Of a DNA stretch of 64,000 nt, positions 1 to 64,000 are shown one piece after another (the stretch's first letter is position 1; each line of letters starts with the position of its first letter). This DNA is from Dysidea avara (lineage: Eukaryota > Porifera > Demospongiae > Dictyoceratida > Dysideidae). The translations under genes were made by a program, and so were the position numbers. The notes under the pieces were generated by a model that searched no databases, was not told the origin of the DNA, and saw nothing but the letters and a program-made list of their open reading frames with translations. The stretch is taken from NCBI RefSeq assembly GCF_963678975.1, contig NC_089285.1:9906694-9970693 (forward strand), read 5' to 3'.

Positions 1-600
1 AATGGCACCAAGCATCAAAGTATTTGAGTAAAACACCATTCATCACACCACTTAGAAAAGAGCCTTCTTCATCAAATGTCCGCCATGACTGTACACTGGT
101 TCACTAATCAAGGCATATTTTCACCATACTTAACGCTATGACCTTAAACTAAGCGCCATTAGAATCCTCGTGTGCCACTGGTATACAATAGATCACGTGC
201 TTTTTAAATGGACTCTTGTAAACTTTAAAATGCTGCCAAGATCCGGTGAAGGCGATGTCTGTCATTCATTGCTTATATCAAAAGTACTCATTTGTGTTGT
301 GTAAAATTGTTTACATGTTCTTGTAGTGCTTGAAATACAGTTTTATAGGCCTGTGAGATTAAAATGATTATTTTGATAACAAAATTGCCTATCGGACAAG
401 TTTTGAACTATCAATACATGTGCACGTGATTGCTTTAGTTTAACATGTGACCGTGCACGTGACAGACCATTGTGGTTAAATATGTCAGTACTGCAATATG
501 TTGGCTTCTTCGAGTGTGAGTTGTAGTATAAGTGTTACCCTATTGGACGATACTACTGTTCTTAGGAACTGCATTGACAGCGAGAGTGGTGACTAGATTA
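1..600. other. No gene recognised
   Basis: AT-rich DNA without a convincing coding frame, RNA gene or repeat that I can identify. Several short GTGCACGTGA-type palindromic words occur near 420-465, too short to interpret. Confidence 0.5.
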
Positions 601-639
601 GAGAACACTGCAAATTGCTGCCACTCTGGAATCACTTTG

Positions 640-1015
640 GTTTCCCTGCACAAGATGGCAAATTTAAAGAAATGGACAAAAGTTTATTGTAAGTTATGCC
701 CACTATCAAGGAAGCACAACAAATATGATGGTACACTTGGAGTACAGCCATCGTGCCAAATTTCTTAAGATTAAAGTGACCCAACGGAGCGCCGCAACTA
801 ACAGTAAAATTTCCTTCGAGAAAACCCAGCCATTGTCACAGAGTTCAACGAGGTGGAAAACACTTACCACATCAGTTTTCCATTGCATCACCAAAGGTAT
901 TATTATGTGCAAGTTGGCTTCCAGAAAATGCTCTGTACATTTGAGCCTTGATATGTATTGCCAGATAGGAAACTGTTACCAATCATTACATGCCTGAGAT
1001 ACACTTTTATGTTGT
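640..1015 (+). pseudogene. BED-finger/hAT-like transposase relic
   Basis: A CxxC pair (CKLC, from about 688) is followed, after a frame change near 720, by the sequence MMVHLEYSHRAKF (from 725). This gives the C-x2-C ... H-x4-H spacing of a BED zinc finger. Further on, in another frame, PDRKLLP (about 960-980) resembles the PSRKTLT region of hAT transposases. Several frame changes and stops interrupt it, so it cannot encode a full protein. Seen: the Cys/His spacing and broken frames. Known: BED fingers are N-terminal in many hAT transposases. Inferred: an old hAT relic. It could instead be a BED fragment of another superfamily. Confidence 0.45.
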
Positions 1016-1139
1016 ACCAATTTCTTTATTCCATATTATTAGGTGAACACATCAAACGCTTCGTTTGTTCTGTTCATAAACTGTTGGAATTGTTTGATAA
1101 TAAATTTCGTCACCCTGATTGTAACTATATCATCTCCTA

Positions 1140-1625
1140 ATGGATGTTGTCTCATACTACGTGGCAAATGTCCAGTATATATGGGTATCCTCTAATGTCA
1201 ACCCCAATAAGAACAATGCCAAGACTTTTATTGACAACATACATCTATCTACCGCCATTGTATTGTCTGGTAACCACCATCACAAAATAAAGATGTTAGG
1301 TGACTTTTTTAGATTATGGATTCCTTGCAGTTCAATTTTCATTTTTATGCTCACCAATGCACTACATCTGTCCAGCTGTTGGTAATTTTTACTTGAAGGA
1401 GCAGGTACCAAGGATACCATAATTTAGTTACACTACTGTTCATTTTTTGTAGCAAAAGATATTTGATGAATTTAAAGATAGAGACCTGCTAGTTGTAGAT
1501 GGTCGATGTGACTCACCTGGGTTAAGTGCTAAGTACTCTCTTATTACATGTTGAGACAGTAGACAAGAGAGATGTTAATCTGCAATCTCCTAATATGGAG
1601 CATGAGGCCTTTATCCGGTTCTATG
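1140..1625 (+). pseudogene. Kolobok-like transposase relic
   Basis: The frame from 1140 contains HLSTAIVLSGNHHHKIKMLG (about 1227-1300). In the next block, QKIFDEFKDRDLLVVDGRCD followed by SPGLSAKYS (about 1455-1540) has the gDGrCDSPGhsAKY core typical of Kolobok-group DDE transposases. In such proteins it surrounds a catalytic Asp. A TTTTTGTAG acceptor-like sequence at 1443-1452 may mark an old intron. The frame breaks repeatedly (stop at 1383; frame change near 1550), so the copy is dead. It abuts the BED/hAT relic upstream and the GDGT relic downstream on the same strand. Superfamily assignment is from motif memory and needs a profile search. Confidence 0.5.
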
Positions 1626-1683
1626 AATAACATCAAAGATAAAGTTAAGTGCAATGAATTAGTGATTTGAATACACTTGGCAG

Positions 1684-2830
1684 ATGAAACGGAAACTTGA
1701 ACAAGAACTTAACCAACAAGTAGCTAAACTTAGAAAGTGTGAAGAAATTAAAGAACTGAAATCTATAGTCAAAGAACAGAGCAGACAGCCAATAAAGCCA
1801 CTCTCTGATTGTACCAGACAACAGCAGCATGACCGGCAAAAAGAGATGGTAGGAAAATATTCAAAGGACACTAGTACAGTATGAGAAAGAAGGACTGAAG
1901 CCTCAGTTATTAGAGTTTGAACAAGTAGATACTGGGAAAAGTATAACTTTAGACATAACAAAAAGGTACTTTTTGTAAAGTTACTAGTTTGCAACATGAA
2001 ACCCCTTTTACAAGTCAGCATTCTGCACTTTACATTAAAGATAAATTCACCATCTCCTATGAGGCATACCACGAATTAACTATGGTATCTGACTTACCAA
2101 GCTCTAACCAAATAAAAAAGTTAACCAAGACATTAAATTCCAAGTTTAACATATGGAGTTGTCCGAATGGAGTCACCAGTGTTCAACAAAGTTTAAAATC
2201 ACGAATCATTCAGCACTTAACAATATTTGTCCAAAGAGCTTCGAAAGAAGGAGTATCACTTTCTAATACAATCATAATTAAACTAACAGGTGACGGAACA
2301 CGTATAGCCAGAGTACTCAATATTGTAAATGTTGCTTTTACAATTATCGAAGAAGAAAAAAAGGTTTGTTCAGTCTTTGGAAATTATACTGTGGTGATTT
2401 TGAAGGTTTCAGAAGACTACAAGCAGCTGGCATCTGGCTTAGAAGATATTTTACAGGAAGTATCAGATTTACAGATTGTAAAAATCAATGAATAAATCTT
2501 CAAAATGGTTTTTTCTCTAGGTGACTGGAAATTTTTGGCTACAGTTTGTGGCTTGGATGCTGCAAGTTCTGAGTTTGCATGCATATGGTACAAGTGTCCA
2601 AAGTTAAAATAAGGAGATCTAAAGCTGAGTGGTCCATTACTAGACCCCAGCAATGGGCACAGAACCATAGAAGAAATTAAAGAAAAGGTTAAGCTAGGGA
2701 AAAAGAACAAAGGTAAATTTAACCGCAGTAGAGATCCACTGTTTCCTTTTATTCCAACAGAGAGGGTGGTTATTGACACTTTACATTTGTTTCTTTGCTA
2801 CAGAAGTTTAGTAAGGTTCAAGGTAACTTC
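1684..2830 (+). pseudogene. GDGT-family transposon-type gene, decayed
   Basis: The 5' part (1684-1884) encodes a Lys/Glu-rich coiled coil. After a frame change, an open frame at 1989-2492 contains NTIIIKLTGDGTRIARVLNI. The stop at 2493 is followed in the same frame by GDWKFLATVCGLDAASSEFA, CIWYKC, a second in-frame stop (2610) and, near 2730-2800, PLFPFIPTERVVIDTLHLFL. This order (coiled coil, KLTGDGT block, GDWKFL...CxWxKC block, VIDTLHLFL) matches a large uncharacterised invertebrate family that I recognise only by pattern. The VIDxLH block looks like a catalytic Asp motif, but the family function is unknown to me. Two point stops and one frameshift show inactivation. Confidence 0.6.
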
Positions 2831-2915
2831 TTCTAGCTGATCTCTCTATAGGGTGAATTGTTTGTAGCTGACCTCTCTACAGGGCGTTTGTTCGTAGCTG
2901 AATTCTCTACACACT
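2818..2915. repeat. GTAGCTGAACTCTCTACAGG minisatellite, copy 1
   Basis: About three diverged units of roughly 30 bp with the core TAGCTGAnCTCTCTACAGGG. Related units recur at 10352-10490 and 30830-31060. Confidence 0.7.
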
Positions 2916-3078
2916 GTTAAAAATGAAGTTTGAAGGTTATACCAAGGAGTATGACGGTTATCCCTACCTTGTTGGTATAAAAAGACTTGGTATGAAGGTT
3001 ATACTATATGGGATGAAGGTTATCCCTACAAGTTGGTATAAAACGTCACAGGTATAACGTTTATACCCTCGTGATGTC
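2916..3078. repeat. Palindrome-rich GGTTATACC interspersed repeat
   Basis: Many copies of (A)AGGTTATACC/GGTATAA words arranged as alternating inverted repeats, directly beside the minisatellite. The same pairing, in opposite orientation and with GGGATAACC words, occurs at 10180-10350. This suggests one composite interspersed element. Confidence 0.6.
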
Positions 3079-3720
3079 CTTATTATTATTATTATTATTA
3101 TTGTTACTGAGCAGACAGCACAGCTGATATGCTCAGGAAAAAAAAGCAATCATAAAATGAATTTAGCTACGTAGTTACAAAGATTACAGTTATAGAGTTC
3201 CATACAATGTTTGCAGTTCCGCTGAAAAAGAGTCAATATTGTTGCTCTCAATGATGGAAGATGGTAAGTTGTTCCAATCCTTAATTGATCTGGAGAAAAA
3301 GCTCTGTTGGTATGAATGGGTAGATGAATTTGGTAGAATAAAACGATGTGGGTGATATAGTCTGGTGGATCTTGTCATTGAAATAAAATGAAGAGGAATT
3401 GACAGTGAATAATCTTGATGTATAATTTTAAAAAGTGCTTGTAATCTGGATATTTTACGTCTCAGCTGAAGGCTTGGCCAAGAAAGATGCTGTAACATAG
3501 CTGTGACTGAGCTGAATCGATTGAAATCATTTAGGACCCATCTAGCTGCCCTACGCTGTACTTTCTCTAGCTGTTGAATATTGTTATGGTGGTATGGGTC
3601 CCAGATGACTGCAGCGTATTCCATTGACGGTCGTACTATCGTAAGGTAGGCTGTTGCTTTGATGTTAGATGAGCAGCAACTCAGATTGCGTTTCAAAAAG
3701 TTCCGTTTTCTTCCGTGCAT
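3079..3720 (-). mobile_element. 5'-truncated LINE with reverse transcriptase 3' end
   Basis: The minus-strand frame 3720-3190 encodes 176 residues of the extreme C-terminal part of a CR1/L2-type LINE polyprotein. These include AYLTIVRPSMEYAAVIWDPY, then LEKVQRRAARWVLNDFNRFS, a LQLRRKISRLQALFKI block and a C-terminal SRSIKDWNNLPSSI. The palm catalytic motif is absent because the copy is 5'-truncated. Downstream on the minus strand the copy ends in an (AAT)n microsatellite at 3080-3103, a usual 3' tail for these LINEs. The first residues after the annotated Met have no special start context, so the frame simply enters from truncated sequence. No function is expected. Confidence 0.8.
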
Positions 3721-4204
3721 TTACTACGTATTTCAATCTAAAGCGCAGCGCGTCATCTTTATGCGGCGCTTATTATATGATTCGTTACTATGCTGCCGGA
3801 TGGGTGCTTTGGCGGACCAGTGTCACGATTTATCTACTTAATGATCTGGAATGAATTCAAGTACAGAGAGATAAGGTGGAACACCAGCAAATACGGGACA
3901 CCTAAGTGGTTTGTCAGCTGCCCGGGTACCCAGCTGCCCTTAGATCGCCTCGGATCACTGGGCACAGATGTAAGAGGATTAAGAGCGGTAGAAATATGAT
4001 ACAACCGGTCCTTTACAATTGTACATTATATTACTCCTGGCGATATTTATCTGTGAAATTTTGTGGCAGCTATAACATGGAGTAATATTTAGATTAATGT
4101 AAAGTGAGTGGGACAACTATTAAAACTTTGCATGCATGTACATACACATTGCATAAGGAGGTGCCACAGGGACTAGTCTGGCACCGCCTGCTCCTTTGCA
4201 AAAA

Positions 4205-4384
4205 GTGAAATACAGATACTAAATGATTCTACCACTCAGATTTGGTAGTGTGTGCCAATCACGTTCACACACAAATCACCTTGGCAACGCAATGCTTTTG
4301 AAGGGTAATCATCTGATGTAACTAGCAATTACATACACTGTCTAATTGAATTCCTTTTGAGATTATTTAGTATCTGTATTTCAC
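4205..4384. repeat. Short inverted-repeat (MITE-like) element
   Basis: GTGAAATACAGATACTAAAT at 4205 reappears as its reverse complement, ATTTAGTATCTGTATTTCAC, ending at 4384. Arms are about 20 bp around a 140-bp centre. No clear target duplication was found. Confidence 0.6.
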
Positions 4385-6140
4385 CAGCTGCAGACCCTTA
4401 CTTTTGTGAAGGGGTGGATGGCACAAGACTAACTTGCTGCATGGTCTACCAAAGTCAATATACAATCAAGACGAGACTTGAGACTACACAATATTGCTAC
4501 TAGTAACAATGAGTCAAAATCTCAAGGCATACGAAGGGTTCAAATGTAGTGTGCAACACAGACCAGTATGATACTCCCTTGCATATACATGTATGATCGC
4601 TGGTTTAAAAGTGAAATAAAGCTAAGCAGTTCAGAGTGACTAGTGCATACTTTTAATTTCTTACACACAATCTTGTATGCAACAGAAAATATCTACTAGG
4701 TCACATGAGTTTTGTACTTCCAAGGCAGGGGCAAGTTTCAGGAAACCCCTTTACATAAATTCAAACCGCAGATATACAGAAATCATGGGATCTTTCATGA
4801 AACAGGAGCCTTCGCCTTGTAAATAGTGTTTGTCATGTAATAGCAATGCTTGTTCTGAAGAATATTTTGGTGAGATACTCTAATAAAGCAGTCAGGTAAT
4901 TATAATACTCTAATATAACAGTCACTTAGCTGTAGAGAAAACTCTTTTCAAAATTACTGTGTACATCCTGCAAGGTGACATGATAAAAAAGGAAGCATTG
5001 CTTGTACAAAATACAAACAATGTCAAACATTACTAAAGGCATATCATGTTATATTATCTTCCTCACTATCTGCGAAAGCCAATATTTGTGTACTTGTACT
5101 TATTAGTAGTGTTGCAGGGTGAACTGTTTATAATTGTTGCAGGGTAAATGAGGCATGAATCCCAATGAGCAGCTTGTTACTACCAACTGGATTGAACATA
5201 CCTGACTCTAGAGTCTGATCAAAGTTTGTAACTCATCAGCTACGTGTCAAGCAGTTGTGAAAACTATTCACAAGCAAGGAACTCAACTGAAATATTATTG
5301 CATAATTCAATGAACAACATTACTTGTGATCACAATGTTATAGCATAACTAGTGTTTGTGTTACTTGTACTTGATTTGAGTTTGTATTTCAACGACCAAG
5401 GGCTATTTAGTATACTAGCAATACCTTTCGTAAATACAATTCCTAAAGGGAACTAGTGGTGATCTATATACGAACAACTTGAGAGTTCCACACTTTGTGT
5501 ATGTAAATAATATGATGCTGCTTGACAATGTACTGTAATACAACATGCATGTTCGGTCAGTTATAGTCTACACATCCATCTGCCTTGCAGATGATAAGCA
5601 CATACATTATTACAACTTTTGTCCAACCACGGACACATTATGGAGTATTATTATCATCTAGTGACAGTTAGATATTACTTAAATGTTCTCTTCCTTCACA
5701 GTTCTTATGCGCCCCTCAGCCCCTGGCCCAATATCTTGATTTCAGTTTCTCAGAATGCCTGTGAATAAGAAAATATACATTTTAATTCAAGAAATATACA
5801 AAATAGTCCACATACCTCTCTCAGTGCTATTACAATGGCTGAACATAATTTGACGCTAAACAAACAAGAAAGTAAATCATGAAATTTAATGATAAAATAA
5901 TACTCATATTTTTCCTAATGGTGCACTACGGCCAGTCCCATATAATTATATCATACACACAGTAGTTGCTAGATACAGTATAGAGTCGTACAACAGAAAT
6001 AAATGCTCGGTTTCACAGGAACTCCTAGTACAAAACAGTGAAGCAAAAGCATTTTACAGCATTCCTTTAAACTTGAAATCTATGTGGAATATATCAAGAA
6101 GAGAATATCTCAAGTTGATTCCAAGGAATATGATTTTTGG

Positions 6141-6224
6141 TATTGTCAATTATAGTCACCAGTCTTGTGGCTAGGGTAAACACTTGCCTGAACATAATAA
6201 GTGTCCGGGCTATAATTGACGATA
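6141..6224. repeat. Small hairpin repeat
   Basis: TATTGTCAATTATAG at the left (6141) and CTATAATTGACGATA at the right (ending 6224) are near-perfect inverted repeats around a 50-bp loop. Confidence 0.5.
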
Positions 6225-7381
6225 CAGTACTTGAAATCAGGAAATGTACCTTGACACCATTAATGGTTTCATTTGTAGTTGTTTAGACCTCTAAAATTAG
6301 GACACTTTGGGTATACTAGCATCACTAAAGTGCTAGTTTCGTCCCTGATTAGGAACAGTGTATGACACATAATCAACAAATGTTTCGTAAATTATTGGCT
6401 CAGTTCTACATACTACACACATGCACACACGCGTGCACAGCACATACACACATGGTTGAAACAAGGTCATCTACGTCACATTTTGTCTGGGCTCAGTGGG
6501 TCACCTGGGAAGGTAATCCAGATCTGACCCGTTTTATGGACTGACCTGGATTGAGGGCTGGGTAAAATTTCATGAAATTTTTGCCTGTTATGCTCTTCAG
6601 TGTTCCCAATGTGCTCAAAAACATTTCTTACAATTATCTTTGAAAGTTTTAATCAGTGAATGCTCAATTAGAGTAATTGACTACAAAGTGACTGTTCTAT
6701 TAGAGAGTATCAATTTAAGGAGCTTTGGACAATGCATTGGAGTGCTCGATTGCAGTTTCCACTGACTGCTCTATTACAGAGTAGAAGTAGTGTTCATAAC
6801 ATCCACCTAATATGCTAGCATTATACTGGTGCAGCACTCCAGCCTATCAGTAGTAAGCCACACACGCATGCACACAGTTTAAGGGTGTTAAAAATGTTGA
6901 AATTTAAAGTACCTAAATCATTTTAATTGGAAATGTATTTGGTCACTACAATATATACCTGACCAGCCACAAATCATGAGGAACCAAGTACAAATTGAAA
7001 TAGTTACTATTCATGAAATCAAAAATCTAGTAAATTTGAGCACTTTCTAAATCTGTCAGTGGCTGGGAACACAGCCCCAGACCTCTGTACCTCACTGCTA
7101 AATCTGGAAGCCACTTTGGAAATATCTCTGGAATTGATGAACTTAAAATAAGCAACTATTGTAAATACTTTGTTTGTGGTTACAAATTGCAGCAACACTG
7201 TGACAACACTGTCAGAACTGACTCCAGTACACACTCAGGTAGTACTAGCACAGTTGATTTCAGATTGCTTTTGAACAATTCACACATGACTTGCAAACGT
7301 GATAATGTGAATGTCTACTTGCAGTATTTACATGTACACTCCTGGCATTGTTTGACAGTAAAGGGGTGAGTATCTATTGTG

Positions 7382-8383
7382 CTATAGTATGTTCACGTTG
7401 AGCTGAATCCTGAAAAACAGCTAAAAATTAAAAGTGGATTTTTTCTCAACAGAGTTAACATTTCAGCCAACCAGATGATTATTGGTAACAGCAAAGGTGT
7501 CAACAACAGACACGTACAGTTTGCCTCCATTACAAGTTCAGGAAAGGGTTGTAATGGACCCTGTACTTATATGGCTTCCCCATAGGAAATGTATTGTGAA
7601 AATTTTGATTGGCCGTAAATATTATGTCAAACATTCGAACAACAAGATTTTGAAATGTTTTTAGTGGGTCAAGCAGTACTACCATAGGTTATCGAGAGAG
7701 GGGATAGAAAACTATCACGTGACTCATTAAAATAATCATTCCTACGCGATTCTTTATCGCTATCTAGTGGAACGAAATGGTTTATAGTACTCTCTGGTAA
7801 TGCTCACTTGTGTATCTAGGCGTTCCATCCACTATCCGCTGCCTGGTCGAGTTTTATTGCCGTGCGCACTCCTCACCTACACCAGCCCACGAGCTTGTGG
7901 TACACCTTAACAGTGATGGGATGGAATTGGATAATTCTTGACAGATGTAACCATTCACTGATGAATGCCATACACCCCGAAATGTATTAAAACTTCGACG
8001 AAAGAGTCCTTTGGTTGTTATGATTGAAAGCGGCAAAACATGTTCAACTTCAAAACGATTCATGCCCTTTGAAGTGCGAATTTGTGGCACGGCTTACTCC
8101 TCGACAACAATGATTAGGCAACTCTGCTTCAAGTTATGAAGTCGCCTTGTGCTGCTGTAAACCCCGAAGAAAACAACTTTTCTCTACAAGCGTTTATAAG
8201 AGAGTTTTAAAAAGGTGTAAATGGAACTGTAGGTGAGGAGTACGCGCGTAAAAATTAGTTTTCTATCCCCTCTCTCTATAATCTATGGTACTACAAACGA
8301 GCCAAATTTCAAGATCGTGTGTAATTGCATCCATGAGTTATTAAATGTTTCTGAGGATTCAGCTCAACGTGAACATACTATAG
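7382..8383. mobile_element. Inverted-repeat element A (CTATAGTATG termini)
   Basis: The left end CTATAGTATGTTCACGTTGA (continuing GCTGAATCCT) is matched base for base by the reverse complement of the right end over about 30 bp, giving an element of 1002 bp. The same terminus, with two transitions, bounds the DDE element at 35454-37383. This copy is therefore probably a non-autonomous relative. No transposase is recognisable inside. A second element is nested at 7681-8289. The dinucleotide TA lies in the terminal CTATAG on both sides, so a TA target duplication is possible but cannot be separated from the repeat itself. Confidence 0.75.
7681..8289. mobile_element. Nested 609-bp TIR element
   Basis: Terminal inverted repeats of 34 bp (left ACCATAGGTTATCGAGAGAG, right its complement with two mismatches) are flanked on both sides by ACT, a candidate 3-bp target duplication. 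It lies wholly inside element A, so it inserted later or the two moved together. A 78-residue minus-strand frame (8090-7854) shows no known domain and begins at a TTG/GTG-type codon, so I do not call it a gene. Confidence 0.7.
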
Positions 8384-10180
8384 TACTAGTATTTAGTTAT
8401 ACAAGAAAAGGAGCTAGGTTGCAAACAATTAGTTCATATGTTCGAACAATCACATTGTAAATTGTTCAATTGCATGCAGAAAGTAATCCGAAATCGACTG
8501 TACATGATCACAAAACACTAATATAGTATTTATGTCTCACTTTTAGTTTTACTGCATTAGTCACAGTAGATTACTAATGGAGTAGGAGAAGAAGTTGAGG
8601 AACGGTAGTTTGACTACCCGTATACTCAACTGAACATTTTCGATGATTCTGATCTACAAAAGTACAGGATGAGATAATGCTCTAGAGTATTTATAACTTT
8701 ACCTTGCTTAGAGTCTCCCGCTGGCAGCACGCAACCACTGATGCAACGAAATAATCTCATTTTTCCATTTAATACTCACTCCCGTGACGTAGCGTTTACG
8801 TACGTTACTTAACGACGAAAGTTACCGTGGTAACGAACATTACTGAAAATTCCTCTGAAAGTTCGTTCAGTTTGTTCATAAAATAAACTGGTTTTGGCAA
8901 AGAAGATATTTGAAAATTTGTGAGTTATTGTGTCTACAAGAACAGGCAGCTTGACTAAGCGGGAGGGTTTTGCAATGCGTTAAACAGGAAGGCCGTTCGC
9001 AACTGACTGAAACAGCTGACCTACTGAAGAATACGAAGGTGACGTTTCTACTAGCAATATTCAGCTTGGTGTACAGTTATTTGTAATTTAGATATGGAAA
9101 GTGCAGCAAACAGTTTATCTACAGTGCTGTGGAACCACTGGCTGACGGACTGGCAAGACGGTGCTAAAGTTGCAGTCTCATGGCTGCTTCAAAATGACTG
9201 GTACATCGAATAGTGAAATTTCAGACATTTGAATCTCTTTAATGCCGAGTTTAATGCCTAACTCAGCCAGGTGACGAAGCTACGTATCTAACTTCAGTTT
9301 GCCAGCTGTTACACAAAGTGTGAGTGTTTACAGTGGATAGCTGCCATTATGTACCCTATACAGAACAGCTGACATCATGCCAATCCTACCCACTGAGTGT
9401 AGTGTGCATGCTGATATGGTTATGTTCTGCTATGTGCACAGTGGCAGCCAAGTAACCTAGGAGACAGCCTGGCAGGTTAGTTACACATTCCTATTATCAG
9501 TTACATACATGCAGGTACACCATGCAGGTATTGTGTCTGGTAATTGATTAATGACTGGCTTGTTGCAACACCAACATGCTTTCTGCACTGAGTCTTGACA
9601 ATTAGCCAAGGTATGGACGTGGTAGATAGTTGAATAAGAATTGCCGTCATCTCACATGTTATTATTACAGGTTATAGTGTGTATGCTCCTGATATTCCAT
9701 CTCCATCATGTTGTATACAAAATGTAAGTATTACAGCAATTGTGATACTAATAATACAATTTGACAATCTAGTGGTGTCGCCTTTTGATAACACACTGTG
9801 ATGGATATTGATTACCCGGCAGCTATTCCTGTTACTTGAAAATTATAGTAGCATCTGTCTTGCTGTTAACGCCCCTACTGTCAGGTGGAATTCCCTGCTG
9901 CAATGCAGATCGATGACAAATTGTAAGCATAGAGTGTACCAGATTGTTATGTATAACGTTTTGGCAGGTTCTGTGGACTGTATATGAAGTGTTGTTAGCT
10001 GTTTACAATATTAAGGTATGGTGTATGCTTGAATAAGAATTGTAACTATATTGCTTGCCAATGCTGCAGATCATGCTGGTCCTAACATCTCACGAGCACT
10101 TCAGAAGTTGGAGTTGACTATTTGAACAGCATTTAATTTCTGTAATTGAAATACATTAATAATTATTTAAATACTAAATA
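8384..10180. other. No gene recognised
   Basis: No coding frame with support. Contains one X-box-like palindrome at 8821-8834. Several CAGCTGAC/GCCAAG-type words near 9300-9500 do not form a repeat I can name. Confidence 0.5.
8821..8834. promoter_or_regulatory. RFX X-box-like palindrome
   Basis: GTTACCGTGGTAAC is a perfect 14-bp inverted repeat fitting the RFX X-box pattern (GTNRCC, two bases, RGYAAC). No gene start is evident next to it, so function is only suggested by the motif. Confidence 0.4.
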
Positions 10181-10350
10181 ACAATTGGGGATAACCTTTA
10201 TACTAGCATAGGGATAACCTTCATCCTACCCATATGGGATAAAGGTCATACTATTGAAAGTTGGGATAACCATTATCCCTGGATTTGGTATGCTATATGT
10301 GTCAGCCACTTTATCCCTGTTTTGGGATAACCTTCCAACCAACTGTTTTA
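10180..10350. repeat. GGGATAACC palindromic repeat
   Basis: Repeated GGGATAACCTT and GGTTATCCC-type words in alternating orientation. It is the reverse-orientation relative of 2916-3078 and, like it, is joined to the CTCTCTACAGGG minisatellite. Confidence 0.6.
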
Positions 10351-10351
10351 A

Positions 10352-10490
10352 CAGTGCAGGGTGATCTGTTTGCAGCTGAACTCTCTACATGATGGTTTCT
10401 TTGTAGCTGAACTCTCTACAAGGTGACTTCTTCAAGCTGAATTCTCTACAGGGTGATCTTTTCATAGTTGAACTCTCTACAGGGAAGGGA
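10352..10490. repeat. CTCTCTACAGGGTGA minisatellite, copy 2
   Basis: Four diverged units of about 30 bp with the core GCTGAACTCTCTACAGGGTG. Confidence 0.7.
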
Positions 10491-10797
10491 CTTGGTTTAC
10501 CAGCAGGTATATTATCAGTAACTGCAAAGTTTACTGATTGTTTCACTTCTAATCCAACAACTGAATGTGTTACTGTATAATACTCTCAATAGCAGCTTGA
10601 TGTATTATATTGATATACGTCAAGCGATTAGCCAATAGAATTAGTATTACACTTGTTTGTCAAGGTCCCTTGACAAAAACCTATAATACTAATTTGATTG
10701 GCTAGAATAGTGTGGTGTGTTTCTATTAAAAGTAAATGTCTGACTTGACAACTATTGCTACCATAGTGATAGATGCCCCAAGGTATTACACAACATG

Positions 10798-10945
10798 GTT
10801 GCTTAGCAACGGTTGCTAGGTAACCGTTGCTAAGGCTAAACTCATTTTGAGACCATAGCAACGGTTGCTAAGTGTGATTGGTCTTTTGCAGTGGTTATTT
10901 TTGAATTTCTGTTGCCTAGTAACAGTTGCTATGGTTGTCGGATTA
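10798..10945. promoter_or_regulatory. Cluster of GTTGC(N)GCAAC/RFX-like palindromes
   Basis: GTTGCTTAGCAAC (10798-10810), GTTGCTAGGTAAC (10812-10824) and GTTGCCTAGTAAC (10911-10923) lie within 130 bp. Half-sites AGCAACGGTTGCTA (about 10856-10870) and AGTTGCTATGG (10924) are nearby. Each resembles an RFX X-box with a one-base spacer. The cluster may be regulatory, or may simply be a palindromic repeat next to the foldback at 10952. Confidence 0.4.
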
Positions 10946-10951
10946 ATTTGC

Positions 10952-11104
10952 AATAGGACAGATGGCTGTGGTATTCGGGATTAATAGTTCTCGCATTGTA
11001 AACAGGAAGGAAATAGTGCTCGGCTTTGCCTCGCACTATTTTACTCCTTCCTGTTTACAATGCTCGCACTATTAACCTCGAATACCACAGCCATCCGTCC
11101 TATT
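10952..11104. repeat. Foldback element, about 70-bp arms
   Basis: Arm 10952-11019 and arm 11033-11104 are near-perfect reverse complements (for example GTAAACAGGAAGG against CCTTCCTGTTTAC) around a 13-bp loop. The open frame starting at 11060 begins inside the right arm and is not supported as a gene. Confidence 0.8.
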
Positions 11105-11236
11105 ACATATACAAATAAACTACTTCAAAAACTAAGCAGTAAATTATCAAGTGGGAACATTTTGGCTACTGATATTTTACCTGCAGTAACCCAGCCAGAA
11201 ATTTTGCAGGAAATCAATGGTAAGTCTGAAGCCATT

Positions 11237-14200
11237 TGTGACCTGATTTTGGAAAACCTAACTTTTTGGCACACCGGTCAAAAATGCTTTTTATAGCTTA
11301 AATAAGGTGAAATATTGTTGTGCACACTGTGTGAAAATTTCAGAGTGATTCATACAAGCGTTATAAAGTTATGGTCAATTTACTCTCCAATACATTAACT
11401 TTTCATTATTGGTTGAGTTGTGCTGTAGTATGTTTCCGTAAACTGTCCATAAGTGATTAAAGTCGACAGATGGGAACAAATCACTTCTTGACCAACTCCA
11501 TTCGCTTTAAACGATTAGAAGTGATAAAATATGGGTTCTTGTAATAATATCACGTGCCCTTGCTTAATTAAATCACATGATGTTTGAAGAGAAAGCACAT
11601 GTGTCACGGCACCACTGATTTTGTGCTTCTATTTTGCCTTACGCAGCATTCTTTTACAACTTTTATTGACCGCACAGATAATAGATGAACACGAAGGGAT
11701 GGAAAACAACAATACTAAGGAGAGGAAAATTGCTCCATTTGTTCATGGATCAAGTAAGTCTTTTATGAGTATTTGTAAGGCCGGCGCTGTAGATTCTGTG
11801 TAATATCACTCACTGGTAGAGTTTTTGTGTAATTTGACAGCGGTGTTTAACACGACAATCAATTTTTAGCTTTAGGAATTTTCTAGAGCCACTGTTCTGT
11901 TTTTTCCCAGTGCTTATAATAGGGAGCTACAGTTATAATAGAAAGTCACGTACACGGCAACAATAGGGGTTCATAATTATTTTGCTGGCAAATGTTAAAA
12001 GTTGAATTAAGCTGTCTGATTGCATACCTGTGGGTGTAAACAAGTTTTTTACTTAGCCAGGTGTCTAGGCTACTAAAGGTTTACATTGTTTACACACAGT
12101 GTGCTAGCTAAAGCCACTAGTAGTGGCCTGGATTAAAGTTAGCAATGTTGATACTCTTGTAAGTAAGTACCAAGTGAGTAAGGAACTTTGAATTAAGTTG
12201 TAATTTTACTTGGAATTTCAAGTAATAATCGGCAAGAATTGTTTTAGTCTGTTTTTGCTTTTACTGTGGTTATGTGCTAGCATATGCAAGCAGCGTAGTG
12301 TAAAATGATACCCACTTCTTCAACTGTACTATACCATGGAACTAAGAGTGTGTTTTTTAACAGCAGTTGGCAGAAGCTTGCATTGATCAGAGAACATATT
12401 GGCAGATAGCAAAAAAATTTCATGAAATTAGTGGCTTTTCAGGGTAGACATTGTATACATTTTTTTGTTAAGCCTCAAGAGAACTGTGCAATGTGGCATA
12501 CGCTTCAATGTACTAGAAATATCTACATGTCGTTTTTGAAATAATGGTCTCCAGAATGAATGACTAAGAATATTTACACACATCAGCTACATATCTAAAT
12601 AATAATGTTACTATTCTCATGGTTTAGGGACAGTGGGTTTAGGGCAGACCAAGTCCTGTGCCTCTTCAGGAACAAACTCTCCAATTTTTTCGTACAAATA
12701 CCACTGACGTTCTGCTGACAGTCCTGCTGGAACAATTACATTAGGCAGTTCACCAGGTTCTAGATGCCATGATGATGATTTCAGCAGACTGATCGTACGT
12801 TCTGGGTCATCGTGAGTGTTTTTTACCATCATTTTCCAGGGCGGCTGCTCAGAAACCTAAAATGATGCATCTGAGTGATCCCTTTTAATGCGGTTTTCAC
12901 TATTTTCTCCTCGAAGTAATCGCTCCAATTGTACATTGGAACGATGGTTGTTCCATCTTGACTGCCAACTAACTGGGCAAAATTAGGAGCAGCTGACTGG
13001 TTGACTGCAGCAACAATGTCATCAAGACAACCTATCTTGGTCTTACGATAACGTCGTTTGAAAAGACCGAAACACCAGTCAAGTGAGAATTTAGTGTGCC
13101 CGACTGGTAGAAATGAAATCTTCACTTCAGTGTGGAAACCAGTGAGTATCCTCCACATCAAATAATACATTAAATAACGATTTTTATTTTGCCCAGTACA
13201 GTTGTCTGCATGGAGGTGTACAGATGTTGCCACCTTTTCCAACATTAGATGCCTCATTAATCAGGTAGTTGATCTATAAGAAAACAATGTGTAGCACTGA
13301 TCAAACAGTATTTTCATAGATAATGTCTTACTTGCCGAGGAATCGCCTCACAGCAAATGCCAAAAATGGCACACTTACGTGGCGTGAGAAAGTATATTGG
13401 ACCTGGCTGAAAGGGATCACCTGGGTAATGCACCTATAAGCAGACAAGGTACATCTACAAAACTTTAAGTACCGTTTTTCTATAAATATAAGCTGCAAGA
13501 AATTTTCACAAGATAAATTTTCGTGTTAAAAATTTTTCACCGGTGTCCTCAAGCGACGAAAAATTTTAACAATGAATTACGTAACTTTATTAATTCTATA
13601 CGGCCATTTTTTGAGAACCAGAACGACAAGCAGCAAAACTGAAGTGTGGCATCTCCATTCCATGGAAGCTGTGCCCCAGATTTAGAAGTTGTCCGTCACA
13701 AATCAAGCAATGGACTGGAGTCGTAGAAGCTCATTCCATGCAACTTGCACATTTGTATATTGATTGTTTGTATCAATGTGGTTACATGGTGTGCTACTAG
13801 TGACTGAACCAGGAGACGGCAGAGAATTGGTTGTATCTAGATGAGCGGTGTTTGTTGGCACAGTGGTAGCAATAGGAGAAACTCTTGTTTCAGCATCAAA
13901 CAGATCTACATGTATTTCAAGTTAATGTATGTAACTTATGTGTATTAGTATTACCTTGCTGTATGTCATCACATTCATCAATATTGCTTGTGTCTACCAC
14001 AACAGACCTTGGTTTCTTTCGTTTGCGCCGCCTGGTTGTCTCTGTGGGTAATGTAAGAGGTTAAAAGGATTGCTGCGGTGGTTTCATCGCATTCCTTACC
14101 TTCTTGGTCACTGATGTTGTCACTTTTATCTAAATAATCCTGTACAAGCGCCTCAAACTGTGCATAGTCATTAGAACTTAGTCGCACAATTCCATCATTC

Positions 14201-14560
14201 GCTAAGGAGTTAATAGCCGACAAAACCCCGCTTCTTCTTGATGAATTAGCCATAGAGACTTGGCGCATAAAGAATGAAGGTTGGCACGGAAAAGAAGTTA
14301 CAGCTGGAACAAATGGGATGATTTGTAAGTTCCCGTGTTACGCATACAGTGAAATGGCTACACAGTGCGACATTTTTGGGAATATATCACGATAGAAAAT
14401 ACCTACGCGTGTAATATTTTACACCAAGAAAGAAAGATAATCTCTCTATTGTATTCATGTAAAAATATTGCCATGTGATTTGTTTTGAAAATTTTATTAT
14501 TGCTGATTTCTCAAATTTCTATTTGCGCCGAAAAGTTAGGTTTTCCAAGATCAGGTCACA
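11237..14560 (-). mobile_element. 3.3-kb DNA transposon with GQNKN-motif gene
   Basis: TGTGACCTGATTTTGGAAAA at 11237 (match running on to 11270) is mirrored by the reverse complement ending at 14560. This gives 34-bp terminal inverted repeats with two mismatches. Inside, all on the minus strand, are the exons of one broken gene (14268 down to 12617). About 1.4 kb beyond the gene toward 11237 holds no recognised coding sequence. The target duplication is not resolvable, because T-rich flanks allow several alignments. Confidence 0.75.
12617..14268 (-). pseudogene. GQNKN-motif transposase-like gene, decayed multi-exon
   Basis: Exon 1 runs 14268-14100 from an ATG and ends at a GTAAGG donor. Exon 2 runs 14041-13955 (Arg/Lys-rich, TRRRKRKKPR). 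Further blocks lie at about 13940-13700, 13435-13340 (PGPIYFLTPRKCAIFGICCE), about 13275 (INYLINEA) and 13257-12617. The last contains VHLHADNCTGQNKNRYLMYY, then GHTKFSLDWCFGLFKRRYR and, after a one-base frame change near 12832, a Pro-rich C terminus with LSAERQWYLYEKI. DNC-GQNKN and GHTKF...FG are signature blocks of a large animal transposon-associated family whose RNase-H-like role I infer. A deletion with frame loss between INYLINEA and the DNC block removes a stretch normally present, so this copy is inactive. Confidence 0.7.
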
Positions 14561-17270
14561 TTTTACTGTTAATCATGTCAATTTACTGTTAATCTATGAC
14601 ACAGTACACTATCCAGTAAAGTGATGGTAAACCTTATTTCAGTCATGTTCCAACTACAGTAAATCACGAGTCATGTAGAGCTTTAGCTGCCATAATTTAC
14701 TATTGGTTTACTACTATACTTGATTATGTAATAATTATAACCAGTGGTTTATTAACAATAAATTAAAATAATGAGTGCAAATAATAAAGATACGTATCAT
14801 ACAATGCAGGTATACATCAAGCAGTGTGTTCACGTCCATCCATCATGGTGGACACATGAGTGTTCTTTAAGATGCTTCAGTGATTTTATACTCAGGATGA
14901 TCTTTGAATAAGACAAAATACAGCACTGTATACGTATATGTAGACAACATGCATCCACATACCTTGTAACCAAGCATTGTCTATTGTCCACTTTGGAGGA
15001 TTGCTTGGAGAAGAGCTGTTTACACAGTCACCAACAACCCTGACTTTCTCATTCTGGTATGAACTTTTTAGACTGTGATTGCTGTTCCGTAACCCTTTTA
15101 TCTAGTTCTTCCAAAAAAGTAGTCGGTACTGTAATAGAATTATTTTATTAATATTAAGCAACTCACACTAAAAGCACTTGCTTGTAGAATGCCAGTGTGG
15201 ATGGTGCACTGTTATTATGTCTGATTCTTCATCATTATCCTCATCAGACATATCAGAGTAAAATATAACGGCCGGTCCTCGGCCATTTTCCGACCAAGTG
15301 GTGCTGTTGACCGATCAATGTAGCTGTTGGTCGGCCATTTGTGCCGATCAAATTTTTTACAACTGTAATTCTTTATTATTAGTCTTTATAATATGTAATA
15401 TTATAGTTATTATTATTGTCGTATCGTTAACTTTCCTTACCGAAGCTACTTAATCACTACGTGAAGTCTCAATCCCGTCGAAGCATCGACTCTATGCGCA
15501 TGCGTAAGCTAGAGCACTGCACCTCGTATTTACCCAAATTATCAATTGTGGGCTACTGTCAACATTGTGAAGAAGCGATCACTACACTGACTACACGAGT
15601 GGCGCCTTCCAAGAAGAAAGTAATGTTGGCGAAGTGGAGGTACGATATTAAGTATAAGATGGCCATTTCGTGGTTATAATCTGTAGAGATGCAGTTGTGA
15701 GGTATAGTGGTTGAAGGACGGCGATATAAGCCACACTGACTACTCCAATCACTGTAACGGGAGATACTCTAGACGACACAACTACACGTGTTTTCATCTT
15801 AAGCCGAGCTATTATTAGAATTGACAAGCATGCACATACAGCATTACAACAAACAGTAATCTAAATATAGTAATATTACATAATGTCTGTCAATCCTCGA
15901 CAGCAGTGGCTGGAGAAAGTGGAATGAAAGTCACGTGATAAAAGTGTTCTGCACACGGAAAGTTCGAGAGTAAGTTCTGATCTATTTGCTATTTACAAGA
16001 GAAACTTTAGCAATAGCTAGTTGATAATTCAATCTGTGCTGACTCAACACCACTTGTAACAAAACATTTAGCCTAGCTAAGTCTACAAACTGGCTGTACA
16101 ATACATTGATTCATAGTTTTTTGGTAAAATATGTATGCAGCAACACACATTTTGTACATGTATTACTAATAAACAATCAATTCTCTGTAAAATGCATGTG
16201 CATAAAGTTCAGTGAAAAGTAGATGAAAGTGGTCTCAGATTCAATCTCAGAGTGATCCTTTTTCAAAAAATTTCCTGGGGGGGGGGGGGGGGCATGACCC
16301 CAGACCCCCCTAGAAGGCTTGTGCTTCGCACACTAGGATAGTACACCTCTATCTTATGGCCATGCAATTTCAGAAATGGCCAATCAAATTTACTTTTGAT
16401 TGGCCATTCTGTCCGAGCGATAATTTTCCCTTATATTGTACACTGCATATAGTATAATGTCAACTGATAAACCTTTCAGGTTCTCTCCCTGGCCAATCAC
16501 TTTCCTACTTCTATCAAAAAGCTATAATAGACTAATGAAAACAAGAAATCTTGACTGTCCAACTTGCATACTACTTTCTGAGATCGGAGCTTCCAGCTTT
16601 TGTTCTGCTTGCAGATCTGCTCACTTCCCTTTTCTAAGCTTTGACACCAAATCCGATGACGTGATTCAAAGAATGTTCTAATGGATTCTGTGGGATTGCA
16701 ATAATGGTATAAGAGTAGTATAGTATAACACAGTCTTAATTGTACCATTTGTTTCAGTTAGTGTGTAGGAGTCTTCTTTCTTTAGTAGAATTTCTTCTCT
16801 TATTCTCTTCTTGACAACTCTGTTGTGCTCATCTGAAAACAAATACATAACCTATATAGCAATATACAGTACTGATAGCACTCATAAAAATATTGAAGCG
16901 TTCGAGGGCAGAATCGTTGTCCTTGCTCGATAAGTGACTCAAGGGGCTTAAAGTGACTACTCCTTGGACTACCCAGTGCTATCAAGTAATTTCTATCAAG
17001 CATTGTTGCTACATTCTCTGCAACGATTAAATTTACCTTTGTCACCGGCTGGCTAGCTATACTGAGCTAGCTCGCTTCTGTACTAGTACACCCGAATTCC
17101 GGCTGACCAATTTGCATTGTGAGCAGCCGGGCTCGAGGAGGAGCGAGCAAGGGCAGCATCATCAATAATGTCATTATGTGTATTGTGCAGTTATTATTAT
17201 ATTTATATCCATAGTAATAATATTCACAAATCAATAGATACCTACAAATTTGGATAAAATCTTCACTTAG
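14561..17270. other. Mostly non-coding; one possible unassigned exon
   Basis: A minus-strand stretch at about 15112-14963 reads openly (KVRVVGDCVNSSSPSNPPKW, then TIDNAWLQ) and ends at a GTATGT donor. An acidic stretch (SDMSDEDNDEESD) is at about 15262-15224. I do not recognise the product. The rest, including short frames at 15461-15679, 16436-16748 and 16800-17045, shows nothing I can support. Confidence 0.3.
16261..16345. repeat. Poly-G / CCCCCAGACCCCCCTAGAAG repeat, copy 1
   Basis: TTTCCT followed by a run of about 19 G and GCATGACCCCAGACC, then CCTAGAAGGCTTGTGCTTCG. The same unit recurs at 30645-30740, so it is an interspersed repeat. Confidence 0.65.
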
Positions 17271-17273
17271 CTT

Positions 17274-17988
17274 CGACAATTTTTACAGTACCATACAGAG
17301 TTCTTTTCCTTGACATCAACACAGCTACCCAAATGGTACCATCCTTTACATGGTCCATCACATGAAATCATCACAAGATTTTCAGTGCATCTGCAGTAAC
17401 AATAAACTTTAACTGTTACTAATTTCTGAGGTAATGGACGTCTGTCTCTGATAACCTGAAAAGGAGTAATTCTTTTTTTTCAAATGATGCTAGCAGGTGG
17501 CTCCTCATTTCACTTTGTTCAAAAACACAACAGGAAGGATCCTTTCCAAAGGCTAAATGAGTAATGTAAGCAATAACAAGGAGTCCGCAGTCATTCATTC
17601 CTGATTGTTTGATTACTTTGGCCATTCGAATAGCAAAGTGGTCATCACTGGTATGTATCAGCTTACTTATCAGCTTACTCAATGAATCGTTAAATCTTAA
17701 AACTGAGTTGGTAGGCTAAAGCCGCACCCCCAGGCGCCGGCTCAGTAGTCTGCTAGCACCCCGCTAAATGTGTGAAATTTATCATACCTGAAGTTCCTCA
17801 TCAAGTAGTTGTGGAAAATCTTCTGGAGAATCAAATAACGTGATGTTGGACATGGAGGATGGCTCTCGGCCAAGCATTACACTTGTACGTGCAGACTCCG
17901 TGGAACTTGAAGGTGACAATCCTGTAGAGTGAGCTGTAGAGTCACCTGTAGGCAATACATCTCTAGCTAGATCCTGAGAAACATCCAT
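17274..17988 (-). pseudogene. Ulp1-like cysteine protease plus PHD finger relic
   Basis: A first exon (17988 down to a GTATGA donor near 17788) starts at ATG and is Ser/Asp-rich. The exon at about 17700-17450 contains KQSGMNDCGLLVIAYITHLA, then FEQSEMRSHLL. The Q...DCG block carries the expected catalytic Cys and oxyanion Gln of a C48 (Ulp1/SENP-like) protease C-terminal half; the His/Asp half is not visible. After a single-base frame loss near 17462, the next frame reads VYCYCRCTENLVMISCDGPC, KGWYHLGSC and VWYCKNC, a Cys4-His-Cys3 PHD-type finger. Protease plus PHD is a combination I know from transposon-borne genes. The frameshift and missing N-terminal catalytic residues indicate a dead copy. 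Confidence 0.6.
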
Positions 17989-18278
17989 TATGATCGGTTC
18001 TCCATTCTCGATTGATCTAGCTACTTCATTTGTTTACATACCGTGGCCCAGCCTGGCTTAGAAGACTCGCCAAATGGCAGAGCATGTGCAAGTGTATATA
18101 GAGCGGCGGCCGTAATTGAACTCATGAACGGACGAAAACGAGAGTAACCTATTTAATACGTGATTGGGATTTGATATTTCTAAATATTTAATGGATTTCT
18201 AATTGGATTTCTGAGATAGTGTTCGGGAGTCCCAAGGTGTTGGCGACCCCTCGGGTCAAGTGTAATGCAATGTCAGAC

Positions 18279-18544
18279 AATTGAAGGGCCGGGTCAGCGG
18301 AAAAAGAGGACATGTGCCATTTTAGATTTTTTCATCTCTTAAAAATGAAATGGATCATTTAAGACATGTGAATAATGTTGTTACTAAGTAAACAGAATTT
18401 AAAAGTTCAAGGCAGTCTCAAATTTATTTCTTAGAAAAATTACAGCAATTCAATTATGGCCCCAAATGCTATTTAATACCCACCACATGGTCACTTTATT
18501 TTTCAAATGGCACTTGTCCCCTTTTGCCGCTAACCCCTTCAATT
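18279..18544. repeat. 266-bp MITE-like inverted-repeat element
   Basis: The left end AATTGAAGGGCCGGGTCAGC and the right end (reverse complement AATTGAAGGGGTTAGCGG) pair over about 42 bp. The pairing includes GGACATGTGCCATTT on the left versus AAATGGCACTTGTCC on the right. Confidence 0.7.
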
Positions 18545-18843
18545 ATAGTGACAGAAGGTAAAGGTTGCATTTGCCTTATCTTAGTTGCTAGGAGTGGTAC
18601 ATTCTTACAGTGCAAAAGTAATGTAGGAGAGGAGATAAATACACTAAGCTTAATTGCAGAAATTTCCCTTGTACATGTAGGCGGTGATCAGTTACTTATA
18701 AGATACAGTTCAAATAATAAACTTGACACTAGAATTAACAATATGTGGGTATAAAACAGTCAGGCATATATTTATACACACACTCAGGTTGTAAAAGAGT
18801 TTAGCTATAGTCTATAACACAAATTTACATCATTTGTAAAAAA

Positions 18844-20000
18844 CTACAAAACTTTTCTAATTATATCAGCTATGCCTGCAGCTTTGAAGCCATTCTTCAC
18901 CATGGAGTCTTTTCCTTTGATGTAATTGTAGGCATCCTCTGAATACCACTTTTGAAATTTGTCCTCAAGAAGGCAGTCTGTACAATTTGGAGGAACTTTT
19001 AGTTTTCCGTGTGGTTTGTGCTTCTCTGAGACATATGGCAGAATAATCTTTTCTATGTGCTCTTTTGTCTTCTGCTCGTTAGACCAATGGTTTGGTGTGA
19101 AGTCACATTCCAGTTTTGGGGAAACACAAATCTCGGTAGACATGCTGATGTCTTGCATAATTGCCTTGATGTATTAGCTGTAATGGAAGGAGCCCACCAC
19201 TTAATGCAGCACAAAGCACCGCAGTGATTTGCCGCTTGTCATTGACCCCTACTGCTTCGACCCTCTTTGATCCTTTAGCCTCCATTGTCCACTGCGAGCC
19301 TGGCACCACATTGATGCCAGTATGGTCCCAATTTAGAATGAGATCAGATGGCACAAAACGACAGCTTTTATATCTAGGAGGAACTGTTCTTTTAGTTCTT
19401 TAAAATGTGAAGGCTCAACTTTAGCTGATGTCGTAACTTTCTTTTCCCAAAATTTATTCGTTGATGTATTGCTTTAGCCCAAACACTGGTATAAGCTCAA
19501 TTGGTCCACTGTTTTCCTTCAACAGACCTTTATTAACTTTGTTTACTATTGCTTCACCACTAGCTATGGTAACAGCAGTAGTAATGATCCCCTTCTTGAC
19601 TAGCTATAGTAACAGCAGTAGTAATGATCCCCTTCTTCTCACGAACCTCCTTGATGTAACTTATCACCTGTCGATCTAAATTTTCACCCAGCAAAGGTGG
19701 TCTTCCTCTTTTCATCTGAGGCAAACTTTTAACTTCAACATCCCTCTTCTTGTCACCACTCTCCTTTAGCAGACACTTCATCTCAGCTACATGTTTCACT
19801 TTCCACGTACTGACAGAGCAATTTTTGATCTCTGTATGAAATTCTTTTGCATACCTTCGTATAGCTGCTTGGTTTCCAAAGGCGAAAGCATGCTTTGCAA
19901 TCTATGCCTGTTGAACAGGCGTTAACCTTACATAAAAACCTCGCTTGCGTTCAATGGGGTGTTCACGAGTGTGGTTCCTTGAAGAACAAGCCTTGGCATA
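18844..20000 (-). pseudogene. pogo/Tigger-like (DDE_1) transposase relic
   Basis: Read on the minus strand from about 19995. A helix-turn-helix block LTPVQQA, stop (CAG to TAG), IAKHAFAFGNQAAIRRYAKE is followed by KRGRPPLLGENLDRQVISYI. Then come LLKENSGPIELIPVFG, the first catalytic region LILNWDHTGINVVPGSQWTM and the C-terminal FTPNHWSNEQKTKEHIEKII. Near 19000 the text jumps from YVSEKHK to VPPNCTD. This shows an internal deletion that removed the second catalytic Asp region (normally within an xIDNFxGQ-type block). A 40-bp tandem duplication (19561/19601) and several frame changes also interrupt it. No terminal repeats were identified. Confidence 0.8.
19561..19640. repeat. 40-bp tandem duplication
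   Basis: TAGCTATGGTAACAGCAGTA at 19561 repeats at 19601 with one transition; the period is exactly 40 bp. It lies inside the pogo relic and disrupts its frame. Confidence 0.85.
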
Positions 20001-20239
20001 AGCATCGTTGCCGTCTCATATTGCTTCAGGTGGTACAACTGCAGACAAGGGGCCATTTGGATCAGGCAGTTGTTTATCTTGGCATTTTACAACAACTCCT
20101 ACGGTGAGCTTGAAGTAGCAATATAGACTATTCATCACAGTAACTACAATCACAGTAAAATAGCTACAACAAGACTCTTCACATAAAGATATGGTGACAC
20201 CAGCTCTCAGTCACGGGCTAAAATGTTAGCCTTCAACAC

Positions 20240-20760
20240 GTGATCGAAAACGTAATATTTAATAACATCATAACACTGATTTGCCTATGCATTCTCTATA
20301 ACAAAACTTTCGAAGAATTTATTTTCGAAGGGAATACATCCTGCAAAATATTCCAAAATAAATTACTTTTGACAATAACCCACTATACGGTATTGGCAAA
20401 TATTTATGATGGAGTAATATGGAAATCTGTCCTTAACGTTAATGGAGAAACTTTTATGCAATGCCGCTACTGCAATGGACTATTAATCAGTATTGATTGG
20501 TTCCAACCAATTAAGCATGTACAATACAGTATAGGTGCCATTTATTTAGTTTTAAATTTGCCTTGCAGCTTTAAGGTATCTGAAAAAAACATAATTTTGT
20601 CTGGATTTTCCTGGACCAAATAAACCAGGTTTACATGTAAATCATTCTTAGAACCATTGGTAGTAGATTTACAAAAGCTTTGGAAAGGAGTAGAAATTGA
20701 AACAAGTGAAGCACCTCTGCAATCCGCGCATGTACTAAAAGGAAGAAATGGTGAAGCACC
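20240..20760 (+). pseudogene. Tnp2/CACTA-like transposase fragment
   Basis: The plus-strand frame has LANIYDGVIWKSVLNVNGET, then IDWFQPIKHVQYSIGAIYLV followed by LNLP and EKNIILSG. After a frame change it continues as KSFLEPLVVDLQKLWKGVEI. The WFQPF-H-YS-GAIYL-NLPR ... PL-xEL-LW-G order is the centre of Tnp2-type transposases. About 170 residues of a protein usually near 1000 remain. The frame starts upstream without a plausible initiator, so it is a fragment. Confidence 0.7.
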
Positions 20761-20984
20761 CCAGTTATATTAATTATCGTGTGAAAAGTGAAGTATCCAT
20801 TACGCTTTGTTGTCTGCTATGTTCAACCCGTTACACAGCAGTACAAATCAAGAACTGTTCGAAAAGCACCTTTGCAATCAAAATAGTCACCACAAAAATA
20901 CGGACAATTTCCATTATGAAGGGAAGCCATCACGTGCTACCACCAAATCAACACTTTGCTGTCAGCAAAGATGAATGGGACGTA

Positions 20985-21320
20985 CTGCAGTATGCCAAAA
21001 GGCATCAGTTGGGCTGAAACGACATCGAACGGAAAAATTCAAGCCCATAGTCTGAGCCGTTATCCAGTTACGCTTGTCTGAAGGCATCAGGCAGTCAGTC
21101 AGTCAATCAGTCAGTAGAAAATTCCGTTAAATAAAATATTTCTTAAAATTCCGTAGCAACTTGTTGAAAGCATTTTGGGTCGATCTGAAAGTTTGTTTGG
21201 GCTTAGTTTTACCTAACAATACCGCCTCATCGTCATCAAGGAAAATTGAGGCTGGATTTTGGGTGATACTATTCTGTGGGCCACGCCTACTCCTTTGTGG
21301 TCCCTACTATACAGTAACTA
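20985..21320 (+). repeat. Dispersed repeat R1, copy 1
   Basis: Runs from TATGCCAAAAGGCATCAGTT through ATCCAGTTACGCTTGTCTGA, a (CAGT)n-like tract and TTGTTGAAAGCATTTTGGGT to the CCTACTCCTTTGTGGTCCCT end. The inverted copy lies at 42495-42890 and a diverged copy at 58435-58720. Confidence 0.8.
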
Positions 21321-22744
21321 TTGTACTGTATGACTTGTACTCAATTATTGCATCCTGTAGACAATATGGTGCAGTAGACATAAACTAGGCTTGCTCACTG
21401 TAAGCCTGGGTTACAACACGTTATAGTACGATTGTTTAGCTTTGATTTTAAAGTATTTGGAAACTGAGCACGCAAAAGTACCATTTTTTGCATGGAGTTA
21501 GTATACACCCCTAACTGTTGTTTCAAGGTAGGAGCCAATATGAATGGAATCTGAAATATTTACATCTGATTGATCTTTTGCATTATTTGATACTGTTAAG
21601 TGCCACATAGCTGTACATTACTCTTTACCAACCTGTCTGAGCAAGCTTTAAGTATATTTACTGCTATTTCAATAGCTTTGAGTTGCCTTGGTTGTAGAGG
21701 TGTACCGATAATCATATCGGCTACAATATTGGTCACCGATATGGTAATTTTTACCAATATCGGTATTGGTACAGAACATTCTTTTGGTATGTGAACAGTG
21801 AACATATACAGTAGGGAGTAAAAAAAAGTTAACGTATTGTATTCGTAATTACAAGTAATTACGATTATAATTAACTCGTAATTACGATTGTAATTACGAA
21901 TAAACTTGCAGTACTACGGTTGGTTCATGTCATAACTACAAATTGTATTACACTGTAACTACAAAAATTATACGGTGTATATATGTAGCCAACTACAATT
22001 TATACTTACCTTGTAACTACACGTAATTTTTAATTTTTTGACTAGCTAGCTAGCTACACGTACTTTACCTTTATATATCATACGTAGTACATGATAACCA
22101 ACTGTGTGCAACTTTTATGCATATACCTTCTCCACTCTGTAGGAAGAGCAGTACGTAGCTACGCACGTAGTAGTTTGAGACACTGATCCGTCACTGCTTC
22201 AGTTCTGTGCGACGTCATGCATCTTGAGTTACCGGGCCTAATCCTGCTGGTTAGTATAGTATTATAGTTGCTGTGTCATAACGTAGGTTTATGATTTTAG
22301 ATTGGCGAGTGATAAGAGAGACAAGCTGATCCTCTACAGAAACAAATTTGGACGCATAATAATAATAATTTTAACTATAGCTACAGTATTACTTTTTTTT
22401 TTTGGTTTTTTTTGTTGTTGTTTTGCAATGTTCGCTATAGCAATTAAATAAAACTGCTGTACATATGTAGCTATAGCTTACCCGTGATAACTTCCTGGCT
22501 GTTATAGATGTGTGGGGTACGTATATCCATCGTCCTATGAATCTGTTGTCAACTTTGGCTTTTCGCCTGGTTATCTGTAAGGAGAAAACCCTAGGAGCTG
22601 TCCGTGACTAAATGCATGTCGGGTGTGACTATAATTGCACACACTGAAATTACGGTCAGTTTATGTACGTATAACTACGTATATCAATGTGGTCAACTGT
22701 TAAGACGAAGATACTAAGACCTATCTATCAGTACAGCATCTACA
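21321..22744. other. Non-coding; upstream region of the BEN-type gene
   Basis: Contains an ACCGATA/TATCGG repeat at 21690-21775 and TAATTACGA-type palindromes at 21835-21900. A poly-T tract lies at 22390-22420. No promoter element can be assigned with confidence. Confidence 0.4.
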
Positions 22745-25700
22745 ATGGCTGTAAGAGCCAGCCTTAGAGCTGTCGTGGAAGCTGCGAAGGAGAAAAAAGA
22801 CAGTGGTGAGTAAGGTGATAGTTTGGTACGCATGCAGCTTAGCTAATGGACATTGCTTTTTAACCTAGATGTGTACTACTTGATCGAATGGAGTAAAGAA
22901 AACAAGATTTGCGTACACGCTGACTCGGAACTAGCAGAAGATCTAGACTACTCTCGTGAAAAAGGAGAAACGTGTAAAGTGAAATTCGGCAGAAAGTGGT
23001 ACAGTGGAAATATCCTGCATAAAGGTACGCAGCTATTACACGGTTTCTTTTAAAAAGCTAATTTAAACTGTTAGCTAAATGAGTTTAGGTATCTTATACA
23101 TACAACGTACCATACAGTGGAACCTCAGTTATCCGAACCCCTTGAGACCAGGGGTGGTCCAAAAGTTCATATCTCGGAAACTGTGTATAATATATATAAA
23201 CCTTATATTTCCAATATTTCAACCACCCTAATAGAGCAGTTATTTCCATGGTTTGATTAACCGACAATCCAGATAAGTGGGATCCGGATAATTGAGGTTC
23301 CACTGTACTTGATTAAATACTTAGAAGTGATCACAAAACTTGAGTTTACAAAATAGAACTCACTGAGTTCACAACATGTAGCACTGAACTTACGTTTATG
23401 TATTTTGTTGGACAGCAATGGAGTTTTTAAGTTATTACCTAATATTCCTGGTCTCTCTACCCGATTTTAGTGTAGCAGCAATTGATGTGTAGTAACTACT
23501 CTTTGTCTCTTTCTTGTGATTCTGGAAAACAGATCCTTGAATAACTCCATTACACTATCATCTAGCTTATAAGAATGTTGCTGCCACCCTGAAACCACCA
23601 CTAAACAATGTGCCTCACATGGATGTATGCATTGCAGTTGTACATATGCTTGGCCATATCATGATGGTGTTGCTACTGTGTGCATGGTACATAGCTAATT
23701 ATGGCTGCTGAGCCTACTAATGAGTGAGTGGTGTGTTTGCACACCTCATACTCCCATGCATGAACTGTCAAATGCTTACTTTTATGCCTTTGTGGTTCTT
23801 CTAGTTTGTTGAAAGTTAAATGTACCTGCATAATGACTGGTTGGCTAGGGGTTAAAGTCTTCTGTAAATATATTTTCTTTGTGGTGTACTTTATGGTGTT
23901 GAAGATGTACTAATGTAAGTACTTGTAGCCAGACTCCACCCTTGAAATAAGGTGTCACCTGTATGCTGTTTACCTTAGCAACAAACCTAATGTCTCCATG
24001 TGAAAATACTTGGTTGCTAAGGGTTCTCAACTTGAAAGACCATCACTTATGGTTGGGTCACACCTTCGGTGGAAAGTATGTATGGGTTAGTAATGCACTA
24101 ATGGCTATGTCTACACTTAGCAAACAGTTTCAATATTGCAGCCATCAAGAGGTACCTTTACCCTAACTGCACCTACTATAGTTGGTAGCACACCCCATGA
24201 TACACCAGCTGTCAGTGTATGTGGGTAGCTATAGGTGGTGGTACAATCAAATTCAAAGTATCTGTTCAACAGTGTGGTGTAGATGGTAGGCAGTTGGATT
24301 TTACCTATCACACAGTATGTACATGTCAAGGTTTACGTATTTCTGGATTGCCTGAGCACAATGTGGATGTAGTTGCAATAAATACTTGCAGTGTTTTTGA
24401 CTTGTCTAGCACTATGTTGTGTTTTTCTATAACTGGAAATGTTGTGTAATAAAATGTATGATGCCGAGCAAAGCTGGTGGTGACATTGATTGCTGATGTG
24501 AATTTGCATTGGATGAACTTCTTGTTTGAATTCATCTTGTAGATTTTCAGCCTTTAAGGCTGCAATCACTTTTGCTGAGACAAATGTACTTGTAGTCAGG
24601 CCCCTGCAGTAAGGTGTCACCTGTATGTTGTTTACCTTAGTAACAAACATGATTCTATCACTGTGAAGATATTTCATTGCTAAGGTAAACATGTAGGTCT
24701 CCCATGGATTACTACGTATTGTATGTCATGTGAAGGCAATAGTAGAGACTCCTCCCCATTTATACTTCATTACATGATGACATCTGTATCTTGATGGCCT
24801 CTTGAATGCACCTAGCTCTCTACTTTAAAGTTGTTTACTCCACTTCTGGGCTAGTAGCTTCTGCTTAGTTGGTAATTTTAATTTGCTTGACTGCTGAAGA
24901 CCAAAGTGCACTTGCAATATTCTTTTATCACTAATATCAAGAGTAAATGATTAAAGAGCTAATATGTATAAGCAATTAAAGGACACTGCAAAATAATACT
25001 GAGGAATTTCATATAACTATGACCTTCACATGTACATGTTTTACAGGAACAAAATCTGAGATGCTAGAGCAAGAACAACTGTTGGTCCATGGGACGCAAG
25101 ATGCAGGAATGAATTTTAATAAGAAGAATCAGGTACATACCTTTAGTAGATGTCATCATATATGACCATCATGTATTCACAGGTGATTCAACCACAAAGC
25201 AGCAAAGTAAAGTTTATAAACACTCTGGTTTAGCTGAGCATATTTGCTAATTGCAGAAAAGCTGACCAATGACAACCAAAGAAAGAAAAAGGGAGCAAAC
25301 AAAGTGTTAAGCAAAGGTGTGTAATTTTAATCATGCCGCATGGATTGCTATGTTATTCAGACGATATCAAGGTGTGACACTGCATTGTCTCAGCAGGTAA
25401 TAAAGCTGTGGAAGTGAGTAGAACTGAGAAAGCAAGTAAGTGTTATTCACATTATGGCTAAATGCATGTGGTATAATTATGCAGGACAATGCAATGATAC
25501 TGTGGACAAAGGAAAAAGTAAGTAACAAATACACCTTCTACATAATTTATGTTAGGAATGTACTTGTTTACACAGGGAAGAAAAGAACTGGCACAATCAT
25601 TGATTATGGTTATGGAGCGCAATCTGATAAAGAGAACAATGAAGATTATTATGGTGATTTTTGTCAGCGTATTAGCGTATACATGGTATATACATTCTGT

Positions 25701-28297
25701 AGGAGGTGAAAGTCCAGTGAAAGATTGTACAGACAAAGAGATAAATGTGAAGGAAAGAAGTACACAAGTTCAGATTAACACTGTAATATTTTCACAGGTG
25801 ATGACACTAGCAGGATGTCTACTACAGCCCGGAAGAGAAGGGTGTTAATGTTACTGGTCTGAGTCCATAGTTACATAATATTTTGTATGTTTATTGAAGA
25901 GCTAGTACGTGATCAAAGGGATCAAGGAGTGAATGTGGATAAGGGCAAAAGTACGCAACCAATAATGTTTGTATGTACATATGTGTGAGTGATATACTTA
26001 TTTATGTAGGGAAGAAGACCTATACAGATGAGCATAATGATTACGATGATGGTATTTTTCATCAGCATCACTGCAGGGGCTTCCCTGTAGAGCGGTGCAG
26101 CACAACTTTACTCAAAATTCTTTTGATGTGGTAAAAAGAAAGTATATAACTAACAAATTGAGTTTGATGTTGGTAGCAAAATGACACTTTTACCGCTCTA
26201 CTTTATTTTGCTGGGGAAAGCTCTGTGCAGTATATCTACATTGTATGTTATGCTACAATATTACGGTACACTCTGTAGCAGATGAAAGTCCAGTGGAAGA
26301 CTGTGATGAGATGAGTGTGAAGGAAAGAAGTAAACGATACATTATATTAAAGTTAAGATTAAGACTAACATTTTCACAGGTGATGACACTAGCCAGATGT
26401 CCACTACAGGCAAGAAGAGAAGTAAGTGTGTTAGTGTTACTAGTCTGACTCCATGGTTACATAATGTTTTGTATGATTATTGAAGAGCTAGTACATGATC
26501 AAAGGGATCAAGGACGAATGTGGATAAGGGCAAAAGTATGCAACCAATAATGTTTGTATGGACATATTTATGAGTAATGTACTTATTTATGTAGGGAAGA
26601 AAACCAAGTACAGTGATCATGGTGAGAGTTATGAAGATGACTACGATGACTGGTATTATGATCAATATGATGATCATGATTATGGTATGTGTCTTTTTTT
26701 GTCAGCATTATAGCTGCATTGTATGTTCATCTGCTCTAACATTATGGTGGTATATTCTGTAGCACCAGCTTCACTGAGAGATGGTGATATTGAAACTATA
26801 TGCATTGATGAGGAGAATCATGTTAACAAAAGAGGTACACAATACAATAAGTCATTGAAGATATGTAAGATTTCCAATGCTACATCTCCGCAGGTAATGA
26901 CACTAGCCAGATGTCCACTACATTCAGGAAGAGAGGTAAGTGTGTTAGTGTTACTGGTCTGAGTCCATAGCTACATAATGTTTTGTATGTTTATTGAAGA
27001 GCTAGTACATGATCGAAGGGATCAAGGACTGAATGTGGATAAGGGCAAAAGTATGCAACCAATAATGTTTGTATGTACATATGTGTGAGTGATATACTTA
27101 TTTATGTAGGGAAGAAGAAAACCGGGTGCAGTGATTACCATGACTGGTACAATGACTACAGTGACCAGTATGATGATCATGATTATGGTATTTTTCCAGC
27201 ATTATAGCTACATTGTATGTTGTGCTCTAAAATTGTGGTGATATATTCTGTAGCGACAGCTACAGAATATACTCTGGTAGTATATTCTGTGGTGACCCAG
27301 ACAAAGCAAACAAGCTATCTATAATGGTGTTAATTGTGCTTAGCATGTTTATCTATCATGATTGTACTATTGCTCAGCAGTTCTATTCATCACATGCAAC
27401 TAGCTTCTTTTCTTTGCACATTTATTGAACTCCATGCGTTTATTGTGTTTCTTGTATTTCATTTTATATTGTGTCTGTTTTATACAACAGCAGCAGCATT
27501 TTAAGATTTTATTCATGCAGTAAAAATTGTGTTTATTATATTGCTGCAATGCTTAACCATTAATTGTTTGTATTCTATGATTGTATTGCTAGGTAAACAA
27601 GATATGACAAAAAACTTGGTGCAAGAAGTATCAAGGCTCAAACAACAGGTGGATGCGCTACATAACAAAGTGACACTCTTAGAACATCGCCTTTGATGGG
27701 CAAGCCTGTCAATGTCACCAATAGAGGTTAGCACAACCATGATATCGTTAATTATTTAACCAAGAATGACCTTATAGACAAGCCCAAGTGCATCAGGAGT
27801 GTATTTGCCAAGAACCAGCCCAAGAACTATACCTCCAACATCAAGTGCCAAGTCTACTACAAACCATGGTAGACCTATGCAAGCAGTAACTCTGCAGGTT
27901 AGCCCGTGTCAGTGCTGCATCGCATCCATCTTTCATGTGCCATACAGCGTCCTCGTACTGTACCAACTGTTAACAGAGAAAAGCTAAAGCCACCAGATGA
28001 AGTGGTGGCGAAAAATGAGTAACTACTTGAAAGAGAGAAGATAACAACACTGGCAGTGAGGCTTGCCCAAGAATCATTTTTCACAAAGGATGTCATGGTT
28101 GAATGCACCTTTTACGGTGGTGGCTCTTTGCCAGGTCTACAGAGCAGGTACAAGAGATGAAGGCGTTTCTAAAAAGAATTATTATGCCAAGAATGACCAA
28201 CAGCCTGCCCGAGTTCGAGATGATCTATAAATCGTGTGTTGAATCTACTGTACTTTTCGTACAGATATACGACATATGGGTGAACCCGAAAGAATAG
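22745..28297 (+). CDS. BEN-domain-type gene with repeated exon cassettes
   Basis: Exon 1 (22745-22805) starts ATG GCT; exon 2 is 22869-23024 (VYYLIEWSKENKICVHADSE, then KVKFGRKWYSGNILHKG, a small beta-type N-terminal module) and exon 3 is 25047-25132. Small hydrophilic exons follow at about 25183, 25257-25316, 25397-25435, 25485-25517 and 25576-25653, then three tandem four-exon cassettes (25703-26051, 26279-26684, 26763-27187). Exon 27593-27726 encodes a leucine-rich coiled coil (EVSRLKQQVDALHNKVTLLE) and ends in an in-frame TGA after EHRL. Beyond it, 27778-27897 is a Ser/Thr/Pro linker. From 27948 there is a BEN-like domain (EREKITTLAVRLAQESFF ... EFEMIYKSC) carrying a TAA and a one-base frameshift. 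Boundaries follow GT-AG rules but are not transcript-tested. The coding product may end at the coiled coil, with the BEN part decaying; BEN assignment is by pattern. Confidence 0.6.
23115..23305. mobile_element. pogo/Tigger-type MITE in intron
   Basis: CAGTGGAACCTCAGTTATCC at the left and the reverse complement CAGTGGAACCTCAATTATCC at the right, flanked by TA on both sides. The CAGTnnnnCCTC terminus and TA duplication are classic for the Tigger/pogo group. It is 191 bp, non-coding and sits in intron 2 of the BEN-type gene. Confidence 0.85.
23930..24690. repeat. Pair of diverged direct repeats in intron
   Basis: GGTGTCACCTGTATGCTGTT plus TACCTTAGCAACAAAC (about 23950) recurs as GGTGTCACCTGTATGTTGTT plus TACCTTAGTAACAAAC (about 24612). 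Similar flanking text extends the match to roughly 80-100 bp. Confidence 0.7.
25703..27187 (+). repeat. Three tandem four-exon cassettes
   Basis: Each cassette has, in order, an exon with (ES)PVxD...xVKERS, an exon DDTSQMSTTxxKR, an exon ELVHDQRDQG...DKGKS and an acidic/Tyr exon (for example SDHGESYEDDYDDWYYDQYD). They are separated by near-identical introns (GTATGTTTATTGAAG, ACTTATTTATGTAG acceptors). Cassette 2 has lost one base in its third exon (GGACGAATG where the others have GGACTGAATG or GGAGTGAATG), which shifts the frame. A vestige of a fourth first-exon acceptor is at 27247. Confidence 0.75.
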
Positions 28298-29000
28298 CTG
28301 GTTTCGTGTGGCTGTGACATATCCTCTTGTAGTTGACTGACCCGAGGACTGACCTGGCGGCTGCCTGTTCAGCGACACAGCCGCTAGTCCAAACACTACC
28401 GAGAATCCAAACACTATCATTATACATATAAAAATCGTAAACCCATCTTAAATAGCAAACTCTAATTATACATCTCACTGCTAGACGAAGAATTCAAAGT
28501 AATTTGATGCAGATTGGCTACGTACTATATATTCAGCTGGTGTCTTGAGTGGTTTCCGGTAAGGCTGGTAAATTTCACGTGCTTTAGAACTAATAGGAAT
28601 TGTTCACATGATGACGTTACAAGTCAAATTACATCACCACTTGGAATCTTGTTAGAAATGTTGGGTACTACATAACATCATGTAATCACGTGCTAAATAC
28701 TTAATTATAACTATTTATAGTAATCGTGTCACGCGTTCTTATTCAGTGCTGATAGATATAATATCAAGTTAACAAGAAACTGTGCAACATACAAGTAAAA
28801 TAGCTACACATCTAAAGAGCAAGAACTCAAAAAAGGCATGAAACAGAAACTTACAGTGGCATAAATACAAGCAAATAGTAAATGCACACACACAAAAAAG
28901 CATCATACAATAATCATAGCTAGTCCATACACAACTAAGCTTAGTCCAGTGGCTGGCCAGCAGCCCGCTGATTGCGGAGTCCCTTGCAACTTTGACCTAG
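28298..29000. other. Intergenic, no gene recognised
   Basis: Between the BEN-type gene and the TGF-beta-type gene. Short frames at 28169-28478 on the minus strand lack domain or splice support. Confidence 0.45.
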
Positions 29001-30192
29001 ACGCTAAACGCTGACAGTTTGGACACGGAACCGATTACCATCTGGAGCTTTCTCGACAGAGGTAGTTATTAGGCTAAGTAATGTCATATGCATGCACTTT
29101 ACAATTAGCTAAATGCGCAACTAGTAATTAAATCAAATGATATAACTTGTGTCATGAATTGTTTTTTTTGTTTCAGATTTGGTGAAAGAAATTAGGTATC
29201 CTGAATATGTGAAACTGAAATCGCCTAAAGGGACACAAATTGTAGTACACGTTTTCGACTTCAGTGCATTAAGGAGTGAAAACCCTCATGCAACTCTGAG
29301 CAAAGTCATGCTACGAGTTTATAAGGATGCTAACAGTACAAACCAGTGCAGTTACGCCACATTACAACACAAAGTAGTATGCAAACCCAACAGTGGCCAA
29401 GAAGTGGAAATAGTTGGCCACAAGTTGGACATGTCAAATGAAAAGAACTTGATTGACATTGATTTGACGGAAACTTTTAGAGAATTGTGGCCTATACCAG
29501 ATAAAGTCTTTGAAGTATATGTGACCCTGATTCTAAAGAGTGAGTGCGAAGGTGGAACTTTAGCAATAAAGCTACTGGACTGGAAGTCTACCACAAACTT
29601 GAACATACGAAGAAAAACGTATGCAGAGCATCCTGTATTGTGTATGTTTATTAGTAATGAAGCTGTGGAAAGTGTGGCAAGAAAGGTACCTAAGCCAAAG
29701 CCACCAATACCAAGTGAAACATTAAAATTCCCACAGGATGATCAATCAGATTGGCAAAAATGAGATACACTAGAAAAGGATAAAAAATGTCAAAAGGTTG
29801 ATAACATAGTCAGTTTTAATGAACTGGGCATTGAATATGTCATAGCACCACCTCGTTTTAATGCTGGGAAGTGTGTCGGCTATTGTGACAGGGAACATTT
29901 GCTTCATTTGGCAGCCGGTGGACAGTCACAGAAAATGAATAATTATGTACTAGTATTAGCCGCACAAGCCTACAGAAGAAATAACAAAGACTTGATGTGT
30001 TGTAGTCCCAGACTGTATGAACCAGTCATGCTGCTAATAGTAACCGCAGATGGTATGTCAGTAAGACAGAGTTCCTTCAGTGCTTTAAGGAGGGTAAAAA
30101 GCTACCTTAGAAATTCCATGGGGCAAGCAAGGCTCAACTCCCTTATGGTGCTCCATGTACATAAAGAGTTAACAGATGAATTAAATCTTTAA
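29001..30192 (+). CDS. TGF-beta superfamily ligand-type gene with in-frame TGA
   Basis: Exon 29001-29061 (TLNADSLDTEPITIWSFLDR) splices in phase to an exon starting 29177 after TTTTTTTTGTTTCAG. The latter reads openly to 30192 except for one TGA at 29761-29763. Residues before the TGA have TGF-beta prodomain features: VVHVFDFSAL, LSKVMLRVYKDANST, IDIDLTETFRELW, LKSECEGGTLAIKLLDW, HPVLCMFISNE. After the TGA the frame continues as a cystine-knot-like ligand: KKCQKVDNIVSFNELGIEYV, FNAGKCVGYC, LMCCSP. The final C-x-C pair expected near the C terminus is replaced (RRVKSYLRNS), and 24 extra residues follow. No clear RxxR site is present; the TGA falls just where a cleavage site would be. Signal peptide exons are not found upstream. 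AATAAA occurs at about 30258. It may be a prodomain-only protein, a read-through product or a young pseudogene. Confidence 0.7.
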
Positions 30193-30373
30193 AATGTGGC
30201 AAATCAATTTGTTAGTCGACATGAGTCTAGACTCACTTTATATGGACAGTTTAATTAATAATAAAGTTATATTATGACTGACATGTACGGTGATGTACCT
30301 GTATCATATACATGTATCCACAAAATTAAATATGTATTAATTTAATTAACAGTACTGCTGGAAAAGTTTTCCT

Positions 30374-30431
30374 TGTAACTTGACTGCCATTGTATATGCA
30401 TAGTAACTTGACTGCCATTGTATATGCATAG
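30374..30431. repeat. 28-bp tandem duplication
   Basis: GTAACTTGACTGCCATTGTA plus TATGCATA occurs twice in direct succession. Confidence 0.85.
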
Positions 30432-30644
30432 AAGTGGCTAATACACAGTTTCATCATCATTCTGTAAAAGAAACAATACAGGTTACTGGTACTGTTCAAA
30501 TAATAGCATGTAGCCATGCATAACAAGATAAAATTGAGCTAACATCTACTGTACATGTAACACAAAATTCTCAGGATCTATGTAGCTATAATGTCAATAA
30601 AGAGTTTTTTATGTTAAAATAGCCATCATAGAGTATCTAATTTT

Positions 30645-30740
30645 TAAAATTTTCCTGGGGGGGCATGCCCCCAGACCTCCCCTAGAAGGCTCAACGCTTC
30701 GCATTTCGCAGTGTGCTTCGCACACTGTGGTGAGTATGCC
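30645..30740. repeat. CCCCCAGACC/CCTAGAAGG repeat, copy 2
   Basis: TTTCCTGGGGGGGCATGCCC, then CCAGACCTCCCCTAGAAGGC and CGCTTCGCA..GTGTGCTTCG. Same family as 16261-16345. Confidence 0.65.
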
Positions 30741-30829
30741 CCCACCCTTAGCAAAATCTCTACCACTAGATGAAGATGGCCTGACCACTCAAAATCTCTT
30801 GGCTCCGGCTCTGCTCTCCACAGTGACTT

Positions 30830-31135
30830 GTGTGTAGCTGAATTCTGTGTAACTGAATTCTCTAGAGAGTGACTTAATTGTAGCTGAATTCTCTATACAG
30901 TGCATGACTTGTTTATAGCTGAACTTTCTTCAGTGTGACTTGTAATGTTCTGAATCTCTATAGTGATATATTTGCTTAACTCTCCACATGGTGACTGTCT
31001 TCTTGCTGAACTGTCTATAAGATTAACTGTTTGCAGCTGAACTCCCTACAGAATAACTTGTGATGTAATAAAATTCTATAATGGAGTAAATAAATTAGCC
31101 GAATGCTCTATTAGGGTGACTGTTCTATTAGAGTA
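30830..31135. repeat. GTAGCTGAATTCTCTACAG minisatellite, copy 3
   Basis: Six or more diverged units of about 30-35 bp (TGTAGCTGAATTCTCTA..GTGACTT). It grades into the GGTGACTGTTCTATTAGAGT phrase also seen near 6690. Confidence 0.65.
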
Positions 31136-31139
31136 TCTC

Positions 31140-31930
31140 GATCTCGCATTTGCTACACGGAGTTGGCTTTCGAATCATAACTCAGTGGTTTGTAAACCGA
31201 TTCTTCTGTACTACTGCAAGGACTTTCTATGAAGATTATTCCAGCTATACACCGATTTTCAGCTCATTGCTCTAAGCGGTTTGCCTAGTAGGCGTGAAAA
31301 CTAATACTTTTTTATTCATAAAAATCGATCGCGTAATTGTGACACAGGTTGGGTTTTGTGTCATATCTCCGTGGTCTTTATTTCGATTCCTTTCAAACCA
31401 CCAAAAGGCACTCCTACGATGGTTACTCCATCTACATAGCAATTTTCAACTCATTCCATGAAGCGGTTTACCCTGTAGGCGTGACAACAAATCGATCTTG
31501 TTTTACGCGAATAATCGGTCATAACTCCTGAACCATTCATCGGATTTGTACCAAATTTGATGCTAGGATTCGCCTTTGGACCCCCTTTCTGTGTGCCCAA
31601 TTTCAAGGCAATCGGAGTACGCGTTTGCTTGTTATAGCAATTTTTGCAAGTGTGTGAAAAGACGAAGAAAAAAAAACGAAACTTTGGCAGCTCGTATCTC
31701 AGAAATGGCTGGAGCAATTTCCTTCAAATTTGGAATGTAGACTCCCTTGGCTGGCGGGCAACTGTGTAGCAAATTTGGTTCCAATCAGATAAGTGATCAC
31801 CGAGATACAAAGGTGTGAAAATGACGTTTTCGTTCTTCCTGTCAATATACTCACGGTGTGGCGCGCCGGCTTCTTGGGCCGCACGACACACTACCGTGTG
31901 TCGGTAGTGTGTCTTGATATTGTTATTATC
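31140..31930. repeat. Quasi-tandem repeat of about 175-bp units
   Basis: Four loosely similar units, each with a CATAACTC/CATATCTC/CGTATCTC start (about 31165, 31358, 31519, 31695) followed by a GATTCnTTT-like phrase and an AAGCGGTTT or similar centre. The run ends in a GC-rich block GGCGCGCCGGCTTCTTGGGC and a palindrome ACACACTACCGTGTGTCGGT. No gene. Confidence 0.55.
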
Positions 31931-32027
31931 AAGAAAAATAATAATAATGGGGAAAGAGTTAATAAGAGTGGGGTCCCCACTATTATTAACTCTTGTTATT
32001 GTATTTACTAGTTTACATATATAACTA

Positions 32028-32165
32028 TCTTAATGAGTGTCTTTGGAAGTCATCTAAAGAGTTGGCTTCAATCACGTCAGTTGGAAGAGCATTCCACAGT
32101 CTTATTGCTGATGGCTAGAAGGAGTATTTGTAGGCATCAACATTCGTCTGTAATTAAATAAATCT
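32028..32165 (-). mobile_element. Extreme 3' fragment of a LINE
   Basis: The minus-strand translation reads AYKYSF, stop, PSAIRLWNALPTDVIEANSL, DDFQ. This is the C-terminal tail (SFFPRTIxLWNxLP...F) of CR1/L2-type LINE polyproteins. About 45 residues remain. Confidence 0.6.
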
Positions 32166-34178
32166 TAATGGGTGACCATGAGTGTTCTGTGCTTTAGCAT
32201 TGGTGCATTTGTTGCAAAAACATGAAGTTAACAGGTGGGTAAAGCTAAATTAAAAATGGGGGACATTCAACCTTACAGCTACAAATTTGATTGTGAGGTT
32301 CGTACTCCCTCTATGCTAAAGACACATAACTAAACAAATTTTTGGTCATTAGTAATAAATTGGACATTATTTACTGGTAGCTAGCTAGTTTAGTTGTCGG
32401 AACGTAGAATTTACATATTATTGGCTGCAACTGTCAAGCTATTGATCATGTATGCTGATTATTGGAGGATAATTACTGCTTATAGTGTAACCTATCTGTT
32501 GGTGCAATACCCTAAGCTGTACCATTTCTAAGAAGTGAGTGGCAGCCGTCCAAACATCGTGGTGTCCGTACGTAAATCGATACTTAACTCTAGCAACATT
32601 AATTTTATAGCTAGTGACATGCAGTGTACCGATTGACATGAAGTGTCATACGTACATAGTATATGTACATATAAATATTGTCTAGCTAGCTACCTACGTA
32701 CCTGGCTGTCTTATTGCAGAACCCAACTGGTAGTATCTACGAAGGAATTACCATACAGCTACTCTGGTCACCTTGATCTTCTCTTCCTTAAAGAGTAGCT
32801 TAGCAATGGCTGGTGCAGTGTTATCATTGAAGTGGTAGTGCAGAATTCTCTGCCTAGTGTAGTCAGTCATTACAGGCATCACCCTGTAAGCTGATATTAA
32901 AGTTGTGGAAGTAGGGCTACGAGCTAGTACATAACTAATCTAAACTAGGAAGAGAGATACTAACAGCGTAACTTTGAATTTTATCGCACAATTTAGAAGC
33001 AAATCACATGCAATCCTGAATGGAATGCTAATAATCATAGCAGACCGAAGTTGCTTGACCACAGATCCCATTATTTTTCCTTTCTCCGCAAACCTCCGTA
33101 AATGCAAGTTATTAAAAAGGGAATCAACGGTTCAGGGAGAGAACTTCACTTGCTCAGTTTTACATTCAATAGTTGTACATAGCTACGAAGACGAGTCTAT
33201 TAATTATATACTTTTTGACTAGCTATTTATTTTGTATATACATGCAGATTAGCTCAGTGGTAGAGTGTCCACCTCTACCTCAGAGCTCGAATTAATGTAA
33301 GTAGTACCTTCCATCAGACTCTGGGCTGTGAGATAGTCGTCTTGATGATGTACGTAGGTAGCTAGCTACCTCGCTATAGTTACGTACACTGTACAAAACT
33401 CCCATTTCCCGAGCATACAGCTAAGACTAAATACAGTCATAATCATAATAATAATCATAGATCTACAGTATGAATTAATTTTCATATACGTACGTAGCTA
33501 TTGAGATGCTGAAAATATGCATGTGTACGAGTGCTTGCATTCAGTCCATTTCAGATGTAGTGGCTGCAAATAGCTATCTTGGTCCGGACACGCCTTCCCA
33601 CGATCAGTTACTTTTTTCTTCCGTCGAGGTAGATGAAGTTCCATGAAATCTAAGGGAAATGGTATATGAACACGTAATTGTACTGTGGAGACACGTACTA
33701 CGTACGTATATATAGCTAGTTTACCTGGTATACAGGCAGTGCCTTTACCGGTAATTAATAATACTAATACTAGTTACACAGCAGAGGTATAGCTACGCAC
33801 AGTAGCTACGCCGGGTACGGTAGTTATGCACAGTAGCTAGTTGCAGTACCGTAGCTACGCACAGTAGCCACATATATACTGTAGTTAATACCAGTAATTA
33901 AAAGATGGGTACGCAGAAACGAAGCGTAGTTACGCTTCGTAACTGCGGTGGTAAGTTCACTACCACGTAATTACAATACGCTACGTTAATTTTTTTTTGC
34001 TCTCTACCGTATCTATACATTAAGCTAAAGTTATTCACAGGTGTTATATCCTCTATCACACATAACCTTTCTTTTGGCATGTGAACAGTGCATGCTTTTA
34101 ATTTAGTTTGGTAAAGGTCAGATGCCTACATTATAGGAGTTTGCAGTTGCTTGTACAGTTTAGCTATGAAACATTGTC
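32166..34178. other. No protein gene recognised
   Basis: Contains a possible tRNA-derived sequence at 33244-33300. Tandem TAGCTACGCACAG units lie at 33790-33870, and a palindrome CGAAGCGTAGTTACGCTTCG at 33917-33936. The frame at 32974-33222 lacks any domain. Confidence 0.45.
33244..33300 (+). repeat. tRNA-derived sequence (pseudo-tRNA or SINE head)
   Basis: GCAGATTAGCTCAGTGGTAG has a good Pol III A-box (TAGCTCAGTGG). A degenerate B-box-like AGCTCGAATTA follows at the expected distance. The anticodon arm and acceptor stem do not fold properly, so it is not called a functional tRNA. Confidence 0.35.
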
Positions 34179-37100
34179 ATGGATTGGACACTTTGTATAA
34201 TTTGCCAGAACAGTACTCATGAAGCAGTCAGATGTCCCTTAAATGCATCAGATGACAGTGACAACTCAAAAGTTTATGCTTCTTTTATAGCTAATGTAAG
34301 TGAGTGTAAAAGACTGAACCAACTTACAATATCACTCAGTTTTGGAGAATATATTACTGTGGAAGCACTTGTGACATATCAAGCAAAGTGGCACAAATCG
34401 TGCTACCTAAAATTCAATGACAGCAAACTTCAAAGAGCAAGAAAAAGAGGGTACAGTGAAAATGTGACACAGAAACGATCTCGTCTGCAACGTCAATCTC
34501 TGGAGAACAGCAAATGCATTTTTGCACAATGAATGATGGTCACCTGCATGAGTTTAAAAATCTGATGCCGATGACAATGTAAGAAGAATTACATGATAAT
34601 GCAGAGCTTTTGATGCTAGATATGAGATGTTTTTGAAAGATCCATAGTAAAAACTGTCTGTAGTGTAGAGTGATCAGTATCAAAGTGTTACAAATTTGTT
34701 GTTACAGGCAAGACTGCATCAATTCAGATACCATCAAAAGGAAAACACTGTCATTATTTAGCCATCCAACACTGAAAGTAAAGTGCAAGCATGCTAAACA
34801 AATTTCAATGCTGAAGCATGATGTGGAACTATTTTCTCACTTATACATTGTTGTGCAGCACAGAGATGATGATATGACAACATTTTTCAAACATGAAAAC
34901 TGATCCTCCTGTTGTGTTTGATGTAAAAGTACTAGACGGTGCTGCAATAGTTAATCTTCTGCCCAGCACTGGTGTTAGTACCTTTGATGACTATGCTACT
35001 AATATATTTATTCCATATAAAAAGAAACAACTAGACACATCTACTCAAGTTGATGTGGTATGGGACACTTATGTCACATTCAGCATTAAGGAATCAACCA
35101 GGGAGAAACAAGGTAAAGGAAAATGGCAAAAAGTGGCTGGGAAAAACAAGGTACTAGGCAACTGGGTTGATTTCCTACATGAATTTGAAAATAAAAACAG
35201 TTGTTTTCATTTCTTGCAAGTAAACTAGCATCAATGAAGTGTGTAGAAAGCAATACATAGTTTCTACTGCTGGTGTGTCAGTTGCAGTGCTAGCCACAAT
35301 ATGTAAGCATGCAACCATGAAGAAGCAGACAGAAGAATGATAGTTCACCTGCTACTACCTGCTTAGTATGTACCGGTGATACAGATGTGGTTGTAATCTT
35401 TATTGGAAAGTTGTGCAGTTTGCTTGAGAGACACCATGCTGCAGATGTTATGGCTATAGTACGTTCGCGTTGAGCTGAACCCTCAAAAACGATTAATAAC
35501 TTACGATTGCTACATCGCATGGGCCTCCTGTATTGCTCGATACGTAGCGCTTCTTGATCCGCTAAAAATATATTAAAAGTGCTTCATTCGAATGTAAGAC
35601 ACTCCAGTAACGACACTGTAAAGTTTTGCCATACATTTTCAATGGGGAAGCCTCTAAAGCGCGGCCCTTTGATGGTCATGTTGACACATGTTTGTGGCGA
35701 AGCCAGACGTCACACACCCGCCGTCAACACGCATGATTTCACCATTCGTTATGTAAGAGGCTGTAATACACTTTTACAAGAAAATAAAACAGATTTTGTG
35801 TGTAAAACAGAGTTGCATAAGTAGAAGAGCTGGGGTCATTGTTGCACTGTATTTAGAAGATAAGTGGCCTGCTTATATTCAGGTAAAAAACTTCTTCAGC
35901 CTCAAAAGAGAAAAAAACAAAATTATAACAGCTCAAAATCTGTTATGCAGCATTGGTGTTCCTGCAAGTGAGCCAAACAACATGTATTTTACTTCACATT
36001 CACCACAGCTGACTATCATCTTCTGTTCCTATTTAGTCAATTTGTCATTTTAATCCTTTTTTCATCACTTCGCCACACATGTACACAGTTTTCCAGCCAG
36101 CATTTTATTTTTGAAGTTACATTCCCAAAAAACTCTAAAAGTTTCAACAAATGAAATAAGCACCTAGTGACTTCCAAACACTGCTGCACTGATTAAATAT
36201 ACAAGGGATGGTTATGTTCAACTTCTGCTAGCGCAATAAAGCAATGATATTTGTTATTAAAGTGCACACACTTACACTTCATCTGTATTTTCATGTACTT
36301 CACAGAGTTTAATCCCAGCTACCTGATGACTCCTGGGGAACAAAATCAAGTTGTAACACCAATGCTGCAAATATCAACAGATGAAGTAAGCCCAGAAGAA
36401 GACTTGGACCCGTTGCTGCTAGTGGAAGATTCATTAATACCACCATCACCATCTTCACTATCACTGCTGATTTGGATGAGGAATTGCTCTAGAAGTTCTT
36501 CATTACCCAAGTCTCATCCAAATACACAACTGGTCTTCCTTCAGTTCTGTTGCACCTCATTCGTCTTTAATATTTATGATGCTGATGGACTGTGCAGGCA
36601 TACCCTGCATATACGTGTAGTGACATTAAAGCACAAACAGTTTCAATGCTAACCGCTTGTCATTAATCATCTTGTACTTAAATCCCATATCACTCAACAC
36701 TCTTTAAAGCAATGTTCTACCCCCAGAGAAAACACCATCATTCTTAAGTTTGGCCTAAGACGGAGTACGTGACAAAGTTCCAGGTTTCAAAATTTAACTT
36801 ACCAAAATCTTTGAGAGCGATAGATTTCCTTCCTTCCGTACAACGAATGGATCTTGTCTGATAGTATCTGGGTCAAAACTGTCTGCATCAACATGGACTC
36901 GTGAACATTTGTACCTAACGATTACAATTGAGCAGGCTCGTGCAAAGTGCATTTTGTACCTTTTTCTTGGCGAAGATAAACTGCCTTTCTTGCGGTGCTC
37001 CATTCTAATGGATGTCCTTGAAATCCCTGCGTGGCGTTATGTATGCCAAAACCCAGCACAGAAGGCATTACATACAATACTGGTGGCCTTTGAGATTCTC

Positions 37101-37990
37101 TCCGTGATGTTGATAGAAATTTTACATTTCTTCGCTTCTTGCTTAAAGTACTCCCATAGTTTCATAAGTAGATACTTTGTTTGGCTGTTTAACTTCTTTC
37201 CAAGAGGGTTTCGCTCCGCACTCACTGACAGTGCACTGGACGCCATATTCTCAACAATCAAGTGTGCACCTGTAACATGGGCTTACGAATAAATGCGTCA
37301 TGAACATCATGTTTAAAGCTTTTGATCTTGTATGGCTTCTTAATCAACAACCCAGGATTCAGCTCAACGCGAACGTACTATAGCATTTGGTACTGGAAGT
37401 AGGTTTAAATACATTCACACCGATAAAGTTTGTAATGCTTTGGGAAAAGACTCAAAAGAGAAATCTTTACTGCCTATTTTTCACTCCTTTACTATACTGG
37501 TTGTGATACAACCTCTCTCTGTTTTTGATCTTAAGAAATCAGGATGAGAAGCATGGAAATCATTCCTGATGTCATTGGTGCATTTCTCTGTATGGCCTCT
37601 CACCCACATTCTCCAATGACTACTGACAGTAACCACTTCAAGGTATTAGAACATTTCTGTATTGTCAAGTATGACAAAACTAGCAACTTAGAGACTAGTA
37701 AGAGAATCATTTCGTTAAAAAAAAGACAATGGTCCACCAACTGCAACACAAGTCACCAGTGACATTGCTCATGCAAGTCTACCAAATCCAGCAGACTTTG
37801 CTGGAAATTAACTGAAGAAAATATATGGTCTCCTGTTTGGATAACCCTTCAGGTGGCCTCAATAGCGTATACAGAGTTGGTGAAATGTGGCTGTAAGAAT
37901 TCAAGAGGTTGTGGAGGAAGATGCGTGTGTAAGAAGGCACAAATGTACTGAGCTATGCAGCTGTAATTGTGATAAGTAGGATTAACGTTT
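34179..37990 (+). pseudogene. Second FEN1-like nuclease family gene, decayed and split
   Basis: Starts ATG GAT TGG with CIICQNSTHEAVRCPL and a WHKSCYLKFNDSKLQRARKR block, a Cys/His N-terminal region. A broken middle follows (frames at 34543-34900), then VFDVKVLDGAAIVNLLPSTG, VDVVWDTYVTFSIKESTREK and NWVDFLHEFENKN. Near 35300-35420, NHEEADRRMIVH and, in another frame, TGDTDVVVIFIGKLC give the acidic HEEAD and DTDVV motifs of a FEN1/PIN-like nuclease. The frame is cut at 35453 by a transposon and resumes at about 37384 with FGTGSRFKYIHTDKVCNALG and LPIFHSFT. It then continues through VLEHFCIVKYDKTSNLET and LPPTQVTSD-like text to a Cys-rich end. Multiple frameshifts mean it is inactive. It is homologous in plan to the intact gene at 50561-55045 but strongly diverged. 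Confidence 0.65.
35454..37383 (-). mobile_element. Element B: 1930-bp DDE transposon inside nuclease relic
   Basis: Terminal inverted repeats CTATAGTACGTTCGCGTTGA (continuing GCTGAA) at both ends match element A (7382-8383). On the minus strand, from 37261, a helix-turn-helix region (KKLNSQTKYLLMKLWEYF ... CNAFCAG) is followed by HVDADSFDPDTIRQDPFVVR and KNDGVFSGGRTLL, then MGFKYKMINDKR and near 36540 GRPVVYLDETW. This order resembles IS630/Tc1-like (DDE_3) transposases, in which the Asp of YLDETW is catalytic. Later catalytic blocks were not found, and stops interrupt the copy, so it is probably inactive. It separates the DVMA and FGTGSRF parts of the nuclease relic. Confidence 0.7.
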
Positions 37991-38129
37991 TAAGTATAGG
38001 TACGACTGCATTTCTAGAGTGTTTTGTAAAGTCAATTCCTGCTTGAGGTTATTTGACTGGTCTTTGATATTTGCATCACACTTCCACTATTAAGTACTTC
38101 ATTGTCAGAGCTATTCTGCAGCTGCTGTC

Positions 38130-38530
38130 TCAAACCAATATCACTCTGAAAGCTCTGGTAAGTATCATTTTCATTCTGGAGACTCTGCCTGTGTCCATCT
38201 TCACTTTGAACCCTCTGTCTCTGAAGCGTATCATTTCCATTCTGGAGACTCTGCCTATGACCATTTTCACTCTGAACCCACTGTCTCTGAAACATCATAT
38301 CATTTCCATTCTAGATACTCTGCCTGTTACCATCTTTGCCTGAACCCTCTGTCTCTGAAACGTCATGATTTCCATTCTGGAGTGACCATTTTCACTCTGA
38401 ACTGTCTCTAAACCGTCATATCGCTTCCATTCTGGAGACTCCATCCTCAACAATTGTCACTCTGATGCCTCTGGCTTTCATCATCTTCATTCTGGAGTAT
38501 CTGGCACTCTTCACCCTGAAACATTAAGGC
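38130..38530. repeat. Minisatellite of about 60 bp, potentially peptide-coding on minus strand
   Basis: Units built on CATTCTGGAGACTCTGCCTG ... TTCACTCTGAACCCTCTGTC. On the minus strand they translate as repeats of QSLQNGNDT-QRQ-VQSE-GHR (about 20 residues). An 88-residue frame (38298-38032) covers part. No known domain; a real exon is possible but unproven. Confidence 0.6.
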
Positions 38531-39046
38531 ATCTTAATCCTGCTGCACCTGGTCATGTTCAAATTCTACAACACAGGCCTTTTGAAATTTCCTTCTATCA
38601 CACTCCTTCTGCTCAGTAGTAAAATGAGAAACCAATTATATGGGGTGACAGCAAGATGTTAATACTCTCCTTGAGAACATAGTGGCCAGTTCCAATAATA
38701 GCCTTGCAGACCCATTCCAGCTGATCTGAAACAAACTTCCTTTTGCATTCAATGTAGGCCAGTCTGATTTCTTAAACTTGACAAAATGCTTGTTGCTGAA
38801 TTGATAGCCTATGAAATATTACATATGCATGCATACAAATGTAATGCATGCATATCACTCTGATATGCATACATTACATTTGGTGTACGCGCCTACATAC
38901 AGGAGAAAGAAGGTAAAGTTAAAGCTTTTCCGGGCAATGAGATATCAAAGCAGCAAAATAACCCAGAAATGCAAAAGAAGGTGGTGGCCTTGGTGTCTGA
39001 GTGGAACGAAGATTGTACTTGCAAATATTTTAGTCTGTAAGAGATT

Positions 39047-39445
39047 ATGGAGCACATAAAGAATTGTTTGAATGAGGTACAGCAGCATGTGGCACATAGG
39101 GAAGATCTTGATAAGGTGAGTGTCTTCAGCTGGACTGAGCAGCTGGACAAGGAAAGTGTTGAGGATCTGGACAGGGAAAGTGCCAAGGATCTGGACAAGG
39201 AAAGCGCTGAGGATCTGGACAAGGAAAGTGCTGAGGATCTGGACAAGCAAAATGCGCAACAGCATGAAAAGAAAAGTGCCAAGCAGCTTGACAAGGGAAG
39301 TGCCAAGCAGCACAAGAAAGAAACAAGCAAGAAAAAGGAACAAGGTACAGGTATACATGCATGCTCAGTAGTTTCATACAAGCCAAAAGAAACGAACCTC
39401 CAAAGGTATGCGTTCATTTGTCTATCCATAGTTCTATTTGCATAA
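39047..39445 (+). CDS. Hydrophilic DLDKESAE-repeat reading frame, uncertain
   Basis: A 132-residue plus-strand frame begins MEHIKNCLNEVQQHVAHRED and carries about six copies of a ten-residue repeat (EDLDKESAE; 30-bp period, about 39135-39330). A Lys-rich stretch (KKETSKKKEQ) and a hydrophobic C terminus follow. The repeat is highly charged and probably helical. The frame upstream (38920-39030) is also partly open. I do not recognise a family. Overlapping long minus-strand frames are by-products of the repeat. It could be an exon of an unidentified gene, or only a minisatellite. Confidence 0.3.
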   Translation: MEHIKNCLNEVQQHVAHREDLDKVSVFSWTEQLDKESVEDLDRESAKDLDKESAEDLDKESAEDLDKQNAQQHEKKSAKQLDKGSAKQHKKETSKKKEQGTGIHACSVVSYKPKETNLQRYAFICLSIVLFA

Positions 39446-39748
39446 TGTTGTATTTAAGCTTCATCAATGTTTGTGCAGCATAACCTGTCTAATCCGGCAC
39501 CTGAATAATCCGGTCACCTCCCTATTACAGCCAGTATAAAAGTCCCCAAATACCTGTCATACAAGTTCCCATAATGTAGTTGTAAAGCGGCCACCTGCCT
39601 AATGTACGACTATGGTCACATTTGTAATTCCCATTACCTTAAACACTTGTACATTTATCGTCACATATAACGGTCACCACTTTTTATCATTGTGGATTAC
39701 TATTTACTAATTACTTGATGTGGGGTAGTTTTCTTGAAAGCTTATTGA

Positions 39749-39845
39749 TTAGTATAGGTAATCACACACATTTGAGTGTAATTTTGGCTGTTACGAGTAC
39801 AATTATTCCATAATTGCACTCAAATGTGTGTGATTGCTTACTAAT
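39749..39845. repeat. Hairpin repeat with 36-bp arms
   Basis: TTAGTATAGGTAATCACACA continuing to TTTGAGTGTA is mirrored by TGCACTCAAATGTGTGTGAT continuing to TGCTTACTAA, around a 24-bp loop. Confidence 0.75.
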
Positions 39846-39989
39846 GACATAGTGACACTTTGTATGTACTTTATAATTATTATTATATTGACCAAATATA
39901 CATGTACATTATTAATATAATACACAGTACCATTATGTTGTGTATTCAGTATAGATAACTGCATATTCGTACGTAACTAATCACTGTCA

Positions 39990-40560
39990 CTGTCGGATTC
40001 AACCGTTCATTTCTTAGGAGCAGCTGGAGATTCATAACATGAAGGAGTCTGTATGTGTTACTCCTGCTTTCTTAAGCTTTTTTTACTGTAGTTTTATGAA
40101 TACTGTGTTTAGTGTAGTGTTTATTAGTATGATCCAATCCTGCAGCAACCACCATTCTGGGAATAAATGTGTTTATTGAATTTACTCCAAGAGGCACATT
40201 TGTGTACCACACATCTTTGTTATCCCATGTCTCATTTCTTATTGGAGTTAAATATAATGGACCATGAGATTTGAGATCTAACGGACACTTTGAAATCAGC
40301 AACTCATATGCAGCAACAGGACATTTCTTGCCATCTATACGAAAGAGCTTCTGCGTAATCATCATTTAACCCTCTTTGTCTAGTTTTAGTTGGCCCCTCC
40401 ATCCATTTGATGACATTAATTTTCCCATCAATTCCACAGCTGATATGTAAATCTTCAATTCTTATCTGATGATGTTCCAAAATGCTGGCTGATCAATAGT
40501 TCAAGCTAACAGGATTCATTTTGCCAAGCACTGTTTCCAAAGGTATATCCTCTTCCTCAG
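39990..40560 (-). pseudogene. Crypton/DUF3504-like tyrosine recombinase relic
   Basis: The minus-strand text includes HHQIRIEDLHISCGIDG, then EGPTKTRQRG, DGKKCPVAAYELLISKCPLD, VWYTNVPLGVNSINTFIPRM and AGLDHTNKHYTKHSIHKTTV. This is the order seen in DUF3504-type tyrosine recombinase domains (E-TKTR ... WY-xxPLG ... YTNHS-RKT). In active members the RKT Arg and a nearby His are catalytic; here the block reads HSIHKT, so the Arg is lost. Frame changes near 40370 and 40080, and stops at several places, mark it as dead. Family recognition is by motif. Confidence 0.6.
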
Positions 40561-40636
40561 ATGTAATGGGATCAGCTTTATTAGGCCTTTTACCTTTTCC
40601 CTGTTGCTGTAATTCAATAGCTTTCCCATTTAAAAC

Positions 40637-41885
40637 TAGTGTTGGGCGATATCACATATTTAATAATCTAGATATTTGTTACCAAATAATCTAGATTTTC
40701 GATTTAATCTCAATATTTGTAACATTATGTAAATGATTGTTGTAACCAGTAAAAGGACATAAAGTCTTATAAATTAGTAGCTAAAAAGGTTAATATATTG
40801 ACCTTCTCAGGGTTTAGTAAGGATCGTTTATCAGTAAAAATGTTTCCTGAAATGCTAAATAATCATTCAGATGGACAGCTGGTGGCACAAATGCATAGAT
40901 ATTTCCTTGCTAACACTGACAGGGTAGGGAAAGAAGCAAAATTTCTCCTCCACCACTTTAATGGGTTTGAATCTGCATCTGGCTTTGGGGACTGCAAGTA
41001 GGATTCAATTTCCTTCTTCACCTTGTCTTCCAAACTAGTCCTACTGCCAGTGTCAGCACTTCTGCTTTCTGTGGTTTGTTTAAGGATACTCCCCAGAGTA
41101 ATCTTTTTCTTCTTTGCTGGAGGCTCATGTGTCCCATGTGTGGCAATTGTTAAGTCTATTCTAGCATCTCCATCTTCTCTTTCTTTTGTAGCTATTGTCA
41201 TAGCTTCAACAGCTATGCAATTCTTGATTGTACCCAAGTCTTTATTGTCAATGAAATTGGTCTTGAAACGTGGGTCTACAAAGCCTGCCATATCAAGTAG
41301 TTTGTTAACCTCGGGATCAGTATACTTGTCTTCTAAGTAAGCCATGACTTTAGACTTGATATCCTTTGTAAGCTGAACATCGTTTTCTTTGACAGATAGA
41401 ATATCTGTACGGAAATGATCTAGTATTGGTTTAATAGCTGACACTGTGACATGCTTTTCTGCAGATAAACATCAGTAAAGTTCTTTAAGACTGACAAAGC
41501 ATTGTTAACACCATTCAAAACTTCTTTGTCTTGCCAGGTAGGAACATGGCATGTATTTTTGTCTTTGCTAAGTACTTGACGAATAACATCTTCTTGTTCT
41601 ATTACACGCTCCACCATCATTTGGTTAGATCCCCACCTTGTTGGACAATTAGTAACAAGTGTGCTCTGGCAGGTTCAGGCTTGTTTGAATGGCAGAAAGT
41701 CTTTTTTTTTAAAGCTGTGAGAAAAAGCTGAGGTTATTTTTTTACATAATCCGAATGCTCTTGCCACGCAATCATCCCCTTTTGTTGAATTTGTCACTGC
41801 TAAATTCAGATTGTGTCCGAAACAGGAGAGATGTGTCCAATTCAGCATGCTAATTGCGGAAAGGATATTGCTCCCAGAATTTCCT
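40637..41885 (-). pseudogene. hAT transposase, nearly full C-terminal half
   Basis: From 41875 on the minus strand: SGSNILSAISMLNWTHLSCF, GHNLNLAVTN, CPTRWGSN, then VIEQEDVIRQVLSKDKN. After a one-base shift near 41440 follow AIKPILDHF, DPRFKT and the dimerisation region NPLKWWRRNFASFPTLSVLA, RKYLCICATSCPSE. An in-frame TGA (consistent with CGA to TGA) precedes LFSISGNIFTDKRSLLNPEK. Another TGA lies after FKQA (about 41674). About 125 bp past the coding end, AGTGTTGGGCGATATC (40637) looks like a hAT terminal repeat. The 5' end is lost at a junction with a pogo fragment at about 41875-41885. hAT identity is strong; the copy is inactive. Confidence 0.8.
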
Positions 41886-42170
41886 AAAGGCAGACCTCTT
41901 CTTCTGGGCAAACAGTTGGATCAACAAGTGCGGGAGTACTTGAATGCTCTTTGTGATTCTGGAGGTGTTGTCAACACATTGATAGCAATAGCAGCTGCTA
42001 CTGGAATTATTAGACAACATGACAGCAATTTGCTTGCAGTAAACGGTGGATACATCATATTATCTAAACACTGGGCCCAATACTTGCTGGAATGAATGGG
42101 TTACGTGAAAAGGAAAGCTACGAGCAAAGCCAAGGTTACTGTTGAAGATTTAGCCTCACTGAAAAGGCAG
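41884..42170 (+). pseudogene. pogo transposase N-terminal fragment
   Basis: FPKGRPLLLGKQLDQQVREY, then SGGVVNTLIAIAAATGIIRQ and LSKHWAQYLLE are followed after a TGA (42093) by MGYVKRKATSKAKVTVEDL. These are the same blocks as in the pogo relic at 19.4-19.8 kb. It abuts the hAT relic head to head, so one element probably inserted into or recombined with the other. Confidence 0.7.
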
Positions 42171-42494
42171 AAATGATGAGCAGGTGTACGAAATCGTGTG
42201 TGGTACATCGACCAACTACTTTGGCTGATTTGTACACTGCTACTGCATATCTATCATGTCTGTTATCCTCCTGTCTTCTACAAATTATAAGAAAAAACGT
42301 GAATGTTTTCTCGTGAATGAGAAAAGCAGAGACGTTTCTATGGTAAAAGTTCAAAACTCTTTGATATGTAGGATCTCCATTATCCAAACACTTGTGCGCC
42401 AATTCACTTGCAAAAGTGTTCAGATAAGTGAGTATGTGACCGGATCTGCAAAACCCAACACAAATCATGCAAGCCTAAATATCATACAGTACGA

Positions 42495-42890
42495 TAGTAA
42501 CTGTATAGTAGGGACCACAAAGCGGTAGGCGTGGCCCACAAAATAAAATCACCCAAAAACCAGCCTCAATTTTCCCTGATGACAATGAGGTAGTATTGGT
42601 GAGGTAAAACTAAGCCCAAGCAAGCTTTCAGATCGACCCGAAACGCTTTCAACAAGTTGCTACGGAATTTTAAAATTTTTTATTCAGCGGAATTTTCTAC
42701 TGACTGAGTAAGTAAGAATGTAACTGGCTGAAGTCAGCGGAATTTTGTACTGACTGAGTAAGTAAGTATGTAACTGACTGATGCCTTCAGACAAGCGTAA
42801 CTCGATAATGGCTAAAGCTACGGGCTTGATTTTTTCACTGTTCGACGTCACTTCGGCCCGACAGGTGCCTTTTGGCATCATATGTGGCAT
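42495..42890 (-). repeat. Dispersed repeat R1, copy 2 (inverted)
   Basis: From AGGGACCACAAAGCGGTAGG to GTGCCTTTTGGCATCATATG, the reverse complement of 20985-21320. It has an extra internal duplication of CAGCGGAATTTTnTACTGAC (42693 and 42737). Confidence 0.8.
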
Positions 42891-43030
42891 GATATAGGAC
42901 CAAAATTTTAACTACATTAATATTTTCTGGGTAAACAAGGTAAACATGGTTACATAAATCTATATGGTTATGATTTGTACACTAACTTTTGTACACTACC
43001 TTTGTTTACCCCTGTAGAAGAACGTTTTGT

Positions 43031-43445
43031 ACAACTGGGTAAACAATAATATGGGTGAACATAAGTAAACTTGGTAAGCACATGAATACTCATAGGTAAA
43101 CATGGGTATACACAAGTAAACACAGGTAAACATGGGTAAACATGGATAAACACAGGTAAATATGGGTAAACACAGGTAAACATGGGTATACACATGGGTA
43201 AATATGGGTAAACACAGGTAAACATGGATACACACAGGTAAACATGGGTATACACGGGTAAACACAGGTAACACCATTAAACACAGGTAAACATGGGTAA
43301 AAACATGGGTAAACACAGGTATACACAGGTAAACACAGGTATACACAGGTAAACACAGGTATACACAGGTAAACATGGGTAAAACATGAGTATACACTTG
43401 GGTAAGCAAGGGTAAATAAACACAGGTATGCAACAGGTATTATAA
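43031..43445. repeat. 12-bp minisatellite GGTAAACAcAGG, array 1
   Basis: About 34 imperfect units alternating GGTAAACACA and GGTAAACATG. All long minus-strand frames here (repeated VYxCxPxFT peptides) are products of the repeat period being a multiple of three. Confidence 0.85.
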
Positions 43446-43805
43446 ACAAGGCTAAGGCTAACCATGAGTGAGCAGTGTATACCATAACATTTTCTACACC
43501 TTGTCCTATATCATGCCATACCTCAATCTTAGATCTATTATGAAACACTACCCTTGTTTATAATGAGATGATCATTAGTTAGTTAAGATTAGTTACTTTT
43601 TGGTAACTGTAGACTTAATATTTACCAGTAGGCCTACATTCCAAGGCTTTTTATGGTTTGGGTAGTTACAAGGAGATGTTTAGGTGTGTGTTCCATTAGG
43701 ATTACAGGAAAACAGAAGCAATCTAGGTTTCATGGCTCACAATGAACTTCTTACTATATTATAGATTTAAAACTATCCACTGTGAGTTGAATAGAATGCT
43801 GCAAT

Positions 43806-44072
43806 CACGTTTACCTGTGTTTACCCATGTTTACCTGTGTTTACTCATGTTTACCCGTGTTCACCTGTGTTTACCCGTGTTTATTCATGTTTACCCGTGT
43901 TCACCTGTGTTTACCCCGTGTTTATCCATGTTTACCTGTATTTGCCCATGTTTACCTGTGTTTACCCATGTTTATTCATGTTTACCCATGTTTACCCATG
44001 TTTACCCGTGTTTTCCAGTGTTTACCCGTGTTTATCCACGTTTACCTGTGTTTACCCATGTTTACAAGTACA
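43806..44072. repeat. 12-bp minisatellite CCTGTGTTTACC, array 2 (inverted)
   Basis: About 22 units of TTTACCCATG/TTTACCTGTG, the reverse complement of array 1, 360 bp away. Plus-strand frames through it are repeat artefacts. Confidence 0.85.
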
Positions 44073-44352
44073 CGAAAAAATCTAGAATTTGCAACTAGAG
44101 TAGGGACCATAGCACATTGATAAAAAGTACTGAAACAAGTTGAAGTAGTCCATGATATTAAATCACTGTAAAACAATAAGAAGTGTTATATCCCTACTGT
44201 GCTCAACAGAAATACACAGTAGGGATATAACGCTTCTTATTGTTTTACTGTGATTTAACATCATGGAATACTTCAACTTGTTTCAGCACTTTTTATCAAT
44301 GTGCTATGGTCCCTACTCTGATTGAAAATTCCAGATTTTTTCGTGTAGTTGT
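44064..44352. repeat. Foldback element with 137-bp arms
   Basis: Arms 44064-44200 and 44216-44352 are near-perfect reverse complements (for example CATAGCACATTGATAAAAAG against CTTTTTATCAATGTGCTATG) around a 15-bp loop. No coding capacity. It begins where minisatellite array 2 ends. Confidence 0.9.
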
Positions 44353-44840
44353 ACAGTATAAAACATTGAATTAAATGGGTGAAATACTGGTTTTATGTGA
44401 AACCATTCTATGCACATTGAATCTGGCTTCACCACAAACCACACTCAATCCACTTCTAATCTGCTTTATATATGTCAATAACTTTCAGTATTACAGCCCC
44501 TACATAACAGCAATATTAGAAAGGTTAATTTGTACAACAAGTATAGCATAAATAAATTACAGGCACTTACTACAATGGTTGTAACTTACAAACAAAATGA
44601 TGTGAGGAATTCAAATTTGTTTCGTTTTTTCATGAATAGGGTGATCAGTTAGTAAGTAAAATTATTTTATCACTTTTCTTCACTGCATACAAAAACGAAA
44701 TTTGTGAAGTTTTTTTTTTAATAATACGCATAAGTAAAGTGATTTAATTTGTGGTTATATTTACTGAATTGTCACATGACACAATTATTATGTCACCACT
44801 GATAATTGCACTAGATTGCACGTGAATGGTGTAGATTAAT

Positions 44841-45760
44841 ATGGCGGCACTACTTCTGCTTACCTCTTTAGCGCTATTTATACTATGGAAAATTATTGAT
44901 ATGCAAAGAAGGAATGTTTAAAACAGACACAGAAGACAATGCTTGCTGCTCAAGAGGCTCAATGATCGAAAGAAACATTTTACAGAAAGAAGAAGACATA
45001 GAAGGCCAGTGAATGATCATTCTACTGTTTTGAATGCTTTTTTTGTATGTTTTTACTCCTACACGTATAGACTGGTCTAGAATAATTTAGATATTTGCAA
45101 ATTACAACTGTTTAACATGTACGTAGCTATGTGTAATACATAACTGTATATTTTTAAACTGTAGGATGTACTTGTTTGTTGCACACTGTAACAAGAGAGT
45201 TATTCGTAGTGTGTGGGTTAAACCAAGGAGAACTGGATACTGGGATGCAGCCAAGAGTGGAATATTTGGAGATGAGCGGTGGATTGATAACTTGCATATG
45301 AGCAAGGCAATGTTTATTAAACTCTGCACTGAGTTACAACCATACTTGAAGAAAGATCCGTGTAGAAGTCGTGTACCAGTTACTGTCGATCGGCAAGTAG
45401 CAGTAACTATTTGGAGACTGGCAACAAATGTTGAATATCGGACCATCAGTGTTTTTTTGGAATTGGCATTTCCACTGTATGTGAAACTGTACATCGAACA
45501 TGTCACACTATCTCTGAAAATTTATTGTCAAGATATATCAAGTTGCCACAAGAAGAGCAATTGAAGGAAATTATAAGAGAATTTGAAACCCTCTGGGGAT
45601 TTCTTCAAACAGTTGGAGCAATCGATGGGTCACACATACCTATTTCCACTTTCTTAGACAGAATGACACACTGGCATTCACATTGTTCAAAGTCTGAGAA
45701 AAATTGGAATATCAACAATAAAAAGGGTTCCCTATGAAGAAGAGTGAGTGGTGTTGTGGT
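44841..45760 (+). pseudogene. Harbinger/PIF (HARBI1-like) transposase relic
   Basis: Possible first exon from ATG 44841 (MAALLLLTSLALFILWKIID, hydrophobic). A second exon starts 45165 after AAACTGTAG and encodes SVWVKPRRTGYWDAAKSGIF, FIKLCTELQPYL and VPVTVDRQVAVTIWRLA. A poly-T frame change near 45455 then leads to FGIGISTVCETVHRTCHTIS, LLSRYIKLPQ and ETLWGFLQTVGAIDGSHIPI. The last contains the first catalytic Asp (AIDGSH). The second Asp/Glu region and the C terminus are missing, so it is truncated as well as frameshifted. Harbinger identity is firm by motif. Confidence 0.8.
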
Positions 45761-46039
45761 ATGTCAGCTACACAACTTGTACTTAAAATTTTCCTTAGTT
45801 AATACACTGCAAGTGAAGAATTTCAGGAAAAGTTCCAATTTCGCTGAGGTTTTCTGTTAGATACTGCACTGAATGTCACACTTAATAATCAAGTAGCAGA
45901 CAGTTTAAAAAACAAAGTACCAGACATAAGCATACGGTAAAGAGATCCAGATAATTCTGTCATGACCACAAAGAAGCTACTATATTTGATCAGGATGAAA
46001 TCCCCAAGCTAGACAGTTGGAATCATCATTTCTAATAAT

Positions 46040-46500
46040 CTAAATTACATTTACATCTCAGCCAAAGAATAGAATCTTAGGTCTCATCTGTTGTATTTTT
46101 AGATCATCCCATGCATGCATTAGAAATCAAAAACAAGCTCTATTCATCACTAGTTTGACCTTACTGTTCTCCTATTTGGAGGTTTTATCTAATTACTGAT
46201 ATCAACAACCTTGAGAGACTTCAGTGACGTGCATCAGCAACTAATCAAACTCTAACCTTTACCACTTATGTATCAATATGAGATCTCTGATGTACTATTC
46301 TTCATCACATCCTTGCAAAATCCGACTGTCACTTTGAAGATCAACAGTTTTATTATCTTTTTCTTTGGTATTGCTAAAGTTTGGAAATTGAAACACACAC
46401 TATCTTCAAACAATGCCACAGGAACGCCCTTGATCTCAATCAATAAAATTAATGGACACCATCGAAAGACAGAAATGCCCAAAGATTCTACTGATCCTCC
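46040..46500 (+). pseudogene. LINE reverse transcriptase C-terminal relic
   Basis: The plus-strand reading KLYSSLV, stop, PYCSPIWRFYLITDINNLER, LQ, stop, RASATN is followed in another frame by PLMYQYEISDVLFFITSLQN. This is the post-palm region (SLVRPxLxYCSPIW ... LExVQRRATK ... LPLxYRxExxDLxF) of a CR1/RTE-like LINE. Numerous stops. A different subfamily from the copy at 3.1-3.7 kb. Confidence 0.6.
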
Positions 46501-46636
46501 TCACTGTTAGCCATTCAGATAAACATTACATAACATCAAATTGAAGATCATACAGATGACTGATAGAGATGCAACCTTTGTTTTTCAGCTGAGATTAAAA
46601 AGGTGGAAGTTAAAATGTTAACAGAGAATATTTTAT

Positions 46637-46975
46637 GCAATAATTATAACTATAATTGTAACTGAAGAAGCAACAACCTGTATTCTGCAAGATGCAAACT
46701 AACTGGCAAGAAATACCATGGAACTAACATGGTGACAAAAGTGATGAGGCAAGAATGGAAACGAATACTGCAACATTACATTTAGTGTACAAAAGTAACC
46801 ACAATAGTTTGTAAAAGTTATAATATTATGGTTTTCTGACAATAAGGATCTTCAAAACAACAACAGTAAACAATATCTTCATCAACGTAGCTGGCCAGAC
46901 ATCAACTCTCAAGGTCACACAATTCAGGGACCTTTACAAGGGTTGATACCAGGACTATGTTAGTGACACATGTGA
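46637..46975 (+). repeat. Dispersed repeat R2, copy 1
   Basis: About 340 bp, from GCAATAATTATAACTATAAT through GAAGAAGCAACAACCTG and CCAGACATCAACTCTCAAGG to GATACCAGGACTATGTTAGT. Copy 2 lies in the same orientation at 57293-57610. Confidence 0.8.
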
Positions 46976-47763
46976 CAGTGTTAGTCTATTGACTGTGGTG
47001 GGCTGGTTGTCACCCTCAAAATCACTCTGTGTGTGAATGACTGTGATGGTGAACACTAGGACCACAATCATCAGTACAGTAAAATAGATATTAGAAAATG
47101 AAGGTATCCTTAGCCAAACTGTACATACAGATACAAGGGATATTATATATATATATATATATTTACTATACCATGTTTACAAAGAAACTAATAAAATTTC
47201 TATTTACCTAATAACCTTACTATACGGTGATAAGTATTGATGAAATTTTGTGGAGTTGTTGGAAAATGAATCACAATAAAACCACAACAATGGAATTAAA
47301 ATATTGGGTCCAAAGTGTGCACAGATTACAGTAGCTAGCAGCTTCCATCAAGATGTACATAAGATGTCTACACAATGATATAAAAGAAGATACATTTTGC
47401 TAAAAAATATAATTCAAAAGCATGCTTTATGGCTTACCACTATATGCATGTACAAAACACACAATTGTTACACTTTCTTAACAACAGTCAACTGAGCAGT
47501 GTTCCTAAAAGTACTTTAATTTAAAAAAAAGATATTTGTGGAAATCGAACCTGAGCTAGTTTACATTACAACGGCTTTTGACTACAAATAGCCTGTTTTT
47601 GGCATTTGTGACAAAATGAGCAGAGTGTTATAAGCCAAAGCTATCATTCAATTTTCAGTGGCACCAAACTTTTGGTATTTAAACTCTTAATTGTAGATAT
47701 TACAACAGGCTTCGCTGATACAGAGGCATCCAAAACACAAAAGTTCATTTAACGCTTGATGAA

Positions 47764-49270
47764 GTGAGTGGAACTAACCCGTCTTGGATTTGCAGGCATC
47801 GTAACAGAGTGGAAAATTATAAGGCTTATGCAGATACCCAAGTAAAATCTACTTTGATAAGTAACATACATGGTTTGGGATTGACCGCTATACAACAGTT
47901 GAAAGTTTTATATGAGCGAAGGCATTTTAAATGCAGGAGGTTTGTGTATTATGCAAACAGGGGAGATAGCGTTATCAGTGCAGAGGAACATGATACTTGG
48001 TTGTGTAAACATAACCTGAGAGTACTAGAAGAAGCCCCATTAATTGACAATGCCAAGGACAGTGCCAATCACCATGCTGAGGAAATCCTATTACCGGAAG
48101 TTAGCTGAAATGCTGAATATGTGAAATTACTAAGATGGAACATTCCTTATATAGGTAAACTCTTTATTAAAGTCCTTACGAGATTTTTGAATAGTTCTGT
48201 TGAAGAGGAATTAGTTAAAGTAATGAAACAATAACAGAAGGCAGTACTTTTACTTACATTGTGCTTCACCCTGCAGAAACAACTGGTACTACTAATCCTA
48301 AAATTATTCATGCTCTTCTTAAAATGATGGATAATGATGGCGAACCTACAATGCCCAACCTTGAAATTGCTCTATGTCCTCCTGCCAATACATCATGGAT
48401 TGGTGGCTTGGAAAATTATTTGACGCTACTGGAGAATACTTTTATTCACGCAAACATGGAGCAGGCATAGCTGTTCTGAAAGGTGCTCTTACTGGCCGGG
48501 CAGAACTATAACATTTGCCACTACCCTTAACTGCTCCAGTTGGGTTTCAACACAATAATGTCCCAATTTCAGCAATTTTATGGGGTTGCATGGATACAAA
48601 GCTGAATTGTCCAGTCTACCGCATATTCTTTGCATCTAGGAGAATAGTGAAGTGAAGGGTTTCAGTTTTGCAAAGTTGTCAGTACAGGGTGGCTGTTTTG
48701 CTGAAGAGTATGGTGAAATTAAAATCAGCCATTTTTGCTTCTACTACATAACAAAACCACAACCAGATAAGATTCAAGACCTCAACCAATAATAACTCAC
48801 ATATTCTTTGCATCTAGGAGAATAGTGAAGTGAAGGGTCTCAATTTTGCAAAGTTGTCAGTACAGGGTGGCTGTTTTGCTGAAGAGTATGGTGAAATTAA
48901 AATCAGCCATTTTTGCTTCTACTACATAACAAAACTACAGATTCAAGACCTCAACCAATAATAACTCAGTTATACCATTGAAGTATACCGCAAGCCAAAA
49001 GACAATCACTGGGAAGTACATCTTGTCATACTAGATCGCTGCCAACATGCATTCAGGAAGATGTGGCCCTTTTTACCCATTCCACAGCGCTTGTTTAACT
49101 TGGGATTGCTCCATCATCTGAGCTCCAACGTGTCTTTGGCCCCTCAAGTGTTGTGTCATCCCATCAACAACATCATCTGAAGAGAATCGTTTATTACCGT
49201 GACCAATTTTTCATAACCTTCAGAAGACAGTCTTACTGGGAACAATTTCAATTATGAAACAAGTTAATTT
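47764..49270 (+). pseudogene. Unrecognised decayed coding region
   Basis: Open stretches at 47764-48105 (114 residues, for example STLISNIHGLGLTAIQQLKV), 48261-48467 (KIIHALLKMMDNDGEPTMPN ... WIGGLENYLTLLENTF) and, in mixed frames, near 48990-49110. The last reads EVYRKPKDNHWEVHLVILDR, then HAFRKMWPFLPIPQRLFNLG. All are on the plus strand and interrupted by stops. I do not recognise the family. The order suggests one degraded gene, probably mobile-element derived given its setting, but this is inference. A 178-bp duplication interrupts it. Confidence 0.3.
48622..48968. repeat. 178-bp direct tandem duplication
   Basis: CATATTCTTTGCATCTAGGA starts at 48622 and again at 48800. The units match almost throughout, the second lacking a short AACCAGATA-type segment near its end. 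Confidence 0.85.
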
Positions 49271-49360
49271 TTCTGGTGTAACTTAGGTTATATACTTGTT
49301 ACACATGTGTTGTCTGTACATTAATCCTGTACATGTGAATTTCTTCGATTAAACAAGTAG

Positions 49361-49533
49361 TAGATCTTGATCTTATTGAATTTTTTGGAGAAGATAACCA
49401 AGTACTAGCAGCTGGCAGCAGAGATGCCAAGAACTTACTGTTGGCCAGTTGTGGTCGTTCTGATGGTTTTTGGGGCCTCTGGAGTAGTATCAAAACATCA
49501 GATGAGACATCTGGAGAGGATTCCAGCATTCAG
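49361..49533 (+). other. Short open stretch, unassigned
   Basis: The plus frame VDLDLIEFFGEDNQVLAAGS ... WGLWSSIKTSDETSGEDSS ends in TGA. The minus strand over the same bases is also open (49529-49299). Neither has a recognised domain, so strand and coding status are undecided. Confidence 0.2.
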
Positions 49534-50080
49534 TGAAGTTGGCTGCCTAGGTCTTCGACTGGAGAACTACTCCTTGGATCATCCACACTTGATTGCATAG
49601 TTGAGCTGGTGTTTAGTAGCCCTTCAACAATCTATATTAATAATGTTTTAATACATAATAGCTATTATTAGCTATGTTGTGTTTTTTTCAACATACTGCT
49701 TTTTGCTTTCTTTGTTCTGAAGCTGGTCTACAAGATTGTGTTGACACTTGGCAGCTGCTGCTGCTACCACTGTGAATAGGCTTGGGAAAAATTTATTTTT
49801 ATTATTAACACTTTACAGTGACCAGCACTGAAGGTCTACAACAAATAGTTGGAATGGCGTCTGGCTTGAGGCACGGCTTCTTGGCTGTAATACCCATTTC
49901 TTTGTGATAAAGTCGCCTCTCTGTGTTAAAGCATTCAGGTTCGAAATGCTTCAAGCAAATTAAGGGAGAAGTTGTTGGTCCTTTCCAATCTTTACGCTGC
50001 TGATGCACAGCCCTTACCCACTTCGAGCTAACAGCTGCATTGCTAGGAAATCCGTGTAAGTTGTAACCCATACCTCTTTC

Positions 50081-50085
50081 AGTGT
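50081..50085. repeat. Target-site duplication, left (AGTGT)
   Basis: Identical to 55638-55642 and belongs once to the THAP reading frame, which confirms the element boundaries. Confidence 0.85.
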
Positions 50086-50245
50086 AGTCCAGTCGGTGGT
50101 CTCATAGACTCAATACATTAACCTAGTAATCTCAAGTACTATGAAGTTTTTTTACAGATTTGTGTTCCCAGGTGGTTCTAGAACAAATTCAGCTTGGTTG
50201 CCCAAGTGGCAACTTTGGGCAACTCTGGAAAATTGTGAAAATTTA
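50086..50245. repeat. Left terminal inverted repeat
   Basis: About 160 bp; pairs with 55493-55637 with roughly one mismatch or small gap per ten bases and the largest gap at 50097-50115. Confidence 0.85.
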
Positions 50246-50560
50246 AAATGGCCGATATGACTATGACCGGCTCCAACAGAAAAACTTTTTTTGTGTAATA
50301 TGTCTAATATAGGGTTATTGGGGGTGCAGAATTCATTTCTGGTGTTAACTTTTGAATCTGAGGTGTAGAACATAGTGAAAATTTAAAATGGCCACCGCAG
50401 AAACAATTCACTACAAAAATTAATGCACGATGCTTTTAGCATACGGTTAGCTATGGTTTTTGTAGATATTTTCTCATGTCATTTTTTCCACCATAGCATT
50501 ATATACAAAAATTTAGAATGATTGGTTGAGATTACTATACTATAAAACAAAGCTAAGTAG

Positions 50561-53500
50561 CTAGAGCATGTCTAATTCAAAATCCTCTTCAGCAATTATG
50601 CAGTTTTCATCATGAACATCACCAGACTCTCCTTCCTCTTCATCTTCGATCGCAGTGTCACTTTCAAAATAGTCATCATCTGCCTCATTTTCATCTTCTT
50701 CACTGCTTGTTCCAGGTCTCACAGAGTGTGGATTACAGCAGTCTTCTCCACCAGAGCAATTGCAATAGGAAGTGCATGGTACATGCTTTTTGTGACAGCT
50801 GCAAGCTTCAGAACTGCATCGCTTGCCTTGTGCCTTGCAGCTACACTTTATTAAGTCAATTAGTTCAGGTGGAGCTGGAGCACCTGGAGCAATTGCAGGA
50901 ATCGGAATATCATTTTGGATAATCCATCCAAAGTGGGTAATGTCTGATGACTGGTCAGGTGGTGCCTGCTGGTCTGCTGCTTTCCATAGCATTACCTGTA
51001 GATGTGCCCGCAAAACATGCAGCAAGAGGTTGGCAGATGTTGGAGGTAAAGCCATGATTTTTGTGGCTTTCTTCTTCTTAGTAAATAGTTTGAAACGAGC
51101 ATTTTCCATTGAGGTCCCGCTAGGCTGACGATAAAGAGCACAGAAAAATTGTTGAGCCGCTTCCATCAAATCAGTGTGGGTGGCGTCTACCTCACCAAGT
51201 TCATGGGCTAAACCTGGGAAGTTTCCAGTAAGCAGGGTGTTAAGTGCACTGATTTTACCCTTGCCATATGGGTACGATACTGTGTCACATCCACTTAGGG
51301 CATGCATACCAAGGAGCTGAAAGCATTTTTCGCCCAAGTCAGCACAAGTAGCATTAATGTCCAGCACTGTCCCATCCCATCTTTCCATCTGTACCTTACA
51401 TTGCAGTCCAGCTCGATGCACCCAATAGACCAATAAAACAAAGACATCAGTGTCATCACTAAGAACACGAATCACACTCTTGCCATGGCTAGCAGCCTGT
51501 ATGACATACGAAACCATTGTGACATCAGCTTCATCATGACTAAAGGCACCATCATCCCTAGTTTCCATTGTCACATTGTTATCCATGCTGAAGGTGCACA
51601 ACACACTTGCCAACCGTCGCTTGTTGTTCTTGCTTTTGAGAATTGCATCTCTTTTGGGAAGGGGACTAGTGATGGAGAGCTCGTAGTCAACTACCACCTC
51701 CCCAGCACGCCGCATTCTCTCATGATCTTTGGCAGAAGTGTCATTGTATTTGTCAAATACAATGATTTTCTCAGTAGCATCTGGATAACGACTAATCTTA
51801 CTTTGAATGCAAGCAATCAAATTAGACAGATTACCACCATGTGGCCACACAGTGTGATAAAATAGCTGCGAAACATCCACTACAACAGTTTCAGGAGTTA
51901 CTGGTAAGACATCAAGCACTCCAAGACGTTTAACTAGAGCAGACTTGTTGGCTTTGCGGAGACAACTGTGTTCATCTAGAAGTGATGAAGGAACTGAACA
52001 TAGCTCATATGTAAAAAGGTGCTCAAGCTTTATCTGTCGCTGCTGGCCAATCATCAATAGCCGAAGAAACATGCTTTCCAAGTCAATAACTGGCCTCACC
52101 TTGCTGCCTTTTGCTTGTTTCTTAATAATCGACATTGTCTTTATAGGACTAGAAATAGGATTGTGGAAGCCTTCTGGGAGAGTGGCGATGTATGCCTGCT
52201 CCATTTTCTCTCCGATGAAAAAAGAGTCCATCACATTCACATCAGTAGGTGCTACTTGGCCTGTTATAGGATTGTACAAATGAATTTTGCTGTCTTCTAG
52301 AGGATGAGGGTACTTCTCTACTTCTGCTGCAATCATACTTCGATCTTCTGCATCCAAAAGACGTCGATGTTTCTGCTCCTCCTTGTGCTGCTTCTGCTTA
52401 AATTCTTGTGTATGAGAGGAGTACATAGTGTCCACAGCCTGTGATACATGAACAGTAATGGGGAAGGCATCGATCCACTCTGAAATTAACTCTGGAGACA
52501 GAGTCATGCCTCTGAGAGAACCTTTTCCCATCTTGATGGCCGTCTGTTCTCCAAATTGATCAGCAGAGACAGCATTCCAGTAACCTGCATGATGTCGACA
52601 AACAAGATCCACCTTGCCCTCAGTATCTAAAGCACGCATTTCGAGAAGGTACTGAGTGAGATAGCGAGCATATTGGACATGGCCAGCAAGAAAGAAATAT
52701 TTCATCATGCGTTCCAGTGTCACTTGTTTCAAGTGCACATTGCCCTCTCTCTCTGCTCTCTCAAATTGGTGGACAAGAAGTGTCGGAAGAAGAAAGTTGT
52801 AGACCCAGTGACGTCCTGTTGGATGGAGGCAAGCAGTCTCCAAATACTTCTCAATCTGTTCTAGTGTCTTTGGTCCAGTTGACAGGAATCGTTTCAGTAG
52901 TGCGGCTGACACTCCACGGAAAGCTCGCATGGCTTTCACCCAAGACTTTCCATTGAAGATACCTGCCAAAAAAGTCACCAGTAATAGTACTAATATCAAT
53001 TTACATCAACACCTTTTAAACTTACCAGTTAGCCCTCCATATGCTGCAGCAACGTACACTTCAACACCTGAACTCTTCATGAGCTTTCCAATACAGCCAA
53101 TGAAGGACTGCATGATATGCATACCACCAGGATGGACTATCACATTGTGGAACAAGCTTGGTTGATTCCAGCATACCTGTTTTGTAACTGCAAAAAGCTG
53201 CATGTCCATGGTAAGGTGAATGTGTTTCATCCCCATATCAGTAAGAGATTTTTGCATGTAAGTCAGAGTTGTGAGGATGGTATCTGGGTGAGACGGTGGG
53301 GCATCAATGAGAGGGCCAAACATGTAGGTGGTAGCTGGTTTGAGGTCACCCTGGGTCCTAGAAAGCTGATTATTAAAGCCATTCCACTCTATTGCTTCAC
53401 TTCCATTGCTCAGACTGTTCAGCCAAAGAACATCAGCTTCTTGAGCTGCCACCAAGCTCGTATGCCGAGCACGTACATCAGCATATGGAATTCCAATTTG

Positions 53501-55045
53501 CATCTTGTGTGTGAGCATTGCTGGAGGCTTCACCTGCTTTGGACCAGCATAATGGATTAGTGGTATAGCCCTGTTTTTGCCTACAGATTTGGCCTGCTGC
53601 ATTGTGAGTCGAGGAAACTCAAGAGCACTGATGCCTGGTTTTATGCTGCCATTGTGAGGATGCATTTGAAACTCTGTAGCCATGGCATGAGTTTCACGAC
53701 GACCATTTGGGGTTGACACTAGCAAATCGAAGTTATCGTACCATCCAAATATACTACCAACTGTTTCAGTGAGACCCATCATTTGATGTAATGTAGTAGC
53801 ATTCTCCTCTACGTACTTAGCTGCTGACTTGCGAAACCGTAAAACCTCATCATATGGAACTATGTAGCCATGATCATGCAATATGTCAATTAAATCTCTG
53901 CTGCCAAACTTATGATGAAGCTGAATTGCTAAGCCTAAAGCTGTTTGGTTGCGTGCACTAGTAATACAATGCTGTATGGATTGTGATAAACTCAAGGACT
54001 TCTTAGTGACATCACCGTTTGAGACCAGTTTTGAAATAATCCGTAGCAAGGTGACACTGGTGTGCTGCTTTGCTTTGTCATGGGTAAAATCACCGACATC
54101 ATAGCTTTTGCTGCTACTTACAATGCTATGCGACTCAGATTTAATTTTTCTCACTAAATCATCTTCCTTCTCCTCATCAACAGAATTAACATAAGTAAGT
54201 TTAAACATCTTACTTACATATTCCCGGAATCCAACAATCGATGCACAACCCTCAATGTTAAGTACAACCACATCACTGCCTAAAGAAGTTACTAACTTAG
54301 TAAACAACTGTTTTCTTTCTAGCTGACCACCATAACTAAGATATTTGTCATACAGCTCAACTGATGACCAAGTACAGTGTTTTTGATTGGCGTACATCTC
54401 ATTAGCAAGCAACTTCATGGCTTCATCATCATACAAAATAACATCAATAGAATTATTCAAAGGTTTTCTGAACTCATTGTAGCATCGAAGGTGATACTGA
54501 GCTTCAACAGCAGCTAAATCATATGCACCATGACAGCGTATAGCAACTTCCCGACCCCACTCATCATTTCGGTCACCACAATACTGAAGTACGGCATCTT
54601 TGAAAGGTGCAGCATCCTTGATACCCCTTCTTTCACACTGAACTACTTTCTCCCACCTATCAGGATGCTTAGGGTTTATAGGTTCACACACTTTAGCACA
54701 AAATAAACAGTGATTTTTGAACTGAAAATCACCTACTTGTGATCTTCTAACCCTAGCTGTTGGAGCCTCTGTGATGTCAGCTTCCGAAGCCTTCCTCTTC
54801 CTTGACACAAGTTTCTTTATATGATCCTTTGATGTATACGAACAATAACAGTTCTTATGGAGTTCAACTGATGCTTGTTCTCCATGAGAATTTAGAATGC
54901 TCTGCAATTTGTTATGAAGCTCCTGGTCACCACGCTCCACTGCACACTCTATCAGCTTCTTCACTGCTTTTTGTTTGAAAGTGCTAAATTGCCCAGACTT
55001 ACTACAGATTGGAAGAAAGCACTTTTGATCACCCAATGTAGCCAT
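50561..55045 (-). CDS. FEN1/XPG-like nuclease with CXC cluster, transposon-encoded
   Basis: Two exons, 55045-53026 and 52962-50561, joined by a 63-nt GTAAGT...TTGGCAG intron, in frame through GGLTG/IFNGKSW; 1473 residues. The start is ATG GCT at 55045 (an upstream TTG is in frame but not needed). Residues 1-200 hold Cys/His blocks (CFLPIC, HKNCYC, HCLFC..C, YHLRCYNEF), probably zinc-binding. The nuclease core follows: VVVDVSQLF (Asp1036), VFDKYND (Asp1077), SHDEADVTM (Glu1151/Asp1153), SDDTDVF (Asp1177/Asp1179) and SGCDTVSYPYGKGK (Asp1233). These match in order and spacing the FEN1 metal ligands and its GxGxK helix-hairpin turn. Residues 1380-1416 form a CXC-like cluster (CSCKAQGKRC, CSCHKKHVPCTSYCNCS), likely DNA- or zinc-binding, and residues 1426-1473 are very acidic. 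Nuclease activity and its role in transposition are inferred. The paralogue at 34179 shares the plan. Confidence 0.85.
52963..53025 (-). other. Intron of the nuclease gene
   Basis: 63 nt, donor GTAAGTTT and acceptor TTTTTTGGCAG on the minus strand. Splitting a Gly codon after its first base, it restores one continuous frame from two long open frames that otherwise end or begin in intron sequence. Confidence 0.85.
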
Positions 55046-55325
55046 CGGAAGCAAAAGAAATGTGAAAATTGTTGCAGAAATATGTATTGCAGGATGTCAA
55101 ACACCTAAAAAACAATTTTTTTAAAGTTGAAAGTAAAGTTTACAAAAATGAAACAGAAAAACGTACTGCATTAATTAGAAAACCAGCCAAATGCATCAAA
55201 TCTACACTTACTCTACTCCTGATCCAATATCAAACCTTGTAGATTATCATACAACCAAAACTTAAGTCTGAAAACGAGTGGTAGCTACTCTTCTGCTCCC
55301 TTTTAAAAATTAATATAGAACGTCC

Positions 55326-55339
55326 GTTACCATGGCAAC
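55326..55339. promoter_or_regulatory. Canonical RFX X-box in the transposon 5' region
   Basis: GTTACCATGGCAAC (minus strand GTTGCCATGGTAAC) matches the textbook X-box closely. It lies about 280 bp upstream of the nuclease ATG, inside the element. A TTTTTTAG acceptor-like site near 55107 hints at a 5' UTR intron between it and the ATG. Confidence 0.5.
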
Positions 55340-55492
55340 CAATTACGTAATTTGTTTTTTGACCTCAAATTAGTATCATCTTGTGCAGAAAAATGTGCTG
55401 AATTCAATGGTGCCAAAATTACTTTGATTGTATAAAATCCCGAAGAGTTATGAACACTAGCTCATATGTAAATTTATGACTTCCTGCATATA

Positions 55493-55637
55493 AATTTTCG
55501 CCAATTTTCTAGAGTTGCCCAAAGTTGCCACTTGGGCAACCAAGCTGAATCTGTTCTAGAACCACCTTGGAACATAAATCAGAAAAAAAACTTCATAGTT
55601 CTTGAGATTACTAGGTTCACAAAATTTCGACTAGACT
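55493..55637. repeat. Right terminal inverted repeat
   Basis: Reverse complement of 50086-50245; it contains AGTTGCCCAAAGTTGCCACT, itself a short internal near-palindrome. Confidence 0.85.
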
Positions 55638-55642
55638 AGTGT
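55638..55642. repeat. Target-site duplication, right (AGTGT)
   Basis: Second copy of the 5-bp target duplication. Confidence 0.85.
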
Positions 55643-55667
55643 GGCAACCAGCAACTACACAACGTCT

Positions 55668-58050
55668 TCACTTCTAATATCACCAGGCGTTAAAGTGAAT
55701 TTAAACCAGATTTTGATAGTTATAGCTATGCCGTTTTATGAATTATGCTTACCGGAACACTTCTAGTGACATTTTATGATATCACAAAATTCCCAACTTT
55801 GTGGGTTAATATCTCGTAATATCAGCATAATTGAAATATTAAAATGGTGTTTTTATGCATTGCTTGATACAAACAATACATTCACACAATAAAATCAATT
55901 TTCCATTTCAGTTGACCTATAATATATGATGGAACTTAGGCTATTGTAGCTTGTTGCTTCATTTCAATATTGTCTGTACATGATACATGTAAACTTTTAT
56001 TAAATCTGCAGTAGTAGTATTGCATCATGCTTTTGTATAATTTAAATGAACTGCTGAGTATTACTCAAGTGTGCTGAGGTGCTGAGAAACTTTCACTGTA
56101 AAGCTGTAAAGGGTGATATAGTATGACCACCAGTCCAAGAAGAAGCTGACTTAAATGACAACGGGATTAGGTGGAAAGCCATACTATTGCTTCAGTCTTC
56201 ATTGTGACGGGTAATTTTTAACAAAACAAGTAAACTGTGCCAGGATGACTTCTCCCCTTGAGAACGAGGAAGGAGGGATTATGACTCTACCCATTAGGAA
56301 CTTGTGGTATGTGGAGACAAGCTCCACAGGCAAGTATTATTCGTGGGAAAGTGTGACAACCAGAGTAATAAGACATCAATTCTACCAAACTGTAACGTAA
56401 TTTTATGTCGTTACAACTATAGGAAAATGTCAACAAGCTATATACAGTCTTATTATCAAAGCAATCTGTGCTTTAACACCAAAGCCTGCAATATTATTGG
56501 AAGAGGCAGGGATTAATAAGGGCAATGGGAAGAATCCTCATGGGTACATTGATAGGGACTAATACCACTAGTGGTCAAAATGACAACACTATTACAGAAT
56601 ACAAAGAAAGGGTCGAGATTTGTGACATATTTTCTTTAAATTTGTTGCATGTTTTGTTTTGTATTTGTGTCCATGTATTTGTTTAGTATCCATGTGTTAA
56701 GCTTTGTACTGTTAGCTAGCTACGTATGTGTGTTGGTCTGAATTGTATGCTGCTCTGGCAAGGAAGAACAAAAGTTGCCAATTGTCAGAAGATAATTTAG
56801 AAATCAAATCAAATTATGAAGACTCCTCTTGGAGACACTTAAGCTTGACAACCATATACCAGTGTTGCTACATACTCCCATCATATGACAACATACCGAT
56901 TCTCCTCCAGACATAATTTCAAAACACGACAACAGGGAAGGTGACCGTCTCCGTAGGACAGTTGGGCTTCAGCCGCAAAAGAAAAAGAGGCCACCCAGTG
57001 TGGTTCGCGGCAGTTAAAGCGATACTAGCGTTACAAATGATACATGTGATCTTGTGAATATAGTGACAGCAGTGACACTGGTGACAGCTTCACGTGACAC
57101 TGGTGACAGCAGTGACACTAGTACAATAAAATTATTTATAGAACCTTGCATGAGCAAGATTAAAGGAAAAAGTGTACATTAAATTTCATAATGTACACTT
57201 AATTCTGGCAAACAGTGCTTTATTGACCACAAAGAGTGCTTTATTGCACTGCAAAGAGTGCCTTATTGTAGTACTATTATATTATTAACTTATGCAATAT
57301 TTACAACTATAATTGTAACTCAAGAAGCAACAATCTGCATTTTGCAGGATGCAAGCCAACTGGCAAAAAACACCATGGAACTAACATACTAATGCAGGAT
57401 GAAACGAGTGACGAGGCAAGAATGAAAACGAATACTGCACTATTTCAATGAGTGCATAAAGAAGTAACTTTGTAAAGTTTAGAAATGTTAACAACAGTAA
57501 ACAATACCTCCATAAACATAGCTAGCCAGACATCAACTCTTAAGGTCACACACTTCAGTGACCTTTACAAGAATTGATACCCAGGACTAAGTTAGTTACA
57601 CATAGTCCTGGGTAGAAGGAATCTCCTAGTTCTTGACATTGGTCTATTCCCACCAACAACATTTATGCTGTTACATTGTGGCTAAACATCATTAACAGTA
57701 CCTGTAAAAGTTTGAACGTTATGATCAATTGAACTGTGTTTTGTGTCGTAATTTTCAGTTACTGCGAGAAATATATGACATGAGCTTCTAATGCAGATGG
57801 CAGCAACAATGGTGGAAAATAGTGACCACATTAGTCTTGAAAAGCATGGAGAAATTTTTTAGCAATCTTGGTTATTGCATTTGTCTATTGTCACATTTAA
57901 TTTTTTGCTCTTTGCAATAACTTCATTGCAATCTGGCATCAGTAAGGAATTTTCACACTGTAGCCAAACATCACCTGCACACAACTGTAAATTAATTATC
58001 TTCTTTGGGAATAGTTTCCATTAATGTTTCTGTAAGTCAGATTTTTTAAT
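55668..58050. other. Mostly non-coding; small unassigned frames
   Basis: A 52-codon frame at 56245-56400 (MTSPLENEEGGIMTLPIRNL) and one at 56728-56913 lack recognised domains or splice support. GTGACAGCAGTGACACTGGT-type tandem units occur at 57060-57125. Confidence 0.35.
57293..57610 (+). repeat. Dispersed repeat R2, copy 2
   Basis: Matches 46637-46975 through AACTATAATTGTAACT, AGAAGCAACAATCTG, CACCATGGAACTAACAT and CCAGACATCAACTCTTAAGG. It ends beside a palindrome CCAGGACTAAG ... CATAGTCCTGG. Confidence 0.8.
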
Positions 58051-58058
58051 AATGCAGA

Positions 58059-58205
58059 TGGCAGCAGCGGTAGAGGCCCTTACAACATATTTACTCCAGC
58101 CCAGAAGTATGAAATCGGAAAAAGAGCTGTAGAAGCAATACGCTATTACACTGGGCATTATCCAGAGCTTTCAAAGCAGCTTAAGGAGACATCAGTCAGA
58201 TGATT
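58059..58205 (+). pseudogene. pogo transposase N-terminal helix-turn-helix fragment
   Basis: RGPYNIFTPAQKYEIGKRAV, then EAIRYYTGHYPELSKQLKET, SVR, stop. This fits the LTPAQxxxIGKxA...Y...FPxLxETSVRR helix-turn-helix of pogo-group transposases. Only about 45 residues remain. Confidence 0.6.
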
Positions 58206-58434
58206 TAGTTTGCTTCTGTTGGTTTAGCTGTTGAATTTCTAGGTAGAGCTCAAAATGATAACACTGGGTCCTAAACGGCAACATTCAACTTGTCTGTACG
58301 AGTCCAAATATTCTACTCTGTGATCAGAAACACCATCAGGTGTTGCTGACTTCCAGTCTATAAAAAACAGCTGATTGTTGTAGCTGTTGATGAAGAACAC
58401 TAGGTTAGAGGAGTATCAAAAAAGGTTTCTGTGG

Positions 58435-58720
58435 TATGCCAAAAGGCACCAATCAGGCTGAAGTAACACCTAACAGTAAAAAATCAGGCCTGCAGCCTTA
58501 GTGGTTGTCAAGTTATGCCAGCTTGTCTGAAGGCAATAGGCATGCATGCAGGTAGTTATATTTAGTTAGTCACGTAACCAGCAGAAATATTCTTCCTAAA
58601 TGAAAATTTTAAAGTTCTTATCGAAAGCATTCTTTGCTGCTCTGCAGACACTTTTGGGCTTGCTTATACTTCCAAGATGCCATGAAGATATTGCAAGTAG
58701 GGTGATGTTTCTGTCCAATC
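58435..58720 (+). repeat. Dispersed repeat R1, copy 3 (diverged)
   Basis: TATGCCAAAAGGCACCAATC, then AAGTTATGCCAGCTTGTCTG, CGAAAGCATTCTTTGCTG and TTTTGGGCTTGCTTATACTT follow the order of copies 1 and 2. Confidence 0.65.
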
Positions 58721-60200
58721 CTTCATGATCCCTAATATACAGTATTAGGCAATTAAATGTTTATAGCCATGCATTGATTGATTTTGGATGCTAGGTACCT
58801 AGTACTGGTGTAGGTATCACATGTGTTGGGTATAAGATTTTAAAGTAATCATGTCTTGTGAATTCAAGTAGTAGATTTGGGGGTGCTGAAGTACCCCTCC
58901 AAAATTTTATCTATAGGAAACTAGTATAGAAGCTATTTAGTTTTTATTGCATCTTAGCATGACAGGCAATGAAACGAAGAGCTAATACCTGGAAATCAAA
59001 AGGAGGATAAAAATTTACTAATTAAAGTGGAGGTGGAGTTAAAGAAAGTATAAAAGCTATTATCAATTACTGGCTCAAGACCAATCTGCATTCTAGCTGG
59101 GAGGATGTGATCTCTGTTATAACTTCCATGGAAGAAACTGGTTTAGTTGAAAATATAAAAGACACCTTTCAGCCAACAAATACTATGACTGTTATACTAT
59201 AGCATATATCTTGTGACAACTTATGGTGTTTCTATCAGGCATGGGTCAAGCCTTAAGCATTTGTGCTTTAAGTACTTGTTTTGAAGTGCTCACAAGTACA
59301 CACTATTTGTTACTGTGCAGCATTTGTGCTTGCACTGGTACTTAATTACTAATAATAAAGTGCTCTTAAGCACTTTTAAAGCACAAAAGCTGACAGATCT
59401 TATCAAAAGTCTTTGATTCACTGAGCTTCTCATGTAACAGCGAAAAGGTGCTATAATACGCAGCCTAGCAGACATATCTAGTGGCAAACTTTAATCAGTA
59501 CTGGCCAGGATCAGGCTCCTTCCAGTCTGTTCCATCACCATGAACAATAGATGAGGAAATAACAAAGCCACACAATCTCATTAGAGAAGAAAGCACTGTG
59601 GTCTCGCAAGTTAATTAGCTTGTTAGTGTGTGACCACGCCCATTGCTAATGGTGTGGTACAGTTGCGAATGTTGCTGAAGAAGTTGTAGTGGAAGAATTA
59701 TCACCTTGTAAACTTTTGGCATATATTCCACTATGAAAGTAGTGAAAAATGGTAAAACTTAGTGATCATTAGAATATCTATATCTCCAAATCGACCTAAC
59801 AATCATCTCAGTATGTGGGAGTTTGCAGAATATATCTCTACTGAATTAAAAGTCATCTACAATGGAATAGTATTTTTTGCTTGAATATTGATAATACCAA
59901 GAGTACATAATAATAGAGCAGGGAGGAGAGTGTCTAACTCAATATATCCGTACAAAAAAACTGTGCTTAAACACCCCCACACAATTCTGTAAATTATAGT
60001 ATAATATCGTAATAAATTAATACCTTCGAGTGAACAGAAGAGTTGTTAATATCTGATAATGTAAAAGTACTGCAACCCCCTTAATAGAGCAGCGCGTATA
60101 ATCGAATCTATGCAGCAAGAAAGTTGATTGCGAACTCTGACCCGAGCGCGATATGGCAGTGAAGTGAGAGGGCAAAGTGATCGATGGGAACTCCATGACA
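58721..60200. other. No gene recognised
   Basis: Includes a stretch of AAGTGCTnnnAAGCACTT words at 59250-59390. Nothing else assignable. Confidence 0.45.
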
Positions 60201-60619
60201 CCAAGTCAGTGATAGATCTTCACGTCAACAACGAAGATTGGGATTTGAAATATACCCAGAAATTGCGCCACATGCCGACTTGCCCGGTAGGAATGTGCTA
60301 TCTTTAATTGACGCCCATCATAACATTGATAGTGCAAGATACTATGCATTTCCTAGAATTTTCAGACAGGTTAATACGTATTTCCATCCTGTACAGCAAC
60401 CAAATTGTGGATTTAGCCAACTAAGCTACCCTGTTAATTGGAGAGGTTATATGCCAGAGATTATGCCAGTCCCTGTTTTTGAACCTGGGCTGCAGAATAC
60501 ACAGCGGCCTATGCTGTGGGGAACTGAGAATTCTAGACATCCCGATATTTCAGGTCAAGGTGATTCACTGTTGGCAAATCATCCAGTTCTGTTAGCTCCA
60601 TTACTTAATCAGTTATCAA

Positions 60620-61080
60620 ATCAACTGATTCCTGATCAACAAGCACCATTAATACCAGATCAACCAGCTGGTCAATCAACTATGGTACCAATTCAAGCAG
60701 CTCTGTCACCTGATCAATAACAATGGTGCCTGATCAACCAACTACAGTACCAGCTCGGTCACCTGATCAACAACCATGTGATCAATCAATCATGGTATCA
60801 AATCAAGCAGCTCTGTCACCTGATCAATCAACAATGGCGACTGATCGACCAACCCTGTTTCCTGATCAATCAGATATGGCGCCTGATCAACCAATTCCGT
60901 TACCTGATCAACCAACAATAGTACCAGCTCTTTTACCTAATCAATCAACTATGGTGCTTGATCTACCAGCACTGTTACCTGACCAATCAACTGTGGTACC
61001 AAATCAACCAGCCCCATCATCTGATCAATTGACTATGTTACCGGCTTCATTATCGGACCAGCCAGTTCTTTTACCTGAAT
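60620..61080 (+). repeat. PDQ-repeat coding minisatellite
   Basis: About a dozen degenerate units of roughly 36-42 bp based on CCTGATCAATCAACAATGG, encoding PDQSTMxPDQPxxxP. Unit-length slippage or a one-base loss here broke the frame at 60717. Confidence 0.75.
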
Positions 61081-62716
61081 CAACTGCGTCACAAAATCCA
61101 TCTATACTTGGTAGCTTTTCACCTGATGTATCTTCAACTGAGTTTTGCAGTACTAAGAATATCACTAGCCTAGAGAAAAGCTACCCAGATCTTGTGTTTG
61201 TTAAGAGAAAGTTAAACCAAAAGGAATATCTTGAAATTACTCAACAAGATACCCAAGAGGTAGCAAGTGTGGGATATGTGTCGCCAGTGAGAGCAATTTT
61301 TATTGTTTCTGATACCAATGGTATTTCATATGACATTCAAGTACTGCTGAACTCCATGCAAGCTGGAACAATTAAAACCTTGGATACCGTTTGTCCTTTG
61401 ATCAACATGGTTTCTCCCAACACTAATTATAAATTTTGCCCAGGTTTAGAATACCAACATTACTATGATTTTTATTTCTCGGTAATACGCTATCATATCA
61501 ACACTGTTCGCTTATGGGAAAGACTTTTTCAGAGAGTTGACTCGATTAACTGTGTATTACTTCACCAACTGCCTCACAATGCTCCCATGGAGGAGAAGAG
61601 TCTTTATGTTGTGCTCTGTAAGCAATGCAAGCGCTTGAGGAATTTACTTGATCATCAGCGAAGAAGTGATGTGAGTCCTGCTAGGAAGCTCCAGCGACAG
61701 CAACCTCCCTCTCGATTTAAACTGAAATATTTATCACCGGCCAGCACACTGAAGCGAAAAAGAGCAACCCAGCAAGAGAGATCAGCAGATAAGGCAAAGC
61801 TTGCAAAATATGAGCACCTAGATGTAACTTTAGATGATGATCAAAATAATGAGTGGAATTCTGTTATTGAACAGATTGAAGAACAATACAATGGTGAATT
61901 GGACAAGGTGTTTCAAGAAGCAGATGCAAAATCAAAACAGATTGGAAGTCGTATGCAAACTTTATGGAAATCTGACAGGTGTGCTAAGGCTGGTTTTCTA
62001 AAGGATCAACAGTGCAATCGTAAGTAGTTGTTCTGTAACAATGCATTTTTAGCTTTATTGTTTATACTGTAGATAAACCGGAAGTGGGGTAATCGTTGGA
62101 GCCCAGTTACAATTAGAATCGGTCAGTAAACAATATATGAAACCCTGTATTATTGTACTGTCTGTGTTATAGCACATGCAGTTTTTATCTGCAGTCCAGC
62201 AGCGTACGAGGCTCTCTCTGTATTGCAGCTACCCTCATGTCCCACCATACAGTCATATACTGGTGCCTTTCTACATAAAGCTGGTGCTTTCAGTGAGTCA
62301 GTCATGAAGCAAATTGAAAGTTATGAAGCTTATAAAGAATCATGTGCCAAAAGTGGAAAGTGTACGCCCAAATCAGACAGAGTCCTTATATTTCATGAGG
62401 TCAAAGTTGTTTCTTCTTTGATGTGGAACTCAAGGAACCATCAGATAATTGGGCTAGCAATGTCAGAAAGAGATCAGGCGCTTTTGATAGACATTTATCA
62501 GTTGCTTGAAGATGACAGGCATACTAAGATGACCAACTACATTCTTCAATTTCTGTTGAGAGATTTAACTTCAGGATTTGATATCGTTGGTCCCTACTTT
62601 ACCAGTGAAGATGTTGTGTCAGCAAAGTTTGTTTCTGCTTGCGTTTTTGAGACAATCAGATTGTTCCAGGTTTGTGGGACATATGAAATAGCACAAAGAC
62701 ACACGATAATACATTC

Positions 62717-62719
<3 letters not shown>

Positions 62720-62747
<28 letters not shown>

Positions 62748-62815
62748 CATACATACATACATACATACATACATACATACATACATACATACATACATAC
62801 ATACATACATACCTG
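62720..62815. repeat. (CATA)n microsatellite
   Basis: About 22 uninterrupted units of ACAT in the intron following exon 62173-62669. Frames on both strands through it are artefacts. Confidence 0.95.
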
Positions 62816-64000
62816 CATACATACACATGTATGTACGTACATGCAAACATATAAGCTATACATGCTATCTTGTGTTTGTTAATAGGTCAATAGATTAAGG
62901 ACAAGCTTACTTATTTGTGATGGTGCTGCACCTTACCTTCCTAAAAGCTACTCATGGAGTTAGTGGTATGTATGGTGTACGTGAAGGAGTTGACTGTTTT
63001 GAGGTGAAGCCTTGGTTCCCTAACCCATATTATCCGTACCACAATATTTACTGGCTCATCTGTCCAAGTCACCAGGTATGTGTAACTATGTTATATTAAA
63101 TCTGCACTCACCTTAAGCTGACATTATTAATGTTTGGTCTTGATATCTAGTACAGGAGTACTGTCCCTCCTTTATTATTGTATACATTGTAATCATTAAT
63201 GTATTGTAATCATTCTAGCTAAAGAACATGATTAATGCGCTATACGCATCACAAGATGGCGGAACCAGGTCTTTTGAGAATGGTGATGGAATTGAGTTTG
63301 GGTGGAAAGCGATTGTTGACCTGTTTTCAAGGGAATGCCAGCGCAGAGATAAAGGTCATGCAAGAATGGTGCCAAAGCTGCAAGAAATCCATGTACTCCG
63401 TGATTCCTGGACAAAATTAAACGTGTTTCCAGCAAAGATCATGCAGGTCTGTCTGGCACTGTTATAATGTTGTGCACATGATTGCTTTTGTTGCTGTAGC
63501 AAGAGCAAGTTCTGTCAGAGCTAAACTCTTACATGACACAATGTCCTCCACCTGATGATGCTGAGAACGTTCGTCTGACTTTGCGCTATTTGGAAGCATG
63601 CAAGAATCTTTTTGAGGATGGATTTTTGTCTCATCAAAAGATTACTAGCATGAAGTCAGAAGCTATTTTAACTATTCTGAAGGGATTTAGTTACTTTGAG
63701 AGAAATGGTACAACGAGCTTACAGATGCTTAGTTGAAGCAAGATAACTATATTCTAATATCCATGTTCTATGTACAGTAGATCCCATTGACTCACAGGAT
63801 CCCAGATTTCTTAGCTGGCAAAGTAAGAATTGTCCATTGTTATCCTGGCTAATTAAAATGCCGTTTATTAGCATGGGATTTGTTGAGAGTGTGTGTTTAC
63901 GGATTTATTGGTTTTGCCACTTGGTATCTGGATGAGTACCCGGAACATTTCATAAGCCCAGTACAATTGTCTGGAAGTGCTGTGGAGATGCTATTTAGCC

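Follow-up and report, generated by a model that had tools for sequence, protein, structure and literature searches.

Academ transposons and related systems

Nucleases of the XPG/FEN1/EXO1 group carry seven acidic metal ligands, and the nuclease of AcademX transposons is of the XPG type. DDE transposition usually produces inverted termini flanked by duplications of fixed length. Both the P element and hAT transposons (Hermes) generate 8-bp duplications, and to our knowledge neither the P element transposase (6pe2, 6p5a) nor the hAT transposase Hermes includes an XPG module. In Tn7, TnsA acts on the 5' strand beside TnsB. Academ is listed as a DDD/E transposase (PMC9587614), AcademX is described with a nuclease and 3- or 4-bp target-site duplications, and AcademH, of the same superfamily, with a helicase in place of the nuclease and 9-10-bp duplications (PMC10045372). 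Passages of PMC9783078, PMC10799480 and PMC4455052 mention Academ or AcademH and contain no protein or duplication data for it; Academ does not occur in the main text of PMC10004981.

Here, a transposon of the sponge Dysidea avara is described from a window of 64,000 nucleotides of contig NC_089285.1; all positions refer to this window.

Element boundaries, copies and insertion site

The element covers 50085..55638 (5554 bp), with its gene on the minus strand. Six copies with both ends, the one in the window and five others, are exactly 5554 bp long, with 0-1 substitutions relative to the window copy. The termini are 11 bp in length (TAGTCYAGTCG), the left one, TAGTCCAGTCG, at 50085..50095 (plus strand) and the right one, TAGTCTAGTCG, at 55628..55638 (minus strand). 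Paired termini AGTCYAGTCG had been proposed before; the pairing was upheld (two occurrences in 64 kb, against a mean of 0.10 in shuffled sequences), but the ends start one base further out (TAGTC...GACTA). Subterminal inverted repeats with 93% identity are located at 50120..50245 (plus strand, approximately 126 bp) and 55491..55617 (minus strand).

The target-site duplication, assigned by comparison of copies, is GTG at 50082..50084 and 55639..55641. The original prediction had given a 5-bp duplication, AGTGT, which was ruled out by comparison of 12 copies with both ends: 11 of these are flanked by duplications of exactly 3 bp, and one has none. The apparent AGTGT arises because the outermost letters of the element, A and T, happen to face a flanking T and A; the chance that both flanking letters match is approximately 0.095. 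Insertion is staggered by 3 bp.

A search of the genome with the termini, as had been suggested, recovered further copies with the same ends and 3-bp duplications. The genome holds seven near-identical full copies and six identical deletion derivatives of 2942 bp. Translation of the latter ends after 136 residues, so these copies are non-autonomous and would have to move in trans; for the same reason the short form was rejected as an in-frame fusion of N-terminus and XPG module. At locus L020 the left end runs into N, so that its reading as a truncated copy is unsupported. The full element is apparently autonomous and was apparently active very recently.

The insertion splits a THAP-domain reading frame on the minus strand, with the 3' part at 49808..50084 and the 5' part, which includes the first two cysteines, at 55642..55661. 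When the flanks were joined, the interrupted THAP zinc finger was restored, and the THAP score was 53.6 bits, compared to 45.0 bits for the broken frame.

Gene and protein organization

The single two-exon gene of 1473 residues on the minus strand was found as predicted. Exon 1 (53026..55045) encodes residues 1-673 and the first base of codon 674, and is followed by a 63-bp intron of the GT..AG type (52963..53025, GTAAGT...GCAG) and by exon 2 (50561..52962, stop codon included). The splice is backed by two intronless homologues that read across it, P0008 and P0040. The element contains no other reading frame longer than 162 residues.

The protein consists, in this order, of a Cys/His-rich region, a winged helix, an RNase H-fold DDE transposase, an XPG/FEN1/EXO1-fold nuclease and a CXC tail; the domain folds were taken from models of the homologues P0040 (DDE) and P0008 (nuclease). 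The N-terminal Cys/His-rich region (residues ~9-192, 54470..55021, minus strand), delimited solely by conservation, contains the conserved residues C9, C14, H63 and C66 and, further on, C113, C116, C120, C137, H185 and C188; this pattern suggests that it probably binds zinc. The winged-helix-like domain follows at residues ~203-279 (54209..54439, minus strand). The CXC tail had been recognized correctly: nine cysteines, each of them C in 157-160 of 172 aligned rows, define the domain by conservation (residues ~1378-1418, 50729..50851, minus strand), and its label comes from the names of the source proteins.

Searches of the window protein against Pfam, NCBIfam and PADLOC gave nothing above cut-off, and the Pfam scan detected no helicase family in the protein of either exon. 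No relatives occurred in the viral contigs, genome contigs and phages scanned.

Predicted DDE transposase module

The original prediction had noted no DDE motif and had placed a possible transposase in the approximately 1000 N-terminal residues. Residues ~420-830 (52493..53788, minus strand, intron inside) model as a DDE domain of RNase H fold, as judged from the model of homologue P0040 and from conservation; a transposase is thus predicted in the N-terminal part, and the reported lack of DDE motifs was not confirmed. In a structure comparison whose rows do not cover every transposase family, the P0040 model matched the P element best and hAT next, the top eight rows being P element, Hermes and ISCth4.

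The proposed catalytic residues are D437 (53735..53737; D440 is equally conserved), D614 directly after a strand (53204..53206), and E812 in the helix following an all-helical insertion (52547..52549), all on the minus strand. Across the 172 aligned rows, every row with a letter at the position has D at D437 (161/161), D at D614 (170/170) and E at E812 (171/171). Weak matches to DUF6589 (PF20231) were obtained over the DDE region in five of nine relatives scanned: P0140 (27.8 bits, cut-off 27), P0054 (26.4), P0005 (18.9), P0048 (17.4) and P0082 (15.9). Only P0140 exceeds the cut-off, the window protein is unmatched, and the function of the family is unannotated. We infer that strand cleavage and transfer are performed by the DDE centre.

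Mobilisation by the XPG-type nuclease alone, with no DDE recombinase, had also been considered. It would suit this explanation that the catalytic residues of the XPG module are conserved and intact and that the window protein has no Pfam family above cut-off. However, the model of residues about 340-825 is a DDE RNase H fold whose nearest match is the P element, D437, D614 and E812 are invariant among rows with a letter, and the inverted termini are accompanied by fixed 3-bp duplications, which makes a nuclease acting alone highly improbable.

XPG-type nuclease module

Residues ~1021-1340 (50963..51922, minus strand) form the nuclease module, its fold taken from homologue P0008. The acidic motifs stand in FEN1/EXO1 order, in agreement with the original prediction, and supply seven metal ligands, in order D1036, D1077, E1151, D1153, D1177, D1179 and D1233. 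All but D1036 lie within the stretch aligned to EXO1, an alignment that needed a 109-row profile. A sequence search of exon 2 against the PDB returned only three antibody chains (E ~0.8).

The DDE and XPG modules together have ten catalytic positions, and of the 153 aligned proteins that cover them, 152 carry an acidic residue at every one, a count that drops 19 of 172 rows missing a letter at at least one of the ten. One of the dropped rows has K at D1179. Values of dN/dS were obtained for nine pairs, most of which were too similar or saturated; the pair L021/L022, alone informative for all regions, gave similar values for the two modules. The pair L021/L028, a partial repeat of L021/L022, gave 0.082 for DDE over 118 codons and 0.170 for XPG. 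L023/L024 was near saturation.

TAGT termini with 3-bp duplications were found in 13 of 16 diverged relatives from the same genome; L024, L031 and L034 showed no such termini with a duplication. This search demanded termini starting with TAGT, and its strict version allowed at most 4 mismatches in 16. Controls of the strict version matched in 6/196 between-family and 10/44 within-family pairs, and the looser version in 49/240 mixed pairs, same-family pairs included. An additional 6-bp AAATTT match in L021, L026 and L027 was set aside, as it falls on a palindrome within an inverted repeat.

Proposed mechanism

The 1473-residue protein would bind the transposon ends through its Cys/His-rich and winged-helix domains, and the P/hAT-like DDE centre of RNase H fold (D437 or D440, D614, E812) would cut and insert the DNA. 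The protein would bring along its own structure-specific XPG/FEN1-type nuclease and the Cys-rich tail. We infer that the XPG module is required for transposition, its most likely task being to process the second strand at the ends. Tentatively, it would either cut or trim the 5' non-transferred strand at the ends, in the manner of TnsA in Tn7, or remove 5' flaps at the joints.

Alternatively, the nuclease may be an accessory enzyme that acts after excision, in repair of the donor gap or trimming of flaps, and is unneeded for cutting and joining, a reading compatible with Academ membership. XPG, FEN1 and EXO1 are established repair nucleases, and AcademH encodes a helicase instead, so that the accessory enzyme varies. 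Against this stand the fusion of the nuclease to the transposase, the joint conservation of both catalytic sets and the similar dN/dS of the modules in the one informative pair; an accessory role appears possible, if somewhat doubtful. If the nuclease does act at the ends, a division of labour might be envisaged by analogy with Tn7, although it seems rather unlikely at present: the DDE centre would cut and transfer the 3' strand and the XPG nuclease would cut the 5' strand, as a eukaryotic counterpart of TnsA/TnsB, and the exchange for a helicase in AcademH would account for the difference between 9-10-bp and 3-4-bp duplications.

The young 5554-bp copies provide an intact element that can be assayed as it is, and the near-identical copies form a natural system for testing the role of the nuclease. 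Relatives in corals and molluscs annotated as 'uncharacterized' or 'CXC domain-containing' may be transposon proteins.

Comparison with known transposons

The element is very probably a class II transposon belonging to the AcademX lineage of the Academ superfamily, with a DDE centre and an XPG nuclease in a single protein; this assignment rests on published descriptions of Academ. A predicted DDD/E fold, a nuclease and a 3-bp duplication, as in AcademX, are all present. The possible departure from Academ that had been read from a 5-bp duplication does not arise, 3 bp being within the described range of 3-4 bp.

A separate, unnamed superfamily, combining a P/hAT-like DDE domain with an XPG nuclease and not homologous to the Repbase Academ protein, is improbable. 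In its favour, the match to Academ is one of description, the Pfam links are weak (DUF6589, 16-28 bits), and among the papers searched none was found to give an Academ protein, with or without the XPG module. However, DDD/E transposase, nuclease, duplication and length all agree with the described Academ elements, and Academ-1 is annotated in Mercenaria, where the distant relatives P0144 and P0153 occur.

Placed in the AcademX lineage, the element provides an Academ-type protein that combines an EXO1/FEN1-like nuclease with a winged helix and a DDE core resembling those of P and hAT. The P element and hAT superfamilies differ by their 8-bp duplication, as opposed to 3 bp here. In contrast to EXO1, FEN1 and XPG, the nuclease is fused behind a transposase, and its identity to EXO1 is approximately 14%. 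AcademH differs by its helicase and its 9-10-bp duplications, and the element has neither. With AcademX, no difference was found in a comparison limited to descriptions, and the DDD/E transposase, the nuclease, the 3-4-bp duplication and a length of approximately 5.5 kb are common to both.

Copies of the element in the genome

The 550.8-Mb assembly (108 contigs) was searched with the left end of the window's element (50085-55638, gene on the minus strand), resulting in 26 matches, which represented 13 left ends and 13 inverted subterminal repeats of the same 13 elements. The 12 elements besides the window's were fetched, and both ends were readable in 12 of the 13, the window's included. The 5554-bp form was present in six copies, the window's among them, with one synonymous change in L009 as the sole difference. 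A seventh full-form copy, L020, matched over 5461 bp with one difference; its left end ran into N. Six copies at separate sites (L014-L019) had a length of 2942 bp, were identical to one another, and differed from the full form by one substitution and 2612 missing bp. Their reading frame stopped after 136 residues, and they are therefore non-autonomous. Their number equalled that of full copies with both ends (6 vs 6), which suggests efficient movement in trans. In the 11 fetched copies with both ends, the 400-bp flanks on either side were unrelated except for two weak matches (72-74% identity), so that these copies look like separate insertions.

Termini and target-site duplication

The motif AGTCYAGTCG occurred exactly twice in the window (mean in shuffled sequences, 0.10), at the two ends claimed in the original prediction. 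The paired termini were thus retained, but the ends start one base further out: T preceded AGTCC and A followed GACT in all 12 two-ended copies, and the element is therefore delimited as TAGTC...GACTA. The genome search with the termini, proposed as a check, yielded further copies with duplications, but of 3 bp instead of 5 bp. An exact 3-bp duplication was found in 11 of the 12 two-ended copies (GTG, GAA, CAT, TAA, TTA, GTT, AAG, TAG, CAA, ACA and TAA; probability of at least 11 of 12 by chance, 9e-19 at the window's base composition). The supposed 5-bp AGTGT duplication has to be read as GTG, with the extra A and T coinciding with the terminal letters of the element by chance. L012, a full 5554-bp copy with intact ends, had no duplication (0 bp); this could be explained by recombination between identical copies or by a flanking deletion.

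Insertion site and other features of the window

After removal of the element and one duplication, the joined frame read CVVAGCHTERGMGYNLHGFP and continued as a THAP domain (49808-50084 and 55642-55661, minus strand), which may belong to a host gene or to another transposon. The Pfam THAP match covered profile positions 1-86 with 53.6 bits in the joined frame and started at position 18 with 45.0 bits in the interrupted frame; the insertion point thus lies within a THAP zinc finger, immediately past the second cysteine. Since the 3-bp and 5-bp readings give the same empty site, the restored site supports insertion and chooses neither length; the choice of 3 bp comes from the other copies.

A remnant of a hAT transposase C-terminus was located at 40863-41471 on the minus strand (Dimer_Tnp_hAT, 37.4 bits). 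An open frame at 3190-3720 (minus strand) resembled by eye the C-terminal portion of a reverse transcriptase from a non-LTR retrotransposon; a Pfam scan of this frame gave no match.

Diverged relatives in the same genome

At least 59 rows came from a genome search with the exon-2 protein, in which scoring covered 56 of 681 candidates. They comprised 7 complete copies, 6 shortened copies and 46 diverged rows with 26-34% identity, a small number of genes taking up two rows each. Stretches were fetched for 16 of these 46 rows (L021-L036) and formed six groups at 60% protein identity. In a search that required a TAGT start, inverted TAGT termini with an exact 3-bp duplication were found in 13 of the 16 relatives, which represented five of the six groups (for example, TAGTCCAGTCATTTTA, TAGTCTAGTCAAAA, TAGTCAGGTAGCTT, TAGTGGGGTTGCTT and TAGTAGGGTGGCTT). 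Control pairings of left and right ends matched in 6 of 196 cases between groups and in 10 of 44 cases with other loci of the same group. Given 13 of 16 relatives versus 6 of 196 controls, it appears that the wider group in this genome, whose proteins are about 27-31% identical to that of the window's element, shares the TAGT termini and the 3-bp duplications. In L021-L024 and L029, stop-to-stop frames extended over 1475-1556 codons. The symmetric matches seen in L021, L026 and L027 point to inverted repeats a few hundred bases long.

Encoded protein and its homologues

The predicted uninterrupted two-exon gene was confirmed: exon 1 (53026-55045) and exon 2 (50561-52962), both on the minus strand, enclose a 63-bp GT-AG intron (52963-53025) and encode 1473 residues. 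With residues 350-1420 as the query, at least 52 proteins at E <= 1e-3 were obtained, scoring being limited to the 7984 candidates that had the most words in common with it. A second search with a profile of five distant homologues gave 266 proteins among 7991 scored; the best 120 of these included proteins named from Porites, Mytilus, Mercenaria, Littorina and Patella, and the designation 'Tesmin/TSO1-like CXC domain-containing protein' was given to three. AlphaFold2 models were built for two homologues standing in for the window protein, P0008 (spanning window-protein residues ~370-1469, mean pLDDT 82.6) and P0040 (residues ~1-825, mean pLDDT 84.2). The Pfam family DUF6589 matched weakly over the DDE region in five of nine relatives scanned (P0140, P0054, P0005, P0048 and P0082), one above the cut-off; this suggests that DUF6589, a family of unknown function, represents an Academ-like transposase core. 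The homologues P0005 and P0032 were assigned to metagenome bins labelled as bacterial (Candidatus Thiodiazotropha endolucinida and Sedimenticola sp.), possibly through mixing of animal-host contigs into symbiont bins.

Proposed mechanism and comparison with Academ

The analysis showed the termini, the 3-bp stagger, the young copies and a single protein in which both catalytic sets are conserved. The N-terminal and winged-helix domains would recognise the ~126-bp subterminal repeats, and the DDE core would generate 3' ends and then join them to the target with a 3-bp stagger. XPG-type nucleases act specifically where single- and double-stranded DNA meet; the nuclease might process the 5' strand, either at the transposon ends or at the joints.

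The nuclease of AcademX is reportedly of the XPG type, as Kojima is said to have described in 2020. AcademX is assigned 3- or 4-bp and AcademH 9- or 10-bp duplications, a difference tied to the encoded nuclease and helicase, respectively (PMC10045372), and Academ is counted among the DDD/E superfamilies (PMC9587614). For bivalves, 100 curated Academ consensus sequences with a mean length of 5565 bp are reported (PMC10294476), and Academ-1 is listed in Mercenaria (PMC8905726). Every AcademX feature tested against published descriptions was found in the window's element, which was therefore taken as a probable member of this known kind.
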